Shown here: piece after piece, positions 1 to 64,000 of the stretch | Numbering within the stretch: the stretch's first letter is position 1 | Layout of the letters: the number at the start of each line of letters is the position of its first letter | Assembly: GCA_947494145.1 (NCBI GenBank) | Contig: CANLTZ010000001.1 | Span: 372,001 to 436,000 of the forward strand | Length of the DNA stretch: 64,000 nucleotides | From: an uncultured Jannaschia sp. | Lineage (GTDB): Bacteria > Pseudomonadota > Alphaproteobacteria > Rhodobacterales > Rhodobacteraceae | Direction of reading: 5' to 3' | Notes under the pieces: generated by a model | Seen by the model: only the letters and a program-made list of their open reading frames with translations | Told to the model about the DNA's origin: nothing | Databases searched by the model: none | Translations under genes and position numbers: made by a program

Positions 1-849
1 CATGCTGGCGCGGTCGGGGGGACCACGCCGGACGCATTGGTGGAGGCGATCATCGGGCGCCGGCTTGAGGCGATGTTCCCTGCGCGCCGTCCGCCCACGG
101 ACCGTCCTTTGATGCGGGTCGAGGCGCTGGCTTCCAAACATGCCGGTCCAGTCGATTTCACGCTCCATGCGGGCGAGGTGCTGGGCCTCGTGGGCCTGCG
201 CAATTCCGGGCAGGACACGATTGGCCGCATGGTTGCGGGCGCGCTGCCCGCGCGGTCGGGGCGGGTGAGCTTGCAAGACGTCGATTTGCCGCTTGGCGAT
301 TTGGGCTGGGCTGTGGCCAAGGGCGTCGGTTTCGTGTCCAGCAAACGGGTCGAGGAAAGCGTCTGCCCGCAGCTCTCACTGCAGGAAAATCTGCACGTGA
401 ACCCGACCTTGGGCGCACTGACCTTTATCAACGGACCGGCTGAGCGGGACAAGGCCCAGACCACGTTGACCGAGTTCGGCGTGCGCCCGCCCGAGCCGGA
501 GCGCGTCATCGCAACGCTGTCGGGCGGCAACCAACAGAAGGTCGTCCTGGCCCGCTGGCTGAGCGTCGGGCGCACCGTTTTAATCCTGGAGGAGCCGACG
601 ACAGGGGTCGATATCGGCGCCCGGGCGGACATTTATGCGCTTCTGGGGCGCGCGACGGAATCCGGGATGGGCGTCCTGGTCGTGTCGTCCGATTTCGAAG
701 AGGTCTCGGGCCTGTGTGATCGGGCCCTGGTCCTGGATCGCGGGCGGCCGGTCCGGATGTTGACGGGCGACGAGATTACCGTCGAGGCATTGACGCATCT
801 GTCCGGCGGCGGCGCGCTGGCCGAGCAGACGGAAGGGCAAGTCGCATGA
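1..849 (+). CDS. Sugar ABC transporter ATP-binding protein (RbsA/MglA type), 5' truncated
   Basis: The reading frame is open from the first base, so the start lies outside the window; only the second half of a tandem-ATPase protein is visible. It couples ATP hydrolysis to monosaccharide import. The visible domain has the degenerate Walker A region near the start, the carbohydrate-uptake signature LSGGNQQKV (around position 520) and the Walker B region followed by EPTTGVDIGA, all typical of RbsA/MglA/XylG. The stop overlaps the permease start by 4 bp (ATGA). The periplasmic binding protein and the other permease, if any, should lie to the left. Substrate is inferred as L-fucose or a related deoxy sugar from the neighbours only. 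Confidence 0.93.
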   Translation, partial: HAGAVGGTTPDALVEAIIGRRLEAMFPARRPPTDRPLMRVEALASKHAGPVDFTLHAGEVLGLVGLRNSGQDTIGRMVAGALPARSGRVSLQDVDLPLGDLGWAVAKGVGFVSSKRVEESVCPQLSLQENLHVNPTLGALTFINGPAERDKAQTTLTEFGVRPPEPERVIATLSGGNQQKVVLARWLSVGRTVLILEEPTTGVDIGARADIYALLGRATESGMGVLVVSSDFEEVSGLCDRALVLDRGRPVRMLTGDEITVEALTHLSGGGALAEQTEGQVA

Positions 850-1868
850 GCGCGCAAAACACCGAAACCGGCCCGCAGGGCTCGGGCATTGCGCGGGCGG
901 CGCATTGGGTCGTCAGGCTTGTTTCGGTCTGGGGCCTATTGCTGCTTTTGGTGGGCTTGATCGTTGCCTTTTCGCTGCTGCTACCCAACACCTTCCCAAC
1001 GGCCTTCACCTTCACCTCGCTGACCAATTCGCGGTCGATCTATGCCTTGGCCGCGCTTGCGGTGATGATCCCCCTGGCCGCGAACCAGTTCGATCTGTCG
1101 GTCGCGGGTACGATCGGGCTGGGCCAAATCCTGGCCATCGGCTTGCAGACACAACAGGGATTGCCCTGGCCACTGGCGTGCTTGCTGGTGATCGGCGTTG
1201 GCCTGATCGTGGGGGCGGTGAACGCCTATCTGGTGGCCTATGTCCGCATCCACGCCTTCATCGCCACACTGGGGACCGGGTCCATCCTGATCGGGTTGTT
1301 GCAATGGTACACCCAGGGTCGGCAGGTGGTCGGCCAATTACCCGACGCCTTCATCGCCATCGCCGCCCGGATCCCCGGCACGCCCATCCCCATGGCGCTG
1401 GTTTACGTACTGATCGTGGCGACGGTACTCTGGCTGATCTTCGATTACACCCGCTGGGGCCGCTACATCTATGTCATCGGCGACAACCCTCGCGCCGCCG
1501 CCCTGAACGGCCTGCCGGAGCCGCGCTACGTCGCCGCCGCCTTCCTGGCCTCGGGCGGGTTGGCGGCCTTCACGGGCATCGTCCTTCAGGCGCAGCTGCG
1601 CGTGGGGCAAAGCACGGTGGGCCAGGAATTCCTGTTGCCTGCCTTCGCCGCGGCCCTTCTTGGGGCGACGACGATCAAGCCGGGCCGGGTCAATGTCTGG
1701 GGCACGTTGGTCGCGGTGGCGGTGCTGGCGGTGACGGTCGCGGGCCTCAATCAATTCGGCGCGCCCTTCTTCGTGGAGCCGCTTTTCAACGGCCTCATGC
1801 TCACCCTGGCAGTCGGCTTGTCGGTCACGGCGGCGCGGCGGCGCGAACGCAAAGCGACGGAGAAATGA
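846..1868 (+). CDS. Sugar ABC transporter permease (RbsC type)
   Basis: A 340-residue, multi-spanning inner-membrane protein of the BPD_transp_2 (RbsC/AraH/XylH) family that forms the channel of a monosaccharide importer. It is rich in hydrophobic segments, with the family-typical NQFDLSVAG and GTGSILIG stretches. It overlaps the ATPase upstream (ATGA) and the amidohydrolase downstream (ATGA), so the three are translationally coupled. Length is normal for the family. Confidence 0.93.
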   Translation: MSAQNTETGPQGSGIARAAHWVVRLVSVWGLLLLLVGLIVAFSLLLPNTFPTAFTFTSLTNSRSIYALAALAVMIPLAANQFDLSVAGTIGLGQILAIGLQTQQGLPWPLACLLVIGVGLIVGAVNAYLVAYVRIHAFIATLGTGSILIGLLQWYTQGRQVVGQLPDAFIAIAARIPGTPIPMALVYVLIVATVLWLIFDYTRWGRYIYVIGDNPRAAALNGLPEPRYVAAAFLASGGLAAFTGIVLQAQLRVGQSTVGQEFLLPAFAAALLGATTIKPGRVNVWGTLVAVAVLAVTVAGLNQFGAPFFVEPLFNGLMLTLAVGLSVTAARRRERKATEK

Positions 1869-2740
1869 CGATGATCCTGCCTGATATGCCCATCGTGGAC
1901 GCGCATCTGCACATCTACGACCCCGGCGTTATCCCGTTCCCCTGGATGGTCGATCTGCCCCTTCTGAACGAGGCCCATGGCCCGGATCGCATGCTGGCCG
2001 AAGCCGAGGGGATCGAGGTCGAGGCCGCCATCTTCGTGGAGGTGAACGCCGCGGACGGCGCCCATCTGAGTGAGGCGCGCTACGTGGCGAAGGTGATGGA
2101 AACGGCGCCGGTCTTGCAGGGGATGGTGGCGTCGGTGCCGCTTGATCTGGGGCCCGAGGCCGTGGCGGACGACATCGCCGCTTTGAAGGCGCTGCCGGGC
2201 ACACGCGGCGTTCGCCGCCTTATCGAACCCCACCTGGAAGAGCCGGGTTGGGCCATCCGTCCCGCCTTCGTCGAGGCGGTTCGCATCCTCGCCGGCCATG
2301 ACCTAAGCTTCGATATCTGCATCCGGCACGCCCAAATGCGCGACGTCATAGGCTTGGTCCGCGCCTGCCCAGACACGCGCTTCGTGCTTGACCATATCGG
2401 CAAGCCGGATATCCGAAACGGCCAGCTTGACCCATGGCGCGCGGATCTGGCCGATTTGGCCGCCTTGCCCAATGTGTGGTGCAAGATCTCGGGCGTCGTT
2501 ACCGAAGCGGACCACGCGCATTGGACCGAAGACGACGTGGCCCCCTTCATCCGCCACGCCATCGACTGCTTCGGCTATGGCCGGGTGATGTTCGGCGGCG
2601 ACTGGCCGGTTTCGCGCCTGGCGACGACCTATCCGCGCTGGGTGTCGACGGTCGCGCGCCTGACATCTGAGGCAAGTCCTAGCGAAAAGCAGGCGCTTTG
2701 GCGGGACAATGCGCGCGCCTTCTACCGGCTCGACGCTTAG
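1865..2740 (+). CDS. Amidohydrolase-family sugar lactonase (fuconolactonase-like)
   Basis: About 291 residues, TIM-barrel amidohydrolase of the family that includes L-fucono-1,5-lactonase, L-rhamnono-lactonase and 2-pyrone-4,6-dicarboxylate lactonase. The N-terminal metal-binding HxH appears as VDAHLHIYDP, and further motifs are LDHIGKP and FGGDWPVS near the C-terminus. The ATG at 1865 overlaps the permease stop; an alternative ATG is at 1871. The same frame stays open far upstream (to 905) inside the permease gene, but that extension has no family similarity. With the mutarotase and dehydratase in this locus it likely hydrolyses an aldono-lactone in a non-phosphorylating L-fucose pathway; the exact substrate is inferred. 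Confidence 0.88.
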   Translation: MTMILPDMPIVDAHLHIYDPGVIPFPWMVDLPLLNEAHGPDRMLAEAEGIEVEAAIFVEVNAADGAHLSEARYVAKVMETAPVLQGMVASVPLDLGPEAVADDIAALKALPGTRGVRRLIEPHLEEPGWAIRPAFVEAVRILAGHDLSFDICIRHAQMRDVIGLVRACPDTRFVLDHIGKPDIRNGQLDPWRADLADLAALPNVWCKISGVVTEADHAHWTEDDVAPFIRHAIDCFGYGRVMFGGDWPVSRLATTYPRWVSTVARLTSEASPSEKQALWRDNARAFYRLDA

Positions 2741-2754
2741 CGAGGACCTGACCC

Positions 2755-3837
2755 ATGGCCGTCTACCCGAAAGCCGAAACCGACCGCCGCATCGCAGGCC
2801 CTGACCTGCATGACTTGGTCACCCGCATCTTCGCCGCCTGCGGCATGGGGGCGGTGGATGCGGACTTGCTGGCCCAGACGCTCGTCCAATCCGACCGCCG
2901 CGGCGTGCATTCCCACGGTGTGCTGCGCGTGCCCGATTATGTCGGCAAGCTGACGCGCGAAGGGGTTGATCCGAAGGGCAGGCCGCGCGTCGTGTCGGAA
3001 CGGGGTGGGGCGATCCGGGTCGACGGGGGGAACGCCATGGGTCAGATCGGCGGCACCCTGGCGATGGATCGCGCCATCGACGTGGCCCATGGCGGGGCAG
3101 GCATTGCCTTCGCCGCGCTCGGCAATTCGAACCATTGCGGCGCGATGGATTGGTACACGATGCGGGCCAGCGCACGGGGCCTGATCGGTCTGGCGGGGAC
3201 GAATGCGCTGCCGACGATGGCGCCCTTGGGCGGGCGCGACAAGATCGTCGGGATCAACCCTCTGTCGGTCGCGTTTCCCGGCAACGGCGCGCCATTTGTG
3301 ATGGATTTTGCCTTCGGCACGACCGCCCATGGCAAGATCAGGGTTTATCAACAGAAGGGCGCCCCCATCCCCGAGGGCTGGGCCCTGGATGCGGAGGGGC
3401 GGCCGACCATCGATGCGGGTGCCGCGATGGCGGGTCTGATCCAGCCCATCGGGGGGCATAAGGGCGTGGCGCTGGGCATGGTCGTTGGCATGTTGTCGAG
3501 CTTCCTGTCGGGCGCGGGTTACGGGTTGGAAACGGGAAACATGGTGGACGGACCGGTTCCGGGCCGGGATGGGCAGTTCTTCATCGCCATAGACCCTGGC
3601 TTCTTCGTCGACCCGCAGGAAGTCCGCGACCGCGTCGACGCCGCTGTCGCTCAGATCCATGGATCGGCGCGCCGCACGGGGGTTGAGCGGCTTTATGTGC
3701 CAGGCGAGATCGAGGCGGCTTTTGAGGCGGAATACGACCGGGACGGCATTCTGTTATCTGCAGACACCCTTGATGGGATCGCCGCGGCCGCGACCGATCT
3801 GGGCGTCGATGCCGCGGTCTTATTCAGGGACGGATGA
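2755..3837 (+). CDS. Ldh family (malate/L-sulfolactate-type) NAD(P)-dependent oxidoreductase
   Basis: A 360-residue protein of the Ldh_2 family (malate, ureidoglycolate, L-sulfolactate and delta1-piperideine-2-carboxylate dehydrogenases/reductases). Family hallmarks are the early SDRRGVHSHGV segment with the catalytic-region histidine, the GNSNHCGAM segment and GGHKGVALG near residue 230. Starts 14 bp after the lactonase stop, so the same operon. In a fucose pathway it could reduce or oxidise a 2-keto acid intermediate or handle the lactate product; this is inferred from position only. Confidence 0.88.
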   Translation: MAVYPKAETDRRIAGPDLHDLVTRIFAACGMGAVDADLLAQTLVQSDRRGVHSHGVLRVPDYVGKLTREGVDPKGRPRVVSERGGAIRVDGGNAMGQIGGTLAMDRAIDVAHGGAGIAFAALGNSNHCGAMDWYTMRASARGLIGLAGTNALPTMAPLGGRDKIVGINPLSVAFPGNGAPFVMDFAFGTTAHGKIRVYQQKGAPIPEGWALDAEGRPTIDAGAAMAGLIQPIGGHKGVALGMVVGMLSSFLSGAGYGLETGNMVDGPVPGRDGQFFIAIDPGFFVDPQEVRDRVDAAVAQIHGSARRTGVERLYVPGEIEAAFEAEYDRDGILLSADTLDGIAAAATDLGVDAAVLFRDG

Positions 3838-3840
3838 GCA

Positions 3841-4527
3841 ATGGGCAAGCGCCGCAAATACGAGGAAATCGCCGAGCATCTGGAACTGACCATCGTGTCG
3901 GGACGGTTAAAGACCGGGGACCGCCTGCCATCGGAACGCGATTTGATGGACCGGTTCGAGGCCGGGCGTTCCAGCGTCCGCGAAGCGCTTTTCGTGCTGC
4001 AACGCAAGGGACTGCTGTCGGCCAATGCCGGGGCGGTTGCCCGCGTGGCCGAGCCGACGGCAGACCTGATGATCGAGGAATTGTCCGGCATCGCCCGCCT
4101 GTTCCTCGCCCGACCTGACGGGGTGCGGGAATTGCAGGATGCGCGCATGCTGTTCGAAGTCGGCGTGACCCGCCAAGCGGCGCAAAGGGCCGATGCGGAT
4201 GCCGTCGAGCGCATCCGTGCAGCTTTGGCCGCGAACGAAGCTGCCGCGGATGGTGATAGCTTCGTGGCCACCGATATCGCCTTCCATGCCAGCATCGCCG
4301 AGGCCTGCGGGACGCGGGCCTATGTGGCGGTCGGCACGGCATTTTCGGAATGGCTGCATATGCAGCGCACCGTCTCGGCCGATGCGGGCGCCACGCGGGC
4401 CGAAGCCTCAGCCCAGCACCGCGCCGTGTTCGAGGCCATCGCCGCCGGAGACGTCGTCGCGGCGGAAGACGCGATGGAACGGCATCTGAAGACTGTATCG
4501 ACCTACTACTGGAAGGGCATCCCTTAA
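3841..4527 (+). CDS. GntR family transcriptional regulator, FadR subfamily (FCD domain)
   Basis: 228 residues. Residues about 5-75 form the winged helix (GDRLPSERDLMDRF, then SSVREALFVLQRKGLL), and the rest is an all-helical FCD ligand domain with conserved D and H residues (VATDIAFHASIAEA; QHRAVFEAI). FadR-subfamily proteins of this kind typically sense sugar acids such as uronates or aldonates. It starts 3 bp after the dehydrogenase stop and closes the operon. The palindrome at 4635-4648, immediately downstream, is a plausible operator for it. Confidence 0.92.
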   Translation: MGKRRKYEEIAEHLELTIVSGRLKTGDRLPSERDLMDRFEAGRSSVREALFVLQRKGLLSANAGAVARVAEPTADLMIEELSGIARLFLARPDGVRELQDARMLFEVGVTRQAAQRADADAVERIRAALAANEAAADGDSFVATDIAFHASIAEACGTRAYVAVGTAFSEWLHMQRTVSADAGATRAEASAQHRAVFEAIAAGDVVAAEDAMERHLKTVSTYYWKGIP

Positions 4528-4634
4528 GCGCCCCTAAGAAAGTGCCATCTTGTAAATATCTTGGATGGGTTTGGATGGCCGCGGACTTCTACCCTCGGTG
4601 GGTGGCCTCCTGCGCTCTGTTGGCTATAAACGCA

Positions 4635-4648
4635 TATTGCATGCAATA
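4635..4648. promoter_or_regulatory. Perfect 14-bp palindrome, probable GntR operator
   Basis: TATTGCATGCAATA is a perfect inverted repeat 46 bp upstream of the ABC ATPase start at 4694. A 13/14 copy occurs at 11324-11337, ahead of the dehydratase. Palindromes of this length and A/T-flanked form fit FadR-type GntR dimers. Which of the two GntR proteins in the locus binds it cannot be told from sequence. Confidence 0.6.
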
Positions 4649-4693
4649 AACAATGTTCGTAGGCTGCCCCCGTGGAAAGGGGAGGGTCGCGCC

Positions 4694-5782
4694 ATGGCGA
4701 GGGTCCAGATTGACGGGCTTGCAAAGGATTACGGCGCCGTTCGGGTGCTGGAAGGCGTCGACTTGGATATCTCCGATGGGGAGTTCGTCGCCCTGGTCGG
4801 CCCGTCGGGCTGCGGCAAGTCCACGACGTTGCGGATGATCGCCGGTCTCGAAGACATCTCCGAAGGCACGATCTCGATCGGCGACCGGGTCATCAACGAT
4901 CTGGAACCCTCCGACCGGGGCATCGCCATGGTGTTCCAGTCCTACGCGCTCTACCCGCATATGAGCGTCGCCAAGAATATGGGCTACGCGCTGATCGTCG
5001 CCGGGCGACCGAAGGACGAGGTCCGCGACCGCGTCGCCGAGGCCGCGCGCATTCTCGACCTGGAAGCCTATCTCGACCGACGCCCCGCCGATCTGTCAGG
5101 CGGTCAGCGGCAGCGGGTCGCCATGGGCCGTGCCATCGTGCGGCGGCCGCAGGTCTTTTTGTTCGACGAACCACTGTCGAACCTGGATGCAAAGCTGCGC
5201 ACCCAGATGCGGACCGAAATCAAGCGCATCCATAACGAGGTGGGGGCGACCACAGTCTATGTCACCCACGATCAGGTCGAGGCGATGACCCTGGCCGACC
5301 GGATCGTCATCATGAAGGATGGGCAGCTTGAACAGGTCGGCACGCCCGAGGACGTGTTCGACCGGCCCGCCACGTCATTTGTCGCTGCCTTTATCGGCGC
5401 ACCACCCATGAACCTGGCGCCTGGTCGTGTGGTCGAGGGCGGCGTGACCTTAGAGGGCGGCCAATGCGTGCCCCTCGACTTGTCGCGACACGGCGTGGGT
5501 GAGGGGGCAGAAATCCTGTTCGGCCTGCGCCCGGACGACATCGTGCCCATGGGGCACGGGATGGAGGCCGCTGATGCGTGGGATGTGGACGTCGCCATCT
5601 CGCTCAGTGAGCCGCTGGGTTCTGAGACCTTGGTCTTCTTCCCCTTCGCCGGCGGCGATTGGATCGGGCGGATGCTCAAGCCCCGCGCGCTACAGCGCGG
5701 TGAAGCCGTGCGGATGCGCTTTGACCTGTCGCGCGCCCATCTGTTCGACGCCCAGTCCGGGCGGCGATTGACCCAAAGCTGA
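4694..5782 (+). CDS. ABC transporter ATP-binding protein (UgpC/MalK type)
   Basis: 362 residues counted from the ATG at 4694, which follows a GGGGAGGG ribosome-binding region; an in-frame extension to 4565 is upstream of the operator and unlikely. Walker A GPSGCGKST, Q-loop VFQSYALYPH, signature LSGGQRQRV, Walker B FLFDEPLSNLD and switch VTHD are all intact, followed by a C-terminal TOBE/MalK regulatory domain. It energises the oligosaccharide-type importer encoded by the next three genes. Confidence 0.96.
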   Translation: MARVQIDGLAKDYGAVRVLEGVDLDISDGEFVALVGPSGCGKSTTLRMIAGLEDISEGTISIGDRVINDLEPSDRGIAMVFQSYALYPHMSVAKNMGYALIVAGRPKDEVRDRVAEAARILDLEAYLDRRPADLSGGQRQRVAMGRAIVRRPQVFLFDEPLSNLDAKLRTQMRTEIKRIHNEVGATTVYVTHDQVEAMTLADRIVIMKDGQLEQVGTPEDVFDRPATSFVAAFIGAPPMNLAPGRVVEGGVTLEGGQCVPLDLSRHGVGEGAEILFGLRPDDIVPMGHGMEAADAWDVDVAISLSEPLGSETLVFFPFAGGDWIGRMLKPRALQRGEAVRMRFDLSRAHLFDAQSGRRLTQS

Positions 5783-5803
5783 GATCAACGAGGAGGAAAG
5801 ACC

Positions 5804-7072
5804 ATGAAGACGAGGACATCGCTGACCTTGGCCGCCAGCCTGGCCCTGCTGGCCGGGGGCGCCACGGCTGAGACCACCATCGTGTTCCAGGACATGGGCG
5901 CCGAGCGCGAGGGCTTCAACGAAGAGGCCATCCGCCTTTTCGAAGAGGCGAACCCCGATATTGAGGTGGAATACCGCTGGCAGGCGAACGAGCCCTATAA
6001 GACCGGCATCAAGGTGATGATGGAATCCAACAGCCCCCCGGATCTATATTTCGTTTGGGCGGGCAGCTTCTCGAACGATTTCGTCGATTCTGGCGTAGCC
6101 AGCGACATCTCCGACAGTGAGGCGGCGGGCGACCTTTGGACCCAGGGCGCGGCCACCGGCGTGGTCGATCAGTTCCGCTATCAGGGCGGGCTCTACGGCG
6201 TGCCGGGTCAGGTCTATACCAAGTACATGTGGAAGAACGACGCCTTCTTCGCGGAGCACGACCTGGCCGTGCCCGAGACGCTCGACGAGCTGATCGGCCT
6301 TTGCAGCCGAGTGCGTGAGATCGACCCCCTTATGACGCCCATCGCCTTCGGTGCCTCCGAAAGCTGGACGATCAATCACTACCTGACGATCCTGTTCCAG
6401 CGCCACGTGCCGCTGGAGACGGCCTTGGCCGACTACCAGCTTTCGGCCCCCGCAGACGCGCTTTGGACCGATCCGGGCTACGAGGCCGCGTTGGAGGATT
6501 ACGTCAGCCTGATCGACGCTGGATGCTTCAACGACGGGATCAACTCTGTCGACCCCAACGTGTCGCGCACGATGTTTGCCACCGATCTGGCGGCGATGAC
6601 CTTCTGCGGCTCCTGGTGTCCGCCGATCTTCAATGAACAAGGCTTTGAGGGGCGCTATAGCGCCTTCGACTTCCCGGCTGTGGAAGGCGGTCGCGGCAAC
6701 CAAGACGGCACGCTGGTCGGCACCCAGGGCTTCCAGGTGGCTGCTGCGTCCGAGAACCGGGAGGCGGCGATCAAGCTGATGTCCTGGCTGCTGTCGCCGG
6801 AAATGCAGGCGCTTCAGGCCCGCACGGCGGGGCAATTGCCTGCCAACGCCTCGGCGCTTCAGGATGGTGACCTGCCTGCGGAATCCGTCGCGCTGCTGGA
6901 CAAGGTGGCCGAAGCGCCGGTCTCCGTCCCGCCGCTCAACACCATCGTTGAGACGTCGGTCAGCGACGTGATCCTGAAATCTGGGCAAGACCTGACCGCC
7001 GGGACGATCACCCCTGCCGAGTTCATGGAACGGGTGCGCGCCCAGGCCCTCGACGCGAAGTCGCGCGGCTGA
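5804..7072 (+). CDS. Extracellular solute-binding protein family 1 (sugar ABC importer)
   Basis: 422 residues with a signal peptide ending near ATAE (hydrophobic LAASLALLAGG core) and then the family-1 binding-protein fold: GINS-type NSPPDLYFVWAG segment, SWTINHY and the late NREAAIKLMSWLLSP helix. It delivers an oligosaccharide to the two permeases that follow. It is 21 bp after the ATPase stop behind an AGGAGGAAAG ribosome-binding site, one of the strongest in the window, fitting the usual excess of binding protein over membrane components. Confidence 0.95.
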   Translation: MKTRTSLTLAASLALLAGGATAETTIVFQDMGAEREGFNEEAIRLFEEANPDIEVEYRWQANEPYKTGIKVMMESNSPPDLYFVWAGSFSNDFVDSGVASDISDSEAAGDLWTQGAATGVVDQFRYQGGLYGVPGQVYTKYMWKNDAFFAEHDLAVPETLDELIGLCSRVREIDPLMTPIAFGASESWTINHYLTILFQRHVPLETALADYQLSAPADALWTDPGYEAALEDYVSLIDAGCFNDGINSVDPNVSRTMFATDLAAMTFCGSWCPPIFNEQGFEGRYSAFDFPAVEGGRGNQDGTLVGTQGFQVAAASENREAAIKLMSWLLSPEMQALQARTAGQLPANASALQDGDLPAESVALLDKVAEAPVSVPPLNTIVETSVSDVILKSGQDLTAGTITPAEFMERVRAQALDAKSRG

Positions 7073-7117
7073 ACCAGAATATCGGGTCGGGCCCACGGGC
7101 CCGATCCATAGGGGTCG

Positions 7118-8005
7118 ATGGGTATGGCGACGATCAAGAGACGGCAGAACGGCACGGCGTTCGACTTGGTGATGGTCGCGCCGGCGCTTTTGCTGTTCGG
7201 CCTGTTCATCGTCTGGCCCGCCATCGAGGCGCTGCACACGTCCCTCTATGACGAGCCGAACCGGGGTGGCGGCTTCATCGGTTTGGCCAATTACCGCGAC
7301 ATGATCGCCGATCCGGTCTTCTGGATCGCCATGAAGAACAACGTGCTGTTCATCCTGTGCAATCTGGTCTTCCAGGTCGGCATCGGCACGATCTTCGCGG
7401 CCCTGATCGACCAGGGCATCCGCCGCGGCTCCACCGTGATCCGCACGATCATCTTCGCGCCGCTGGTCATCGCGCCGGTGGCCATCGGTGTCATCTGGTC
7501 GATGTTGCTGGAGCCCAATTTCGGCCTTGTGCGCCAGGGTATCAACGCCGCCGGTCTGCCCTATCCGAGCCAGGGCCTTCTGGGGAACCCGGATCTGGCC
7601 TTCCCGTCCATCGTCGCGGTGGGGGCGTGGAATTACATCGGGTTCATGATGACGATCATGCTGGCCGCGATGCAGGGCATCCCGCGCGACCTGTATGAGG
7701 CGGCGCGCATCGACGGGTCGTCCGCCTTCCAGACCTTCTGGCACATCACGCTGCCGGGGGTGCGGGGCGCGCTGATCCTGTGTTCGCTGATCGTCATCGT
7801 GGGCTCGTTCAAGACGTTCGAACTGGTCTACGTGCTGACCCGCGGGGGGCCCGGCAATTCCACCCAGGTGCTAGGCACTTATATAGTCGAAGCGGCGTTC
7901 CAACTCTTCCGCCCGAACTACGCGGCGGGCATGTCCGTCGTCGTGTTGATCGTGGCGATCCTGTTCGGCTCGCTACAGGTCATGACCAGTCGGAGGGCCG
8001 CATGA
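7118..8005 (+). CDS. Sugar ABC transporter permease (MalF/UgpA type)
   Basis: 295 residues, six predicted membrane segments. The cytoplasmic EAA loop is present as YEAARIDGSSAFQTFWHITLP, which contacts the ATPase. A 45-bp spacer after the binding protein and an AGGGG site precede the start; a second ATG lies two codons in. The stop overlaps the next permease start (ATGA). Confidence 0.95.
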   Translation: MGMATIKRRQNGTAFDLVMVAPALLLFGLFIVWPAIEALHTSLYDEPNRGGGFIGLANYRDMIADPVFWIAMKNNVLFILCNLVFQVGIGTIFAALIDQGIRRGSTVIRTIIFAPLVIAPVAIGVIWSMLLEPNFGLVRQGINAAGLPYPSQGLLGNPDLAFPSIVAVGAWNYIGFMMTIMLAAMQGIPRDLYEAARIDGSSAFQTFWHITLPGVRGALILCSLIVIVGSFKTFELVYVLTRGGPGNSTQVLGTYIVEAAFQLFRPNYAAGMSVVVLIVAILFGSLQVMTSRRAA

Positions 8006-8877
8006 CTGACGGTGCCATCGTCCGCCCGCTAGAGGCGCCCGCGCGGGCCCGACGGCATCCGATGATCCGCTTCCTGAAGCGGATCATCCCCTATGTCGTC
8101 CTGCTGGCCTATTGCGCCCTCGTGCTCGTGCCCATCGTCTGGGTGATGTCGGCTTCGATCAAGACACGGCGCGAGGTCTTCTTGGAGCCCCTGGGCCTGC
8201 CCGAGGTCCCGCAATGGGGCAACTACGCCAACATCTTCGAAAGCGGGTTCCAGACCTATATCTGGAACTCGGTCGTCGTGACCGTGGGGTCGGTCGTGCC
8301 CATGGTGATCTTCTCGATCATGGCGGCCTATGCGCTGGCGCGCCGGGTCTTTCTGGGGCGGAAGGTGATCTATCTGCTGATCGTCCTGACCTATGCGATC
8401 CCGGTCCATTCCATCCTGATCCCGCTTTACCGGATGGTCGACGATATGGGCCTGCTCGACACCTATCTGGGGCTGATCCTGCCGCATATTGCGCTGGGCA
8501 TCCCGTTCTCGGTCGTCATCCTCTATTCCTTCTTTCTCGACTTCCCGGCTGAGTTGGAGGAGGCCGCGCGCATCGACGGCTGCTCCCCCTGGCGGATCTT
8601 GTTCGCCATCGTCCTGCCCTTATCGGCGCCCGCCGTCCTGAGCGTGGTGATCTTCCAGACGGTCAGCGTCTGGAACGAATTCCTCTGGGCGTCCATCGCC
8701 GCGTCGGGCGAAGACGTGCGGGTCTGGACCACGGGGATCATGCAGTTCCAGGGGCAGTATTCCTCCGACTGGCCCAAGATCCTGGCGGTGGTGAATCTGA
8801 TGACGCTGCCGCTTCTGGCGATCTACATCCTGGCGCAGCGCCACTTCGTCCGCGCCTTTGCAGGGATCGGAAAGTAG
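8002..8877 (+). CDS. Sugar ABC transporter permease (MalG/UgpE type)
   Basis: 291 residues counted from the ATG at 8002, which overlaps the preceding stop. Carries the EAA loop as LEEAARIDGCSPWRILFAIVLP and the MalG-type C-terminus ending RHFVRAFAGIGK. Partner of the preceding permease. The gene converges on the minus-strand regulator with only 11 bp between stops and no visible hairpin terminator. Confidence 0.95.
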   Translation: MTDGAIVRPLEAPARARRHPMIRFLKRIIPYVVLLAYCALVLVPIVWVMSASIKTRREVFLEPLGLPEVPQWGNYANIFESGFQTYIWNSVVVTVGSVVPMVIFSIMAAYALARRVFLGRKVIYLLIVLTYAIPVHSILIPLYRMVDDMGLLDTYLGLILPHIALGIPFSVVILYSFFLDFPAELEEAARIDGCSPWRILFAIVLPLSAPAVLSVVIFQTVSVWNEFLWASIAASGEDVRVWTTGIMQFQGQYSSDWPKILAVVNLMTLPLLAIYILAQRHFVRAFAGIGK

Positions 8878-8888
8878 GAGTGAGGGGT

Positions 8889-9884
8889 CTAATCCTCAAT
8901 CCGGCTCATATAGGGCTTCACGATGCCCGCGGGCGGATCGGGCCGCGCGGCGACGTAGTTCAGCGTCGTGGCCTCGCCGTGGCGCAGGTGCTGCACCATC
9001 AATTCGGCTGCCGCCGGTAGGTCTTCCCGCCGAAGCGCCTTCAGAATCGCCGAATGATCCTCCAACACGCGGGCCATCTCCTCCGCCCGGCGGTAGCGGT
9101 CGAAGGCTGCATGGGTGGCGATCAAGGGCAGTTGGCTGCGTCGGATGGCGTCGCGCATCCGGGGATTTGGGCAGTCCAGGACCAGCCGCACGTGCAGGTC
9201 GTTTTCCACATCGGCGATCTTGGTCGCGTCGAAGGCCACTTCGCCCTGTCGTAGCGTCGCAATCCGGTCCAGTGCGACCGCCACTAGGGATGGCGTCGGC
9301 CGACGCTGTACCAGGGCGACGGGTTCCAGAAGGCGCCGCATCTCGTAATGGTCGACCACGGCGTCGGTCGTCAGCCGCGGGATGCGCCAGCGGCCATTGG
9401 CGGCTTGTTCGACCAGGCCCACGCGCTCCAACCGGGAGAGGATATCTTGCGAGGTGGTCCGGCTGACTGCGAAATGCTCCGCCATTGCGGCGCTGCCCAC
9501 AAGGTAGGAGCCATAGCCCGCAGCACTCGCCACCTCGATTTCGACGATGGGATACAGCGTCTCGCGTGCGCTGCGCGCCGCCAACCGCTCGGGCGCGTCG
9601 CCGGGCAGGCGCAGACCCGCCTCGGCCAGGTCCACGCGCAGGGGCGTATCCGTGCCATCCCCCACCAGATAGCCGCGCCCCTCATGCCGCGTGATGAGGC
9701 GGTCTTCCTCCAGCCGCGCCAGGGCGTCGGCTGCCGGTGCGCGGCTGACGTCAAAAAAGCGGGCCAGCGCGCTTTCGGTCAGCACCAGGCCAGGGGCGAG
9801 CGCGCCGGCCTCGATGGCGTCACGCACCGTCTCGTGGATAAAGCGGTTGCGCTTGATGGGCTGGGGGTCGTCGTGGAGCGCCAT
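8889..9884 (-). CDS. GntR family regulator with two tandem winged-helix domains and FCD domain
   Basis: 331 residues. Residues about 12-78 form a first winged helix (PGLVLTESALARFFDVSRAP), residues about 110-172 a second one (YLVGSAAMAEHFAVSRTTSQ followed by QDILSRLERVGLVEQ), and the remainder is an FCD domain with metal-ligand-type residues (DVENDLHVRL, DHSAI, QHLRHG). Most FadR-type regulators have a single winged helix; doubling is unusual. The start lies 8 bp after the fucosidase stop, so it is co-transcribed with and probably controls the fucosidase. Confidence 0.88.
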   Translation of the reverse strand: MALHDDPQPIKRNRFIHETVRDAIEAGALAPGLVLTESALARFFDVSRAPAADALARLEEDRLITRHEGRGYLVGDGTDTPLRVDLAEAGLRLPGDAPERLAARSARETLYPIVEIEVASAAGYGSYLVGSAAMAEHFAVSRTTSQDILSRLERVGLVEQAANGRWRIPRLTTDAVVDHYEMRRLLEPVALVQRRPTPSLVAVALDRIATLRQGEVAFDATKIADVENDLHVRLVLDCPNPRMRDAIRRSQLPLIATHAAFDRYRRAEEMARVLEDHSAILKALRREDLPAAAELMVQHLRHGEATTLNYVAARPDPPAGIVKPYMSRIED

Positions 9885-9892
9885 GGCGCGTC

Positions 9893-11161
9893 CTAGCCGA
9901 AGCGCGGCATCACGTCGAACGTCATCTCAACGATGGCGTCGATGCCGTCATGGTCTTCCAGCGGCAGGGTCAGCAGCAGGGTGTCGCCCTCGACCCGGTG
10001 CGTCAGGTGGCCGGGTGTCAGCAGCTTGGGCGGCGCGGCCAGGACACCGCCGCCCAGGGGCAGCCGCAGGGTGTCGTCCAGTTCTGGCCAGCGCGTGACA
10101 TGGGCCCAGACTATGTTGCCCCGATGGGTGCACCCACCCCACAGCCAGCGCGGCCAAGGCCCCGCCCGCGTCCCATAGATCGTATGGCCGTAGCGGTCCA
10201 GCCAGCGGCCCACGCGATCCAGCACGCGTTCCTGCTCCGGCGGGATCAGGCCGTGGCGGTCCGGGCCGACATTGACCACGAAGTTCCCGCCCCCCGTGGC
10301 CGCGCCGATCAGATAGCCCAGCACCTCTTCGGCGGGCTTCACCCGCTCGTCGAAGCTATAGGCCCATTGGGCGCCCAGGGTGATGGTGCTTTCCCAAGGA
10401 CGGTCGGGACGATAGTCGCCGACCCGCTGTTCGGGCGTGTCGAAGTCGCAGGGCAGGGCGCAACGTTCGTTGATGGCCATGTCGGGCTGCCACGCCCGCA
10501 TTTTCGCGATCAATTCCTCGGCGCGCCACAGCGCCGGATCGGCCGGTCGCTCGAAGGGCGCGGGGGCTGGGCGGCCCATGACCTGGCTGTCGCCCGCAAG
10601 GCCGTCGAACCACCAGGCGTCGATTGGGCCGTAGCCGGTGCACAATTCCTCGACCATGGCGTGGAGGTAGTCGACATAGCGATCATGGTTTTCGGTCCGG
10701 TAATCGGGGTGATACCAATCGGGCTGCGAATGGTAGATGCCAAAACCCATACCCGCCGCCTGGCATGCTTCGGCCAATTCGCGTGTCAGGTCACGGCCTG
10801 CGGGGCAATCGGGGGCCGTGACCTTGTAGTCGGATTGGGCCGTGTCGAACATGGCAAAGCCGTCATGGTGCTTCGTCGTCAAATAGATGTAGCGATGTCC
10901 CCACCGCTTGGCCTTTGCGACCAGGGCGGGCGCGTCGAAGCGGTCGGCGTCGAAATGGCGATAGAGCGTGTCGTAGAGCGCGGCTGGTACGCAGATTCGG
11001 GGCGACACATCGTGGCCCCGCGACTTGTTGAAGATTTCGCGCTTGGGTCCTTCGCGCGACCAACTAATTTCGTGCCCGATCACGCTGGAGGGATTCCAGT
11101 GCAAAAACAGGCCATAGCGCCTGTCCATGAAGCGCTCCGCGCGTTTGGACGTGTCGGTCAT
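9893..11161 (-). CDS. Alpha-L-fucosidase, glycoside hydrolase family 29
   Basis: 422 residues. GH29 hallmarks: N-terminal RYGLFLHWNP, the substrate-binding KHHDGF at residues 97-102 and WWFDG at 183-187, where the aspartate (D186) is the expected nucleophile of this retaining family. No signal peptide is visible, so it should act in the cytoplasm on imported fucosylated oligosaccharides, consistent with the neighbouring oligosaccharide importer. It is transcribed divergently from the dehydratase operon and followed by the tandem-HTH GntR gene. Confidence 0.93.
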   Translation of the reverse strand: MTDTSKRAERFMDRRYGLFLHWNPSSVIGHEISWSREGPKREIFNKSRGHDVSPRICVPAALYDTLYRHFDADRFDAPALVAKAKRWGHRYIYLTTKHHDGFAMFDTAQSDYKVTAPDCPAGRDLTRELAEACQAAGMGFGIYHSQPDWYHPDYRTENHDRYVDYLHAMVEELCTGYGPIDAWWFDGLAGDSQVMGRPAPAPFERPADPALWRAEELIAKMRAWQPDMAINERCALPCDFDTPEQRVGDYRPDRPWESTITLGAQWAYSFDERVKPAEEVLGYLIGAATGGGNFVVNVGPDRHGLIPPEQERVLDRVGRWLDRYGHTIYGTRAGPWPRWLWGGCTHRGNIVWAHVTRWPELDDTLRLPLGGGVLAAPPKLLTPGHLTHRVEGDTLLLTLPLEDHDGIDAIVEMTFDVMPRFG

Positions 11162-11323
11162 GGCCAGCGTCCCGGATGGTGGCGGTGTCCGATCTTACGC
11201 CTGTCGCGGGCGCGCGTTCGGATGCAGTGTCGCCCTTGGCAGGCGGCAGGAAAGGGGGCGTGCGCCATCGGACCTCTGTGCTTTTCGGGTTTACTTGGCC
11301 AGCTTCTCGTATCAATGATTGCA

Positions 11324-11337
11324 TAGTGCATGCAATA
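11324..11337. promoter_or_regulatory. Second copy of the TATTGCATGCAATA-like operator
   Basis: TAGTGCATGCAATA matches the 4635 palindrome at 13 of 14 positions and sits only 10 bp upstream of the dehydratase start, inside the 186-bp divergent region with the fucosidase. An extra half-site ATTGCA lies at 11318-11323. Binding here would cover the start region of the dehydratase transcript, fitting repression in the absence of substrate. Confidence 0.55.
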
Positions 11338-11347
11338 GGCGAAAAAC

Positions 11348-12481
11348 ATGGCCAAGATTGTATCGGTCGAGTTGAGGATGGTGTCGCTGGCACCGAAAGT
11401 CCTGCGCGAAGATGCGATCCAGACCTTCGAGCGTCAGGAAACGCCCATCGTTCGCATCACCGATGGCGATGGGGCCGTGGGGACCGGCTACAGCTATACG
11501 ATTGGTACCGGCGGGCCGTCCGTCATGACCTTGTTGGAGCATACGTTGGCGCCGCGCCTGATCGGCTGCGACGCTGAGCGGATCGACGGCATCTGGCACG
11601 ACCTGCTGCGGTCGACCCATGCCACAGCGGTGGGCGCGATCACGTCCCTGGCGCTGGCGGCGGTGGACACCGCCCTTTGGGACTTGCGGTGCCGCAAGGC
11701 GGGCCTGCCGCTCTGGAAGCTGGCCGGTGGGTCGCGGGATCGGGTGCCGGTCTATTCCACGGAAGGCGGGTGGCTGAACCTTTCGGTGGACGCGTTGGCC
11801 GATCAAGCCACGCAGGCGCGGGATGCCGGGTTTCTGGGCACCAAGATGAAGGTTGGCAAACCCGGCGTGGGCGAAGACGCGCGCCGCATTGCGGCGGTGC
11901 GCGATGCCGTGGGCGAGGATTTCGAAGTGATGGTCGACGCCAACCAAGCCTTCGACCTGGCCGAAGCGCAGCGCCGGGCTGTTATGCTGGAAGAACATCG
12001 GGTGGCCTGGTTCGAGGAACCCATGCCGGCGGACAACGTATCGGCCCATGCTTGCCTGGCCCGCGCCACCCGGGTGCCTGTGGCTGTGGGCGAAAGCCTT
12101 TATTCGCTCGCGCAATTCAAGGAATATCTGCGCCATGACGCGGCATCCATCGTGCAGGTGGACGTCGCGCGTATCGGCGGCATCACCCCCTGGCTAAAAA
12201 CGGCGGCGTTGGCCGAAGCCCACGGGGTCCAGGTCAGTCCGCATTTCCTGATGGAATTGCATCTGTCCCTGGTCTGCGCGGTGCCGAATGCAAAATGGCT
12301 GGAATACATCCCGCAGCTCGACACCGTAACGACAGGACCCATCACTATGCAGGACGGCCTTGCCCATGCGCCCGAGACACCGGGGATCGGCATAGATTGG
12401 GATTGGGACGCGATCATCCACGCCTCCGTCTACCACGAGACGATTGGCGGCCCCGCGCCAGACGCGGCGGCTGCGGAATGA
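11348..12481 (+). CDS. Enolase-superfamily (mandelate racemase type) sugar-acid dehydratase
   Basis: 377 residues. Mandelate-racemase-subgroup catalytic elements are all readable: the KxK base (TKMKVG near residue 168), metal ligands DANQ, EEP and GES, and the late histidine (SPHF). Members of this group dehydrate aldonic acids to 2-keto-3-deoxy acids. In this fucose-type locus an L-fuconate or closely related dehydratase role is likely, although it is shorter than and different from the classical Xanthomonas L-fuconate dehydratase. The stop overlaps the mutarotase start. Confidence 0.87.
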   Translation: MAKIVSVELRMVSLAPKVLREDAIQTFERQETPIVRITDGDGAVGTGYSYTIGTGGPSVMTLLEHTLAPRLIGCDAERIDGIWHDLLRSTHATAVGAITSLALAAVDTALWDLRCRKAGLPLWKLAGGSRDRVPVYSTEGGWLNLSVDALADQATQARDAGFLGTKMKVGKPGVGEDARRIAAVRDAVGEDFEVMVDANQAFDLAEAQRRAVMLEEHRVAWFEEPMPADNVSAHACLARATRVPVAVGESLYSLAQFKEYLRHDAASIVQVDVARIGGITPWLKTAALAEAHGVQVSPHFLMELHLSLVCAVPNAKWLEYIPQLDTVTTGPITMQDGLAHAPETPGIGIDWDWDAIIHASVYHETIGGPAPDAAAAE

Positions 12482-12807
12482 AGCGCGTCGGTATGGTCAT
12501 CGGGATCAAGCCCGAGAAGATCGCAGACTATAAGCGCCTGCATGCGCAGGCCTGGCCCGGTGTCCTGAAGCAAATCCGCGACAGCCATATCCGCAACTTC
12601 GTCATCTATCTGCGGGAGCCCGAGAACCTGCTTTTCGGTCATTTCGAATATCACGGCCAGGACCTGGACGCCGACATGGCCGCCATGGCCGCCGACCCCG
12701 TGACGCAGGATTGGTGGACCCATACCGACCCGTGCCAGACCATCCTGCCGAGTGCGAAACCGGGTGAGAAATGGGTCTATATGGAAGAGGTTTTCTTCGC
12801 CCCATGA
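12478..12807 (+). CDS. L-rhamnose/L-fucose mutarotase (RhaM/FucU-like, DUF718)
   Basis: 109 residues counted from the ATG at 12478, overlapping the dehydratase stop by 4 bp; the longer in-frame reading from 12295 is inside the dehydratase gene. The alpha/beta dimeric ferredoxin-like fold of the RhaM family is indicated by KRVGMVIGIKPEK, the NFVIYLRE strand and LFGHFEYHG. It interconverts alpha and beta anomers of a 6-deoxy sugar, supplying the anomer needed by the dehydrogenase step. Translationally coupled on both sides. Confidence 0.88.
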   Translation: MKRVGMVIGIKPEKIADYKRLHAQAWPGVLKQIRDSHIRNFVIYLREPENLLFGHFEYHGQDLDADMAAMAADPVTQDWWTHTDPCQTILPSAKPGEKWVYMEEVFFAP

Positions 12808-14831
12808 CACTGCCAACCGATCCGAAGACCTGGCCCTGGCGCCAAGTCCATCTCGATTTCCACACCTCCGGCGAGATCCCCGGCGTCGCATCCGCCTTCG
12901 ACGCCGATGCCTTCGCCCGCTGCTTCCGGGACGCGCATGTGGGTTCGGTGAACCTGTTCGCCAAATGCCACCATGGCTTGTCCTACCACCCGACCGAGGT
13001 CGGGGAAATGCACCCATCGCTTACCTTCGACCTGCTGGGCGCGCAGATCGAGGCGCTGCAGGGCGTCGGTATTCGTACGCCGATCTACATCTCGGCGCTG
13101 TGGGATGAGTTGGCGGCGCACCGGCATCCCGGCTGGCGTGCGGAAGATCCGGACCATACGCGCTTTGTGCAGCATGGCGATGCGGATGAAACCGGCTGGA
13201 AGCACCTCGACCTGGCCTCGCCCTACCGCGCTTACTTCCTGCGCCAACTCGAAGAGGTCATCGCCCGCTATCCCCAGGCCCATGGTCTTTGGGTCGACAT
13301 CTGCTTCCAGCGCCCGTCGGTCAGCCCCTATGCGCGCGACGGGATGGCGGCGTTGGGGCTGGATCCGTTCGATGCCGATGATCGCGAGCTATATGCCGAG
13401 CGCCTGACGCTGGATTTCTTCGCCGATGTGCAGCGCCGGGCAGCGGCTGGCGGTATGCCCTGTTTCTTCAATCTGGGTCATATCCGCCGCGGTCGCACGA
13501 CAGTGCTGCGCGATCATTTCAGCCATCTGGAGATCGAGTCCCTGCCCACGGCGGGCTGGGGATATGAACATATGCCAGTCTCGGCGCGCTATGTCGAAGG
13601 GGTCGGGATGCCATATCTTGGCATGACCGGTAAGTTCCACCACCTTTGGGGCGAAACCGGGGGGTACAAGGCGCCCGAAGCCCTACGCTATGAGGCGGCG
13701 GCGATGATGGCCCATGGCGCGCGCGTCTGTATCGGTGACCATCTGCACCCGACCGGTGAGACGGACCCGTCCACCTATGCCGCCATCGGGGCGGCCTTCG
13801 CCCATGTCGAAGCGGCGGAGCCCTTCGTGGAGGGATCGCGCAATGTTGCCGAAATCGCGGTTCTCAGCGAAGAAGCCATGCGCGCGCCCCGCTTCGCTGG
13901 CATGCCGCCGCAACAGAACCCCATCGATGACGGCTGTGTGCGGGCCTTGCTGGAATGCCGGTTCCTCTTCGACGTGATCGACCGCGATGCCGATCTGTCG
14001 GGCTATGCGCTTCTGATCCTGCCCGACGCGATCCCGGTGGATGCCGCGCTGGAGGCAAAGATCCAGACCTATCTCGACGGCGGTGGGCGGCTGTTGATCA
14101 CCGGCGCATCGGGTGTCGGGCCTGATCGTGTGGCTTTCCCTGCCGGTGCCGAAATCGACGGGCTGTCGCCCTTCGCGAAAGGCGACTACCTTCTGCCGCC
14201 GCCCGACCTGCGGCCCGAATTCGTGGACCGCCCGCTTTTCACCTACATGCCATCCAATCGCCTGCGCGTCACCTCTGGCCGCGCCTTGGGTGAGGTTTTC
14301 GACCCCTATTTCAACCGGGGTCGCGGCCGGTTCAGCGGGCACCTTCATACACCGGCGCGCCCCGATCCATCCGGCTTTGCCTTCGGTGTGGAAGAAGGCG
14401 CGGTTCTGCGGCTCGCCCACCCGATCTTTTCAATCTACCACAAGGTGGGATCTGTGGCTTTCCTTCAGGTCATCGAACGGGTCGTGGGCCGGGCCCTTGG
14501 CAGGCCGCGTCTTCTGCAAACGTCACTCCCGATTGCGGGCCGTGCCACGCTTCGCCGCCAAGACGACAAAGCGCGTCATATCCTCCACCTGCTGCACGCC
14601 AACCCCGTGCGCCGCGGTTATCTGCGCACGGATCATGTGGAGCCAATCCAGGACCTGACGCCGCTTCAGGGTGTCGAAATAGAGATCAGGCTCGGCACGG
14701 CTGTCGAGGCCGTCCGCACGGCGCCAGAGGGACAGGCCGTCGAATTCGCTCAGAACGAGGGGGGGCGGTTGAAGTTTACGCTGCCTTGCCTGCAAGGCCA
14801 CCAGATGGTCGAGATCGTGGGCGCATCCTGA
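12804..14831 (+). CDS. GHL6 / GH151-like glycoside hydrolase, candidate second alpha-L-fucosidase
   Basis: 675 residues. The N-terminal about 370 residues form a TIM-barrel of the hypothetical glycosyl hydrolase 6 type (VHLDFHTSGEIP, NLFAKCHHGLSYHP, GLWVDICFQ), followed by a GH42-like trimerisation domain (ALLILPDAIPVD, then LLITGASG) and a beta-rich C-terminus. This layout is the one I associate with GH151, whose characterised members are alpha-L-fucosidases; the family assignment is from memory and the catalytic residues cannot be fixed here. No signal peptide, so cytoplasmic. The start overlaps the mutarotase stop by 4 bp. Confidence 0.75.
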   Translation: MTLPTDPKTWPWRQVHLDFHTSGEIPGVASAFDADAFARCFRDAHVGSVNLFAKCHHGLSYHPTEVGEMHPSLTFDLLGAQIEALQGVGIRTPIYISALWDELAAHRHPGWRAEDPDHTRFVQHGDADETGWKHLDLASPYRAYFLRQLEEVIARYPQAHGLWVDICFQRPSVSPYARDGMAALGLDPFDADDRELYAERLTLDFFADVQRRAAAGGMPCFFNLGHIRRGRTTVLRDHFSHLEIESLPTAGWGYEHMPVSARYVEGVGMPYLGMTGKFHHLWGETGGYKAPEALRYEAAAMMAHGARVCIGDHLHPTGETDPSTYAAIGAAFAHVEAAEPFVEGSRNVAEIAVLSEEAMRAPRFAGMPPQQNPIDDGCVRALLECRFLFDVIDRDADLSGYALLILPDAIPVDAALEAKIQTYLDGGGRLLITGASGVGPDRVAFPAGAEIDGLSPFAKGDYLLPPPDLRPEFVDRPLFTYMPSNRLRVTSGRALGEVFDPYFNRGRGRFSGHLHTPARPDPSGFAFGVEEGAVLRLAHPIFSIYHKVGSVAFLQVIERVVGRALGRPRLLQTSLPIAGRATLRRQDDKARHILHLLHANPVRRGYLRTDHVEPIQDLTPLQGVEIEIRLGTAVEAVRTAPEGQAVEFAQNEGGRLKFTLPCLQGHQMVEIVGAS

Positions 14832-14936
14832 CGGGTTAACCAGGGTTCGGGGAACCACCGAAGGTGGATGGGCCAACGATCGGATTTGCCGAAGCGGCCT
14901 GCGTTCTTTGTCGGGAGGGCTGGGCACAATAAGAGA

Positions 14937-14965
14937 CGAGGGCCCCCAGACCTGGCACGCCCTCG
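14937..14965 (-). terminator. Possible terminator downstream of the transglycosylase
   Basis: On the minus strand CGAGGGC pairs with GCCCTCG across a 15-base loop and is followed by GTCTCTTATT. It is about 90 bp past the transglycosylase stop. The long loop and imperfect T-run keep confidence low. The remaining intergenic sequence 14832-15054 shows nothing else I can assign. Confidence 0.35.
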
Positions 14966-15054
14966 CCTGAATGGGTTCAGAGTAGCAGCTTGTTAAACCG
15001 CAAAAGGGACTTTGACTGCTTGGGCGCAAAGCGCCTCGGCGCAGCCGCTTCCCA

Positions 15055-15870
15055 CTACCGAATCCGGGCGGCCGACAGTGCAATCGCCTGTTGATAGACC
15101 GTCGCGGCGTTCCAGTCATTGAGGACCCGGAAATTCGCGGTACCCTCCTGAAACGGTTGCCCCGGTTGCCAACCCTTCTGGCGCAGGAAGTTCGCGGTCG
15201 AGGCCATGGCATCGGCCATGGTGTAGAAATCCACCACCCCGTCGCCGTTGCCATCCGCGCCATAGCGCATGGCGTTGCCGGGCAGGAACTGTGTGTGCCC
15301 CAACTCTCCGTGGGCGGCGCCTTTCTGGGACGGCGACAGCATCCCGCGATCGACCATCTGCAACGCGGCCAGCGCGTGGGGGGTGAAGAAGGCGGATCGG
15401 CGGCAATCATAGGCCACCGTCAATATCGACGACACGACGTTTTCGCTGCCCATGTTGCGGCCAAACCCCGTCTCCATCCCGTGGATGGCCAGCAGGATGC
15501 CTGCGGGCACGCCGTAGCTTTGCTCCAACGCGGCAAAGAAGGGGCGGTTCTGGTCCAGCAGCCGCGTGGCTTGCGCCGCGAACCCGTCGAGGGACCCGAG
15601 GCGGATGCGGATAAATTCATCAAGCGCATAGCGCACGCCGCGTTGGTTGCGGTCAGCGGCGATGGTCCGCGTGGAATAGGAAGCATTGGACAACGCTTGA
15701 AGGCCGCGCTGCCCGATCCCCACGGCGGCGGCTTCCTGGGCGAATTCCTGTTTCCAGGTATTCCAACCGCTGGAATCGTTGCCGCATTGCGCGGCCATGG
15801 CAGGCGATGCGGCAAGGGCCAAGATCAGGGCAAGGGGGCGAAGCATCGGGCGTCTCCTGGAAGGCGTCAT
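15055..15870 (-). CDS. Lytic murein transglycosylase, MltB family
   Basis: 271 residues with a signal peptide (LALILALAASPAMA; an internal ATG at codon 9 may be the true start). The SLT_2 catalytic domain shows the essential glutamate in GMETGFGRN, then GELGHTQFLP and the DGDGNGDG-type calcium-like loop (YGADGNGDGVVDFY). It cleaves peptidoglycan to 1,6-anhydromuropeptides in the periplasm. No lipobox cysteine, so probably soluble. Standalone gene. Confidence 0.92.
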   Translation of the reverse strand: MTPSRRRPMLRPLALILALAASPAMAAQCGNDSSGWNTWKQEFAQEAAAVGIGQRGLQALSNASYSTRTIAADRNQRGVRYALDEFIRIRLGSLDGFAAQATRLLDQNRPFFAALEQSYGVPAGILLAIHGMETGFGRNMGSENVVSSILTVAYDCRRSAFFTPHALAALQMVDRGMLSPSQKGAAHGELGHTQFLPGNAMRYGADGNGDGVVDFYTMADAMASTANFLRQKGWQPGQPFQEGTANFRVLNDWNAATVYQQAIALSAARIR

Positions 15871-15891
15871 ATTTTGGCGGACCCTACCATG

Positions 15892-17355
15892 TCAGTCGGT
15901 TAGGGCAACGGGCCGGGCTATCCGATCCAGCGCCTCAATGTCGAGCGCCCGGGCCAGATGGTCGGCCAAGGCGTCCAGCGTGGCTTCCACCTCGGTGCCG
16001 TAATCGCGCGCCGCGGGGTTGGCGCCCAAGCGTTGCAGATAGGCAGCGCGGAACGCATCCCCGGCAAAGAGACCGTGCAAATAGCATCCCCGCACGCGCC
16101 CATCGGCACTGGCCGCGCCCACGACTTGCCCGTCGCGGCGCAGCCAACCGCGCGCCGTGTCCGGCCCCGTCGTCTCGCCCAGATGGATCTCATAGCCGTC
16201 CACCCCGGCGCTGGTTTCCACGTCTTCGGCGCGCACCCGCGCCAAGTGTTTGCCAGGCTGCATCACCGTTTCCACGTCAAGCAGACCCAGCCCTTTCACG
16301 CTGCGGGCGGGGCCCTCCAAGCCTTCCGGGTCCGCGATGATGCGCCCGAGCATCTGGTAGCCGCCGCAAATCCCCAGCACATGCCCGCCGCGCCGGACAT
16401 GGGCGGCCAAGTCCACATCCCAGCCCTCAGCGCGGAATGCTTCCAGATCCGCGATCGTGGTCTTTGAGCCCGGGATGAGCACCAGGTCGCAGACCGGAAG
16501 GGGGCGGCCCGGAGGCACGATTTCAACCGATACCGCCGGGTCGGAGGAAAGTGGGTCCAAATCATCGAAATTCGCGATCCGCCGCAGCCGGGGCACCGCG
16601 ATGCGAAATGCCCCTGCCCGGGGTGCGGAGCGGATGTCCAGGATATCTTCGGCGGGCAGCCGCCAGGCTTCATCGAACCAGGGCACCACGCCCAGGGGCG
16701 CCCAGCCTGTGCGGGCCGCGATGGCGGTCATGCCGTCTTCGAACAGTGGAACGTCACCTCGGAACTTATTGACCAGAAAGCCCTTGATGCGCGCCGCATC
16801 CGCGGGCGTCAGCACCGCCTGGGTGCCCACAAGCTGGGCGATGACACCGCCGCGGTCGATGTCGCCCGCCAGCAGCACGGGGATATCCGCAGCCTCGGCG
16901 AAGCCCATATTGGCGATGTCGCCCGCGCGCAGGTTGATCTCCGCCGGGGAGCCCGCGCCTTCCACGATCACAAGATCGCAGCCCGCGGCAAGCCTGCGGA
17001 AACTGCCCAGACACGCCGCCAATAGCTGCGGTTTCAGCGCCGCGTAATCGCGCGCGCGTACCGTGGCCAGACGCTGGCCCTGGACCACCACCTGGCTGCC
17101 GGTATCGGTTTCGGGCTTTAGCAGGACGGGGTTCATGTCCACCATAGGCTCCACCCCGCAGGCCAGCGCTTGCAAGGCCTGGGCGCGCCCGATCTCGCCC
17201 CCATCGGCGGTGACGGCGGCATTGTTGGACATGTTTTGCGGCTTGAAGGGGCGCACGCGCAGGCCCGTGCGGGCGAAATGGCGGCAGAGCCCAGCCACCA
17301 GCATGGACTTCCCCACATTGGAGCCCGCGCCCTGCACCATGATCGCCCGTGCCAT
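15892..17355 (-). CDS. cobQ: Cobyric acid synthase
   Basis: 487 residues from the ATG at 17355 (MARAIMVQG...); an in-frame extension to 17478 lacks similarity. It amidates adenosylcobyrinic acid a,c-diamide to adenosylcobyric acid. The N-terminal P-loop (GAGSNVGKS) and KPQNMSNN are followed by a class I glutamine amidotransferase domain with the cysteine in [10 protein letters not shown] and the histidine in YLHGLF. It appears alone, without other cobalamin genes adjacent, and I saw no clear B12 riboswitch in the 115 bp upstream. Confidence 0.96.
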
Positions 17356-17470
17356 TCCGCCCCATCCCCCGGCTTGCCGACCGTCACGTTCCCGCGATCT
17401 GCGCCCGCCCGCAATGGTCCTGGGGCAAAACCTGGTGCGCCACGGTCCCAATTGCTTGTAGCGTGCCGCC

Positions 17471-18040
17471 ATGAACACGCCCGCTCACCTGATCCTCGGC
17501 CTTGCTGCCTTTGGCCGATCCGGCCAGCCGCGGGTGACCGCCGCCGCTATTGCGGGCGCGCTGATCCCAGACCTTTCGCTTTACGTCCTGGCGGGTGGGG
17601 CGTTGGGCATCGGCATCCCGGCGCAACGTGTCTTCGACGAGCTGTATTTCTCGCCTGCTTGGCAGACCATTTTTGCAATCGACAATTCAGCATTCCTTTG
17701 GGCCTTTGTGCTGGCGCTTGGTATCTGGCTGAAACGGACATGGGTGATTGCCCTTGGCGGCGCGGCGCTGTTGCACATCGCTTGCGATCTGCCGCTTCAC
17801 GCAGGGGATGGCCGCCCGCATTTCTGGCCGATCAGCGACTGGGTATACGATTCCCCCCTGAGCTACTGGGACGTAACCCACCATGCGGGTTGGATTGCCC
17901 CGACGGAGGTGGCTTTGGTCGTGGCCCTGGCGCTTTGGTGCTGGGTCAGCTTCCCGTCGCGCGCCATTCGCGTGGCCCTTGTCGGGCCCGTGGCGGCGCA
18001 ACTTTCGGTGGGCGGGGTGTGGGCGTTTGTGTTTTCTTGA
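17471..18040 (+). CDS. Integral membrane protein, YdjM/DUF457-like
   Basis: 189 residues with about four to five hydrophobic segments. Starts [10 protein letters not shown] and contains a PD pair near residue 37 and [19 protein letters not shown] near 100-118, the H/D pattern of membrane-bound YdjM-type putative metal hydrolases. Proteins like this are often mislabelled as CobQ because they sit next to it. The gene is divergent from cobQ with 115 bp between starts. Function unknown. Confidence 0.7.
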
Positions 18041-18366
18041 GGTTTTTCGGGCTGCTCTCCTGCATTGGAGGCGTCTGCCTCAACTAAAGAACCGCCTGCT
18101 TCCCTTCGCTCGGTGTGCAAGACGGTCCATCGCCGGGCCGTGGACTGGCGGTCCGACCCACCTGCTTCGGCGCTTTATGGCAGCCACATCCTATGAAGAA
18201 CGTAGCTTCGCGCCAACGGCAGCCAGATCGCCGGGCCGGGGGCCGGCCCGGCGATGGACCGGCGCCCTGCGGACTTGCGGCCGGTCCCGGGGCCTGCGGG
18301 ACGGTTCATGAATAATGGGAACCGGCACTGCTGTGCCACAGTCGGGGTCTTAGCAGATACGGGGCC
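18041..18366. other. 326-bp intergenic region with GC-rich hairpin repeats
   Basis: No credible gene. It holds a first GGTCCATCG-containing copy at 18121-18155 and a perfect 13-bp stem at 18227-18255 (ATCGCCGGGCCGG, loop GGG), followed by GGACCGGCGCCCTGC. The same words recur at 56599-56643 and in part near 50216-50325. Acts plausibly as a bidirectional stop between convergent genes. Confidence 0.55.
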
Positions 18367-19122
18367 CTAAGACCCCGCAGCCACTTCTGCCATGCCGGGC
18401 AACCGCTCTGCCGGAAACCCGGCTTCCACCATCAGCGCGTTGGAGCCTTCTTCGACCCGCTGCTCCATCAATGCCATGAAGGCCGTGCGGTTCAGGCCCG
18501 GGGGGATCGGCTCCATGAACTCCACCACAGCCACCCCCGGCTTGCGCAAAAGTCCGCGCTTGGGCCAGAACACGCCCACATTGGTGGCCACCGGCACACA
18601 GGCCTGCCCCAACTGATCGTAAAGCGCGTAGGTGCCCACTTTGTAAGGTAGATGCCGCCCCGGATCGACGCGCGTGCCTTGCGGATAGATCATGAGCTGC
18701 CCGTCATCGCGCTTGCCCGACCGGACCTCGCCCAACATCTTCTTGATCGCTTCCGACCGCTTCCCCCGTTCCACCGGGATGCAGCCCAGCCGCAATGCGT
18801 ATTGACCCAGGATCGGGGCGAATTTCAGGATGGATTTCATGATGAAGAAGCCGCGCGGGATTGCGACCCAGATCAGCAGGATATCCAGAAACGACTGGTG
18901 CTTGGCGGCGATCAACACACCGCCCGACGGGGCCTGTCCCCGGATTTCGCAGCGCAGGCCCACCACCTTCTCCAACAGCCAGATGGTGGAGCGGGCATAG
19001 GCCGTGCAACCCGCCCGCGCCCCTTCCGGCGAGGCGATGGCAAAGGGCAGGTAGGCCAGCCCCACCACGGGCATCCAGAGATACATGAGGATGTTGAAGA
19101 TGATCGATCGGATATATTGCAT
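18367..19122 (-). CDS. plsC: 1-acyl-sn-glycerol-3-phosphate acyltransferase
   Basis: 251 residues. N-terminal membrane anchor, then acyltransferase blocks: the HX4D motif as KHQSFLD near residue 77-83, the FIMKSILKFAPILG segment, and YPQGTRVDPG as the FPEGTR equivalent. Makes phosphatidic acid at the inner membrane. It lies 9 bp downstream of ftsX on the same strand; the ftsE-ftsX-plsC order recurs in relatives. Confidence 0.94.
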   Translation of the reverse strand: MQYIRSIIFNILMYLWMPVVGLAYLPFAIASPEGARAGCTAYARSTIWLLEKVVGLRCEIRGQAPSGGVLIAAKHQSFLDILLIWVAIPRGFFIMKSILKFAPILGQYALRLGCIPVERGKRSEAIKKMLGEVRSGKRDDGQLMIYPQGTRVDPGRHLPYKVGTYALYDQLGQACVPVATNVGVFWPKRGLLRKPGVAVVEFMEPIPPGLNRTAFMALMEQRVEEGSNALMVEAGFPAERLPGMAEVAAGS

Positions 19123-19131
19123 CCTCGCCCC

Positions 19132-20058
19132 TTACTCGAAACGGGCCAGGGCGCGAAAGGCCGCGCGTCGCGTCGCCAGAAATGCGACCGCACCCGCAAG
19201 CGGCGGCAACAGAACCGGCAGCAGCCAGCCCGCGCCACGAAAGCCCAGGCCCGTCAGGAAGCCACCGGCCTCATCCACTGGCGGCAAGAGCGCGATGGCC
19301 ACCATGCCCGCCACGGCCCCGATGGCCGCACCCCCAGCCGTCCGCAAGGTGAAGCGGCGCACGAAGGCGCGGGCAACATAGGCGTCTCGCGCGCCCACCA
19401 AGCGCAGCACGCGAATGACGGGGCGGCTGGCGGCCAAGGCGGCTTGGGCCGCAAGGGTGACCATGGCCGTCAGCGTGCCGGTGATCAGCACAAGCGACAG
19501 CCAGCCCAGACTGCGCAGCGTGCCTGCGGCCTCCACCAATGGCGCGCGCCAGCGAGTGTGGTCGTCGAACACAGCGCCGGGCACTTCGGCGGCCAAACGC
19601 AGGCGAAGCCCCTCGCGGTCGTAGCCATCGCCCGCGGGTTCCACCTCGATCAGGCGGGGCAGGGGCAGCCGGTCCAACGGCAGGTCGGGGCCCAGCCAGG
19701 GCTCAAGCAAGGCGGCCTGGGCCGCCTGGTCCAACGCCTCCACGCGGCCCACGCCGGGTGTTGCGTTCAAGATGGCCAGCACGGTGGCCACTTGCGCGTC
19801 GGCCTGTTCGGCGGGGGCCGATATCCGGATGGTTGCGGCCTGGGCCAAACTGTCGGCCCAGCTTTCGGCCAGGCGCCCCGTGGCCAGCGACAGGGCCAGG
19901 GCGAAGACCGCCAGAAAGGTCATCGACGCCGATGTCAGCACCGTCAGCCAGACCGTGTAGCCCGTGGGCGGAACCACGCGGTCGGCTTGCCGGTCGCCCA
20001 AGGCAGCCTCTAACAAGACGCGCAAACGCATCATCACCTGCGCCAGAACCGGTCTCAC
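19132..20058 (-). CDS. ftsX: Cell division protein FtsX-like permease
   Basis: 308 residues, four membrane segments (one after about residue 30, three in the C-terminal half) with a periplasmic domain between. FtsX partners FtsE and, in well studied bacteria, activates peptidoglycan hydrolases at the septum. The N-terminal part carries VWLTVLTSASMTFLAVFALA and the C-terminus VIRVLRLVGARDAYV. The start overlaps the ftsE stop by 4 bp. Confidence 0.92.
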   Translation of the reverse strand: MRPVLAQVMMRLRVLLEAALGDRQADRVVPPTGYTVWLTVLTSASMTFLAVFALALSLATGRLAESWADSLAQAATIRISAPAEQADAQVATVLAILNATPGVGRVEALDQAAQAALLEPWLGPDLPLDRLPLPRLIEVEPAGDGYDREGLRLRLAAEVPGAVFDDHTRWRAPLVEAAGTLRSLGWLSLVLITGTLTAMVTLAAQAALAASRPVIRVLRLVGARDAYVARAFVRRFTLRTAGGAAIGAVAGMVAIALLPPVDEAGGFLTGLGFRGAGWLLPVLLPPLAGAVAFLATRRAAFRALARFE

Positions 20059-20732
20059 AACTCCGCCCCTGCGGCTTGCAAAGTGCCGCCCGCCAGCCGC
20101 AGGACCCGGGCCGAGACGAGAGACTTCGCTGCCCGGATCAGGGCCATATCGTGGGTCGCCACCAGCACAGTCTTTCCCAGCTTGTTGAGCTCTGCCAGAA
20201 GCGAAAGAAGCCGCTGCGACATCTCCCAGTCGATATTGCCCGTGGGCTCATCTGCGATGATCACATCCGGGTCCATGATGATGGCGCGGGCCAAGGCGGC
20301 GCGCTGGCGTTCGCCCCCCGACAATTCTGGTGGCAGGGCGTTGGCGCGGGGGGCCAAGCCCACCCAGCCCAGAAGCTGGTCCAGATTGGCCGCTGCGGCG
20401 CCCACGTCTTGGCCGGACACGGTCAGCGGAAGCGCCACATTTTCACGAATGGAAAGGTGGTCCAGAAACTGGCAATCCTGATGCACCACGCCCACCCGGC
20501 GGCGTAGCATGGCCAATTGGTCGCGGCCCAGGCTGGCCGAGGGGCGGCCATCCAGCAGCACATCGCCCATGGTGGGTTTCAATTCCCCGTAACACAGCTT
20601 CAGGAGGGTGGTCTTGCCCGCGCCGGACGGCCCGGTCAGGAAATAGAACGAGCCAGCCGCGAACGCCATGTCGAGCCCCGCCAGCAAGCCCGTTCCGCCA
20701 TAGGAATATCCTGCGCCTCTGAGCTCGATCAT
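20055..20732 (-). CDS. ftsE: Cell division ATP-binding protein FtsE
   Basis: 225 residues from the ATG at 20732 (MIELRGAGYSY); an in-frame extension to 20996 crosses the divergent promoter region. Walker A GPSGAGKTT, signature LSGGERQRAALARA, Walker B DVIIADEPTGNID. Cytoplasmic ATPase of the FtsEX complex. Divergent from the zinc-ribbon gene. Confidence 0.95.
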   Translation of the reverse strand: MIELRGAGYSYGGTGLLAGLDMAFAAGSFYFLTGPSGAGKTTLLKLCYGELKPTMGDVLLDGRPSASLGRDQLAMLRRRVGVVHQDCQFLDHLSIRENVALPLTVSGQDVGAAAANLDQLLGWVGLAPRANALPPELSGGERQRAALARAIIMDPDVIIADEPTGNIDWEMSQRLLSLLAELNKLGKTVLVATHDMALIRAAKSLVSARVLRLAGGTLQAAGAEL

Positions 20733-20907
20733 TGCGCGCCCCCTGCCTCGCGCGCCCTTCTGCCTGAGCCTTGGTTTCGACGCAATCCGTGCGCCCGAGA
20801 CACAACCCCCCACACCAAGGCGCCCGTTAGGGTTGACTCCGCCAGGCCAATGGGGCGCGGTGTGGCCGATTGTTTTCGCACCCCAATCAGGGCAGGCCCC
20901 AGAACCG

Positions 20908-21972
20908 ATGCGCATCACTTGTCCCAACTGCAACGCGCAATACGAAATCGGCGAAGGTACGATTCCGGTCGATGGGCGCGATGTACAATGCTCCAATTGC
21001 GGGACGACCTGGTTTCAGGAAGGCCGCGCCGCGCCCGTCACGGCCGTGGAAGAACGGGCGGCGCGCCAGTCCGCGGCCCGTCCGCCTGCGCAACCTGATT
21101 TGATCGGCGATGAAGCTGACCAGGACGATGATGGGGATACGGACGCGGCGGAGCCCGCCAAACCCCCCGCGGCGCAACGCCCCGGGCGGGTCGCATCCGC
21201 CGACCAAAGCACGTTGGACATCCTGCGGGAGGAGCGCGCCCGCGAAGATCGGCTGCGCGCCCAGGCGACCGCAGGTCGCGCCGATGAGGCCGAAACCCCT
21301 CGCGAAACCGCTGCCGTCGAACGCGCCCGCATGGCCGCTGCCGCCACCGTCGCCCGCGCCCGCGACTCCGATAGTCGTCTTGATCCGACCGAGCCCGATG
21401 ACCTTCCGCCGCGATTGACCCCCGAAGATGACGTGACCGAGGCCATCGCGCAGACCCTGCGGGCCGCCATCCCGGAAGGACTAAGCCCTGCCAGCCCCAA
21501 AGCTGCTTCCGGGAAGGCAGCCGATGGCGATGCATCTGGCGACAAGGCCTCGGATCAGGAAGATACCTCTCCGGAGGCCGCGGCCGCTGCCGCTATGGCG
21601 GCAGCTGCCGCCGATGATGATGGGGTCGGGATATCGCCACGCGCCGCCCGCCGCGAATTGCTGCCCGACATCGAGGAAATCAATTCTTCGCTGCGCCCCG
21701 ATGAACGTGCGCTTGAAGCCGCGGGCGAGGTGGAAACACCAGCAGCTGAGCCCGTACATCGCGGCAGTGGTTTTCGCATTGGGTTTGCAGCCATGTGCCT
21801 GGCAATCTTGGCGCTTGTGTTGGTCTATGTCTTCGCCGGGACGATTGGTCAGGCGGTGCCCACGCTCGACGCGCCACTGCAAGCCTATGTGTCCTGGGTC
21901 GATATTCAGCGTGTCGCGCTGCAAACCAGTGTCGAAACCCTGACCGAGCGCATTTCACCCGAAGACGGATGA
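20908..21972 (+). CDS. Zinc-ribbon (MJ0042-type) membrane protein
   Basis: 354 residues from the ATG at 20908. The N-terminus is a four-cysteine zinc ribbon (CPNCNAQYEI, then CSNCGTTW), followed by about 220 charged, alanine-rich and probably disordered residues, and one membrane span near the C-terminus (GFAAMCLAILALVLVYVFAG). This family regularly sits next to ftsE in alphaproteobacteria. Its role is unknown; a regulatory or scaffolding role at the envelope is a guess. Confidence 0.85.
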   Translation: MRITCPNCNAQYEIGEGTIPVDGRDVQCSNCGTTWFQEGRAAPVTAVEERAARQSAARPPAQPDLIGDEADQDDDGDTDAAEPAKPPAAQRPGRVASADQSTLDILREERAREDRLRAQATAGRADEAETPRETAAVERARMAAAATVARARDSDSRLDPTEPDDLPPRLTPEDDVTEAIAQTLRAAIPEGLSPASPKAASGKAADGDASGDKASDQEDTSPEAAAAAAMAAAAADDDGVGISPRAARRELLPDIEEINSSLRPDERALEAAGEVETPAAEPVHRGSGFRIGFAAMCLAILALVLVYVFAGTIGQAVPTLDAPLQAYVSWVDIQRVALQTSVETLTERISPEDG

Positions 21973-22118
21973 AGCGGTTTTCGACAAACGCCCCGTCATA
22001 GCAGTGATTTTGCACTGACTCTCGGACCGACGATGGATCGGGTTTTTCTAAACCCGCCATAGGCATTCGTGCGTGATGTGCAGCGAGGACTGGGCCTCGG
22101 TGTGACGTCCCCGTTCGC

Positions 22119-24740
22119 TCAGAACCGGTCCAGAAGCCGTCGCAGGTAATCCAGTTCAATCTGAGGCCGGTCACGCTCACCGGAGCGGCGGCGGATCTCG
22201 TCACGCAGGTTGCGGGCCCGTCGCGCGGCGTCAGGTCCACCTAACAGGCTTTCATCCGTGCCAAGCTGGCCGCCTTGGCCCGACTGGCGGCCCAGGGGGT
22301 CACGGTCGCGGGCCCGGTTGTCCTGGCTTTGGGCCTGACCATTTTCGCCACCCTGCTGACCTTCCTGCTGGTTCTGCGCCAAGGCGCGGCCCAGTTCCTG
22401 CATCCCGTCGCGCAGCGCATCCATGGCGCGGGCCTGATCGTCGAGTGCCCCGCCCAGATTGCCTTCGGCCAAGTCACGCTCTGCGTCGCGCATGGCCTCT
22501 TCTGCGCGGCCCAGGGCTTCGCGCGCGGCTTCGCCTGCTTCGGTGTCGGCACCGGGCAGTGCGCCGCGCAATTGGTCCAGGCCGCGGCGCAGGGCCTCCT
22601 GCCGTTCCGCCAGGGTCTGGCCGTCCAACGCGCCGCCACCCTGCTGGTCCCCGGGCTGCGGGTTGCCGCCCTGGCTGCCATCGGGCCGCTCGGCCTGCTG
22701 GCTCTGACCTTGGCCACCGGGTTGGCTTTGCCCGGGCTGGCCCTGACCGGGCTGCGGCTGGCCCTGGCTTTGCTGGCCCTGGCCTTGCTGTCCTTGCTGG
22801 GGTTGGCCCTGTTGCTGGTTCTGACCAAATTGTTCCTGCAATTCGCGGAAGGCTTCGTCTGACAGATCCTGCTGTTCGCGCAGCGTCTCGCGCAACTCAT
22901 CCATGGCCTGTTCGCCCTCGCCGGGCTGGCCCTGGCCACCCTGACCTTGGGTGACCTGCATGTTCTCCATCATTTCCTGAAGCTGGCGCAGAAGTTCCTG
23001 GGCTTCGGCGGTGCGGCCTTGCTCCATCAATTCTTCGATGCGCTGCATCATTTGATCGAGCATATCGGGCGTGACTTCCTGGGTGTCGCCCTGGGCCTGC
23101 TGTTGTTGCTGGCCTTGGTCGCCCTGCTGCTGCGCAAGCTGACGGGTGTAATCGTCCATGGCACGGCGCATGTCATCCATGAGGCGGGCGATCTCTTCGG
23201 GCGGCGCGCCTTGGCGGATGGCCTCGGACAGACGGTCCTGTGCCTGACGCAGTCGCTCCAGCGCGCTGTCGAGGCTGTTTTCTTCCAGCCGGATCGCCGC
23301 TTGCCAGAGCATGTCTGCCACTTCGTCGCGGACTTCCGGCGTGAAGGCGTCGTCGCTGGCAAGCTGGCGGATGGCCATGCGCACGATCAGATAGGCCGTG
23401 GGGTTCTGCCAGGCATCGTCGGCCCGCCATGTGGCGGCCCGCAGGATGCGGGTGACCCGGGCGCGGTTGTCCCGGCTCCAGAACAGGTCGCGACGCTGTT
23501 CTACCAGGGCTGCGGCAATGGGATCGTAGAAGGGGCGGCCCGGCAAGTCCAAGGCGGCTTCGAAGCTGCCCGTCTGGCCCGCCGCGTCATCGGCTTCCAG
23601 CGTCACGGTCACGGGCATGCCCGCCAGTGGGTGCTCGGCCAGCGACGCACGGAAGGTCGCGACAACTTCGCCCCGATCACCCGCAATGGGCAGCGCCATG
23701 TCCAATTCCAAAGCCTCGCGGGGCTCAGGCGTGGCCACCAAGCCGTGACGCCGCTCGGGCGCATTTTCGTCCAGGGCGATGGTCACGCGGGCGGCGACGA
23801 TCCCGTGGTCGTCATTGCCCGTCCACGGCAGGGTGACGAGGTCGGGCTGTTCGAACGTGACATCACCGTCCAGGGCGATTTGTGGGATCGCATCCGGTGT
23901 GGCACTCAGCGTCCAAAGGGCAGGGCGACCGTCGATTTCGGGCGCGCCGTCAATGGCCAGCGTGCCCGATTGCGTGACGGTGAACTCCTGCAATGGCTCA
24001 ATCGGTACGGTCGTGTCGCGGCCCGACACGGTCTCACTGACCGAAAGCGCCCCGGATTGGCCGTAGAGGCGCAAAATGACCTGGGTGCCCTGGGGCACTT
24101 GCACTTCGCCCGGCGCGATTTCCGCCAGATAGAGCGTCGGTAGCCCCGTGTAGCGCGGCGGTTGCAGCCAGCCTTCCCAGGCCGGGCCGCTGGCTACGGC
24201 GGGCCCGGCACCAGCCACGTTGGGTAACGGCGGTGCACGCCAGAGCGTGCCGAACAAAAGCGCCACCGCCATGGCCAGCACCGCCATGTAGCGCAGCGCG
24301 TAAGGGTCGCGGGAGGCGATGCGCAGATCGGGCGCCACGGCCCGCGCGCCCGCCAGTCGCGCGGCCATACGCTTTCGGTGTACCTGCCAGACGGCAGCCG
24401 ATTGCGGATCGTCCCCGCCAATGGCGATGCCATCGTCGAGCGTGGCAAGGGGCCGCCCGGGCAAAGTCGCGTCAAGCCGTGCGCGTGCATCTTCAGCACT
24501 GGGCGCGCGGAAGCCGCGCAGTCCCAGAAAAAACAGCACCAGAGCAAGCAGGCCAAGCCCGCCCAAAAGGCTGAATTCCCACAAATTAGGGACAACATCT
24601 ATAGCCCAGACCGCGACGCCTGCGAAAGCCGCCGACCAGGCGGGCCAGAACGCGCGAGTAATCCGCTCAGCCCAAAGGCCCAGCCGGGTCAGGCGCAACT
24701 GGCGCGCCACCATATCGGTCGTCCGTTCGGTCTCGGCCAC
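22119..24740 (-). CDS. TIGR02302 family (DUF4175) large membrane-anchored protein
   Basis: 873 residues from a GTG at 24740 preceded by GGAGGG; an ATG at 24800 in frame is possible but would begin 12 bp from the lysA stop and adds unrelated residues. Two or three membrane segments near the N-terminus (residues about 40-120), a long periplasmic region, then a coiled, glutamine-rich stretch (about residues 590-780) with repeated QGQ/QPG units. Family function is unknown; it is conserved beside lysA and ftsE in this lineage. Likely in one operon with lysA. Confidence 0.85.
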   Translation of the reverse strand: MAETERTTDMVARQLRLTRLGLWAERITRAFWPAWSAAFAGVAVWAIDVVPNLWEFSLLGGLGLLALVLFFLGLRGFRAPSAEDARARLDATLPGRPLATLDDGIAIGGDDPQSAAVWQVHRKRMAARLAGARAVAPDLRIASRDPYALRYMAVLAMAVALLFGTLWRAPPLPNVAGAGPAVASGPAWEGWLQPPRYTGLPTLYLAEIAPGEVQVPQGTQVILRLYGQSGALSVSETVSGRDTTVPIEPLQEFTVTQSGTLAIDGAPEIDGRPALWTLSATPDAIPQIALDGDVTFEQPDLVTLPWTGNDDHGIVAARVTIALDENAPERRHGLVATPEPREALELDMALPIAGDRGEVVATFRASLAEHPLAGMPVTVTLEADDAAGQTGSFEAALDLPGRPFYDPIAAALVEQRRDLFWSRDNRARVTRILRAATWRADDAWQNPTAYLIVRMAIRQLASDDAFTPEVRDEVADMLWQAAIRLEENSLDSALERLRQAQDRLSEAIRQGAPPEEIARLMDDMRRAMDDYTRQLAQQQGDQGQQQQQAQGDTQEVTPDMLDQMMQRIEELMEQGRTAEAQELLRQLQEMMENMQVTQGQGGQGQPGEGEQAMDELRETLREQQDLSDEAFRELQEQFGQNQQQGQPQQGQQGQGQQSQGQPQPGQGQPGQSQPGGQGQSQQAERPDGSQGGNPQPGDQQGGGALDGQTLAERQEALRRGLDQLRGALPGADTEAGEAAREALGRAEEAMRDAERDLAEGNLGGALDDQARAMDALRDGMQELGRALAQNQQEGQQGGENGQAQSQDNRARDRDPLGRQSGQGGQLGTDESLLGGPDAARRARNLRDEIRRRSGERDRPQIELDYLRRLLDRF

Positions 24741-24786
24741 GTGTCCCTCCGTCGTGGTCGGGGCACTGGAAGCCCATTGGGTCAAT

Positions 24787-26061
24787 CTAGGAACGATCAA
24801 GCCATTCTGGAATGGTATCGCGCGAAATCATCTCGTCAAATGTGGGACGCGCGCGGATCACCGCGTATTGATCCCCGTCCACCAGCACTTCGGGGATCAG
24901 CGGGCGGGAATTGTATTCGCTCGCCATGACTGACCCGTAAGCACCGGCTGACCGAAAGGCGACCAATGCGCCGGCAGCGACCGGTGGCATCTGCCGGCCT
25001 TTGGCAAAGGTATCGCCACTTTCGCAGACCGGTCCCACGATGTCATAGGCGCGCGTCTCGATGCCCGGGGCAGGTTCGGTGACGGGGACGATGTCATGAT
25101 GCGCACCATACATCGACGGTCGGATCAGGTCGTTCATTGCCGCATCCAGGATCAGGAAATCCCGGCCCTCGCCTTCCTTGACGAAGATATTGGCAGCCAA
25201 CAGCACGCCTGCATTTCCGGCGATCAGGCGGCCTGGCTCGATCTCGATCTCACAACCCAGATGGCCCACTTCGTCGCGGATCACCTGGCCATATTCAAAA
25301 GGCACCGGCGGTGCGAGGTTTGAACGCGCATAGGGAATGCCCAGCCCACCGCCCAGGTCCAATCGGCTGATCGTGTGCCCATCGGCGCGCAAAGCCTCCG
25401 TCAGTTCCGCCACCTTGCGATAGGCTTGGCGAAACGGGTCCAGATCGGTGAGCTGACTGCCGATATGCACATCGATGCCCACGACCTGCAGGCCCGGCAA
25501 GGCGGCGATCTCGGCATAGACGTCACGGGCACGGGCAATGGGGATGCCGAACTTGTTTTCCGACTTGCCGGTGGCGATCTTCTCATGGGTTTTGGCGTCC
25601 ACATCGGGGTTGACGCGCACCGTCACGGGGATGGTCGCGCCCATCTCGGCGGCGATCTTCGATAGAAGCCGCATCTCCGGCTCGCTTTCGAGGTTGATCT
25701 GCCGCACGCCGCCCGCGACGACATGGCGCATCTCGGCTTCGGTCTTGCCCACGCCGGAAAAGACGATGCGGTCGCCCGGCACGCCTGCGGCTCGGGCCCG
25801 CCGATATTCGCCCTCAGAGACCACATCCATACCTGCGCCGGCATCGCCCAGCAGTTTCAGGATCGCCACATTGGATGCGGCCTTCACGGCGTAGCAGACC
25901 AGATGCGGCCCCCAATCCAGCGCCTCATCGAACAGCCGGTAATGCCGCAGCAGGGTGGCGGAGGAATAGACATAGGCTGGCGTGCCCACGCCGCGTGCGA
26001 TTTCGGGCAACGGCACGTCTTCGGCATGGAGAACGCCGTCGCGGTACAAGAAGTGGTCCAT
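24787..26061 (-). CDS. lysA: Diaminopimelate decarboxylase
   Basis: 424 residues from the ATG at 26061. Last step of lysine synthesis: meso-diaminopimelate to L-lysine. PLP lysine in CYAVKAASN, phosphate-binding glycine stretch LGGGLGIPY, and the C-terminal CESGDTFAKGR with the active-site cysteine. The start overlaps the stop of the upstream DUF2834 gene by one base (TGATG). Confidence 0.97.
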   Translation of the reverse strand: MDHFLYRDGVLHAEDVPLPEIARGVGTPAYVYSSATLLRHYRLFDEALDWGPHLVCYAVKAASNVAILKLLGDAGAGMDVVSEGEYRRARAAGVPGDRIVFSGVGKTEAEMRHVVAGGVRQINLESEPEMRLLSKIAAEMGATIPVTVRVNPDVDAKTHEKIATGKSENKFGIPIARARDVYAEIAALPGLQVVGIDVHIGSQLTDLDPFRQAYRKVAELTEALRADGHTISRLDLGGGLGIPYARSNLAPPVPFEYGQVIRDEVGHLGCEIEIEPGRLIAGNAGVLLAANIFVKEGEGRDFLILDAAMNDLIRPSMYGAHHDIVPVTEPAPGIETRAYDIVGPVCESGDTFAKGRQMPPVAAGALVAFRSAGAYGSVMASEYNSRPLIPEVLVDGDQYAVIRARPTFDEMISRDTIPEWLDRS

Positions 26062-26369
26062 CAGCGGCTCCGCAGCAGAAGATAAAGCGGCAAGCCCAGC
26101 GACACGCCGATCCCGTAGGTCGCCGGGATGGCGAGCAGGCCCAGCCAACGCTTTTTTGTGCAGCATTCCCAGATGATCCAGATGGTCAGCGTGACCGCCG
26201 CAACGGTCAGGTCCCAAACCAGGCCCGAGGTCGCATCATTGACATGCCATGCATCGACCATGGCGCCGAGATCCCAATCATTGGCCTGCAGCCAGGGCAG
26301 GAAGTAGCGAAACGGCAGGATGACGCCCAGAATACACAGGACAATCATCACGATGCGAAACGGGGTCAT
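26061..26369 (-). CDS. DUF2834 small membrane protein
   Basis: 102 residues from the ATG at 26369 after a GGAGGCG site; the in-frame extension to 26549 crosses a repeat element. Three hydrophobic segments and the pattern ILPFRYFLPWL match DUF2834. Function unknown. First gene of the operon with lysA and the TIGR02302 gene. Confidence 0.82.
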   Translation of the reverse strand: MTPFRIVMIVLCILGVILPFRYFLPWLQANDWDLGAMVDAWHVNDATSGLVWDLTVAAVTLTIWIIWECCTKKRWLGLLAIPATYGIGVSLGLPLYLLLRSR

Positions 26370-26449
26370 TTGCGCCTCCCTCACTGGGTCGCGCCCCCTT
26401 AGCGGAGCTTGGCCCAAGCTGGAAGATGCGAGGGGCCAGGCCCCTCGCG

Positions 26450-26590
26450 CTCCCCGGAGTATTTGCGCCAGGATGAAAGACAAAGGGAGCGCTATCCCAG
26501 CCGTCGTTTCGCCAAGTGGCGTCCAGTGCCGTTTATCAGCCCGTAACACCCCGCCGCCCCTTCATCCTGGTAGAAATACTCCGGGGGGAG
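26450..26590. repeat. Pair of inverted intergenic repeats (GGAGTATTT...CCAGGATGAA)
   Basis: The word GGAGTATTTgcgCCAGGATGAA at 26456-26477 recurs inverted at 26561-26584 (TTCATCCTGGtagAAATACTCC). The 395-bp gap between the DUF2834 gene and the ETF-QO gene (26370-26764) is otherwise without a credible gene. Related copies lie at 45887-45924, 46071-46105 and 61993-62018. Confidence 0.7.
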
Positions 26591-26764
26591 TCCCGGCTTG
26601 CCGGGACGGGGGGCTGGCCCCCCTTCCGACGTTGGGGCGGTTGGCGAGCGTCGATCACGGGTCATCACCCCCGCGACATGATGCAGCGTCACGATTGACC
26701 CTAACGTCACCCGACCCCATACCCCTGGGCGACTTTCGACACCAATCGATGCGGAGCCGCCCAG

Positions 26765-28411
26765 ATGACCGAGCAACCCCAACGCGAAGCCATGGAATAC
26801 GACGTCGTCATCGTGGGCGCGGGTCCGGCGGGCCTGTCGGCCGCGATCCGGCTCAAGCAGCTCGATCCCGGGCGCAGCGTTGTGGTGCTTGAAAAGGGGT
26901 CCGAAGTTGGGGCGCATATTCTTTCGGGTGCCGTGCTCGACCCCACCGGGCTCGACGCGCTCATGCCGGACTGGAAAGAAAAGGGCGCGCCGCTCGACGT
27001 GCCTGTGACGTCCGACAGTTTCTATGTGCTTGGGCCGGAAGGTCGTATCCGCGTGCCCAATTTCGCCATGCCGCCGCTGATGTCGAACCATGGCAACTAC
27101 GTCGTCTCCATGGGCAATGTCTGTCGCTGGATGGCCGAACAGGCCGAGGCTTTGGGCGTCGAGATCTTTCCCGGCATGTCCTGTTCCGAGTTGGTGATGG
27201 ATGGCGACCGTGTGAAAGGCGTGGTCGCCGGAGAATTCGGGCTGAACCCCGATGGCAGCCAAGGCGACGGCTATGAGCCAGGGATGGAATTGCACGGCAA
27301 ATATGTTCTGCTGGGCGAGGGCGTGCGCGGCAGCTTGTCCAAGCAGGTGATTGCGCGCTTCGGGTTGGATGCCGATAGCGAGCCGCAGAAATACGGGCTG
27401 GGCATGAAGGAAATCTGGGAAATCGACCCGGAAAAGCACAAGCCCGGCAAGGTTGTCCACACGATGGGCTGGCCGCTGGGTAGCAATGCCGGGGGCGGGT
27501 CCTTCATTTACCACTTGGACAACAATCAGGTTTACGTCGGCTTCGTTGTCCACTTGAACTACAAGAACCCCTACGTTTTCCCCTACATGGAATTCCAGCG
27601 CTTCAAGCATCACCCCATGGTGGCGGAGCTTCTGGAAGGTGGGAAGCGTGTGGCTTACGGCGCCCGCGCCATCACCGAAGGCGGCTGGCAAAGCCTGCCC
27701 AAGACGGCTTTCCCCGGGGGCGCGCTGCTCGGCTGTGCGGCTGGCATGGTCAACGTGCCGCGCATCAAGGGCAACCATAACGCCATGCTGTCGGGCAAGG
27801 CCGCAGCCGAAGCGGCCCATGCGGCGCTTGAAGCCGGACGCGAGGGCGATGTGTTGGAGGGTTACGACAATGAAGTGCGCGACGGCGCCATCGGCCATGA
27901 CCTTAAGCGCGTGCGCAACGTCAAGCCGCTTTGGTCGAATTACGGGCTCGCGGCGTCGCTGACCGTGGGTGGCGCGTCCATGTGGATCAACAACCTGTTT
28001 GGCACGTCGCCCTGGACCCAGGCCCACGGCAAATCCGATGCCGAAGCGACCGAGCCCGCCGCCAAGCACACGCCCATCGACTACCCCAAGCCCGACGGCA
28101 CGCTGAGTTTCGACCGGCTGACCAACGTGGCTTTCAGCTTCACCAACCACGAAGAAAGCCAGCCCGCGCATCTTAAGCCCAAGGACCCCAAAGTGCCGGT
28201 GGAGGTGGATTTGAAGGTTTATGACGGGCCGTCCAGCCGCTATTGCCCGGCCGGGGTCTATGAATTCGTGGGCGAGGGGGCGGATGCGAAGTTCGTCATC
28301 AACTTCCAGAATTGCGTCCACTGCAAGACCTGCGACATCAAGGACCCGGCGCAGAACATCGTCTGGACCACGCCTCAAGGGGGCGATGGGCCGAACTATC
28401 CGAATATGTAG
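26765..28411 (+). CDS. Electron transfer flavoprotein-ubiquinone oxidoreductase
   Basis: 548 residues, normal for ETF-QO. N-terminal FAD-binding VIVGAGPAGLSAA, central GAHILSGAVLDP, membrane-associated ubiquinone region, and C-terminal 4Fe-4S cluster cysteines (YCPAGVYEF; NCVHCKTCDIKDP). It passes electrons from acyl-CoA and other dehydrogenases through ETF to the quinone pool at the inner membrane. Monocistronic as far as visible. Confidence 0.97.
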   Translation: MTEQPQREAMEYDVVIVGAGPAGLSAAIRLKQLDPGRSVVVLEKGSEVGAHILSGAVLDPTGLDALMPDWKEKGAPLDVPVTSDSFYVLGPEGRIRVPNFAMPPLMSNHGNYVVSMGNVCRWMAEQAEALGVEIFPGMSCSELVMDGDRVKGVVAGEFGLNPDGSQGDGYEPGMELHGKYVLLGEGVRGSLSKQVIARFGLDADSEPQKYGLGMKEIWEIDPEKHKPGKVVHTMGWPLGSNAGGGSFIYHLDNNQVYVGFVVHLNYKNPYVFPYMEFQRFKHHPMVAELLEGGKRVAYGARAITEGGWQSLPKTAFPGGALLGCAAGMVNVPRIKGNHNAMLSGKAAAEAAHAALEAGREGDVLEGYDNEVRDGAIGHDLKRVRNVKPLWSNYGLAASLTVGGASMWINNLFGTSPWTQAHGKSDAEATEPAAKHTPIDYPKPDGTLSFDRLTNVAFSFTNHEESQPAHLKPKDPKVPVEVDLKVYDGPSSRYCPAGVYEFVGEGADAKFVINFQNCVHCKTCDIKDPAQNIVWTTPQGGDGPNYPNM

Positions 28412-28677
28412 GATGGGGGGGCGCGCATGGGGCGTTGATGGGTCGGTGTCATTTGGACTTGAGGCTTGTCCAATTGGCGCGGAACCATTTCCTTTAGTGG
28501 CGTTGACAGAACCGATTCAAGTGGCGCTGAATTAAGCTCTCTTAGGATATCGAAACTGATCGAATAGTTTGGGCAGTTTTCGTTGGCCGCGCATGGCAGT
28601 GTCATGCACAATTGTATTATATTGAAAGTTGAAGCATTCTCGACCACCAGACGTTGAACCACAAGCGGTGTAGCGAA

Positions 28678-29403
28678 ATGAAGAAAGATAACGAGGGCCA
28701 CAACACTCAGGTCTGGTACACGCCTTTTCCGAGCGACTCGATGAACGTGGCGCCGGTGACATACGAGCATGCAAACCGAGATGTGCGTTCCAAGCAATCT
28801 GGTTTGTTTTCCAATCCCAAGGGACCATGGCCGGACGACGTTCCCCGGCCCGTTTTTAATTTGAAATACAGAAATCCGCTTGGAAAGAACACTTACCGCC
28901 CGCCGGACATGTTTCGTGCCACAAATGCGATGGTTGTTTCAGAACGTGTCCGCGATCTGCTCTCCGACTTCGATATGGGGATGAACGAGTTGCTGGAGGT
29001 GCCGATTTTCGAGCAGAACAGGGAAATCCGGATCCCCGGCCGCTGGTTCGCGCTGCGGGTCCTTGAGCGCAAGGCGGGCATCAATACCGATGAAAGCGAT
29101 ACGGGCACAGAGGAGTGGATGAAGCCGCCGTCGGGTGACCACGTGCTTATGCTGCGAATAGGCAAGCGAGGCACGAAAGGCTGGGGGTTGCGCGTGGGCT
29201 ATGGCGATAAATCCATGGAGGGCATTGCCGTGAGTCGCGAAGCGGCGACGGGCGCGGATCTTTGGGTGGATTCCTTGTTCACATCGATCGGCACTCAAGC
29301 CTATTTCGTTACGGACCGACTACATGCGGCCTTTGTAAACGCAAAGCTGAGGGTAAAGTCCCTCCACTTCGCGCCTACGATTATGGTTGGGGAGGGCGGC
29401 TGA
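28678..29403 (+). CDS. Imm11 family (DUF1629) protein, putative immunity protein
   Basis: 241 residues from the ATG at 28678; a TTG at 28654 is an alternative. The Imm11 core is seen in VVSERVRDLLSDFD, then NELLEVPIF and IPGRWFALRVLERK. Imm11 proteins neutralise polymorphic toxins, but many are orphans of unknown use. The 266 bp upstream and the gene itself are visibly lower in G+C than the surroundings, and no toxin with RHS or secretion features lies beside it. The next ORF starts one base after the stop. Confidence 0.72.
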   Translation: MKKDNEGHNTQVWYTPFPSDSMNVAPVTYEHANRDVRSKQSGLFSNPKGPWPDDVPRPVFNLKYRNPLGKNTYRPPDMFRATNAMVVSERVRDLLSDFDMGMNELLEVPIFEQNREIRIPGRWFALRVLERKAGINTDESDTGTEEWMKPPSGDHVLMLRIGKRGTKGWGLRVGYGDKSMEGIAVSREAATGADLWVDSLFTSIGTQAYFVTDRLHAAFVNAKLRVKSLHFAPTIMVGEGG

Positions 29404-29404
29404 T

Positions 29405-29701
29405 ATGGGTTTGTGGCTTAGCATCGATCACGGCATTACATCGGGCATGATGGAATTTGAGGCGGAGATCACCGCGCTCTATGACAATCCAGATGACAAT
29501 CCTTTTCAACGGGAGAGCAGTGCGAACAAGACGCTTGTCTTTGCAGATGACGCCCTTGCGGACGCACTAAGGGCGCTGACCGGAGATGCCGCAGCGGTCT
29601 TTGAGCAGAGTGGAGTTGGGGGAAACGTACAGCGTGGCAGTCATCCGAACTTCGGTAGTTTTCAACAGGCATATACGGCGCCATCATACGTCAGTATCTA
29701 G
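29405..29701 (+). CDS. Small unknown protein next to Imm11 gene
   Basis: 98 residues from the ATG at 29405, one base after the Imm11 stop, so probably co-transcribed. Acidic in the first half (EFEAEITALYDNPDDNP) with no recognised motif, signal or membrane segment. It may be a second immunity protein or the remnant of a longer gene; I do not recognise it. The 256 bp that follow hold no gene. Confidence 0.5.
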   Translation: MGLWLSIDHGITSGMMEFEAEITALYDNPDDNPFQRESSANKTLVFADDALADALRALTGDAAAVFEQSGVGGNVQRGSHPNFGSFQQAYTAPSYVSI

Positions 29702-29957
29702 AACAACGTATCGCCAATCCTACCGGCGCAAGCCAGTCGTGGGTTAGTTGAGCCGCGCGGGGCGCGGCGAGGCGGCCCAAACCCGGCACACCCGACCTGT
29801 GTCTCACCCGCCGCTGCTTTGCGTGAATGCATTTCCACGGGTCGTCTCCGTTGCACAACGCCCTCCGGGTCCCTAGCCTAAAAGGAAGCGCGGGCCTGAA
29901 GACCGTCCGCTCCACAGGCATTTGCGGGCGCGACCGGGCGCTTGAGAGGTATCCGAC

Positions 29958-31640
29958 ATGATCAAACCGCTCCTTCTGGCTGCCACCTTGCTCACCCCCC
30001 TGGCCGCACAGGCCCAAGGCGTGGCCGGCCCCTATCTGGCGGCGCGCATCGCGGGTTATTCCAACGATTACGCAGCGGCGGGGGCCTATTACGACACGTT
30101 GCTGGGGCGTCCGGGCACGCCCACGCTGGTACTGGAAAACGCAGTGGTCATCTATTCCGTGCTCGGGAATTTTGCCCGGGCCACCGAGGCCGCCGCCTTG
30201 TTGGAAGGGGCCGGGCGCAGCAGCCAGTTCGCAGATGGTGCGCGCATGGTGGACCATCTGCAAAATGGCCGCTGGGACGAAGCCCGCGCGCTTCTGGATG
30301 AAGATGGCGTGGGCGGTGCGCTGCTCGACGGAATGCTGGACGGTTGGATCGACATGGCCCAGGGCGACGTGTCCGAAGGGCTCGCGGCTTTTGAGACACT
30401 GGCCGAAACCGAAAGCTTTGCCAATTTCGCCCGTATCCAGGAAGCTTATGCGCGCGCAACGGTCGGCGATTATGAAGGGGCTGAAGCGATCCTTTCGGGC
30501 GAAGCCCATGGCGTCCTAAACATGTCGACGCGCAACATCGCCGCCCACGCCCAAATACTTGCGCAGCTGGAGCGGGTTGAGGATGCGCGCACCCTCCTGA
30601 CCGAGGCCAATGCTGTCACCAACAGCCCGCTCTTGCAGCATCTTGCTACGCGGCTCGAAGCCGACGGAACGTTGGCTTATGACATCGTGGCGACGGCCAG
30701 CGACGGCTTGGCCGAGTCTTACTTCACCCTGGCCGCCATCCTGGCGGGTGAGACCTCGGCCACCTTCACGCTGCTCAATTCCCGTGCCGCTTTGGCGCTG
30801 CGCCCTGATCATGTGGATGCGTTGGTCCTGACCGCCGACCTGTTGGAGATGCAAAGCCAGTACGATTTGGCAAATGCCGTCCTGACGGCGGTGCCACGCG
30901 ACGACCCCAGCTTCTTCGGGGCGGAGATCGCGCGGGCCGAGATACTTCTGGCTTCTGGAAGAGAAGAGGCGGCGGTGGAGGTGCTCCAGGCGCTGACCCG
31001 CTCCAACCCCGACCGCGAATCCGTTTGGACGGCCTTCGGGGACACGCTGCGCCGTTTGGAACGGTTCGAGGAATCGGGGGCGGCCTATGACCGCGCCATC
31101 GAATTGGCCGGTGAGATCGAGGAGCGCGACTGGTTCTTGTTCTACGTGCGCGGCATTGCGCGTGAACGCACGGATCGCTGGTCTGAGGCGGAAGCCGATT
31201 TTCGCCGCGCGTTGGAGCTAAACCCCGACCAACCGCTTGTTTTGAACTACTTGGGCTACGGCCTGGTGGAAAAGCGCATCAAGCTGGATGAAGCGCTCGA
31301 CATGATTGAACGGGCCGTCGCCGCCCGGCCCGATGACGGCTACATCACCGACTCTTTGGGTTGGGTCCTCTATCGTTTGGGCCGTTACGAAGAGGCCGTG
31401 GAACCGATGGAACGCGCGGTTCAACTGCGCCCCCGCGATTGGGAAATCAACGACCATCTGGGCGACGTCCTCTGGGCCGTGGATCGCAAGCGTGAGGCGG
31501 AATTCCAGTGGAAACGCGCGCTGAGTCTGGAACCCGATGAGGACGCCGAGGGCCGTATCCGGCGCAAGCTGGAAGTGGGGCTGGACGTCGTGCTGGAAGA
31601 AGAAGGCGGGTCCGGTCCCATTGAGGCCGCCGAGGAATAG
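29958..31640 (+). CDS. Tetratricopeptide repeat protein with signal peptide
   Basis: 560 residues. Cleavable signal peptide (LLLAATLLTPLAAQA), then helical repeats throughout, with clear TPR units in the C-terminal third (for example AEADFRRALELNPDQPLVLN and YEEAVEPMERAVQLRPRDWE). Probably a periplasmic or outer-membrane-associated scaffold. It is followed 4 bp later by ispE, an arrangement seen in relatives. Partner unknown. Confidence 0.88.
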   Translation: MIKPLLLAATLLTPLAAQAQGVAGPYLAARIAGYSNDYAAAGAYYDTLLGRPGTPTLVLENAVVIYSVLGNFARATEAAALLEGAGRSSQFADGARMVDHLQNGRWDEARALLDEDGVGGALLDGMLDGWIDMAQGDVSEGLAAFETLAETESFANFARIQEAYARATVGDYEGAEAILSGEAHGVLNMSTRNIAAHAQILAQLERVEDARTLLTEANAVTNSPLLQHLATRLEADGTLAYDIVATASDGLAESYFTLAAILAGETSATFTLLNSRAALALRPDHVDALVLTADLLEMQSQYDLANAVLTAVPRDDPSFFGAEIARAEILLASGREEAAVEVLQALTRSNPDRESVWTAFGDTLRRLERFEESGAAYDRAIELAGEIEERDWFLFYVRGIARERTDRWSEAEADFRRALELNPDQPLVLNYLGYGLVEKRIKLDEALDMIERAVAARPDDGYITDSLGWVLYRLGRYEEAVEPMERAVQLRPRDWEINDHLGDVLWAVDRKREAEFQWKRALSLEPDEDAEGRIRRKLEVGLDVVLEEEGGSGPIEAAEE

Positions 31641-31644
31641 GACC

Positions 31645-32442
31645 ATGGCACCGCGCCGGGGGCTCGCCCCGGCCAAGGTGAACCTGACGTTGCATGTGAC
31701 GGGACGGCGGGCCGACGGCTACCATACGCTCGACTCGCTGGTGGCCTTTGCCGATATCGGCGACGTGGTAACCGTGGGGGCGGGTGACGGTCTAACGGTG
31801 ACGGGGCCGTTCGCCGAAGGCGTGCCAACGGATGACAGCAATCTGATCCGCCGGGCCTTGGTCCAGGCCGGGCTTCGCGCGGCGGTCACGCTCGACAAGC
31901 ACCTGCCGCATCCGGGCGGCATCGGCGGCGGGTCGTCCGATGCGGCGACGGTGCTGCGGCTGGTAGGCGCCGCGTTGTCCCCCGAGACGGTCTTGGCCCT
32001 GGGGGCCGACCTGCCGGTCTGCGTGCACGGGCGTGCTGCCCGGATGTCCGGCATCGGAGAGGTCGTCGCGCCGCTCGACATGCCCAACCTCCACGCCGTG
32101 CTGATCCATCCGGGGCTGACGGTGCCCACGCCCGAGGCGTTCCGCCGCCTAACTACGCCGGACAATCCCGGCCATGACGGGCTGCCTAAGTCGCGAGACG
32201 CGGATGAGTGGCTCGATTGGTTGCAGGATCAGCGCAACGATCTGGAGGCCCCGGCGTTCGACATCGCCCCCGGCATCGCGGAGGTTCTGGATGCCCTGCG
32301 CGGGGCAGGGGCGGCGCTGGCGCGCATGTCAGGGTCGGGCGCCACCTGTTTCGGCCTCTGGCCCAGCCGCATCGCGGCAGAGGACGCAGCGCGGGCATTG
32401 GTGCGCCCGGGTTGGTGGGTCAGGGCGTGTTCGTTGGCGTGA
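31645..32442 (+). CDS. ispE: 4-diphosphocytidyl-2-C-methyl-D-erythritol kinase
   Basis: 265 residues from the ATG at 31645. GHMP kinase of the non-mevalonate isoprenoid pathway. PAKVNLTLHVTGRRADGYH at the N-terminus and the glycine-rich ATP loop PGGIGGGSSDAAT are diagnostic; C-terminal MSGSGATCFG is the third GHMP motif. Somewhat shorter than the E. coli enzyme, as in other alphaproteobacteria. Confidence 0.95.
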   Translation: MAPRRGLAPAKVNLTLHVTGRRADGYHTLDSLVAFADIGDVVTVGAGDGLTVTGPFAEGVPTDDSNLIRRALVQAGLRAAVTLDKHLPHPGGIGGGSSDAATVLRLVGAALSPETVLALGADLPVCVHGRAARMSGIGEVVAPLDMPNLHAVLIHPGLTVPTPEAFRRLTTPDNPGHDGLPKSRDADEWLDWLQDQRNDLEAPAFDIAPGIAEVLDALRGAGAALARMSGSGATCFGLWPSRIAAEDAARALVRPGWWVRACSLA

Positions 32443-32562
32443 GGCGGCTCATCATGCGCGTGGCCTTTGACGCCTAAGCGAGCCCGCGACCGCTTCGCCC
32501 CTGGACCGGCTTGCACCCGGACTGTCCGGTACTGGCGCTATGCCAAGGCGTCTAATGCCACC

Positions 32563-33555
32563 TCAACTCGCGCGGGCCACCACGAAATCCGCCAGATCGC
32601 CCAGCATCGACCGCAGAGGGTGGTCGGGCAGTTCGCCCAAAGCGGCGCGGGCGCGGTCACGCCAAGCCAGCGCCTCAAGCCGGGTTTCTTCCAACGTGCC
32701 GTGGCGGGCCAGAATGGCGCGGGCGCGTTCGAAATTCGTCGCGCGCCCCAGTTCCAGCGCGTCGCGCCAGAAGGCGTGTTCTTCTTCGTCGCCGCGGGCA
32801 ATGGCGCGAATGACCGGCAGGGTCAGCTTCCCCTCCCGGAAATCGTCGCCCAGGTTTTTGCCGATCCCGTCGCCCGCCCCGCCATAGTCGAGCCAATCAT
32901 CGACCATCTGGAAACTGACACCCAACGCATCTCCGAAGCGGGCCAGGGCGGCGACCTGATCATCAGACGCCTCGGCCACCACGCCCCCCACTTCGCAGGC
33001 CGCCTCGAACAGCGCGGCGGTCTTGCCGCGGACGACCTGCAGATAGGTCGCCTCGGTCGTGGCCAAGTTCCGCGCGGCCGACAATTGCAGCACCTCGCCC
33101 TCGGCGATCGTGGCCGCAGCGCCCGACAGAATGTCGAGCACGCGAAGTGAGCCGGTTTCGACCATCAACTGAAAGCTGCGCGCAAACAGGTAGTCCCCCA
33201 CCAGCACGCTGGATTGGTTATCCCACAAAAGGTTGGCCGTGGGCCGCCCGCGCCGCTGGCGACTTTCATCGACCACATCGTCATGCAAAAGCGTCGCGGT
33301 GTGGATGAATTCCACCGTGGCGGCCAGCTTCACCGCCGCGTCGCCTTCGTGCCCCATAAGCCGGGCGGCTGCCACGCAAAGTAGCGGGCGCACCCGCTTG
33401 CCGCCTGCATTCACCAGATGCGCCGTCACTTCGGGAATGCGCGGCGCATGTTCGGACGCCATCCGCTGCTGAATGAGGTCGTTCACGGCCTCCATCTCGG
33501 GAGCGAGCGCTGCCGCGAGGCGGTCTTGGGGCGCGATGCCCTTTGCTTCGTTCAT
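32563..33555 (-). CDS. Long-chain polyprenyl diphosphate synthase (octa/decaprenyl type)
   Basis: 330 residues from the ATG at 33555. Both aspartate-rich motifs are present: DDVVD within LLHDDVVDESRQRRG and DDWLD within FQMVDDWLD, with GGKRVRP upstream. Makes the ubiquinone side chain; decaprenyl is expected in this lineage (Q-10), but chain length cannot be read with certainty. Convergent with ispE, divergent from the DUF2007 gene. Confidence 0.93.
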   Translation of the reverse strand: MNEAKGIAPQDRLAAALAPEMEAVNDLIQQRMASEHAPRIPEVTAHLVNAGGKRVRPLLCVAAARLMGHEGDAAVKLAATVEFIHTATLLHDDVVDESRQRRGRPTANLLWDNQSSVLVGDYLFARSFQLMVETGSLRVLDILSGAAATIAEGEVLQLSAARNLATTEATYLQVVRGKTAALFEAACEVGGVVAEASDDQVAALARFGDALGVSFQMVDDWLDYGGAGDGIGKNLGDDFREGKLTLPVIRAIARGDEEEHAFWRDALELGRATNFERARAILARHGTLEETRLEALAWRDRARAALGELPDHPLRSMLGDLADFVVARAS

Positions 33556-33603
33556 GCTGTCCCCATCTCGACAAGCGCGCGTCGCGCCCATACCTGTTCG
33601 TGC

Positions 33604-33819
33604 ATGCGTGAGCTTTTGCGGACCAACGACCCGACGATCATCGCCTTCGCCTCCGCCCTATTGGACGGCGAGGGTATAGATTGCTTCGTGCTGGATGCAA
33701 ACACGTCGATTTTGGAAGGGTCCATCGGAATCCTGCCGCGGCGGATGATGGTGGCGTCGCCCGACCTGTTTTTGGCGCGCGCAACCATGCGGGACAACGG
33801 AATTTCGGTGTCAGAGTGA
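33604..33819 (+). CDS. DUF2007 domain small protein
   Basis: 71 residues from the ATG at 33604. Family marks are the IIAFASALLDGEGIDCFVLD segment and GILPRRMMV. DUF2007 proteins are proposed signal-transducing or regulatory modules of unknown mechanism. Its stop overlaps the GTG start of the methyltransferase (GTGA), indicating coupling. Confidence 0.82.
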   Translation: MRELLRTNDPTIIAFASALLDGEGIDCFVLDANTSILEGSIGILPRRMMVASPDLFLARATMRDNGISVSE

Positions 33820-34517
33820 CTTTGACGCGCGACGCCTTCCTGGGCGGGCGCGTCGATTTGTGGCAGCCCGCGCGGGGCTTTCGGGCCGGGTCGGACGCAG
33901 TTCTGCTGGCTGCCGCGTGCCCCGCCCGCGTGGGGGAGTCGGTCTTGGATCTGGGCTGTGGCGTCGGGGCCGCGATGTATTGCCTGGCCGCGCGGGTCCA
34001 GGGGCTGCGTCTGACGGGGGTGGAAATCGATGCGCACACGGCTGATTTGGCGCGCCGCAACGGAGGGGCGGATGTGATCTGCGCCGATGTGATGGACCTG
34101 CCGCCCGCGCTGCGGGGCAGCTACGATCACGTCATCTGCAATCCACCCTATTTCGCCGCCGCTGACGGATCACCGGCCGACGACCCGACGCGGGAAGCTG
34201 CATTGCGCGAAGCCATGCCCGGCGCGTTGGCGGCCTGGTTGGACGTGGCCTGCCGCCGGGCCGGGCCCAAGGGCAGCGTGACCTTCATTGCCCGGGCTGA
34301 TCGGTTGGCGGACCTGTTGGCCGGGCTGGCACCACGGTTGGGTGGCATCGCCATCTTGCCGCTGACCGCCCGCCCTGGTGAGCCCGCGGGACGGGTCATC
34401 TTACAGGGGCGCAAAGGCGCGCGGGCGCCACTGCGGCTGCTTGCGCCTCTGGTGCTTCATGAAGGGCCCATTGCGGAAACAGTGCTGCGCGATGCCGCGC
34501 CACTGACGTTAACTTGA
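33816..34517 (+). CDS. TrmN6-like adenine-N6 methyltransferase
   Basis: 233 residues with a GTG start overlapping the DUF2007 stop. Class I SAM fold: VLDLGCGVGAA (motif I), TGVEIDA (motif II) and the N6-adenine catalytic motif as CNPPYF. Closest family is tRNA1(Val) A37 N6-methyltransferase (TrmN6/YfiC); the exact target is inferred. Confidence 0.87.
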   Translation: MTLTRDAFLGGRVDLWQPARGFRAGSDAVLLAAACPARVGESVLDLGCGVGAAMYCLAARVQGLRLTGVEIDAHTADLARRNGGADVICADVMDLPPALRGSYDHVICNPPYFAAADGSPADDPTREAALREAMPGALAAWLDVACRRAGPKGSVTFIARADRLADLLAGLAPRLGGIAILPLTARPGEPAGRVILQGRKGARAPLRLLAPLVLHEGPIAETVLRDAAPLTLT

Positions 34518-34622
34518 TTCAATTTTCTTGCAACAATCCGCCTTGCCCTGCCCAAGACAGGTGACAGATGGCGGTCCGGTGTGGTGGACTATCCCTGTGC
34601 ATCACCATCAGAGGAGAACGCC

Positions 34623-34799
34623 ATGTCGTTGAATTCGCACCTTCAGGAACTGCGAAAGAAACACGAGATGCTTTCTAAGCAGGTGGAGGAGGAGGCTCGA
34701 AGCCCTGGTTGCGACAGCGTCGCGCTCACTGACATGAAGAAGCGCAAATTGGCGATCAAACAGCAAATCGTCCGACTGACGGAAGCATCCGTCAACTAA
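34623..34799 (+). CDS. DUF465 (YdcH-like) small protein
   Basis: 58 residues, helical, highly charged: LQELRKKHEMLSKQVEEEA then a variable link and LTDMKKRKLAIKQQIVRL. This matches DUF465/YdcH, a small coiled-coil hairpin of unknown role. A GGAGAA site precedes the ATG. A strong terminator follows 25 bp after the stop. Confidence 0.88.
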   Translation: MSLNSHLQELRKKHEMLSKQVEEEARSPGCDSVALTDMKKRKLAIKQQIVRLTEASVN

Positions 34800-34824
34800 A
34801 GTCCCTCACTGGACGACCAAACCC

Positions 34825-34849
34825 GGCCCGCCTTTTGGCGGGCCTTTTT
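34825..34849 (+). terminator. Rho-independent terminator after the DUF465 gene
   Basis: Perfect 8-bp stem GGCCCGCC/GGCGGGCC with a TTTT loop, followed by five T residues. It also overlaps the 3' end of the minus-strand LysR gene. Confidence 0.92.
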
Positions 34850-35801
34850 ATGGTGCGGGGGCGTCGACGCGGATGAAGCTACGGCCTTTGCGGTGGTCAT
34901 CCATCCGCGCGGTTTCCGCCGCCAACCAATCCAGGAATGCCTTGGTATTGGGGCGCGTTTCGGCGCCTTGGGGGCAAAGCACGCGGAAACGTGCACGGGG
35001 CACCAGCGCTATTTCGAATGGGGCCACGAGGGTCCCGCGTCGCAAGGCGGCTTCGGCCAGCGACACACGGCCCAACACCACACCTGCACCGGATTGGGCT
35101 GCGTCGATGGCGTGGTCGGCCTGGCTGAAGCGGGGACCGTGAAGTTCCCCCGCTTCGATGTCGTGCCGGGCAAACCAATCGGCCCAGCTGACGGAATTGC
35201 GCAGAAAGGCGATCGAATCGTCGAAGATGATCGTGGCGTCCAGCAAGCTTTCAGGCGTGGGATAGTTGGGCGCTAGGTCAGGATGCATCATCGGGGTGAC
35301 CCATTCCGCGATGGTCAGCGCCTGGTGCAGCCCGTCATCGCGATTGCCTTCCTCGGGGCCGAAGCGGATGGCTATGTCGATATCGTCGGTCGAAAAGTCC
35401 AGCATTCGCAAGGTGGCGGCAAAGCGCAGCTCAATCTCTGGATGGCGTTGGGCGAAGTCGAAAAGCCGGGGTGCGAGCCACTTGGCGGTAAAGGCGGGTC
35501 CAGCGGTGACCGTCAGGATGCCGCTGTCGAGCGTGCGCTTGGCGGCACGCCAAGCAGATGTAAGCATTTGAAATCCTTCAGTTGTGGGACCGGTCAAGGC
35601 CTGACCAGCTTCCGTCAGTTCCACGCGACGGTTCAAGCGGCGGAAAAGCGGGGCGCCCAGATGTTCTTCCAGCGATTTGATCTGGAAGGACAACGCGGCG
35701 GGTGTGACGTTGAGTTCGGCCGCGGCGGCTTGGAAGGATAGGTGCCGCGCGGCAGCTTCAAAGGCGCGCAGCGCCGTGAGGGGGGGCAGACGTTCAGACA
35801 T
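34848..35801 (-). CDS. LysR family transcriptional regulator (GcvA-like)
   Basis: 317 residues from the ATG at 35801 (MSERLPPLTALRAFEAAARH); the frame runs open to 35939, but that part overlaps the AT-rich divergent promoter. N-terminal helix-turn-helix (SFQAAAAELNVTPAALSFQI) and a LysR effector domain. GcvA-subgroup regulators often control amino-acid or beta-lactamase genes. Target unknown; the only divergent neighbour is the 48-residue ORF. Confidence 0.9.
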   Translation of the reverse strand: MSERLPPLTALRAFEAAARHLSFQAAAAELNVTPAALSFQIKSLEEHLGAPLFRRLNRRVELTEAGQALTGPTTEGFQMLTSAWRAAKRTLDSGILTVTAGPAFTAKWLAPRLFDFAQRHPEIELRFAATLRMLDFSTDDIDIAIRFGPEEGNRDDGLHQALTIAEWVTPMMHPDLAPNYPTPESLLDATIIFDDSIAFLRNSVSWADWFARHDIEAGELHGPRFSQADHAIDAAQSGAGVVLGRVSLAEAALRRGTLVAPFEIALVPRARFRVLCPQGAETRPNTKAFLDWLAAETARMDDHRKGRSFIRVDAPAP

Positions 35802-35913
35802 TTCTCTTAAATATATCTTGATTGATGGTTTGGAAAGTCTCGTTTGTGCAGTTAGGAGGCAGCGGCCATATTGATACCAACAGCAATAGAGTTGATTTGA
35901 AGGAATAGCCGCT

Positions 35914-36060
35914 ATGTTTGAGACGCATACCACCCGCACTTATGAAGAAGCCTTTGCCCGCGCCCGTGCCGAACGGGCCGCCGTTTTCCGCAGCCTGTTC
36001 AGCCTTGCGTGGCTGCGTGGCGCGGACCGGACCCCCGCCTTGCGGGCGCACACGGCCTGA
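35914..36060 (+). CDS. Small 48-residue protein divergent from LysR
   Basis: ATG at 35914 after AAGGAAT, stop at 36060. The sequence is MFETHTTRTYEEAFARARAE and on to RAAVFRSLFSLAWLRGA: arginine-rich, helical, amphipathic, resembling the short DUF1127-like proteins of this lineage. It has its own ribosome-binding site, an AT-rich promoter region shared with the LysR gene, and a terminator after it, which together argue that it is a real gene and perhaps the LysR target. Function unknown. Confidence 0.6.
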   Translation: MFETHTTRTYEEAFARARAERAAVFRSLFSLAWLRGADRTPALRAHTA

Positions 36061-36090
36061 GTGCTGAGCAAAAATACTCGCCAATGAAAA

Positions 36091-36130
36091 ACGACCCGGC
36101 CCCGAAAGATCAGGGGCCGGGCCGTTTTCT
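36091..36130. terminator. Strong bidirectional terminator
   Basis: Stem of 13 bp (ACGACCCGGCCCC with GGGGCCGGGCCGT, one mismatch), 9-base loop, flanked by AAAA on the left and TTTT on the right. Serves the 48-residue ORF on the plus strand and phaB on the minus strand. Confidence 0.9.
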
Positions 36131-36180
36131 TCACAAATTGGGGCTATCCTGAGAGACGGATATCCCAATTTGTAAAAAAA

Positions 36181-36903
36181 TCAGGACAGGTACTGCCCGC
36201 CATTTGCCGAGATGGTGGAGCCGGTGACAAACCCCGCATCGTCCGACGTCAGGAAGGCGACACAGCGCGCGATCTCTTCGGCTTCGCCCAGACGTCCGAC
36301 GGGGATGCCGCCGACGATCTGGTCCATCACCTTTTCGGGGATCGTGCTCATCATGTCGGTATTAATGTAGCCGGGCGCGACCACGTTCACCGTAATGCCT
36401 GCGCGCGCGCCTTCCTGGGCCAGCGACTTGGTAAAGCCGATATCGCCCGCTTTGGTCGCGGCATAGTTGGCCTGGGCGAATTGCCCCTTCTGGCCGTTGA
36501 TCGAACTGATGGTCACGACGCGGCCGAACTTGCGTTCGCGCATACCGCCCCAGACGTTATGCGTCATGTTGAAGACGCCGGTTAGGTTGGTGTCGATGCA
36601 TTCATGCCATTGCTGCGGCGTCATCTTGTGGAACGGTGCGTCGCGGGTGATGCCCGCATTGTTCACCAGGATGTCGACGGGCCCGAGATCGGCTTCGACC
36701 TGGGCGACACCAGCCTGGCAGGCATCGTAGTCGGCCACGTTCCACTTGTAGGTCTTGATGCCCGTTTCCGCCGTGAAAGCCGCGGCTTTTTCGTCGTTGC
36801 CGGCATAGGTGGCCGCGACATCGCAGCCCTGATCTTTCAAAGCTTTTGAAATGGCGGCGCCGATGCCGCGGCTGCCTCCGGTCACAAGGGCGGTTCTGGT
36901 CAT
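36181..36903 (-). CDS. phaB: Acetoacetyl-CoA reductase
   Basis: 240 residues, the standard length. Short-chain dehydrogenase with cofactor motif TGGSRGIG, NNAG, catalytic Ser (ISSINGQ) and YxxxK (YAATK). Reduces acetoacetyl-CoA to R-3-hydroxybutyryl-CoA for polyhydroxybutyrate. The start overlaps the patatin stop by 4 bp. Confidence 0.96.
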   Translation of the reverse strand: MTRTALVTGGSRGIGAAISKALKDQGCDVAATYAGNDEKAAAFTAETGIKTYKWNVADYDACQAGVAQVEADLGPVDILVNNAGITRDAPFHKMTPQQWHECIDTNLTGVFNMTHNVWGGMRERKFGRVVTISSINGQKGQFAQANYAATKAGDIGFTKSLAQEGARAGITVNVVAPGYINTDMMSTIPEKVMDQIVGGIPVGRLGEAEEIARCVAFLTSDDAGFVTGSTISANGGQYLS

Positions 36904-37811
36904 GTGGGGTCTCCTCCCGGTTGGTGGTTCTTTAGCCATGCCGCGCCGTCGCGTTGGCCTTGATCCCAAGCTTCGCGCAGGAGGCCGGGGTCGGTAAAGT
37001 CGAGTTTCGAGCCTGACAGCACGGTCTGGGACGGCTGGACATAGTGGATGCGCTTCGGGTCGTCGTCGGGCAGGCTGCGGAAGCGCTTGGTCAGCAGCAC
37101 GAGGGTGCGGCCCTCGTCGGGTTCGGGCAGCGGTGCCTTGTTGACCATGCCGCCATCGTAAAGCGGCTCTAACCCGTTGGTGCCGGGACTATCCCAATCG
37201 TCGGGGCGAAAGGCGGGCGGGATGGTCGCAGCCATTCGGATGAGATCGGGCAGCGTGCCATCACGGGCAGCGCGGCGAGCGTCGATGAGCCGTTGTTCCA
37301 CCCCGGCCAGCGCGGAAGCACGGGGGCGGGGTGTGGGGGCGACGATCTGTTCAACCTGGTAGATCGTGCCTGCAGCAAGCGCCCGCAATGTGGCCCCGGC
37401 GCTGTCGCCGGTGGTCGAGACGCTGATTTGGAAGACCGGGCCGTCGGCGATGCGGGCAAGTGCATCGCCGTCGATCACGTCTTCTACGATGGCGTCGTAG
37501 ATGCGTTGATGCGGTGAGCGGCCATCGCTATCGCCAAGGTCGGACAGTGTAACATTCTTGTCCTGCTGGCCGACCGCGCGGGCGAAGCGATCGAACAGGC
37601 GCGTTTCGCGACCGGCAAGCCAAGCCGCTGCCGATAGAGCCCCACCGGAGGAGCCGGTTACCCGCTGCGGGGCGAGGGCTATTTCGCGGCCCACCACCTC
37701 CAACCAGCCGCCGTGCCAGAAACAGCGCAAACCGCCACCCGAAAAGACGAGTTGGTCATAGCTGGCTCTTCGGCTCGGCTGAGCCTCATCGCGGGCGGAC
37801 GGTTGGGGCAT
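36900..37811 (-). CDS. Patatin-like phospholipase family protein
   Basis: 303 residues from the ATG at 37811; the frame remains open to 37982 inside phaA. Patatin features: FSGGGLRCFWHGG oxyanion loop, nucleophile GSSGG, and the catalytic Asp in YDGGMVN. No signal peptide. It is sandwiched between phaA (40 bp upstream) and phaB (4 bp overlap), so a role tied to PHB granules or their mobilisation is plausible but not shown by sequence. Confidence 0.87.
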   Translation of the reverse strand: MPQPSARDEAQPSRRASYDQLVFSGGGLRCFWHGGWLEVVGREIALAPQRVTGSSGGALSAAAWLAGRETRLFDRFARAVGQQDKNVTLSDLGDSDGRSPHQRIYDAIVEDVIDGDALARIADGPVFQISVSTTGDSAGATLRALAAGTIYQVEQIVAPTPRPRASALAGVEQRLIDARRAARDGTLPDLIRMAATIPPAFRPDDWDSPGTNGLEPLYDGGMVNKAPLPEPDEGRTLVLLTKRFRSLPDDDPKRIHYVQPSQTVLSGSKLDFTDPGLLREAWDQGQRDGAAWLKNHQPGGDPT

Positions 37812-37851
37812 GGGGCGGGGCCGGGCCAATGGGCCCGGCCAGGGCTTCGGA

Positions 37852-39027
37852 TCAGGGGCGTTCGACGCAGAGCGCAACGCCCATGCCGCCGCCAATGCAG
37901 AGCGTGGCAAGGCCTTTCTTGGCATCGCGGCGCTGCATTTCGAAGAGCAGCGTGTTGAGCACGCGCGCGCCTGATGCGCCAATTGGGTGACCGATGGCGA
38001 TGGCGCCGCCGTTGACGTTCACGATGGATGGGTCCCAACCCATATCCTTGTTGACGGCGCAGGCCTGGGCGGCGAAGGCCTCGTTGGCTTCCACCAGGTC
38101 CAGGTCGTCGACCTTCCAGCCCGCCTTGTCGAGCGCCTTGCGGGACGCATAAATGGGCCCCACACCCATGATCGACGGGTCGAGGCCCGCGGTGGCGTAG
38201 CTGGCGATGCGGGCCAGGGGTTCGATGCCGCGCTGTTCGGCATCGTCGGCAGACATGAGAAGCGTTGCGGCGGCGCCGTCATTGAGACCCGATGCGTTGG
38301 CTGCCGTGACAGAGCCGTCTTTGGTGAAGGCGGGGCGCAGCTTTTGCATCGCCTCCATCGTGGCGCCGTGGCGGATGTATTCGTCATTTTCGACAACGAC
38401 GTCGCCCTTCCTGGTCTTGATCGTGTAGGCGACGATTTCGTCGGCGAATTTGCCGGCCTTCTGCGCGGCTTCGGCCTTGTTCTGGCTGGCGACGGCGAAT
38501 TCATCCTGCTGATCGCGGCTGATCTGCCACTTTTCGGCGACGTTTTCGGCGGTCTGGCCCATATGGTAATTGTTGAACGCGTCCCAGAGGCCGTCCTTGA
38601 TCATTGTATCGACGAGCTTCATGTCGCCCATCTTCTGGCCCGCGCGGATGGCTTGTGCATGGGGTGAAAGGGACATGCTTTCCTGGCCGCCAGCGACCAC
38701 GACCGACGCGTCGCCCAGCATGATGTGCTGTGCGCCAAGTGCGACGGCGCGCAGGCCCGAACCACAGACCTGGTTGATACCCCAGGCGGCACTTTCTTGG
38801 GGAAGGCCTGCATTGACATGGGCCTGGCGGGCGGGGTTCTGGCCTTGGGCGGCGGTCAGGACTTGGCCCAGGATCGTCTCAGACACGTCGGCCTTGTCGA
38901 TGCCCGCGCGGGCCACGACTTCTTCGATGACGGCGGCGCCCAGATCATGGGCTGGGGTGTTCGCGAAGCTGCCCAGAAAAGAGCCCACGGGCGTGCGAGC
39001 GGCAGAGGCGATGACGACGTTTGTCAT
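37852..39027 (-). CDS. phaA: Acetyl-CoA C-acetyltransferase (beta-ketothiolase)
   Basis: 391 residues. Thiolase active-site residues: nucleophile cysteine in QVCGSGLRA (near residue 88), histidine in [11 protein letters not shown], and the second cysteine in LCIGGGMG. Condenses two acetyl-CoA to acetoacetyl-CoA. First gene of phaA-patatin-phaB. Confidence 0.96.
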
Positions 39028-39186
39028 AGGTCGGTCCTTTCGAGGCGCCGTCGGGGACGGAGCGTCTACCCCGATAGCAGCCCCGCGACGCTTGTCTGTG
39101 CTATTGTGCTAGCGGAAGCAGACGGCAGGAGCAAATGACCTGGGGCCCCCGACAAAGGTCGGAGGCGGCCTTGCGCGCGTGGGGCG

Positions 39187-40044
39187 TCAGGCGCTTTGAG
39201 CGGTGCCTTCGATGAGCTGGCCACGCTTGGATTTCTTGCCTGGGGCGGGCAGCCAGGAGGGGCGCGTTTCTGGCGCGCCGTAATAGTAGCCCTGCAGGCA
39301 ATCGATGCCGATATCCACCAGAAATTGCGCCTCTTCCTGAGTTTCGACATTTTCGGCGACGGTGAACATGTCGAATTGTTCCCCGATGGTGATCAGCGCC
39401 TGAAGGATGCACTGGTTGTCGGGGTCCACATCGCAATTACGCACGAAGCTGCCGTCGATCTTGATAATGTCGAAATAGAATTCTTTCAGGTGTCGGAAGG
39501 AGGTCCGCCCGGCGCCGAAATCATCGAGCGCGAAGGTGATGCCCTTGTCCTGCAGGTCGGCCATGAAGGTCTTGACGAGTTCGGGCACCTGCATGGCGCT
39601 TTCTTCGGTGATTTCCAGGATGAGCCGTTCGGCGATTGTGTCATCGCGCTTGAGGCCCCGCTTAAGGGTTTGGAGCCATTTCGGATAGCCGATGGAACGC
39701 GCTGACATGTTGACCGAAAGCCGAAGGTCGGGTGTGCGCGCCAGCGCGCCGAGGCCGCAACGCAAAGCAGCGCAATCAATTTCACGGCCCAGTTCCTGGG
39801 CTTCGACGACACCCATGAACTGCCCGGCGGGGATGATGCGGCCCGTGTCGTCAAGCACGCGGATCAGACCTTCGTGGAAGGCAGGTTCCCCCGTGGCGGC
39901 GCCGATTACCGGCTGGAACGCAAGCATGACGTTGTTGTCGTTGAGCGCTTCGCGCACCATTTTAAGCGTGGATTTGTCCCGTTCGCTGACTGCGAAAGTC
40001 AACGGATCTTCGGTGCCGGGTTCGGAAAAGGATCGACGGGGCAT
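39187..40044 (-). CDS. EAL domain protein, probable c-di-GMP phosphodiesterase
   Basis: 285 residues: a short N-terminal lead and one EAL domain. The signature is EGL (HEGLIRV), an allowed variant. Metal and catalytic residues are retained: N in SVNMSA, E in LEITEES, DD in LDDFGAG, K in IKIDGSF, E in ENVETQEE, and Q in LQGYYYG, so it is likely active. No membrane segment or sensor domain. Confidence 0.9.
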   Translation of the reverse strand: MPRRSFSEPGTEDPLTFAVSERDKSTLKMVREALNDNNVMLAFQPVIGAATGEPAFHEGLIRVLDDTGRIIPAGQFMGVVEAQELGREIDCAALRCGLGALARTPDLRLSVNMSARSIGYPKWLQTLKRGLKRDDTIAERLILEITEESAMQVPELVKTFMADLQDKGITFALDDFGAGRTSFRHLKEFYFDIIKIDGSFVRNCDVDPDNQCILQALITIGEQFDMFTVAENVETQEEAQFLVDIGIDCLQGYYYGAPETRPSWLPAPGKKSKRGQLIEGTAQSA

Positions 40045-40265
40045 CGCAACCTCAGTTTGGAGCGTCCCTGTTTTGGCACGTAGAATCTGAATCTCTGGTT
40101 AAGGTCGTCGCCCAGATTTAGCTGGTTGGCTGCTTTGGGACCGGACGCCATGGGAAAACGATTCAAATCCGCGGTATTGCGGGCTGTGTGGCCACGTTGC
40201 GATTTGCGGCCCGCGCAAGGGTGGCGCAGAACCGGTGGGTCATCTGCTTGCAAAGGAAATGCCCC

Positions 40266-40835
40266 ATGGAACGCTGCGCCTGGGTGTCCGAAGACCCGCT
40301 TTACCTAGCCTATCACGACGAGGAATGGGGCGTACCCCAGCATAACCCGCGCGTCTTGTGGGAGCAGCTTGTGCTGGAAAGCTTCCAGTCCGGGCTGTCC
40401 TGGATCACCATTTTGCGCAAGCGGGAGGGGTTTCGCGCGGCCTTTGCCGGGTTCGAGCCCGAACGGGTGGCGGCGTTCGATGACGCGGATGTGGCGCGGC
40501 TGTTGGAAGATACGGGCATCGTGCGCCACCGCGGCAAGATCGAAGCCACAATCCGCAATGCGCGGGCATTCGAAGCCATGGGCGGCGCGCGGTTCAAGGA
40601 GATGGTGTGGGAGGCTGTGGGCGGCGTGCCGGTCCAGAACGGGTTTCGCGAATTGTCGGAGGTGCCCGCGAAGACGCCTGCCTCAGAACGGTTGGCGAAG
40701 GCGTTGAAAGCGGCGGGGTTCGGGTTTTGCGGGCCCACCACCGTCTATGCCTTCATGCAGGCGGCGGGACTCGTGAATGACCATGTGGTCAGTTGCGGGT
40801 GCCATGACCGCGTGGCGGCCTTAGGCGCGGGATAA
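40266..40835 (+). CDS. tag: DNA-3-methyladenine glycosylase I
   Basis: 189 residues from the ATG at 40266. Zinc-binding residues fit Tag: Cys at position 4 (MERCAWV), His at 17 (AYHDEEWG) and the C-terminal H..C pair (DHVVSCGCHDR). The helix-hairpin-helix region contains QSGLSWITIL. Removes 3-methyladenine from DNA. Confidence 0.95.
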   Translation: MERCAWVSEDPLYLAYHDEEWGVPQHNPRVLWEQLVLESFQSGLSWITILRKREGFRAAFAGFEPERVAAFDDADVARLLEDTGIVRHRGKIEATIRNARAFEAMGGARFKEMVWEAVGGVPVQNGFRELSEVPAKTPASERLAKALKAAGFGFCGPTTVYAFMQAAGLVNDHVVSCGCHDRVAALGAG

Positions 40836-40971
40836 GGCCAGCTCTCAAGCACCGATGTAGATGCAATGAAAGGCCGCGCGCCGGTGAAGGCGCGCCGCCG
40901 GTTCTGCATCGGAGCCGCTCGCTCATCAGGCTTTTGCGGCACCTGACGGGACCGCAGCCTTCTTCGCGGAC

Positions 40972-42855
40972 TTAGCCGACCGCGGCGCCATCGCTGCGTT
41001 TGATCTGCACGATGGAAGAGCGTGGCAGCGAATCCGGGCCGTCAGGGAAGGGCGCGTCGGGGTGCTGGATACCGGCGAACATGGTCCGAAGATCGCCCGA
41101 CCAGGTGAGGCCCGTCACCTCAGAGCCCTGGGGTCCGGTCAGGAAGCGGCGGATTTCACCGGTTTCCGGGTTGCCCGCCAGCATCTGGTTGTTGCCCATG
41201 CCGGTGAAGGGACCATCGTTTGAATCGTTGCCATCGGTCTGGATCCAGAGCGTGCCCGTCGTGTCGAACATCATCCCATCGGGCGAGTTGAAGAGGTTGC
41301 CTTCATCGACATTGTCGGACCCCGCATAGGGGCCCTGACCCACAAGAGGGTTGCCCGCCATGACGTACAAATCCCAGGTGAAGCCGTCTGCGGCGTGGTC
41401 GCCATTGTCGGGCACCCAGCGCGCGATCTGGCCGTAATTGTTTTCGGCCCGGGGGTTGGGGCCGTTGACCGGGGTCGGGTCGCCGCCCGCATTGGGCTTG
41501 ATGCCGCGGTTGCGGTTGTTGGTTAGCGCCACGTAGCCCTGGGGCGCCACCGGGTTGGTCGCGACCCATTCGGGGCGGTCCATGGTGGTCGCGCCCACGG
41601 CGGAGGCCGCCATGCGGGTGTAGATAAGGATTTCCGCGGCCTCCATGCCCGTGGCTTCGGGCGTCAGTTCAAGCCAGCGGCCGGTGCCGTCATCTTCGAA
41701 CTTGGCGGCAAAGAGCGTGCCGTCATCCAGCAGCCCCTCGGTCGACCCGCCTTCGGTGTAGGTGCCGTTGGAGACGTATTTGTAGAGGTATTCGCCTCGT
41801 TCATCATCGCCCAGATAGACGACGACCTGGCCCGAGGGCGCGACCACGGCGGCAGCATTTTCGTGCTTGAAGCGGCCCAGGGCGGTGCGCTTGACGGGCA
41901 TGCTGTCTGGATCAGCCGGGTCGATTTCGACGATCCAGCCGAAGCGGTGGGGTTCATTGGGTTCTTGCGTGACGTCATAGCGCGCTTGGTGCAGTTCATA
42001 GCCATAGCGGCCTTCGGCTTGCACGCCATAGCGTTGCAGGCCGGGGGTTTCGACCGAGGCGGGGTCGGAAGCACCAAAATAGCCGTTGAAGTTTTCTTCG
42101 CAGGTCAAATACGTGCCCCAGGGTGTCTTGCCCGAGCCGCAATTGTTCATCGTGCCCAGAGCTGTCGTCCCGTCGGGGTCGGCCGATGTCTTGAGAAGGT
42201 CGTGCCCCGCGGCGGGGCCCGCCATCCGCATGGGGGTGTTGTGGTGGATGCGACGGTTATAGGGGCTGTCGACCACGATCTGCCAACCGTCGTCCGTTTC
42301 CTCGATCTCCATCACGGTGACGCCCTGGATATTCTGCAGGATGGTAACGTCGTCGGCGGTGAAGGCGTTGTCACCCTTCCAAGGCAGGTTGGTGTCGATG
42401 TTAGGAAATTCGTGGTTTACCGCGATGAGTTGACGCCCATCGACCACGAAGGCCTCCATCCCATCGGTATTTTCGCCGAAAACCTTGCCAGACGAAGCGA
42501 CGGTGATGCCCGTGGCCGCATCGAAGGGTTCGGCATCGGAAAAGAGCGGGTCGCCCCAGCGCGCCAGCACCTTCCATTCGTAACCTTCGGGCACATGGAC
42601 GGTGTGGTCCGTGGCGATGGGCAGCGCGTCGAAGGCGAAGGTGGCGGCGGCCTGCGCCCGGGCCGAGGTGGATGTCAGCATGCCGGAGCCCATCACAGCG
42701 GCACCGGACCCAAAGGCCAGAACGCCCTTCATGAAGTTGCGGCGCGACAGGGCGCTTTCGACCACGCGGTCGAAATCCGTGGTTTCGGGGCGGGGTGAAT
42801 GAAATTCGTCCCATTCATCGGGGCTGAGGTGGTCGAGGTTGCTGGCGTCTTTCAT
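40972..42855 (-). CDS. phoX: PhoX family alkaline phosphatase
   Basis: 627 residues from the ATG at 42855. Tat signal SRRNFMKG near residue 39 followed by a hydrophobic stretch to SARA, then the DUF839/PhoX beta-propeller (NNCGSGKTPWGTYLTCEENFNGYF, split across the calcium/iron site). Periplasmic phosphomonoesterase for organic phosphate, common in marine bacteria. A PHO-box-like element lies 85 bp upstream. Confidence 0.93.
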   Translation of the reverse strand: MKDASNLDHLSPDEWDEFHSPRPETTDFDRVVESALSRRNFMKGVLAFGSGAAVMGSGMLTSTSARAQAAATFAFDALPIATDHTVHVPEGYEWKVLARWGDPLFSDAEPFDAATGITVASSGKVFGENTDGMEAFVVDGRQLIAVNHEFPNIDTNLPWKGDNAFTADDVTILQNIQGVTVMEIEETDDGWQIVVDSPYNRRIHHNTPMRMAGPAAGHDLLKTSADPDGTTALGTMNNCGSGKTPWGTYLTCEENFNGYFGASDPASVETPGLQRYGVQAEGRYGYELHQARYDVTQEPNEPHRFGWIVEIDPADPDSMPVKRTALGRFKHENAAAVVAPSGQVVVYLGDDERGEYLYKYVSNGTYTEGGSTEGLLDDGTLFAAKFEDDGTGRWLELTPEATGMEAAEILIYTRMAASAVGATTMDRPEWVATNPVAPQGYVALTNNRNRGIKPNAGGDPTPVNGPNPRAENNYGQIARWVPDNGDHAADGFTWDLYVMAGNPLVGQGPYAGSDNVDEGNLFNSPDGMMFDTTGTLWIQTDGNDSNDGPFTGMGNNQMLAGNPETGEIRRFLTGPQGSEVTGLTWSGDLRTMFAGIQHPDAPFPDGPDSLPRSSIVQIKRSDGAAVG

Positions 42856-42939
42856 CGTCGGTCTCCATCCCTGTTTGAGCTGGCTCGTCGGGGCGACCCC
42901 CTGTCGCCCCCATGCGATGCCAGCAGGTAGCGGGGATTC

Positions 42940-42957
42940 GTAACAGGGCGGTGACGG
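42940..42957 (-). promoter_or_regulatory. Candidate PHO box upstream of phoX
   Basis: Minus-strand reading CCGTCAC CGCC CTGTTAC: two 7-bp direct repeats with a 4-bp spacer, close to the CTGTCAT-N4-CTGTCAC pattern bound by PhoB. It ends about 85 bp from the phoX start. Confidence 0.5.
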
Positions 42958-43015
42958 TTCCGATCCGTGGACGGCGCGATTCCGCCGCATTGAGACCGGG
43001 TGGGCGTAGACGCCG

Positions 43016-43046
43016 AAAAGGGGGCGGACTTTTGCCGTCCCCTTTT
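43016..43046 (-). terminator. Terminator downstream of the haem peroxidase gene
   Basis: 12-bp stem AAAAGGGGGCGG/CCGTCCCCTTTT with one G-U pair and a 7-base loop, flanked by T-runs when read on either strand. It lies 70 bp past the peroxidase stop and before the phoX promoter. Confidence 0.85.
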
Positions 43047-43116
43047 GGTGCTTGCTTCACGTCTTTGACGCACGCGACCCGGATTTACGGCCTCTGGCCC
43101 GGTGCCGCAGCGCCCA

Positions 43117-44601
43117 TCACCCACACATCAGCTTTTCTGGATGCAGGATGTGGCTGCGATGCTCGGCCACGTAGGCTGCGATGCCCGCTATGCAGCTTGG
43201 CTGCCCGCCGAACCCGCCCCATGGCTTGAAATGGGGAATATGCAGGACGGTCGTCGGATCGCGCTTCAGGAGGTTGGCAAAGACCGTTGCCACGATGGCA
43301 CCGCCCGCGCCGGTGAGTTTGCCATGGCCGTGGATTTCGGCCTCCTGCAAGGCATAGAACCATAGCGGTGTCTTCTTGAAACCTTTGTGCGCGAGCACGT
43401 CGGGCACCGGAACGGTGGGTGTGCCCAGTCGCGCGGCCACATGCTGGCCGCTGGCCAGTTGATAGGTGTAGCGGTCACGGACCATGTTACGGAGCGCCAA
43501 GTTCTGGGATTGCGCGACTGTCAGCGTCTCTCCGATGTCGGCCAGTTCGATCGGGTCGTGGACGAAGGGCAGGGCAAAGAGCGGCTCGCCCAGTTTAGGG
43601 CCCACGGGGCGGGCCTTTTGCGGGTCCGGGCCGTGGGAATGGGCGAAGAACATGTCCATGGACAGGTTGCCTTCGGGCGGGCGGGCGCCGAAGCCCATGA
43701 TGTTGAAGAGCCCCAGGGGCGCGGATGCCTCTGTCAGTTTGTATTCGAACTGCGTCGTGGCATGGCCGAACCGGTAGCACGCGCCCGAGAATTCCACCGG
43801 CATGACCGGCGCGTCCCAGCCAAAGAGGTGGTCATTGAGGGCCTGGTCTAGACAATCCCGGTCGACAAAGGCGGGCAGAAGTTCGTGCCAGACGATCCAC
43901 TGATAGTGCAGGCGGATGAAGCGGCGCACTTCTTCGAAGCTTTCGAGTTTGGGTTTCACGTGGTCGTGCCACACATGCTTGGGGATGCCGTCATGGGCGC
44001 AGGCCTTGATGTCGGCGGCGGCGCCGTCGCCTTCCTTCACCTTGCTCATCAGGATGTTGTGGAGCTGGATGAAAAGGCCCTGCACTTGCGCCACGATGAT
44101 GTTTTCATCATTGCGCGGATCGCCGATCAGCGCCTTGCCCGCGCAGGTGCGCGCCAGATCGAGCGGGTTGGCTTGGCGGCCGAACATCAGAAACTGTTCC
44201 TGCTCGCCTTCGCCGTAAAGAATGTTCGACGCCTCGGGCCCCGCGCCATAGACGCAATCGAGGTCCAGCGACGGCGTGCGCACATTGGGGATCGTGGCCG
44301 GGTCGATGCGGGTGCCAAGCGCCGACGTGGCATCGAGCGTGATGTCGTGGTCCACGAACTGGCCAAGAAAGGTCATGCCCGCATCGGCGGGGCCATCGGC
44401 ATTGGACGTGGCGCGCATGGTCTGGGACAGGTCGTCCAGGGCCTGGATCACGTCGGCATGGCTGATATTGGCGATGTGGACGGGGTTGGGCGGCATAAGC
44501 CGGCCCAGCGTCTGCGCGAAGGGACGGGCGGGGCCGTCGCCGTGCAGACAGGTCTTCATGAGCTGATCGAAGCGCGTGAGTCCGTGAGGGGTGCCAGCCA
44601 T
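43117..44601 (-). CDS. Animal-type (peroxinectin-like) haem peroxidase
   Basis: 494 residues from the ATG at 44601. Distal-side LGQFVDHDITLD (histidine), the DPRNDENIIVAQVQGLFIQLHN helix region and the proximal-side RFGHATTQFEY identify the An_peroxidase family. No classical signal peptide is seen, although relatives are exported by type I systems. Substrate unknown; antimicrobial or halide-oxidising roles are reported in the family. Confidence 0.9.
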   Translation of the reverse strand: MAGTPHGLTRFDQLMKTCLHGDGPARPFAQTLGRLMPPNPVHIANISHADVIQALDDLSQTMRATSNADGPADAGMTFLGQFVDHDITLDATSALGTRIDPATIPNVRTPSLDLDCVYGAGPEASNILYGEGEQEQFLMFGRQANPLDLARTCAGKALIGDPRNDENIIVAQVQGLFIQLHNILMSKVKEGDGAAADIKACAHDGIPKHVWHDHVKPKLESFEEVRRFIRLHYQWIVWHELLPAFVDRDCLDQALNDHLFGWDAPVMPVEFSGACYRFGHATTQFEYKLTEASAPLGLFNIMGFGARPPEGNLSMDMFFAHSHGPDPQKARPVGPKLGEPLFALPFVHDPIELADIGETLTVAQSQNLALRNMVRDRYTYQLASGQHVAARLGTPTVPVPDVLAHKGFKKTPLWFYALQEAEIHGHGKLTGAGGAIVATVFANLLKRDPTTVLHIPHFKPWGGFGGQPSCIAGIAAYVAEHRSHILHPEKLMCG

Positions 44602-44743
44602 GACTGGTCTCCTTAAATGCAGTGAAAAAATGCGTCTTGGGCCCGGGAAATTGGCCGGATGCCGTAAGGTCAACTTTACAGGAAAAGTCCGCGCGGCGGA
44701 GGTGGGGAATTCCTTACCGCACGGGCACCGGAATCAGCGCGCA

Positions 44744-44763
44744 AGGTCAGGAATGCCTGACCT
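44744..44763 (-). terminator. Hairpin at the 3' end of the Lrp gene
   Basis: Perfect 8-bp stem AGGTCAGG/CCTGACCT with AATG loop, overlapping the last base of the stop codon. No T-run follows, so termination is uncertain. Confidence 0.35.
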
Positions 44764-45233
44764 CAGGCGCGGTCATCCTTGGGTGAGCCCATGACAACGT
44801 AAGTCGTCAGTGACGCAACTTGGGGCAGGATGCCCAGAACATCGGTGTGGAAATGTTTGTAGGCGGCAAGGTCCTGCGCCTCGACCCGCAACAGGTATTC
44901 CACCGAGCCGGTGATGTTGTGACATTCGCGAACTTCAGGGGAGCGGGTGACAGCCCGCTCGAAGGATTCTTGGCCATTCTTGGTGTGGTCGTTGAGGCCC
45001 ACGGCGATATAGGCGGTGAAGCCGATGCCGGTCTTTTCCGGGTCGATGACGGCGCGGTAGCCCTTGATGATACCCGCCGCTTCCAATGCTTGCACACGGC
45101 GAAGCGTGGCGGAAGGCGACAGGCCCACGCGATCCGCCAAAGCCTGGTTGGTGAGGCGGCCATCGCGCGACAACTCGCGCAAGATTCTGTCGTCGATTTG
45201 GTCACGTTGAAGTATCACTTGCGCATATTCCAC
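44763..45233 (-). CDS. Lrp/AsnC family transcriptional regulator
   Basis: 156 residues. N-terminal helix-turn-helix (LTNQALADRVGLSPSATLRRV) and a C-terminal RAM/AsnC ligand domain with ECHNITGSVEYLLRVE. Divergent from the LysE exporter with 54 bp between starts, the usual regulator-exporter pairing, so it probably responds to an amino acid exported by that protein. Confidence 0.94.
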   Translation of the reverse strand: MEYAQVILQRDQIDDRILRELSRDGRLTNQALADRVGLSPSATLRRVQALEAAGIIKGYRAVIDPEKTGIGFTAYIAVGLNDHTKNGQESFERAVTRSPEVRECHNITGSVEYLLRVEAQDLAAYKHFHTDVLGILPQVASLTTYVVMGSPKDDRA

Positions 45234-45287
45234 TCTGCCGCGTCATTTCGCAAGCATATGGCGCGTGCTGCAAGGCAATCTGCCCCC

Positions 45288-45884
45288 ATGACCTATGACC
45301 TTCTACTCGGCCTGATGGCCTTCGCCTTCGTGTCCTCGATCACGCCGGGACCGAATAACTTGATGATCATGACGTCGGGCGCGAATTTCGGCGTCGCCCG
45401 GTCGCTGCCCCATCTTCTGGGCATTGCGTTGGGCTTTGGGGTGATGATCGTGCTGGTGGGGCTGGGGCTGGCACAGGTCTTTGAGGCGGCCCCCGCGCTC
45501 AAACTTGTCCTGGCGGGTCTGTCGGTCGTCTATCTGCTTTGGCTGGCTTGGAAGATCGCCCATGCCGCGGCGCCGGAAGGGGTCGATGCGGCGGGGCGCC
45601 CCATGACGTTCCTGCAAGCCGCCGCCTTCCAATGGGTGAACCCCAAGGCCTGGACCATGGCGCTGACGGCGGTGACGCTTTACACGGCGGGCGGGCCATT
45701 TGCGGTCGTGCCGGTGGCTGCGGTGTTCACGCTGGTGAACCTGCCATCGGTGTCGATCTGGCTGGTGATGGGGGTCCAGCTGCGCCGCCTGCTCACTTCG
45801 CCCGCGCGCTTGCGGGTCTTCAACTGGACCATGGCGGGGCTGTTGGTGGCGTCACTATGGCCCAGCGTGGCGCCGCTTCTGTGA
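45288..45884 (+). CDS. LysE family amino-acid exporter
   Basis: 198 residues from the ATG at 45288; an ATG at 45258 is possible. About six membrane segments and the family motif SSITPGPNNLMIMTSGANFG near the N-terminus (G-x-x-x-G-P pattern). Exports an amino acid or homoserine-lactone-like compound; substrate not determinable. Confidence 0.92.
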   Translation: MTYDLLLGLMAFAFVSSITPGPNNLMIMTSGANFGVARSLPHLLGIALGFGVMIVLVGLGLAQVFEAAPALKLVLAGLSVVYLLWLAWKIAHAAAPEGVDAAGRPMTFLQAAAFQWVNPKAWTMALTAVTLYTAGGPFAVVPVAAVFTLVNLPSVSIWLVMGVQLRRLLTSPARLRVFNWTMAGLLVASLWPSVAPLL

Positions 45885-45886
45885 CA

Positions 45887-46105
45887 GGAGCCTCCGGCGG
45901 GGATATTTCTGCCAGGAAGAAAGCGGGTAACTGCGCCTTTACCTTTTTGTTCCACAAGCGCCACGCGGAACAGGCTGGGAAGCCGATGACCGCCCAGGGA
46001 GAAGCCGGTTGGTTTCTCTGGCCCGGCGCCCCTTGAGCCCTTGCACGTCCTGTGGCCTCGGGCGCCGGGTCTTCTTCCTGGCAGAAATATCCCCGCCGGA
46101 GGCTT
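45887..46105. repeat. Perfect inverted repeat pair, about 33 bp arms
   Basis: The arm starting AGCCTCCGGCGGGGATATTT at 45889 and ending CCAGGAAGAA reappears as its exact reverse complement at about 46073-46104. About 150 bp lies between, including a smaller GGCGCC-type hairpin; no gene fits there. Same repeat class as 26450-26590, but in this case arms are identical. Confidence 0.75.
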
Positions 46106-46135
46106 TGGTTGGGCTGCCAGAGGCACGCTCTCGAC

Positions 46136-46426
46136 CTATTGCGCGGCGTCCAAAGCCAAATCCGACAGCAACGCGCCGTCTGGGGAAAAGATCAACAGGC
46201 GGTTGTCGGTCGTCGTGACCAGCCAATAGGCGGGTGCTTGTGTCACGGCGAAGACCTCCGTGCCCGCGGGGATCGCCAGCGCCTCGGGGCTGCGTACTGA
46301 CCCGCCGGGCAGGCGCGTGACAAGCAGCGCGACCACCGCTATCAGCCCCCCGATCATCACCGCCGTCAACACTGTCACCAAGATACGCAGGAAGCGCAGG
46401 TTAGGTGGCTCCGGGAGTTGCTCCAT
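46136..46426 (-). CDS. Small membrane-anchored protein (DUF6476-like)
   Basis: 96 residues from the ATG at 46426. One membrane span (ILVTVLTAVMIGGLIAVVALLVTRL), then a short periplasmic beta-rich domain. The N-terminus EQLPEPPNLRFLR resembles a small Rhodobacteraceae family I recall as DUF6476. Its start codon overlaps the rluD start codon on the other strand. Confidence 0.75.
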   Translation of the reverse strand: MEQLPEPPNLRFLRILVTVLTAVMIGGLIAVVALLVTRLPGGSVRSPEALAIPAGTEVFAVTQAPAYWLVTTTDNRLLIFSPDGALLSDLALDAAQ

Positions 46427-47450
46427 GTCGTCGGACAAGCGCGTCACCTTCACGATTGCGGCCGATCCACCGCCGCGCCTCGATAAGGCCATCGCGCGCG
46501 ATGTGCCAGAGGCGGCCCATCTGTCGCGGTCGCGCCTGGCGCGCCTGATCGATGAGGGGCGGGTGACCGTCAATGGGGCCGTGGCGGGCCTGCGGGACCG
46601 GCTGGTCGAGGGCGATTGCGTGGAGGTCGCGGTGCCCGGCCCCACCGAGACCGAGATCGCGGCGGAGGCCATCCCGCTGACCATTCTGCATGAAGATGAC
46701 GACCTGATCGTCGTGGACAAGCCTGCGGGCATGGTGGTGCATCCGGCGCCCGGATCACCGTCAGGGACGCTGGTCAATGCGTTGCTGCATCATTTTGACG
46801 GCCGGCTATCAGGCGTGGGCGGCGCGGCGCGGCCCGGCATCGTGCACCGCATCGACAAGGATACGTCCGGTCTGTTGGTGGTGGCCAAATCCGATGCGGC
46901 GCACCATGGGCTGGCCGCGCAATTCGAAGCCCATAGCGTGGAGCGACGCTACATCGCCCTTTGCCACGGCGTCCCGGACCCGGCGGACCCCCGGCTGCGG
47001 GGGCTGCGCGGGGTGTCCTGGGAAGCGGGCGAGGTGCTGAAGGTCACCACGCGATTGGCGCGGCACAGGACGGATCGCCAGCGTCAGGCCGTCTGTTGGG
47101 AGGGCGGGCGCCACGCGATCACGCGGTTGCGCGTTTTGGAGCGGCTGGGGGCGGCCGCGTTGGTGGAATGTTGGTTGGAGACGGGGCGGACCCATCAGAT
47201 CCGGGTGCATATGGCTTATCTGGGCCATGGCTTGCTGGGGGACCCGGTCTACGGCGGCAAGCGACGGATGCCTGGCGCGCAGCCAGGGGCCGCTTTGGCG
47301 GCGGGCTTCGGGCGCCAGGCGCTGCATGCGGAGACACTGGGCTTTACGCATCCGGTGACGGGGGCAGGGCTCCGGTTCGTATCGTCGCTTCCGGCGGATA
47401 TGGCGGCGTTGCGCGACGGGTTGCGGGGCGGGGGCGCCGCGGTCGGCTGA
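46425..47450 (+). CDS. rluD: RluD-type 23S rRNA pseudouridine synthase
   Basis: 341 residues from the ATG at 46425. N-terminal S4 domain (RLDKAIARDVPEAAHLSRSRLARLI) and the RluA-family catalytic aspartate in HRIDKDTSGLLVVA; C-terminal TGRTHQIRVHMAYLGHGLLG. Modifies helix 69 uridines of 23S rRNA if orthologous to RluD. The two upstream bases of its ATG are shared with the divergent gene. Confidence 0.92.
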   Translation: MSSDKRVTFTIAADPPPRLDKAIARDVPEAAHLSRSRLARLIDEGRVTVNGAVAGLRDRLVEGDCVEVAVPGPTETEIAAEAIPLTILHEDDDLIVVDKPAGMVVHPAPGSPSGTLVNALLHHFDGRLSGVGGAARPGIVHRIDKDTSGLLVVAKSDAAHHGLAAQFEAHSVERRYIALCHGVPDPADPRLRGLRGVSWEAGEVLKVTTRLARHRTDRQRQAVCWEGGRHAITRLRVLERLGAAALVECWLETGRTHQIRVHMAYLGHGLLGDPVYGGKRRMPGAQPGAALAAGFGRQALHAETLGFTHPVTGAGLRFVSSLPADMAALRDGLRGGGAAVG

Positions 47451-47490
47451 GCGCGTATCTTGGCTGGACCGGGTTGCTCGCAGAGGCTTG

Positions 47491-47538
47491 ATGTGCGGCT
47501 GCGCACATTAAGGGCGCCCATCTGGCCCTTTATGGGCG
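47491..47538. other. Two inverted repeats upstream of rpoH
   Basis: ATGTGC/GCACAT (47491-47508) and CGCCCAT/ATGGGCG (47515-47538) follow each other in the rluD-rpoH gap. Neither has a T-run, and both are over 130 bp from the rpoH start, so a terminator or regulatory role is open. Confidence 0.4.
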
Positions 47539-47673
47539 ACGCTGCAGAAATTAACATTGTGTCAACTTTTGGCGGTCCATAGCTCGGGCCGACGCATCTT
47601 GAACCCCGCCGGGCCGACCCCATATCCAAACGGAAAGGGTGTTAAGCCCATTAACATGAGGGAGAGTCAGAAC

Positions 47674-48567
47674 ATGGCCGCGACCTATGCAAATCTTCCG
47701 GCTCCGTCACCTGAGGCTGGGCTGAACCGTTATCTTCAGGAAATCCGCAAGTTCCCCATGCTTGAGCCGGAGCAAGAATACATGCTTGCCAAGCGCTGGG
47801 TTGAGGATGAGGACACCGATGCCGCGCATCAATTGGTGACATCGCATCTGCGGCTCGCCGCCAAGATCGCCATGGGCTATCGCGGCTATGGCCTGCCGCA
47901 GGCCGAGGTTATTTCCGAGGCCAATGTGGGCCTGATGCAGGCCGTCAAGAAATTCGACCCCGAAAAGGGCTTCCGCCTGGCGACCTATGCCATGTGGTGG
48001 ATCCGGGCGGCCATTCAGGAATACGTCTTGCGATCCTGGTCCATGGTGAAGCTGGGCACGACGAGTGCGCAGAAGAAACTGTTCTTCAACCTGCGCAAGG
48101 CCAAAAACCGGATAGGCGCCTTGGAAGAGGGCGATCTGCGCCCTGAAAACGTGGCGCGTATCGCCAACGATCTGGGCGTGACCGAGGACGAGGTGACCTC
48201 CATGAACCGGCGCATGTCGGGGGGCGACGCGTCGCTCAACGTCATGGTGGGCTCGGACGGGGATTCGTCCACGCAATGGCAGGACTGGCTGGCCGATGAT
48301 GTCGACCAGGCCGAGGATTATGCCGAGAAGGACGAATATGACAGTCGCATCAGCCTGATGACTGAGGCGATGGATGTCCTCAATGAGCGGGAGCGTGATA
48401 TCTTGGTCCAGCGCCGTCTGTCCGAAGAGACCGTCACGCTGGAGGATCTGTCGGGCAAATACGATGTATCGCGCGAGCGGATTCGCCAGATCGAGGTGCG
48501 CGCTTTTGAGAAGCTACAAAAACGCGTTCGGGAACTGGCCCGCGAAAAGGGTATGGCCACGGCCTAA
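47674..48567 (+). CDS. rpoH: RNA polymerase sigma-32 factor
   Basis: 297 residues from the ATG at 47674 after GGGAGAG; an ATG at 47656 is in frame. Sigma-70 region 2 (FDPEKGFRLATYAMWWIRAAIQEY, split by the conserved tryptophans), the RpoH box around QKKLFFNLRK, and region 4 HTH (VTLEDLSGKYDVSRERIRQIE). Heat-shock sigma factor; Rhodobacteraceae often carry two. Confidence 0.96.
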   Translation: MAATYANLPAPSPEAGLNRYLQEIRKFPMLEPEQEYMLAKRWVEDEDTDAAHQLVTSHLRLAAKIAMGYRGYGLPQAEVISEANVGLMQAVKKFDPEKGFRLATYAMWWIRAAIQEYVLRSWSMVKLGTTSAQKKLFFNLRKAKNRIGALEEGDLRPENVARIANDLGVTEDEVTSMNRRMSGGDASLNVMVGSDGDSSTQWQDWLADDVDQAEDYAEKDEYDSRISLMTEAMDVLNERERDILVQRRLSEETVTLEDLSGKYDVSRERIRQIEVRAFEKLQKRVRELAREKGMATA

Positions 48568-48592
48568 CTCACAGCTTCGATACCGAATTGAG

Positions 48593-48626
48593 AGGGCCCG
48601 TCTGATCTTTCAGGCGGGCCCTTTGC
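48593..48626 (+). terminator. Rho-independent terminator after rpoH
   Basis: 13-bp stem AGGGCCCGTCTGA/TCAGGCGGGCCCT with one G-U pair and TCTT loop, followed by TTGCC. Confidence 0.8.
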
Positions 48627-48785
48627 CATGAAGCGGCCCGCGCCAGGGGCAAAAGCAGGCCCCTGGCTGGTCACGGCGTTTGCCCGTTTCGTGAGCAATC
48701 GTTTGGTGCATCGCCGCCTCCGCAGGTCCATCTTCAATGCCAACAGATGGGCCGCGTGCCCCAGCGACATTCGAAGGACACCATC

Positions 48786-49088
48786 ATGACCAAGACCGTT
48801 TCCCGCCCAACCCTTTTGCTGAGTAGCCTTCTGCTTGGTGCCATGCTGGCCCAACCTGCTGCCGCGACCATGGCCTCGGAATTCCGGGACGGGGTCCGCG
48901 TGCTGCAAGCCAGCCCAACCGACGATGCCGTAGCGCAACCAAACACCTTCAAACGTGCGTCGCGCAACAATCTAGGGCCTGGCGCCCAAGGCTTTCGCAA
49001 CAAGCCGTTCAGCCAGCGCAGCCTGAGCACAGGCAGCTTCCGCCGCGCGCCAAGCTCCGCGCGTCAATTCTCCCGCGAGTTCCGTTAA
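48786..49088 (+). CDS. Small secreted basic protein of unknown function
   Basis: 100 residues from the ATG at 48786. Clear signal peptide (LLLSSLLLGAMLAQPAAA), then a basic, Ser/Arg/Phe-rich mature part (SFRRAPSSARQFSREFR at the end). No recognised domain. Has its own terminator. Function unknown. Confidence 0.65.
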   Translation: MTKTVSRPTLLLSSLLLGAMLAQPAAATMASEFRDGVRVLQASPTDDAVAQPNTFKRASRNNLGPGAQGFRNKPFSQRSLSTGSFRRAPSSARQFSREFR

Positions 49089-49112
49089 CGCCTTGAATAC
49101 CGCACCACCGCT

Positions 49113-49145
49113 GGGCCCTGCATGGCGACATGCAGGGCCCTTTCC
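49113..49145 (+). terminator. Terminator after the small secreted protein gene
   Basis: Perfect 12-bp stem GGGCCCTGCATG/CATGCAGGGCCC with GCGA loop, then TTTCC. Confidence 0.8.
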
Positions 49146-49202
49146 ATTGCGCCTTTGAGGCGCATGTGATCCCCTCGGGCGCGGCACGAAACGGGGGACA
49201 TC

Positions 49203-50189
49203 ATGGCAGAGCCGATCCGATGGGGTATTCTGGGCGCATCGAAATTTGCGGCGGCCGACATGGCGCCTGCCATCAACGCCGCGCGGGACAGCGTGCTGGC
49301 GGCTTTGGCAACGCGGAATGCGGAAAAGGCGGCGCCGTTTGCGGCCTTGGCGCCTGGACTGCGGGTGCACGGGGATTATGAAGCGCTGGTGACCGACCCG
49401 GAGATTGACGCGGTCTATGTCCCGTTGCCGCACACGATGCATGTGGAATGGGGCATCAAGGCGTTGCAGGCTGGCAAGCATGTGCTGGTGGAAAAGCCCG
49501 TCGCCATGGCCGAGGCCGAGATTGCGCCCCTGATCGCGGCGCGCGACGCGACCGGGCTGCAAGCGGCCGAGGCCTATATGATCGTCCATCACCCGCAGTG
49601 GCGCTTCGTGCGGGATATGCTGGCCGCGGGGGTCATCGGGCGGCTGCGCCATGTGGAGGCGGCCTTTACCTACGATAACGCTTCCGACCCGGGGAATATC
49701 CGCAATCAGGCGGCCACGGGCGGCGGCGCCTTGCCGGATATCGGGGTCTACACAATTGGGGCGACGCGTTGGGCCACGGGGGCGGAGCCTGAGGCGATCA
49801 CCCATGCGGATATCGAGTGGGAGGCGGGTTGCGATGTGGTGGCCCGCGTCTCGGCCCGGTTTCCCGATTTCGCGGCCCATTGGCTGACCTCCATGCGGTT
49901 GGCGAAGGATCAATCCATGACGTTCCGAGGGCAGGGCGGGTGGATCCACCTGACGGCGCCTTACAACGCTGCGCGCTTTGCGGAGGCGCGGGTGCAGTGG
50001 ATGGGCACCGATGGCGTGCGCCATGAACGGTCTTGGCCCGGGCTCGACCAATATGTGCTGCAGGTGGAGGCGTTTGGGGCGGCCATCCGTGGGGAGGCGC
50101 CGTTTGCTTGGACGCTGGAGAATGCTGCGGGTACGCAGAGGGTGATTGATATGACCTATGCGGCGGCGGGCGGGCGACCGGAGGTGTAG
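49203..50189 (+). CDS. Gfo/Idh/MocA family oxidoreductase
   Basis: 328 residues. N-terminal Rossmann fold (WGILGASKFAAADM) with the EKPVAM motif near residue 98 that carries the catalytic lysine of the family, and a C-terminal alpha/beta domain (GGGALPDIGVYTIG). NAD(P)-dependent sugar or inositol-type dehydrogenase; substrate not determinable. Isolated gene. Confidence 0.92.
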   Translation: MAEPIRWGILGASKFAAADMAPAINAARDSVLAALATRNAEKAAPFAALAPGLRVHGDYEALVTDPEIDAVYVPLPHTMHVEWGIKALQAGKHVLVEKPVAMAEAEIAPLIAARDATGLQAAEAYMIVHHPQWRFVRDMLAAGVIGRLRHVEAAFTYDNASDPGNIRNQAATGGGALPDIGVYTIGATRWATGAEPEAITHADIEWEAGCDVVARVSARFPDFAAHWLTSMRLAKDQSMTFRGQGGWIHLTAPYNAARFAEARVQWMGTDGVRHERSWPGLDQYVLQVEAFGAAIRGEAPFAWTLENAAGTQRVIDMTYAAAGGRPEV

Positions 50190-50215
50190 GCTGTTCGGGA
50201 TAACGTGTCTGAACC

Positions 50216-50255
50216 GGGCCAGCGCCAGTCCATGGAGCCGGATCGGCGCTGGCCC
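50216..50255. repeat. GC-rich hairpin repeat
   Basis: Perfect 11-bp stem GGGCCAGCGCC/GGCGCTGGCCC around a loop that contains CCAGTCCATGG. A further CGACGGACCGGCT follows at about 50308-50322. Related in wording to the elements at 18121-18275 and 56599-56643. Lies between convergent genes. Confidence 0.55.
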
Positions 50256-50321
50256 CGGCGGGGCTGAAGCCCCTTAATTCCATGCCGAGGTGAGTAAATC
50301 CGCGGCCCGTCGACGGACCGG

Positions 50322-51890
50322 CTAAGCCGTTACTGCATCCCAATCCAAGTCGAATTTCTGAAGGTATTTCCGCAGCCTATCCCCATCATTCTGGGTCGTC
50401 CGCTTTTCGCGAGAGACGGCAAATAGGGCACGGCCCGCCGCGCTGAGATTGGCAGCGTTGCGGCAGGCGCGAATGACGGCGGCCAATTGGACCATGTCGA
50501 ACGGGTCGATCTCCGCGGCCGCGGGGCCAAGGACGTCTCGCAGAAGCTGGAAGTCGGCGTCGCCGCGCGCGGTCTTCCAATCCGCCTGCAATGTCGCGAT
50601 TTCATCTTCGACCATGAAGCTGGTGATCCGCCCCCTTGGCGCCAGGGTGCAAAGCCTGCGGACCGTGCCACTGAAGTCGCGGAAATTGCCGGGCCAAAGC
50701 GTTGCGGGGTTGGCGGCAAAGCGCAGAAAACTGTCGCGCGCTGCCGCGTTGAAACCGACCTGGGTGCCCAATTGCCGTTCGGCCCGGGCTAGTTCGAAGA
50801 CCAGATTGACCTCCACATCCTCGCGTCGTTCGCGCAAGGGGGGCAGGCGAAAACGCCACATGTTGAGACGCGCCAGCAGGTCGGGGCGGAATGCGCCCTG
50901 GGCCGCCAGAACCCGAAGGTCACGATTGGCACCCGCGATGATCTGGAACCGGCTGGTCACTTCGTGGTCGGAGCCAAGGGGGTAAAAACGCCCCGTCTCG
51001 ATGGCGTGCAGCAGGACGGATTGCGCGTTGAGGCCCAACTCATCCACCTCATCCAGGAAAAGCACGCCGCCATCGGCTTCGCGCAGCAGCCCGCTGCGTT
51101 CCGTACCCGCCTGGCCCAGATAGGACCGGCGCTGCCCAAACAGTGCGCCCAGCGCGTCGGGCCCGTTGAGCGTGGCGCAATTGACATGGACCATGCGGCC
51201 CTTCACGCGGCGGCGTTCCAGTTTGAGGTTGTAGATCCGTTCGGCCAGTTCGGTCTTGCCCGTGCCCGTCTCGCCCAGCAGCAAAATCGGTTCGTCCGAA
51301 TTGCTGGCGACCAGTTCGATCCGGTCGATCAGGGCGTTATAGGCGGGGTTCTTCGTCTCGATCCCGCCTTTCAGTTGGTCGCTATATTCGCGCGAAAGCT
51401 GGTCGAAGCGTTGTTGCAGCGCGTTGTAGCGGCTCAGGTCCAGGTCGATGACATCAAACTTCGGCGGGCCTTCGTCGCGCCCCGGCGGCCCCGTCTGGAT
51501 CAGGCGGGCGGGGACATGGCGGCTTTCGGTCAGCAGAAACCAGCAGATCTGGGCGACATGCGTGCCGGTTGTCAGATGCACGTGATAACGTTCGCGGTCT
51601 TCGTCGAAGCCGTAGCTGCGGGCGAAGTCGTAGAGCTTGCCATAGACTTCCTGGAAATCCCACGGGTCGTCCAGGTCCAGCACTTGCAGCAGGACCTCGG
51701 TTTCGGGTGCCGCCGTCTCTACTTCGGCTTTCACATGCTTGGCCAGGCGGCCGAACTTCTGATCGTGAAGGATTTCCAGTCGGTCGATCTTGAAATGATC
51801 GTGCATCGTCAGGCTGACGGTCGGCCGCCAGCGCCGCCGCTTGCCCGCATCAAGCTGCGTGCCAAGGAAACCGATCACGACGTTCTTCAT
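50322..51890 (-). CDS. rtcR: RtcR, transcriptional regulator of the RNA-repair operon (variant without GAFTGA)
   Basis: 522 residues. The N-terminal ~180 residues form a CARF-like ligand domain (HLTTGTHVAQICWFLL), then an AAA+ activator domain with Walker A GETGTGKT (206-213) and Walker B VLFLDE (276-281), and a C-terminal HTH (DRLRKYLQKFDLDWDAV). In E. coli RtcR the segment after LFG contains GAFTGA, the sigma-54 contact; here the aligned residues 256-261 read SYLGQA. Other AAA+ parts (GGVLFLDEVDELGL, arginine region RDLR) are retained. Divergent from rsr, whose operon it should activate after RNA damage. Confidence 0.93.
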   Translation of the reverse strand: MKNVVIGFLGTQLDAGKRRRWRPTVSLTMHDHFKIDRLEILHDQKFGRLAKHVKAEVETAAPETEVLLQVLDLDDPWDFQEVYGKLYDFARSYGFDEDRERYHVHLTTGTHVAQICWFLLTESRHVPARLIQTGPPGRDEGPPKFDVIDLDLSRYNALQQRFDQLSREYSDQLKGGIETKNPAYNALIDRIELVASNSDEPILLLGETGTGKTELAERIYNLKLERRRVKGRMVHVNCATLNGPDALGALFGQRRSYLGQAGTERSGLLREADGGVLFLDEVDELGLNAQSVLLHAIETGRFYPLGSDHEVTSRFQIIAGANRDLRVLAAQGAFRPDLLARLNMWRFRLPPLRERREDVEVNLVFELARAERQLGTQVGFNAAARDSFLRFAANPATLWPGNFRDFSGTVRRLCTLAPRGRITSFMVEDEIATLQADWKTARGDADFQLLRDVLGPAAAEIDPFDMVQLAAVIRACRNAANLSAAGRALFAVSREKRTTQNDGDRLRKYLQKFDLDWDAVTA

Positions 51891-51921
51891 CTGCTATCCA
51901 AATATATATTTTGCGATCAAA

Positions 51922-51977
51922 ATGTATCGTATCTACATAGACCTTTCTTCTCAAGACGTGATATTGTATTTTATAAT
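51922..51977. promoter_or_regulatory. Divergent rtcR / rsr promoter region
   Basis: This AT-rich 172-bp gap (51891-52062) contains a minus-strand promoter for rtcR: -35 TTGAGA (51949-51954) and -10 TACGAT (51926-51931) with a 17-bp spacer. On the plus strand a perfect -10 TATAAT lies at 51972-51977 with no recognisable -35, as expected for an activator-dependent promoter. An ATGTA/TACAT inverted repeat (51922-51938) overlaps the rtcR -10. I found no GG-N10-GC sigma-54 element. Confidence 0.55.
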
Positions 51978-52062
51978 CAACGTATTACGAAAAATTCGGT
52001 TTTTTCTCGGATGACCCCGCAACCAATGCCAAACCGTCTTCACATCAAGTGAGGACGAAGCA

Positions 52063-53619
52063 ATGGCGAACAAGTCTGTGTTTGCATCGAGGAAGGGCCG
52101 GTTGCTGCCGAAAGCGACAGCGACGAACGCCCACGGGGCGCCGGCCTACGCCTATTCCGATGCCCATGCCCTGGCTCAGGTCGCCGTGACCGGCACCTTT
52201 GGCGGCATGTTCTACCAATCCCCGGCGGAGGAGCTGGAATACATCCTCGATGTGGCCGAAGCCGTGGACCCGCGCTATCTGGCGCAGGCTGCGATTTATG
52301 CCCGCAAGGCAGGCCATATGAAGGACATGCCCGCCGTGTTGCTGGCGATCCTGGCGCGCCGCGATCCGGTTCTGTTCCGCGCTGCTTTTGGGCGCGTGGT
52401 CGATAACGGCAAGATGCTGCGCACCTTCGTGCAGGTCATCCGTTCCGGTCAGACGGGCCGCAAATCCTTGGGCTCCGCGCCCAAGGCGATGGTTCAGAAT
52501 TGGCTTAACAGCGCGTCCGACCGGGCGATGCTGCAGGCCAATATCGGCAACGATCCGTCCTTGGCGGACGTGATCCGAATGGTGCACCCGAAGCCGGTTT
52601 CGGCCGAGCGGGAGGCGCTGTTCGCCTGGATCGTCGGGCGTCCCTGTGACGTGGCCCTTCTGCCGAAGGCGGTTCAGGACTGGATCGCGTTCAAGGCGAC
52701 CCGCAAGGGTCAGGTGCCGGATGTGCCGTTCCAGATGCTCATGCAGCTGGATCTGACCCAGAAGCAATGGGCGCGTATCGCGCGCAAAGGCTCCTGGCAG
52801 ATGGTGCGGCAGAGCTTGAACACGTTCCACCGTCACGGCGTCTTTGGCGTGGCCAAGAATGTGGACCATGTGGCGGCCCTGCTGCGAGACCCGGAGGCCA
52901 TCGCGAAGGCGCGGGCGTTTCCGTACCAGCTGATGGTGGCAGCGCAGAACGTCACGCCGGACATGCCGCGGGCCATCGTGGACGCGCTGCACGATGCGAT
53001 GGAAATCGCCGTGCAGAACGTGCCGCAGGTCCCAGGCCAAGTCGTGGTATGCCCGGACGTGTCGGGTTCCATGACGTGGCCGGTGACCGGGTATCGCGTC
53101 GGCGCCACCTCGGTCGTGCGCCATGTGGATGTGGCGGCCCTTGTGGCGGCTGCGTTCCAGCGGGTGAATCGCGGGTGCCAGGTGCTGCCGTTCGACTTCA
53201 AGGTGCGCGATGTGCGCCTGGAGCCGCGCGACACCATCCTGACCAACGCGGAGCGTCTGGCCCGTATGGCCGGGGGCGGGACGAATTGTTCCGCACCGCT
53301 CAAGTGGCTCAACGACCGTGGGCGTAGCCCCGATCTGGTGGTGTTCGTGTCCGACAACCAGTCCTGGGTGGATGCCCGCGCTGGCGGTCAGGGGACGGCG
53401 ATGATGTCCGAGTGGGAAGCGATCAAGCGTCGCAACCCGAAGGCCAAACTGGTCTGCATCGACATCGCGCCCTACGGCACGACCCAGGCGCAGACCCGCG
53501 CCGACGTGTTGAATGTCGGCGGGTTCTCGGATGCGGTCTTTGAGCAGATCGCGGCCTTCGCCGAAGGTCGAACCGGTCCAGAACACTGGGTGGGTGAGAT
53601 CGAGAAGATCGACGTTTGA
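52063..53619 (+). CDS. rsr: Rsr, TROVE-domain Ro60-like RNA-binding protein
   Basis: 518 residues. An N-terminal HEAT-like TROVE ring (residues about 20-320; TFGGMFYQSPAEE at 44-57) and a C-terminal von Willebrand A domain with the MIDAS motif DVSGS at 332-336. Ro60 proteins bind Y RNAs on the outside of the ring and thread misfolded RNA ends through it. First gene of the operon; the Y-like RNA array begins 54 bp after its stop, followed by kptA and rtcB. Confidence 0.95.
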   Translation: MANKSVFASRKGRLLPKATATNAHGAPAYAYSDAHALAQVAVTGTFGGMFYQSPAEELEYILDVAEAVDPRYLAQAAIYARKAGHMKDMPAVLLAILARRDPVLFRAAFGRVVDNGKMLRTFVQVIRSGQTGRKSLGSAPKAMVQNWLNSASDRAMLQANIGNDPSLADVIRMVHPKPVSAEREALFAWIVGRPCDVALLPKAVQDWIAFKATRKGQVPDVPFQMLMQLDLTQKQWARIARKGSWQMVRQSLNTFHRHGVFGVAKNVDHVAALLRDPEAIAKARAFPYQLMVAAQNVTPDMPRAIVDALHDAMEIAVQNVPQVPGQVVVCPDVSGSMTWPVTGYRVGATSVVRHVDVAALVAAAFQRVNRGCQVLPFDFKVRDVRLEPRDTILTNAERLARMAGGGTNCSAPLKWLNDRGRSPDLVVFVSDNQSWVDARAGGQGTAMMSEWEAIKRRNPKAKLVCIDIAPYGTTQAQTRADVLNVGGFSDAVFEQIAAFAEGRTGPEHWVGEIEKIDV

Positions 53620-53673
53620 AAGATGTCCCGGGCGGGCGATCGCCCGGGGTGCAAGAAAGGACGAAAGGATATT

Positions 53674-53801
53674 TCCGGCGAATGCCGGCGAAACTACAGG
53701 TAGAGCGCTGACCAAGGCGGTCAGAGGTTGCGGGTTCGAACCCCGTCGCGCGAAAGCGTCGAAGCTCATGAAGACAGTGTTTCGCCATGCTTGTCGTCGG
53801 A
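53674..53801 (+). ncRNA. Y-like RNA unit 1 with D-loop-permuted tRNA module
   Basis: Basal stem TCCGGCGA/TCGTCGGA (ends), internal loop AUGCC / AUG-CUUG, second stem GGCGAAAC (53687-53694)/GTTTCGCC (53779-53786), then TACA. The apical part reads as a tRNA in permuted order: D-stem 3' strand GAGC (53703), anticodon arm CTGAC-CAAGGCG-GTCAG, 5-base variable loop, T arm GCGGG-TTCGAAC-CCCGT, a closed acceptor-like hairpin CGCGC-GAAA-GCGTCG, then D-stem 5' strand GCTC (53764-53767). Spacing from D stem to acceptor is canonical. Position 33 is A, not U, so it is unlikely to decode. Confidence 0.8.
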
Positions 53802-53812
53802 CCCAAAATCAC

Positions 53813-53877
53813 GGGCGGAATGCCTGCGGGACTACAGCTTGAACCTGTCAGACGTCTCGCACACCCCTTGTCCGCCC
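53813..53877 (+). ncRNA. Y-like RNA unit 2, short form
   Basis: 65 nt. Basal stem GGGCGGA/TCCGCCC, internal loop AUGCC / CACCC-CUUG, second stem TGCGGGAC/GTCTCGCA (one G-U), then TACA and a small hairpin ACAG-CTTGAAC-CTGT. No tRNA module; comparable to a minimal Y RNA. It starts 11 nt after unit 1. Confidence 0.75.
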
Positions 53878-53897
53878 ACTCGAATGGAAAGGAAGAT

Positions 53898-54037
53898 ATC
53901 TCGGCGAATGCCGGTGGAACTACAGATCGTTAATCTCCGGGTCGCGGGTTCGAGCCCCGCCATGGCCGCCAATTCCATGGCCATGTAGCTCAGTTGGTAG
54001 AGCAGGTAACGTTTCACCCAACCCTTGTCGCCGGGAT
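53898..54037 (+). ncRNA. Y-like RNA unit 3 with anticodon-loop-permuted tRNA-Asn module
   Basis: Basal stem ATCTCGGCGA/TCGCCGGGAT (10 bp), loop AUGCC / CAACC-CUUG, second stem GGTGGAAC/GTTTCACC, then TACA. Between them the tRNA 3' half comes first: GTTAA (53929), TCTCC, variable GGGTC, T arm GCGGG-TTCGAGC-CCCGC, acceptor CATGGCC, discriminator G and encoded CCA (53969-53971). After a 7-nt linker the 5' half follows: acceptor GGCCATG (53979-53985, perfect complement), TA, D arm GCTC-AGTTGGTA-GAGC. GTT, A37, G73 and the variable loop fit tRNA-Asn. The original anticodon stem pairs only at 3 of 5 positions. Confidence 0.82.
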
Positions 54038-54039
54038 GC

Positions 54040-54114
54040 GCGCCCGTAGCTCAGAGGTAGAGCAGCCGCCTCTTAAGCGGCGTGTCGTGGGTTCGATCCC
54101 CACCGGGCACACCA
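54040..54114 (+). tRNA. tRNA-Lys(CUU), nearly intact, with encoded CCA
   Basis: 75 nt. Acceptor GCGCCCG/CGGGCAC (6 of 7 pairs; C2-A71 mismatch), D arm GCTC-AGAGGTA-GAGC, anticodon arm GCCGC-CTCTTAA-GCGGC with anticodon CTT at 54072-54074, variable loop GTGTC, T arm GTGGG-TTCGATC-CCCAC, discriminator A and CCA (54112-54114). It begins 2 nt after Y-like unit 3 and ends 9 nt before unit 4, so it should be excised from the operon transcript. Whether it is charged, or serves as a spare or decoy, cannot be told. Confidence 0.85.
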
Positions 54115-54123
54115 GACATATCC

Positions 54124-54197
54124 GGGGGAATGCCCGTGGGAGTACATCGCAGTGGTACGATCCCCCTTGTTGGGCCTCTCATGATTTCTTGTCCCCC
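54124..54197 (+). ncRNA. Y-like RNA unit 4, short form
   Basis: 74 nt. Basal stem GGGGGA/TCCCCC, loop AUGCC / AUUU-CUUG, second stem CGTGGGAG/CTCTCATG (two G-U pairs), TACA, then hairpins ATCG-CAGTGGTA-CGAT and CCC/GGG. The third base of the 5' element is G where units 1, 3 and 5 have C, and the 3' strand changes to match. Confidence 0.72.
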
Positions 54198-54228
54198 TGA
54201 CCTGAACTGAACGTAAACGAAGGAATAA

Positions 54229-54380
54229 CCCTGGCGAATGCCGAAGGAACTACAATGCACCTTTACCGGGAATAACCGAGCGGGTTCGACTCCCCTCCTT
54301 GCAGGCGCCCAGACGGCAAACGCATTTGCGTTCGCAGATGCGGGGCGGGCCCGGATGTTTCTTCTCCCTTGTCGCCAGGG
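54229..54380 (+). ncRNA. Y-like RNA unit 5, long form with degenerate tRNA-like part
   Basis: 152 nt. Perfect 9-bp basal stem CCCTGGCGA/TCGCCAGGG, loop AUGCC / UCC-CUUG, second stem GAAGGAAC/GTTTCTTC, TACA. The interior has a T-arm-like hairpin (GAG-C-GGG TTCGACT CCC-CTC, bulged C; 54278-54297) preceded by AATAACC, and a GCAAA/TTTGC hairpin. Its tRNA order is not resolved. A T-rich run (TTTAATTTTT) follows at 54382-54391. Confidence 0.72.
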
Positions 54381-54432
54381 CTTTAATTTTTGATGGCCGC
54401 TCGGATGGGCGGCCAAGGTAAAGGACAGAAAA

Positions 54433-54574
54433 GCGCCGGGAATGCCACGGGATTACAAATAGCCGCATCTTCGAAGAAGGGGGCTTGGGCCAAACCCTAG
54501 GCCCTGCTGGTTCAAACCCAGCCCGGGGGAACCCGGTGGCGGAAAAACATCCTGTGAACGCATTTATCCCCCAG
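54433..54574 (+). ncRNA. Y-like RNA unit 6, divergent, with T arm and GNRA-closed acceptor hairpin
   Basis: The 5' side has the conserved GGAATGCC and second stem CACGGGAT (54446-54453) pairs with ATCCTGTG (54549-54556). The basal stem is weak (GGGA/TCCC), and CUUG is missing on the 3' side. The interior holds a possible long variable arm GGGCC/GGCCC, a perfect T arm GCTGG-TTCAAAC-CCAGC (54506-54522), directly followed by CCGGG-GGAA-CCCGG (54523-54536), the same T-arm-then-closed-hairpin order as unit 1. Ends 11 nt before kptA. Confidence 0.6.
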
Positions 54575-54585
54575 AGTTTCAGACC

Positions 54586-55131
54586 ATGGATCAAGTGAAG
54601 CAAAGCAAGTTTTTAAGCCTGGTGCTTCGGCATCGCCCAGAAACCATCGGCCTGTCGCTGGGCAAGGGGGGCTGGGTTCCGGTGTCGGAGCTTTTGTCCG
54701 CGCTTGAGTGCCATGGCCGAGGGATGGAAGCCGAAGACCTGTTCGAGATCGTCCGCCTATCGGACAAAAAGCGTTTCACCCTATCGGCGGACCGCAATCT
54801 TATTCGCGCGGCGCAAGGCCATTCGGTTGAGGTCGAGCTGGATTTGCCGGAAGCCGAGCCACCGGAAAGCCTGTTTCACGGCACGGCTGAAAAGAACCTG
54901 GCTTCCATATTCAAGTCGGGGCTGCTTCCGGGCCGGCGGCAGCAGGTTCATCTGTCCTCGGATCGTGAAACGGCCCGCCATGTCGGGCGGCGCCATGGCA
55001 CGCCACGTATTCTGGCCGTCCAATCGGGGCGGATGTGGGGGCAGGGCATCAAGTTTTTTCAAGCCGATAATGGCGTCTGGCTTGTCGAAACAGTTCCAGC
55101 CGAATTTCTGAGTGAAGTAAAAGATGACTGA
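54586..55131 (+). CDS. kptA: RNA 2'-phosphotransferase (Tpt1/KptA)
   Basis: 181 residues. Transfers an RNA 2'-phosphate to NAD+, giving ADP-ribose 1'',2''-cyclic phosphate. Catalytic residues of the family are visible: R15-H16 (LVLRHRPE), R74 (NLIRAAQGHS) and the C-terminal half NAD site (LFHGT; VHLSSD). In a RtcB operon it could clean 2'-phosphates left by other ends or ligases. It overlaps rtcB by 8 bp. Confidence 0.95.
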   Translation: MDQVKQSKFLSLVLRHRPETIGLSLGKGGWVPVSELLSALECHGRGMEAEDLFEIVRLSDKKRFTLSADRNLIRAAQGHSVEVELDLPEAEPPESLFHGTAEKNLASIFKSGLLPGRRQQVHLSSDRETARHVGRRHGTPRILAVQSGRMWGQGIKFFQADNGVWLVETVPAEFLSEVKDD

Positions 55132-56536
55132 CACAAGCACCGACTATCCCGTCACCGGCGACCACCTCAAGGAATGGGGTCATCGCCCGGGCAAGCAATT
55201 CCCCGCCCTTCTGGCGCGGGCCAATGAGATGCGCGCCGAAGGCTTTGGTTTGGTGCGCATCCGCCAGGAGCTGGAGGGCGAGATTCCCCCCGTGCCGGTC
55301 ACGTTGGATCTGCGCGCGCCCGGCGCCGTGCCGTTTCATGAAAATATTGACGCAGCCCATCCCGACGAAGAAGACAACATCGTCAAGGTGCGCGAAACCA
55401 TGACCGCGCTCATGCGCACGCCCACGATCGAGGCGGGGGCCATCATGCCCGATGCCTGCCCAGCGGGGCCCGTGGGCACCATCCCCGTGGGCGGCGTGGC
55501 CGCGGCGCGCAATGCCATCCATCCCGGGATGCATTCGGCGGATATCTGTTGCTCGGTCATGATGACCGATCTGGGCGATGCCGACCCCAAGGCCGTGCTG
55601 GATGCTGCGCAATCTGTCACCCATTTTGGCCCCGGCGGACGGCCCCAGGGCAAGCGCTTCACCATGTCGCTGGATTTGCTGGACGCGTTTCGGGCGAACC
55701 CGTTTCTCGACAACCCCAAGTCGCTGCGCATGGCGCAGGAGCATATGGGCACCCAGGGCGACGGGAACCATTTTCTGTTCGTGGGCCGCTCGCGCAAGAC
55801 GGGTCGCACTGCGATGGTCACACACCATGGCTCCCGCGGGCCGGGGGCGGTGCTTTATAAGCACGGGATGGCCGTGGCGGAGAGGTTTCGCCGCGAAGTG
55901 TCGCCGCAAACGCCCAAGCAGAACGCCTGGATTCCCGCCGATAGCGAAGAAGGGCAAGCCTACTGGGAGGCGCTGCAATTGATCCGCAAGTGGACGAAGG
56001 CCAATCACAACGCACTCCACCAGGCGACACTGGAAGCCGCATGCGTGGGCCAGACGGGTGAGCGTTTCTGGAATGAGCATAACTTCGTCTTCAAGCGCGG
56101 CGACCTCTACTATCACGGCAAGGGCGCCACACCGGCCTGGGCGGATTATGCTTCGGACGCGTCGGGGCTGACACTCATCCCGCTCAACATGTCCGAGCCG
56201 GTGCTGGTGGTGCGCGGCAAGGACGCCAAGCATGGGCTGGGCTTCAGCCCCCATGGGGCAGGGCGCAACTTCTCCCGCTCGGAACACAAGCGGCGCATGG
56301 GGTCGGTGACGCCCGCGCAGATGCTGGCCGCCGAGACCGAAGGGTTGGATATCCGGTTCCATGCCGGTGGCGTCGATGCGTCCGAGCTGCCGTCGAGCTA
56401 CAAGAGCGCCGACAACGTGGTGGCCCAGATCAAATACTACGATCTGGCCGAGATCGAGGATTACATCGACCCCTATGGCTGCATCATGGCGGGCGACGTG
56501 CCGCCGTTTTGGTTGAAAAAGAAAAAGCGGAGGTGA
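55124..56536 (+). CDS. rtcB: RNA-splicing/repair ligase RtcB
   Basis: 470 residues. Joins 2',3'-cyclic-phosphate or 3'-phosphate RNA ends to 5'-OH ends with GTP and Mn2+. Metal ligands: ADICCS (140-144, with Cys143 likely), GDGNHF (His216), THHGSRG (233-239). The guanylylated histidine is H377 in SPHGAGR. Together with Rsr, Y-like RNAs and KptA this forms a tRNA/RNA repair unit. RtcA cyclase is absent from the window. Confidence 0.96.
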   Translation: MTDTSTDYPVTGDHLKEWGHRPGKQFPALLARANEMRAEGFGLVRIRQELEGEIPPVPVTLDLRAPGAVPFHENIDAAHPDEEDNIVKVRETMTALMRTPTIEAGAIMPDACPAGPVGTIPVGGVAAARNAIHPGMHSADICCSVMMTDLGDADPKAVLDAAQSVTHFGPGGRPQGKRFTMSLDLLDAFRANPFLDNPKSLRMAQEHMGTQGDGNHFLFVGRSRKTGRTAMVTHHGSRGPGAVLYKHGMAVAERFRREVSPQTPKQNAWIPADSEEGQAYWEALQLIRKWTKANHNALHQATLEAACVGQTGERFWNEHNFVFKRGDLYYHGKGATPAWADYASDASGLTLIPLNMSEPVLVVRGKDAKHGLGFSPHGAGRNFSRSEHKRRMGSVTPAQMLAAETEGLDIRFHAGGVDASELPSSYKSADNVVAQIKYYDLAEIEDYIDPYGCIMAGDVPPFWLKKKKRR

Positions 56537-56598
56537 TTGGGTGGGCTCTGCGATTTGACGGCTGCGTCTTTCGCAGTGGCCCTGTCGTCCGCGTGCAA

Positions 56599-56643
56599 GC
56601 CGGTCCATCGATGGGCCGGGGGGCGGCCCGCCGATGGACTGGC
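56599..56643. repeat. GC-rich hairpin repeat after rtcB
   Basis: 12-bp outer stem GCCGGTCCATCG/CGATGGACTGGC (one G-U) and inner stem GGGCCG/CGGCCC. Shares GGTCCATCG, GATGGAC and GGCGC-CCTG words with 18121-18275. May stop the rtcB transcript although no T-run follows. Confidence 0.6.
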
Positions 56644-56739
56644 GCGCCCTGGGCTCGAGTCCGGTCCGCGGGGGCGGCGCTGACACCCGGAAGGCGCCAC
56701 GCGCGTGAGATCTTCGCGAAAACGCCCTAAGCTGCGCCC

Positions 56740-57348
56740 ATGGCATCGGCCGACCAAGACATCATCGGGCTCTATCGCCGCCACGCCCAGGCCTTCACGC
56801 GGTCGCGCAAGGGCAATCTGATGGAGAAGGGCTGGCTGGACGCGTTTCTGGCATTGCTGCCCCCCGCACCGACCTTACTCGACCTTGGCTGCGGTTTCGG
56901 GGCGCCCATCGGGGCGTATTTGATGGCGCAAGGCGGCGACCTGACGGGCGTGGATTCGTCGCCAGAACTTATTGAGGTCGCAAAGAAAAATATTCTCGAC
57001 GCCACTTGGTGCGCAAGCGATATGCGCGGACTGAACTTGGGCCGAACATTCGATGGCATCCTTGCTTGGCACAGCATGTTTCACCTGACGCCGGACGACC
57101 AGCGGGGCGTGTTTGCCGTCTTCCGACGGCACGCGGTGGCGGGGACGGCGCTGATGTTCACCTCTGGCCCGAGGGCCGGTGAAGCTACGGGGACCTTCGA
57201 GGGCGAACCGCTTTACCACGCCAGCCTAGACGGGCAGGAATACCGCCACCTGCTGGACCGACATGGGTTCGATATGGTGCGCCATATGGTCGAAGATCCG
57301 GAATGCGGCGGCGCGACTGTCTGGCTGGCGCAGTTTCGCGGGTCGTGA
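56740..57348 (+). CDS. Class I SAM-dependent methyltransferase
   Basis: 202 residues. Motif I LLDLGCGFGAPIG, motif II TGVDSSPELIE, and post-I FDGILAWHSMFHL. The substrate is unknown. It is on the same strand as rtcB but about 200 bp away across a hairpin, so probably not part of the repair operon. Confidence 0.9.
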   Translation: MASADQDIIGLYRRHAQAFTRSRKGNLMEKGWLDAFLALLPPAPTLLDLGCGFGAPIGAYLMAQGGDLTGVDSSPELIEVAKKNILDATWCASDMRGLNLGRTFDGILAWHSMFHLTPDDQRGVFAVFRRHAVAGTALMFTSGPRAGEATGTFEGEPLYHASLDGQEYRHLLDRHGFDMVRHMVEDPECGGATVWLAQFRGS

Positions 57349-57364
57349 GGGCCCGACCGGAACG

Positions 57365-57395
57365 AAAAAAGGGCGCGGAGGATGCCCCCGCGCCC
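57365..57395 (-). terminator. Terminator of the L25 gene
   Basis: On the minus strand GGGCGCGG pairs with CCGCGCCC across a 9-base loop and is followed by TTTTTT. It lies 26 bp past the stop. Confidence 0.9.
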
Positions 57396-57420
57396 CTGCG
57401 CAATTCAGATCAAACGACCG

Positions 57421-58065
57421 TCAGTCGTCGGACGCTTCGGCAGCGGCTTCGGGCGCTTCGGCCTCGTCTTCGTCGTCATCCGACTGCGATGCCAGACCCG
57501 ACGGGGCCTGCATGTTTGCCAGCACGAAGTCGCGGTCGATGGTCGGCTTTGCGCCCGCAGGCAGGTCCACCGAAGAAATCGTGATCGTGTCACCAAGTTC
57601 CAGTTTGGAGCAATCGACGGTCACCTGCTCCGGAATGTCGCCTGCGGTCACGCGAAGTTCCACCTCGGGGCGGACAACGGTCAGCACGCCGCCCTTCTTG
57701 TCGCCGGGCGAGCCATCGACGCCTTCGAACACCACAGGGATGTACAGGTTCACCTTGGACGTGCGGCGCAGGCGCATCAGGTCCAGATGGGTTGGCAAGT
57801 CCTTGACCACGTCACGCTGAACGTCGCGGCAGATGACACGCACGTCTTCCTGGCCTTCGACCTTCAAGTTCCAAAGCGTGGCCCGGAAGCGACCGGCCTT
57901 CAGCTTTGCCAGCAACTCATTGAAAGGGATTTCAATTGGGAGCGGATCGGCGCCACCGCCATAGACGACGCCAGGCACCATGCCGTTGCGGCGCGATTGA
58001 CGAGCGGCCCCCTTGCCTGTCCCCGTCCGGGCATGCGCGACGAGATCGGGAATCTCACCAGCCAT
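57421..58065 (-). CDS. rplY: 50S ribosomal protein L25/general stress protein Ctc
   Basis: 214 residues from the ATG at 58065. N-terminal L25 5S-rRNA-binding domain ([26 protein letters not shown], split at the conserved RxxG) and a C-terminal CTC/TL5 beta domain ([16 protein letters not shown]), with an acidic Ala/Glu tail. Normal length for the long alphaproteobacterial form. Confidence 0.95.
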
Positions 58066-58286
58066 GATATGTCTCCAGTCTATCTGAGGGGCGGCCTCCA
58101 AGGGTGTCCGCCCGTGCAACTCAAGGGGCGCGTCCTAGACGGGTGAACACCGCGTGGCAAGACGGAAATCGCGGGTTTATGATATCTTGCGCACTTCTAT
58201 CAGAAAGACCTGCCGAGCCGTTTCGTGGATCAAGTAACGGAGTGACAAGACAGCCCCCCGAAACGGCCAACCTTCGGAGATTACCG

Positions 58287-58934
58287 ATGACGACCATCAC
58301 CACGGCCGACGCCCTGTTCGTGGGCAAGGCAAGGACCCGCTGGATCGGAAAGGAGCCATCTGCCATCGGCAAGCAGGCAATCGATCGCGGGAAGGTGACG
58401 GAAACCGGTTTCGAAGAAGACGAACAGGCCGACCGCAGCGTTCATGGCGGGCCAGGCAAGGCGCTGCATGTCTATCCCGCGGACCATTATGCGCACTGGG
58501 CCCGGGAATTGGGCCCGAATGACAGGTTCGCGCCCGGGGGCTTCGGGGAAAACATCTCGCTTCGCGGCTGGGCCGAGGATGAGGTCTGCATCGGCGATAT
58601 CTGGGAAGTGGGCGGCGCCATCTTGCAGGTCAGCCAGGGGCGGCAGCCATGCTGGAAGCTGGCCGCCCATGTGGACAATGACCGCATGGCGTATCTCGTG
58701 CGCAAGACGCTGCGGACAGGGTGGTATATGCGCGTCCTTCAACCCGGCGACATCGCATCGGGCGACCGCATCGAATGTGTGGCGCGGCCCAATCCCGAGG
58801 TCACGGTCGCCCGGGCTGCCGCCGCCATCTTCGACCCGAGGGCCGATGCTGAGGAAGTCTTGTTGCTGTCCCGGGTGTTTGAGCTGGATTACAGTTGGCG
58901 CCAGCCTCTGGCAGAGCGTGCCCTTGCTGGCTGA
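58287..58934 (+). CDS. MOSC domain protein (YiiM-like)
   Basis: 215 residues from the ATG at 58287. MOSC core with the conserved cysteine in QGRQPCWKL and the FGENISLRGW segment, followed by a C-terminal 3-alpha domain. YiiM relatives bind molybdenum cofactor and detoxify N-hydroxylated bases; the exact role is inferred. Confidence 0.87.
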   Translation: MTTITTADALFVGKARTRWIGKEPSAIGKQAIDRGKVTETGFEEDEQADRSVHGGPGKALHVYPADHYAHWARELGPNDRFAPGGFGENISLRGWAEDEVCIGDIWEVGGAILQVSQGRQPCWKLAAHVDNDRMAYLVRKTLRTGWYMRVLQPGDIASGDRIECVARPNPEVTVARAAAAIFDPRADAEEVLLLSRVFELDYSWRQPLAERALAG

Positions 58935-59026
58935 CCTTTAGGCTGTGCGCTGACAGCGCGCCCTTGCCCAATCCGTCCGTCTGGGGGAAACACGGGTCCG
59001 AGCCGCCCAAAGGCCCCGGAGCCACC

Positions 59027-59881
59027 ATGACCGACGACCCTGCCATCCTCGTCTCGACCGACTGGCTTGCCCAGCGCCTGACCTCACCGGATTTGCGGGT
59101 GATCGATGCGTCCTGGTACTTGCCGGATATGAACCGCGATGCGTTTGAGGAATACGGCGAAGCCCACATTCCCGGCGCGCGGTTCCTGGATCTTGATGAT
59201 GTCAGCGATAGCCGCTCGGCCCTGCCGCATATGGCGCCACCGGTGGAAAAGTTCATGTCGCGGATGCGCCGCATGGGGGTGGGCGATGGCCATACCATTG
59301 TCATCTATGACGGCGCGGGCATCTTTTCGGCGGCCCGGATCTGGTGGCTGATGAAGCTGTTTGGCCAGCGCGCGGCCCTTCTGGATGGCGGCCTGCCCAA
59401 GTGGCGGGCGGAGGGGCGTCCTGTGACGTCCGACCTGCCATCGATCCGCGACCGGCATATGACAGTAACGCGCCACCCCGATTTGATGCGCGACGTGACC
59501 GATGTGGCCCAAGCCGCCAAGCTGGGCCACGCCCAAATCGTGGATGCCCGCGGCGCGCCTCGCTTCCGCGGGGATGAGCCTGAGCCGCGCGCCGGCCTGC
59601 GCGCAGGCCACATCCCCGGTGCGCGCAACGTTCCCTATCGCAGTCTGTTTGAAGCCGACGGCACCATGAAACGCGGCGATGCCCTGCGTGCGGCCTTCAC
59701 CGAGGCCGGTGTGGATCTGTCCCGCCCCGTCATCACGTCTTGTGGGTCGGGCGTGACGGCGGCCATCCTGAACCTGGGTCTGACCGTGCTGGGGCACGGG
59801 GACCATGCGCTCTATGATGGCAGTTGGGCCGAATGGGGCATGTACGAAGACTTGAAGGTCGAAACCGGAGAGGCACACTAA
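59027..59881 (+). CDS. sseA: 3-mercaptopyruvate sulfurtransferase
   Basis: 284 residues from the ATG at 59027. Two rhodanese domains; the C-terminal catalytic loop is SCGSGVTA, the CGSGVT form that marks mercaptopyruvate sulfurtransferase rather than thiosulfate rhodanese. The stop overlaps the next start by one base (TAATG), linking it to an aminotransferase that could supply mercaptopyruvate from cysteine. Confidence 0.93.
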   Translation: MTDDPAILVSTDWLAQRLTSPDLRVIDASWYLPDMNRDAFEEYGEAHIPGARFLDLDDVSDSRSALPHMAPPVEKFMSRMRRMGVGDGHTIVIYDGAGIFSAARIWWLMKLFGQRAALLDGGLPKWRAEGRPVTSDLPSIRDRHMTVTRHPDLMRDVTDVAQAAKLGHAQIVDARGAPRFRGDEPEPRAGLRAGHIPGARNVPYRSLFEADGTMKRGDALRAAFTEAGVDLSRPVITSCGSGVTAAILNLGLTVLGHGDHALYDGSWAEWGMYEDLKVETGEAH

Positions 59882-61065
59882 TGTTCGACGCCCTGACCGC
59901 ACAGCCCCCCGACAAGATCCTGGCCCTCATGGCTGCCTTTCGAGAGGATCCGCGCAGCGACAAGATCGACCTGGGCGTCGGCGTCTACCGCGATGCCAGC
60001 GGCAACACGCCCGTCATGCGCGCCGTCAAAGCGGCAGAACAGGGGCTTGTGGAAGAACAGACCACCAAGGCCTACACTGGCCTGGCAGGCGACCCGGCCT
60101 ACGCCGAGGCCCTGTCGGGTCTGATCCTGGGCCCGGACGTGCCCCGTGTGCGCCTGGCCCATGTGGCCACCCCAGGCGGCACCGGCGCCATCCGCCAGGG
60201 ATTGGAACTGATCCGCATGGCCAATCCCGGCGCGGCCATCTGGCTGTCGGACCCGACCTGGCCCAACCACCCGGCCATCGCCAAGTATCTGGGTTTCGAC
60301 GTCAAGACATACCGCTATTTCGACCCCGCCACGGGCGGCGTGGATGCGGCGGGTATGCTCAACGACCTGATGAAGGTGCCGCGTGGCGATGTGGTGGTAC
60401 TTCACGGGTGCTGCCACAACCCCACTGGCGCCAACCTCACGCTGGGCCAATGGGCCGAAGTGGCGGGCCTTTTGCAGGAACGCGGCGCGGTGCCCTTCGT
60501 GGACATCGCCTATCAGGGCTTCGGCGACGGGTTGGAGGCCGACGCGCTGGGCGTGCGCCTGCTGGTGGATCGCTTGCCCGAAGTGATGATCGCAGCCTCC
60601 TGTTCCAAGAATTTCGGCATCTACCGTGAACGTACGGGGCTCTTAATGTCCCTCGTCGGCTCCATGGCTGAGTTGAAGGTGACCCAGGGGGCGATGGCCT
60701 CGCTCAATCGGTTGAACTTTTCCTTCCCGCCCGACCATGGCGCGCGCGTGGTCAGCACCATCCTGACCGACGACGCCCTGCGTGCCGATTGGGAGGCCGA
60801 GTTAGACGCCGTCCGCACCTCCATGCTCGGCCTGCGGGAGCAGTTGGCGGGGGAGTTGCGCACCCGGTCCAACTCCGACCGGTTCGGGTTCCTGGCAGCC
60901 CATCGCGGCATGTTCTCGCTTCTGGGCGCAACGCCCGAACAGATCGAAACCATGCGCCGCGATCACGGCGTCTACATGGTGGGCGATTCCCGCCTTAACA
61001 TTGCGGGCCTGAACGCGCAGACGGTGCCAAGGTTGGCCGAAGCGATTGTTGCGGCGGGGGTGTAG
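59881..61065 (+). CDS. Aromatic/aspartate aminotransferase (class I, PLP)
   Basis: 394 residues. Aspartate-aminotransferase Ib-like tyrosine/aromatic subgroup: DKIDLGVGVYRD at the N-terminus, CCHNPTGANLT, and the PLP lysine in SCSKNFGIYRERTG. Coupled to the sulfurtransferase gene; cysteine transamination is one possible link, aromatic amino-acid transamination another. Confidence 0.92.
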   Translation: MFDALTAQPPDKILALMAAFREDPRSDKIDLGVGVYRDASGNTPVMRAVKAAEQGLVEEQTTKAYTGLAGDPAYAEALSGLILGPDVPRVRLAHVATPGGTGAIRQGLELIRMANPGAAIWLSDPTWPNHPAIAKYLGFDVKTYRYFDPATGGVDAAGMLNDLMKVPRGDVVVLHGCCHNPTGANLTLGQWAEVAGLLQERGAVPFVDIAYQGFGDGLEADALGVRLLVDRLPEVMIAASCSKNFGIYRERTGLLMSLVGSMAELKVTQGAMASLNRLNFSFPPDHGARVVSTILTDDALRADWEAELDAVRTSMLGLREQLAGELRTRSNSDRFGFLAAHRGMFSLLGATPEQIETMRRDHGVYMVGDSRLNIAGLNAQTVPRLAEAIVAAGV

Positions 61066-61256
61066 CGCGGTTTTCGGAGAACCTCGACCCGTCCGTTCGA
61101 AAGAGAGGCCGAGATCGCGCAGCGCTCCGAGCATTCGGTGTCTCAGCTTCTTCGCATACCGCCATATGACAGCAACCGCAGACGTGCTGGCGCCCAAGGC
61201 CCCCGCATTGGCAGATATCGCGCGCCCGACGCCGTCCGCAGGTAAAGACGTCCGCG

Positions 61257-61991
61257 TTGTCTGACCTCCTTCCAGGCCTGGGCCCCTGGGCGATCTGCCT
61301 GGCCGCCGTCTTTCTGGGCACAATCGTCCAGCGGCTAGCCGGTCAAGGCTACGGCATGGTGGCCGCGCCCATTTTGGCGCTGGTGGCCCCTGGTTACCTC
61401 CCCGGCACGGTCCTGCTGGTGGGCCTCGCGGTGGGTGCCGGCGCCTTTCTGTCGGACCGCGCCGCAATCCAGCCCCGCGATCTGCCGCCCGGTTTTGCGG
61501 GCCGCACCCTCGGCGCGATCATCGCCGCATGGGCGGCGGCCCAAGTGGTTGGCACCCCCGCGCTGCCCATCGTGGTGGGCGCCGTGGTCTTGGCGGCTGT
61601 GGCCCTGTCGCTTGCGGGTCTCACCCTCCCGATCCGGCCTACCACCCTCTTTGGCGCAGGCACCGTGGCGGGCATCATGGGCACGCTGACGGGCATTGGC
61701 GCGCCGCCCATGGCCATCCTATTTGCCAATGTGGAGGCACGCCGCTCTGCCGCCACGCAGAACGTCTTCTTCGCTTTCGGCATGACCATCTCGATCACCG
61801 CCCTGGCCGTCGCGGGCCTGATTGGCCCGCGCCACTGCGCCTTCGCCGCCAGCCTCGCCCTAGCCGTTCCCGCAGCCCTTCTGGCCGCGCGACCCCTGGC
61901 CGCCCGCGTGGCGCGCCAGACCATCCGCCCCTACGCGCTGGGCCTGGCCGCCTGCGCCGCCACGATCCTCATCGCCCGCGCGCTGATCTGA
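61257..61991 (+). CDS. TauE/SafE family sulfite/anion exporter
   Basis: 244 residues with about eight membrane segments; two TauE half-repeats (VQRLAGQGYGMVAAPIL and TLTGIGAPPMAILF). The frame opens with TTG at 61257 and no better start is visible upstream, so the N-terminus is uncertain. Given the sulfurtransferase nearby, export of a sulfur oxyanion is plausible. The 190 bp before it hold only a 32-codon ORF I do not trust. Confidence 0.85.
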   Translation: MSDLLPGLGPWAICLAAVFLGTIVQRLAGQGYGMVAAPILALVAPGYLPGTVLLVGLAVGAGAFLSDRAAIQPRDLPPGFAGRTLGAIIAAWAAAQVVGTPALPIVVGAVVLAAVALSLAGLTLPIRPTTLFGAGTVAGIMGTLTGIGAPPMAILFANVEARRSAATQNVFFAFGMTISITALAVAGLIGPRHCAFAASLALAVPAALLAARPLAARVARQTIRPYALGLAACAATILIARALI

Positions 61992-61992
61992 T

Positions 61993-62018
61993 CTTCATCC
62001 TGGCGGAAATACTCCCGC
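61993..62018. repeat. Single copy of the CTTCATCCTGG...ACTCC intergenic repeat
   Basis: CTTCATCCTGGCGGAAATACTCCC immediately after the TauE stop matches the inverted copy at 26560-26584 except for the 3-base centre. Here no inverted partner lies nearby. Confidence 0.65.
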
Positions 62019-62040
62019 GCGGCAGCGTGGAACCCGCGTC

Positions 62041-62577
62041 TCAGACAATCCCGGCCCGGGCTTGCAGCCTCAACATCAAAGCGTCCAACTGCTTGCGCGC
62101 ACGGCCGTCCTTCAAACGCCCATCGACCTCGAAGGCGTCATCGGCACTGCCCACCAACACCTCCGGCCCCGGTAGCACGTCGGCCTCGAACGGCAGCATC
62201 ATCAGGCGCAAGGCGTATTGCACCCGCTCCCCGCCCGCGCGGCCTGCCGTGGCGGACATGATCGCCACGGGCTTGTCCCGCCAGACGGGCTCAGGCGCGC
62301 GGCTGACCCAGTCGAGCGCGTTTTTGAGCACGCCCGACGGCCCCTTGTTGTATTCTGGGCAGGCGATCACGACGGCAGGCGCCGCCGCGATGGCAGCCGC
62401 CAGGGCGGTCACACCTTCGGGCAGGCCCTCGGCCTCTTCCAGGTCGCCATCGTAAAGCGGCAGGCGTAGGCTCGCTTCCTCCAGCCCGCCGGGCCACATG
62501 CTCCCGGCCTCCACCATGAGCTTTCGGTTGAGCGACCCGCGCCGCAGCGACCCGCAAAGGCCAAGGAGTGTGGACAT
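62041..62577 (-). CDS. NADPH-dependent FMN reductase
   Basis: 178 residues from the ATG at 62577 (an in-frame extension to 62631 would overlap the divergent gene). Flavodoxin-like fold with GSLRRGSLNRKL phosphate loop and CPEYNKGPSGVLKNALDWVS, typical of the quinone/chromate/azo-reductase ArsH-like group. Substrate unknown. Confidence 0.92.
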   Translation of the reverse strand: MSTLLGLCGSLRRGSLNRKLMVEAGSMWPGGLEEASLRLPLYDGDLEEAEGLPEGVTALAAAIAAAPAVVIACPEYNKGPSGVLKNALDWVSRAPEPVWRDKPVAIMSATAGRAGGERVQYALRLMMLPFEADVLPGPEVLVGSADDAFEVDGRLKDGRARKQLDALMLRLQARAGIV

Positions 62578-62624
62578 GTAGCTGCCTTTCCGTTCAGGTC
62601 GCGTCACGATTTCGGAGGCTAGCG

Positions 62625-64000
62625 ATGACACGACACGGAGGCCAGATCCTCGCCGATCAACTTCGCATTCAGGGGGTGGAACGGGTCTTTTCCGTGCCAG
62701 GCGAAAGCTTTCTGGCCGCCTTGGACGGGCTCCATGGCAGTAGCATCCAGAACGTTGTCTGCCGCCAGGAAGGCGGCGCCGCCATGATGGCCGAGGCCCA
62801 TGCCAAATTGACCGGCAAACCCGGCGTGCTGTTCGTCACGCGGGGGCCGGGGGCAACCAATGCCAGCGCGGGCCTGCATGTGGCGCGCCAGGACAGCACG
62901 GCCCTGGTGGCGTTTGTGGGCCAGATCGCCCGCGCCCATCGCGACCGCGAAGCCTTCCAGGAGGTGGATTACCGTGCGCTTTTCGGCCCGCTGGTGAAAT
63001 GGGTGGCCGAGGTGGACCAGACCGAGCGTCTGCCAGAATACATCGCCCGCGCCTTTGCCACCGCGCAATCGGGACGGCCCGGGCCGGTGGTGCTGGCGCT
63101 TCCCGAGGACATGCTGTCGGACCTGGCCGATGTGCCCGACCGTCCGGCGGCAATCGTCCCCCGCCCCGCCGTGCCGGATCTGGGGCCCGTCATCGACCGC
63201 CTGCGCGCCGCGCGCGCGCCCCTCGTGGTGGTGGGCGGCCCGGGATGGTCGATGCAGGCCGCGCGCGACCTGCAAGCTTGGGCCGAACGCCACGGCCTGC
63301 CGGTGGCCGCCACGTTCCGGCGGCAGGACTACATCGACAATCGCTCGCCCGCCTATGCGGGGGATCTGAATGTGGGGCCGAACCCGAAGCTGATGGCGCG
63401 TCTTGCGAATGCGGACCTGATTCTGGCTTTGGGCACCCGGCTGGGCGATATCGCCACGGGCGGCTACACTGTGCTGGACCCGGCCCGAGACGCGCCAGCG
63501 CTGATCCATGTCCATCCCGATGCCGGGGAACTCGGGCGCGTCTGGTCCCCCGAAATCGCAATGCAGGCCCGCGCGGCGGACGTGGTCGCCGCGCTCGCCG
63601 CGCGCAATGACAACCTGCCCGGTTGGCAGACGCAGCAAGCCGAGGCCCATGCCGACTACGCCGCCTGGCGCAGCCCGCGCGAAACCCCAGGTGCCGTGAA
63701 ACTGGAACAGGTCATGGCGCATCTGGACGCCCATTTGCCAGACGACGCCATCCTGACCAACGGCGCTGGCAATTACGCGGCCTTTCTGCATCGCTACTAT
63801 CGCTGGACGCAATTCGGCACGCAACTTGCGCCCACATCGGGCTCCATGGGTTATGGCTTTCCGGCAGCCATCGCGGCCTCGATCGCCGCGCCGGATCGCC
63901 CGGTCATCTGCCTGGCGGGGGATGGCTGCTTTCAGATGACCTGCAATGAGGCCTCCACCGCCATTCAGCATGGGGCCAAGCCCGTGGTCATCGTGGCCGA
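62625..64000 (+). CDS. Thiamine pyrophosphate-binding enzyme (acetolactate synthase-like), 3' truncated
   Basis: Open from the ATG at 62625 to the window end (at least 458 residues), so the C-terminus is missing. N-terminal pyrimidine-binding domain with the catalytic glutamate in CRQEGGAAMM, RGPGATNASAGLH, a central domain (VVVGGPGWSM), and the PP-binding GDGCFQMTCNE motif near the edge. Belongs to the IlvB-like group; not all members make acetolactate, so the reaction is open. Confidence 0.93.
   Translation, partial: MTRHGGQILADQLRIQGVERVFSVPGESFLAALDGLHGSSIQNVVCRQEGGAAMMAEAHAKLTGKPGVLFVTRGPGATNASAGLHVARQDSTALVAFVGQIARAHRDREAFQEVDYRALFGPLVKWVAEVDQTERLPEYIARAFATAQSGRPGPVVLALPEDMLSDLADVPDRPAAIVPRPAVPDLGPVIDRLRAARAPLVVVGGPGWSMQAARDLQAWAERHGLPVAATFRRQDYIDNRSPAYAGDLNVGPNPKLMARLANADLILALGTRLGDIATGGYTVLDPARDAPALIHVHPDAGELGRVWSPEIAMQARAADVVAALAARNDNLPGWQTQQAEAHADYAAWRSPRETPGAVKLEQVMAHLDAHLPDDAILTNGAGNYAAFLHRYYRWTQFGTQLAPTSGSMGYGFPAAIAASIAAPDRPVICLAGDGCFQMTCNEASTAIQHGAKPVVIVA

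Follow-up and report, generated by a model that had tools for sequence, protein, structure and literature searches.

The DNA between rsr and kptA-rtcB in the window, the 64,000-nucleotide stretch analysed here (G000:C1:372001-436000, from a genome of 4.9 Mb), carries five units that are nearly certainly Y RNA genes, a sixth that is probably a decayed Y RNA, and a tRNA-Lys(CUU) gene embedded among them. We read this DNA as the noncoding part of an RtcR-controlled RNA-repair operon, which would supply, upon damage, a kit made up of tRNA mimics that bind Rsr and of replacement tRNAs; the replacement step is one that we infer. We consider this reading about as likely as not.

The gene order is that of an RtcR-regulated RNA-repair operon, with rtcR divergent and with rsr and rtcB in one shared direction. 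The rtcR gene (50322-51890, minus strand) encodes a CARF-type activator [Pfam RtcR, 245.7 bits, together with Sigma54_activat], and rsr, the gene for the 518-residue bacterial Ro60 (52063-53619, plus strand), is identified by vWA_Ro60 (58.9 bits) and TROVE (24.4 bits). Downstream of the array follow kptA for RNA 2'-phosphotransferase (54586-55131, plus strand; PTS_2-RNA, 153.4 bits) and the RNA ligase gene rtcB (55124-56536, plus strand; RtcB, 123.2 bits). No rtcA was found among the neighbouring genes scanned. According to the part of its description that was available (PMC9879122), the Salmonella RtcR regulon likewise has a divergent rtcR followed by rsr, Y RNAs, and rtcB; it differs from the present operon, which has kptA before rtcB and an extra tRNA, an RtcR that lacks the GAFTGA motif, and a genome in which no sigma-54 gene was found. 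Two other readings of the stretch were rejected. One was a coding gene across the array, where the open reading frames are mechanical; the other was a plasmid trait, as 55 plasmid records match, none over more than 80% of the query, and 15 listed plasmid rows cover the stretch of unit 3 only (13-14% of the query).

The initial annotation described six tandem Y-RNA-like genes in this interval. All six GAATGC..TACA cores are present, starting at 53680, 53818, 53906, 54128, 54236, and 54440; the start-to-start spacing is 88-222, not the 74-200 that had been given. The six proposed 8-nt pairings were recovered, each with 8/8 pairs when G-U is allowed, and CTTGTC, the CUUG strand, is found in units 1-5 and is absent from unit 6. 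Y genes throughout the stretch can therefore be upheld for units 1-5 and not for unit 6, which is without the CUUG strand, and the description of the stretch as Y genes only had overlooked a true tRNA-Lys(CUU) gene at 54040-54114. In the whole genome, the pattern GAATGCN{8,10}TACA has seven matches, six of them in the array, and the reversed pattern has nine. Chance repeats were rejected on the basis of this genome-wide count, the search for pairing partners, and helix pairing compared with shuffles (see below).

A two-helix Ro-binding stem with a UG bulge and a CUUG strand, which we take to be a Y RNA stem feature and which is also present in the Rfam consensus, occurs in units 1-5 and not in unit 6. 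Against the Rfam YrlA model (RF02553), unit 3 scores 79.5 bits over 53901-54037 (cut-off 69) and unit 1 scores 26.5 bits, below the cut-off; units 2, 4, 5, and 6 give no YrlA match at E up to 1. Single-sequence folding backs the units weakly, with z-scores for units 1-6 of -0.77, -2.13, -1.52, -0.27, -1.56, and -3.53. None of 200 shuffles is as stable as the fold of unit 6, and the minimum-energy fold of unit 1 is without the Ro stem. The Y RNA identity claimed for the array is supported by the Rfam match, by homologous arrays in relatives, and by covariation of the two Ro-binding stems.

The relatives were compared in a set of 82 loci. Besides the window and L025, it comprises 80 Rsr loci from GTDB genomes, the best among 365; this set holds near-duplicates (e.g., L037/L040 and L065/L073), and close relatives are over-represented in it. 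It contains 308 units after rsr, between rsr and rtcB, and three elsewhere on the rsr strand. At least one unit adjoins rsr in 80/82 loci, and nine loci carry six or more, so the expectation of one or two units per operon fails for this lineage, where 1-7 units are seen in those 80 loci. The kptA gene follows rsr in only 11/82. Among 394 evenly drawn genomes of the family, 24 have rsr, and in 23 of these the 1.5-kb flank holds between two and seven units. In a sample of 398 genomes from the phylum, 15 have Rsr matches; all ten full-length ones are accompanied by 3-7 units, eight of these ten genomes lie outside the family, and the five weak matches have no units. An array of six units is ordinary in this lineage.

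Conserved pairing across relatives, on which the initial annotation had staked its proposal, is evident as strong covariation in both Ro-binding stems. In 122 distinct units that have TTGTC and a core of 19 nt, the outer helix, 6 bp long, is 99.2% paired, compared with a mean of 74.4% and a maximum of 78.1% for shuffled partners (1000 shuffles, which ignore kinship among units). The inner helix is 98.6% paired, compared with 76.5% for shuffled partners; the outer helix was placed by motif and not by pairing, and the partner of the inner helix was picked by pairing. Several pair types occur at four of the six outer and at most inner positions, and the fifth inner pair is G-U in 101/122 units. 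Across the 82 loci, a stem partner matching at 7-8 of 8 positions precedes the next unit in 303/308 cases. When [CT]TTGT is also demanded within 12 nt of the partner, 259/308 units comply, compared with 274/1540 trials with shuffled stem letters and 616/1540 when the stem was taken from another unit chosen at random, the stems being similar from unit to unit.

The inserts carried by these stems are of several types. A T-arm is present in 209/308 inserts, and it precedes the D-arm in all 94 inserts where both arms are recognised; among the 99 inserts shorter than 60 nt, 84 have no T-arm. A pattern scan assigns 71 inserts in 53 loci to the YrlA type, which is opened at the anticodon, and 23 inserts in 21 loci to a type opened at the D-loop. 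The latter starts with the 3' half of the D-loop, a short capped hairpin replacing the anticodon arm, and a variable loop or Leu-type arm, and it continues with the T-arm, an acceptor stem whose end is closed off in a small loop, and the 5' half of the D-arm. Twenty of the 23 units were folded as alignments (L073, L080, and L093 were omitted; the L080 insert extends into the next unit). For the generic kind (nine of 11 members), RNAalifold recovers the D-stem, T-arm, acceptor, and Ro helices unaided, together with the anticodon hairpin, and at 14 of 33 pairs one or more sequences carry changes on both sides. For the Leu-type kind (11 of 12 members), it recovers the same D-stem, T-arm, acceptor, and Ro helices and the variable arm; both sides are changed at 21 of 31 pairs, and the anticodon hairpin was not recovered in these members. 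The Rfam YrlA model at its cut-off takes 9/37 units in eight loci and misses the D-loop-opened mimics in the loci scanned.

In the window, where all units lie on the plus strand, unit 1 (53675-53800) is one of the 23 and of the generic kind: its effector (53699-53778) has the parts of a cloverleaf in a circular permutation opened at the D-loop, in the order GGTAGAGC, hairpin, T-arm, acceptor, AAGCTCA. Unit 3 (53901-54033) is of the YrlA type, permuted at the anticodon, with T-arm, acceptor, and D-arm. Units 2 (53813-53877) and 4 (54123-54197; CGTGGGAG class) are short, with inserts of 17 and 29 nt, and unit 5 (54231-54378; GAAGGAAC class) represents a further class, with a 102-nt insert containing a T-arm and a conserved CGCCC/GGGCG hairpin. 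Unit 6 (54436-54574) keeps the inner stem, has a weak outer helix in addition to the loss of the CUUG strand, and is probably a decayed Y RNA. Its insert is cloverleaf-like, with a T-arm, an acceptor-like hairpin, and GGCGGAA retained; it folds Leu-like without the usual 5' half and falls outside the 23. The closest described relative is YrlA of the Salmonella rsr-yrlBA-rtcBA operon, which shares the Ro-type stem, the position after rsr in an RtcR operon, and, with unit 3, the permuted T-arm/acceptor/D-arm insert; the available portion of PMC11472068 already reports circular permutation relative to tRNA. Unlike in that system, six units with several insert types are present here, a second permutation is found at the D-loop, and true tRNA genes lie between the units.

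The tRNA-Lys(CUU) gene (54040-54114, plus strand; CCA encoded) is called by ARAGORN, scores 64.3 bits against the Rfam tRNA model (cut-off 29), and starts 6 nt past the outer helix of unit 3. The genome has 46 tRNA places, read as 44 distinct tRNAs, among which there is no second Lys(CUU); a single housekeeping Lys(UUU) lies elsewhere. In the 82 loci, ARAGORN makes 66 calls after rsr and before rtcB and 12 elsewhere, an "Asn" call inside rsr of L085 being counted as outside. Two of the 66 (L109 and L112) are miscalled Y units and were dropped. The 64 array tRNAs that are left lie in 43 of the loci, with none in the other 39, and comprise 23 Asn(GUU), 15 Gln(UUG), 13 Lys (10 UUU and three CUU), 12 Pro (nine UGG and three CGG), and one unclear case. 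The 76 intervals bounded by rtcB (77.9 kb) hold 61 of them, where about 0.9 would be expected from the 12 calls in the remaining 1081 kb, and five Markov resamples of these intervals gave no tRNA call. In the even family sample, 16/24 rsr loci, that of the window's own genome included, have an array tRNA; ARAGORN found none within 1.5 kb in eight loci outside the family. Since array tRNAs are absent from these eight loci and from 39/82 of the comparative set, the system does not depend on a supply of tRNA. In L035 (9320-9690), what looks like a small open frame lies between an array tRNA-Asn and the next Y unit.

Most array tRNAs keep the cloverleaf, the anticodon stem, and the T-loop over many genera, which suggests that they are under selection. 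CCA is encoded in 62/64 by a loose check, U33 is retained in 61/64, and an anticodon stem of 4-5 pairs is present in 63/64, that of the unclassed tRNA being broken. The Asn cloverleaf shows compensatory change at 7/21 pairs (13 of the 23 Asn aligned), and a C2.A71 acceptor-stem mismatch is kept in all ten aligned Lys, of 13. U33 and the discriminator base matter for decoding and charging. Three of 12 Pro copies have lost U33 (L056 8854 and L063 8874, both CGG, and L079 9095) and look unable to decode; they are perhaps decayed or unused in decoding. The discriminator is A in 4/15 Gln and T in 2/13 Lys, and from such features some array copies look decayed.

Four clusters at 80% identity contain 60/64 array tRNAs; outside them stand the unclear case and a single tRNA each for Asn, Lys, and Pro. 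The clusters mostly reflect vertical descent, and the narrow choice of isotypes therefore rests on few independent events. Three of the four extra tRNA bodies fall within the same isotype set (P about 0.01-0.03 if independent), which we take as modest support for that choice. One member of the Gln cluster (L095 9213) bears an Asn anticodon. Full-length BLAST (80-100%) finds housekeeping Lys, Asn, and Pro in 15/15 genomes and Gln in 16/17, and the array tRNAs diverge from these where compared, for Gln by BLAST only. Housekeeping Asn are 96-100% identical across 15 genomes, and the same query matches array Asn at 78-84% over the aligned part. A phage origin of the array tRNA-Lys was considered and rejected; 427 phage records match it, none above 90%, and the matches listed are of several tRNA kinds.

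The control of the operon appears to depart from that of the known regulon. In RtcR, the GAFTGA loop, through which the protein contacts sigma-54, is replaced by SYLGQA in the motif QRRSYLGQAGTE; GAFTGA is present in 6/82 RtcR proteins, this one not among them, with the position unreadable in 3 of 82. A sigma-54 gene (PF04552) was not found in the window's own genome, which is 98% complete; such a gene is present in 7/23 of the rsr genomes searched, among them G367, where RtcR carries GAFTGA. Candidates for a -24/-12 promoter are equally frequent upstream of rsr and in shuffled sequence (23/82 each), and no sigma-54 promoter was found there. With GAFTGA absent and a sigma-54 gene not found, the RtcR of this operon probably acts together with a different sigma factor. 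In the rtcR-rsr gap (51890-51940), a TATC...ATA...TATCGTAT-like element is partly conserved in relatives and is perhaps a candidate RtcR binding site.

How, then, are the tRNA genes within the array to be understood? They might be processing marks only, at which RNase P and the tRNA 3' nucleases free the Y RNAs. The spacing fits this idea, since 42/62 measured array tRNAs begin 4-14 nt past the outer helix of a Y unit, and neighbours within 60 nt recur, with Lys after a GGTGGAAC unit nine times and Asn after a GAAGGAAC unit 11 times; the U33 loss in 3/12 Pro would also be harmless to a processing mark. However, a mark of this kind would not call for 63/64 to be Lys, Asn, Gln, or Pro, with three of the four extra bodies likewise, nor is it easily reconciled with 64 tRNAs for 308 units and 39/82 loci without any, and we regard this explanation as unlikely. 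Rather less likely still is that the Y RNAs serve solely as adaptors that tether Rsr to PNPase, as in RYPER, so that the array provides dosage and variety and the tRNAs are neutral passengers, or remnants of the tRNA genes that gave rise to the permuted inserts. The available parts of PMC8394870 and PMC9879122 report that Rsr and YrlA bind PNPase, and the invariable position of the T-arm before the D-arm in two-arm units is what the junction of tandem tRNA genes would give. Neutral passengers or remnants would not be expected to preserve their cloverleaf, anticodon stem, and T-loop across many genera, as most array tRNAs do, and the 84/99 short inserts without a T-arm have no such PNPase-binding part.

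Competition offers a further alternative, in which tRNA-like Y RNAs and spare tRNAs act as decoys for tRNA-cutting nucleases and replacement is secondary. Most tRNA-cutting nucleases of this sort cut in the anticodon loop, and the Y RNAs are without a true anticodon loop, which makes this improbable as the main role. The idea was raised for YrlA by Hughes et al. (PMC7790460, available part), and it draws some strength from the generic D-loop-opened units, which keep the cloverleaf with the anticodon arm reduced to a short capped hairpin.

In the kit that we favour, RtcR would sense RNA ends from tRNA cleavage, by analogy with Salmonella, where tRNA fragments activate the operon (PMC7790460, in the part available). 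It would then turn on one transcript with rsr, the six Y RNAs, tRNA-Lys(CUU), kptA, and rtcB, which nucleases would split into separate RNAs; RNase P cleavage at the tRNA 5' end would also release unit 3 at its 3' end. The intact Y RNAs are each predicted to bind Rsr via the two-helix stem with the UUG bulge. The inserts, two or three of them tRNA mimics of different topology and two short, could provide alternative partners for Rsr or decoys for tRNA-binding enzymes. The extra tRNA-Lys (in relatives Asn, Gln, or Pro) would top up cleaved tRNAs, with RtcB mending the rest. A partial precedent is the Anabaena trn operon under TrcR, for which the accessible text of PMC10272220 describes an inducible set of spare tRNA genes, silent by default, under a regulator common with rtcB. 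Unlike the present operon, it comprises 26 tRNAs on a megaplasmid and is controlled by a repressor, TrcR, and the term Y RNA is absent from the text available. In E. coli attacked by Cas13a, overproduction of the cut tRNAs did not rescue growth, according to the part of PMC11042736 that was available.

It is also conceivable that the spare tRNAs escape the nucleases. The available text of PMC12409363 states that AriB of PARIS cleaves three tRNAs, Lys(UUU), Thr(UGU), and Asn(GUU), between positions 40 and 41 and that the tRNA-Lys of T5 owes its resistance to altered bases at 39 and 41. These two positions are among those at which array Lys departs from the housekeeping copy. Divergent extra tRNA-Lys(UUU) and Asn(GUU) are a further likeness to the phage tRNAs that evade anticodon nucleases, such as those of T5 against PARIS (PMC12409363 and PMC11555353, parts available). 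Unlike those phage tRNAs, the array tRNAs belong to a bacterial operon, array Asn is unchanged from its housekeeping counterpart at 39-41, and Thr, a main AriB target, is absent from the 64. The Gln anticodon arm is nearly unchanged relative to housekeeping Gln, and position 37 is A in 12/12 array Pro and G in the housekeeping Pro among those listed. Since the differences are spread over the whole tRNA, evasion stays a lead suggested by sequence comparison. PrrC/RloC-type proteins (PF13166) are not enriched, with 5/22 rsr-bearing genomes (22 of the 24 were used) compared with 6/22 genomes without rsr, and none in the window's own genome.

Some phages combine similar parts. In IMG/VR, 43 viral contigs encode a distant Rsr, and 21 of these have a Y pattern match; both helices accompany 28/58 matches, compared with 127/1160 with shuffled stems, the viral counts being inflated by apparent duplicate contigs (L257-L259 and L262/L263). 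Y units supported by pairing occur among tRNA clusters in L257-L259 (L257 9591-11174) and L272 (6950-11498), and by core pattern only they lie among many tRNAs in L260, L271, and L291; a tmRNA is called amid Y-like cores at L285 8203, also on an Rsr-bearing viral contig. These contigs resemble the present operon in having Y units near rsr, several of them mixed with tRNAs, and differ from it in an Rsr that is 38-51% identical and in their many tRNA kinds. According to the available part of PMC7824862, TROVE proteins and tRNAs are found in some jumbo phages. The link between Rsr, Y RNA, and tRNA supply perhaps extends beyond this lineage.

As far as the open literature shows, the embedded tRNAs, the D-loop-opened mimics, and an RtcR without sigma-54 are new. 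Among the open-literature matches listed, from a search that missed the main bacterial Y RNA papers, there was no report of multi-Y arrays, of D-loop-opened inserts, or of tRNAs in such operons. The D-loop-opened tRNA mimics broaden the known Y RNA shapes, and an RtcR that works without sigma-54 would mean that the mode of control has shifted inside a single regulator family. Y RNAs occur here together with spare tRNAs of only a few kinds, which points to the loss of tRNAs as the damage that the operon answers, and names Lys, Asn, Gln, and Pro as candidates. A bolder version, which we hold tentatively and consider somewhat doubtful, is that damage-inducible Lys, Asn, Gln, and Pro tRNAs in Rhodobacterales have re-made bodies that escape nucleases, including a Lys anticodon re-made here from UUU to CUU, and are made together with Rsr-bound mimics of at least two circular permutations. 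If true, it would make the operon a bacterial counterpart of the phage tRNA arrays that survive anticodon nucleases.
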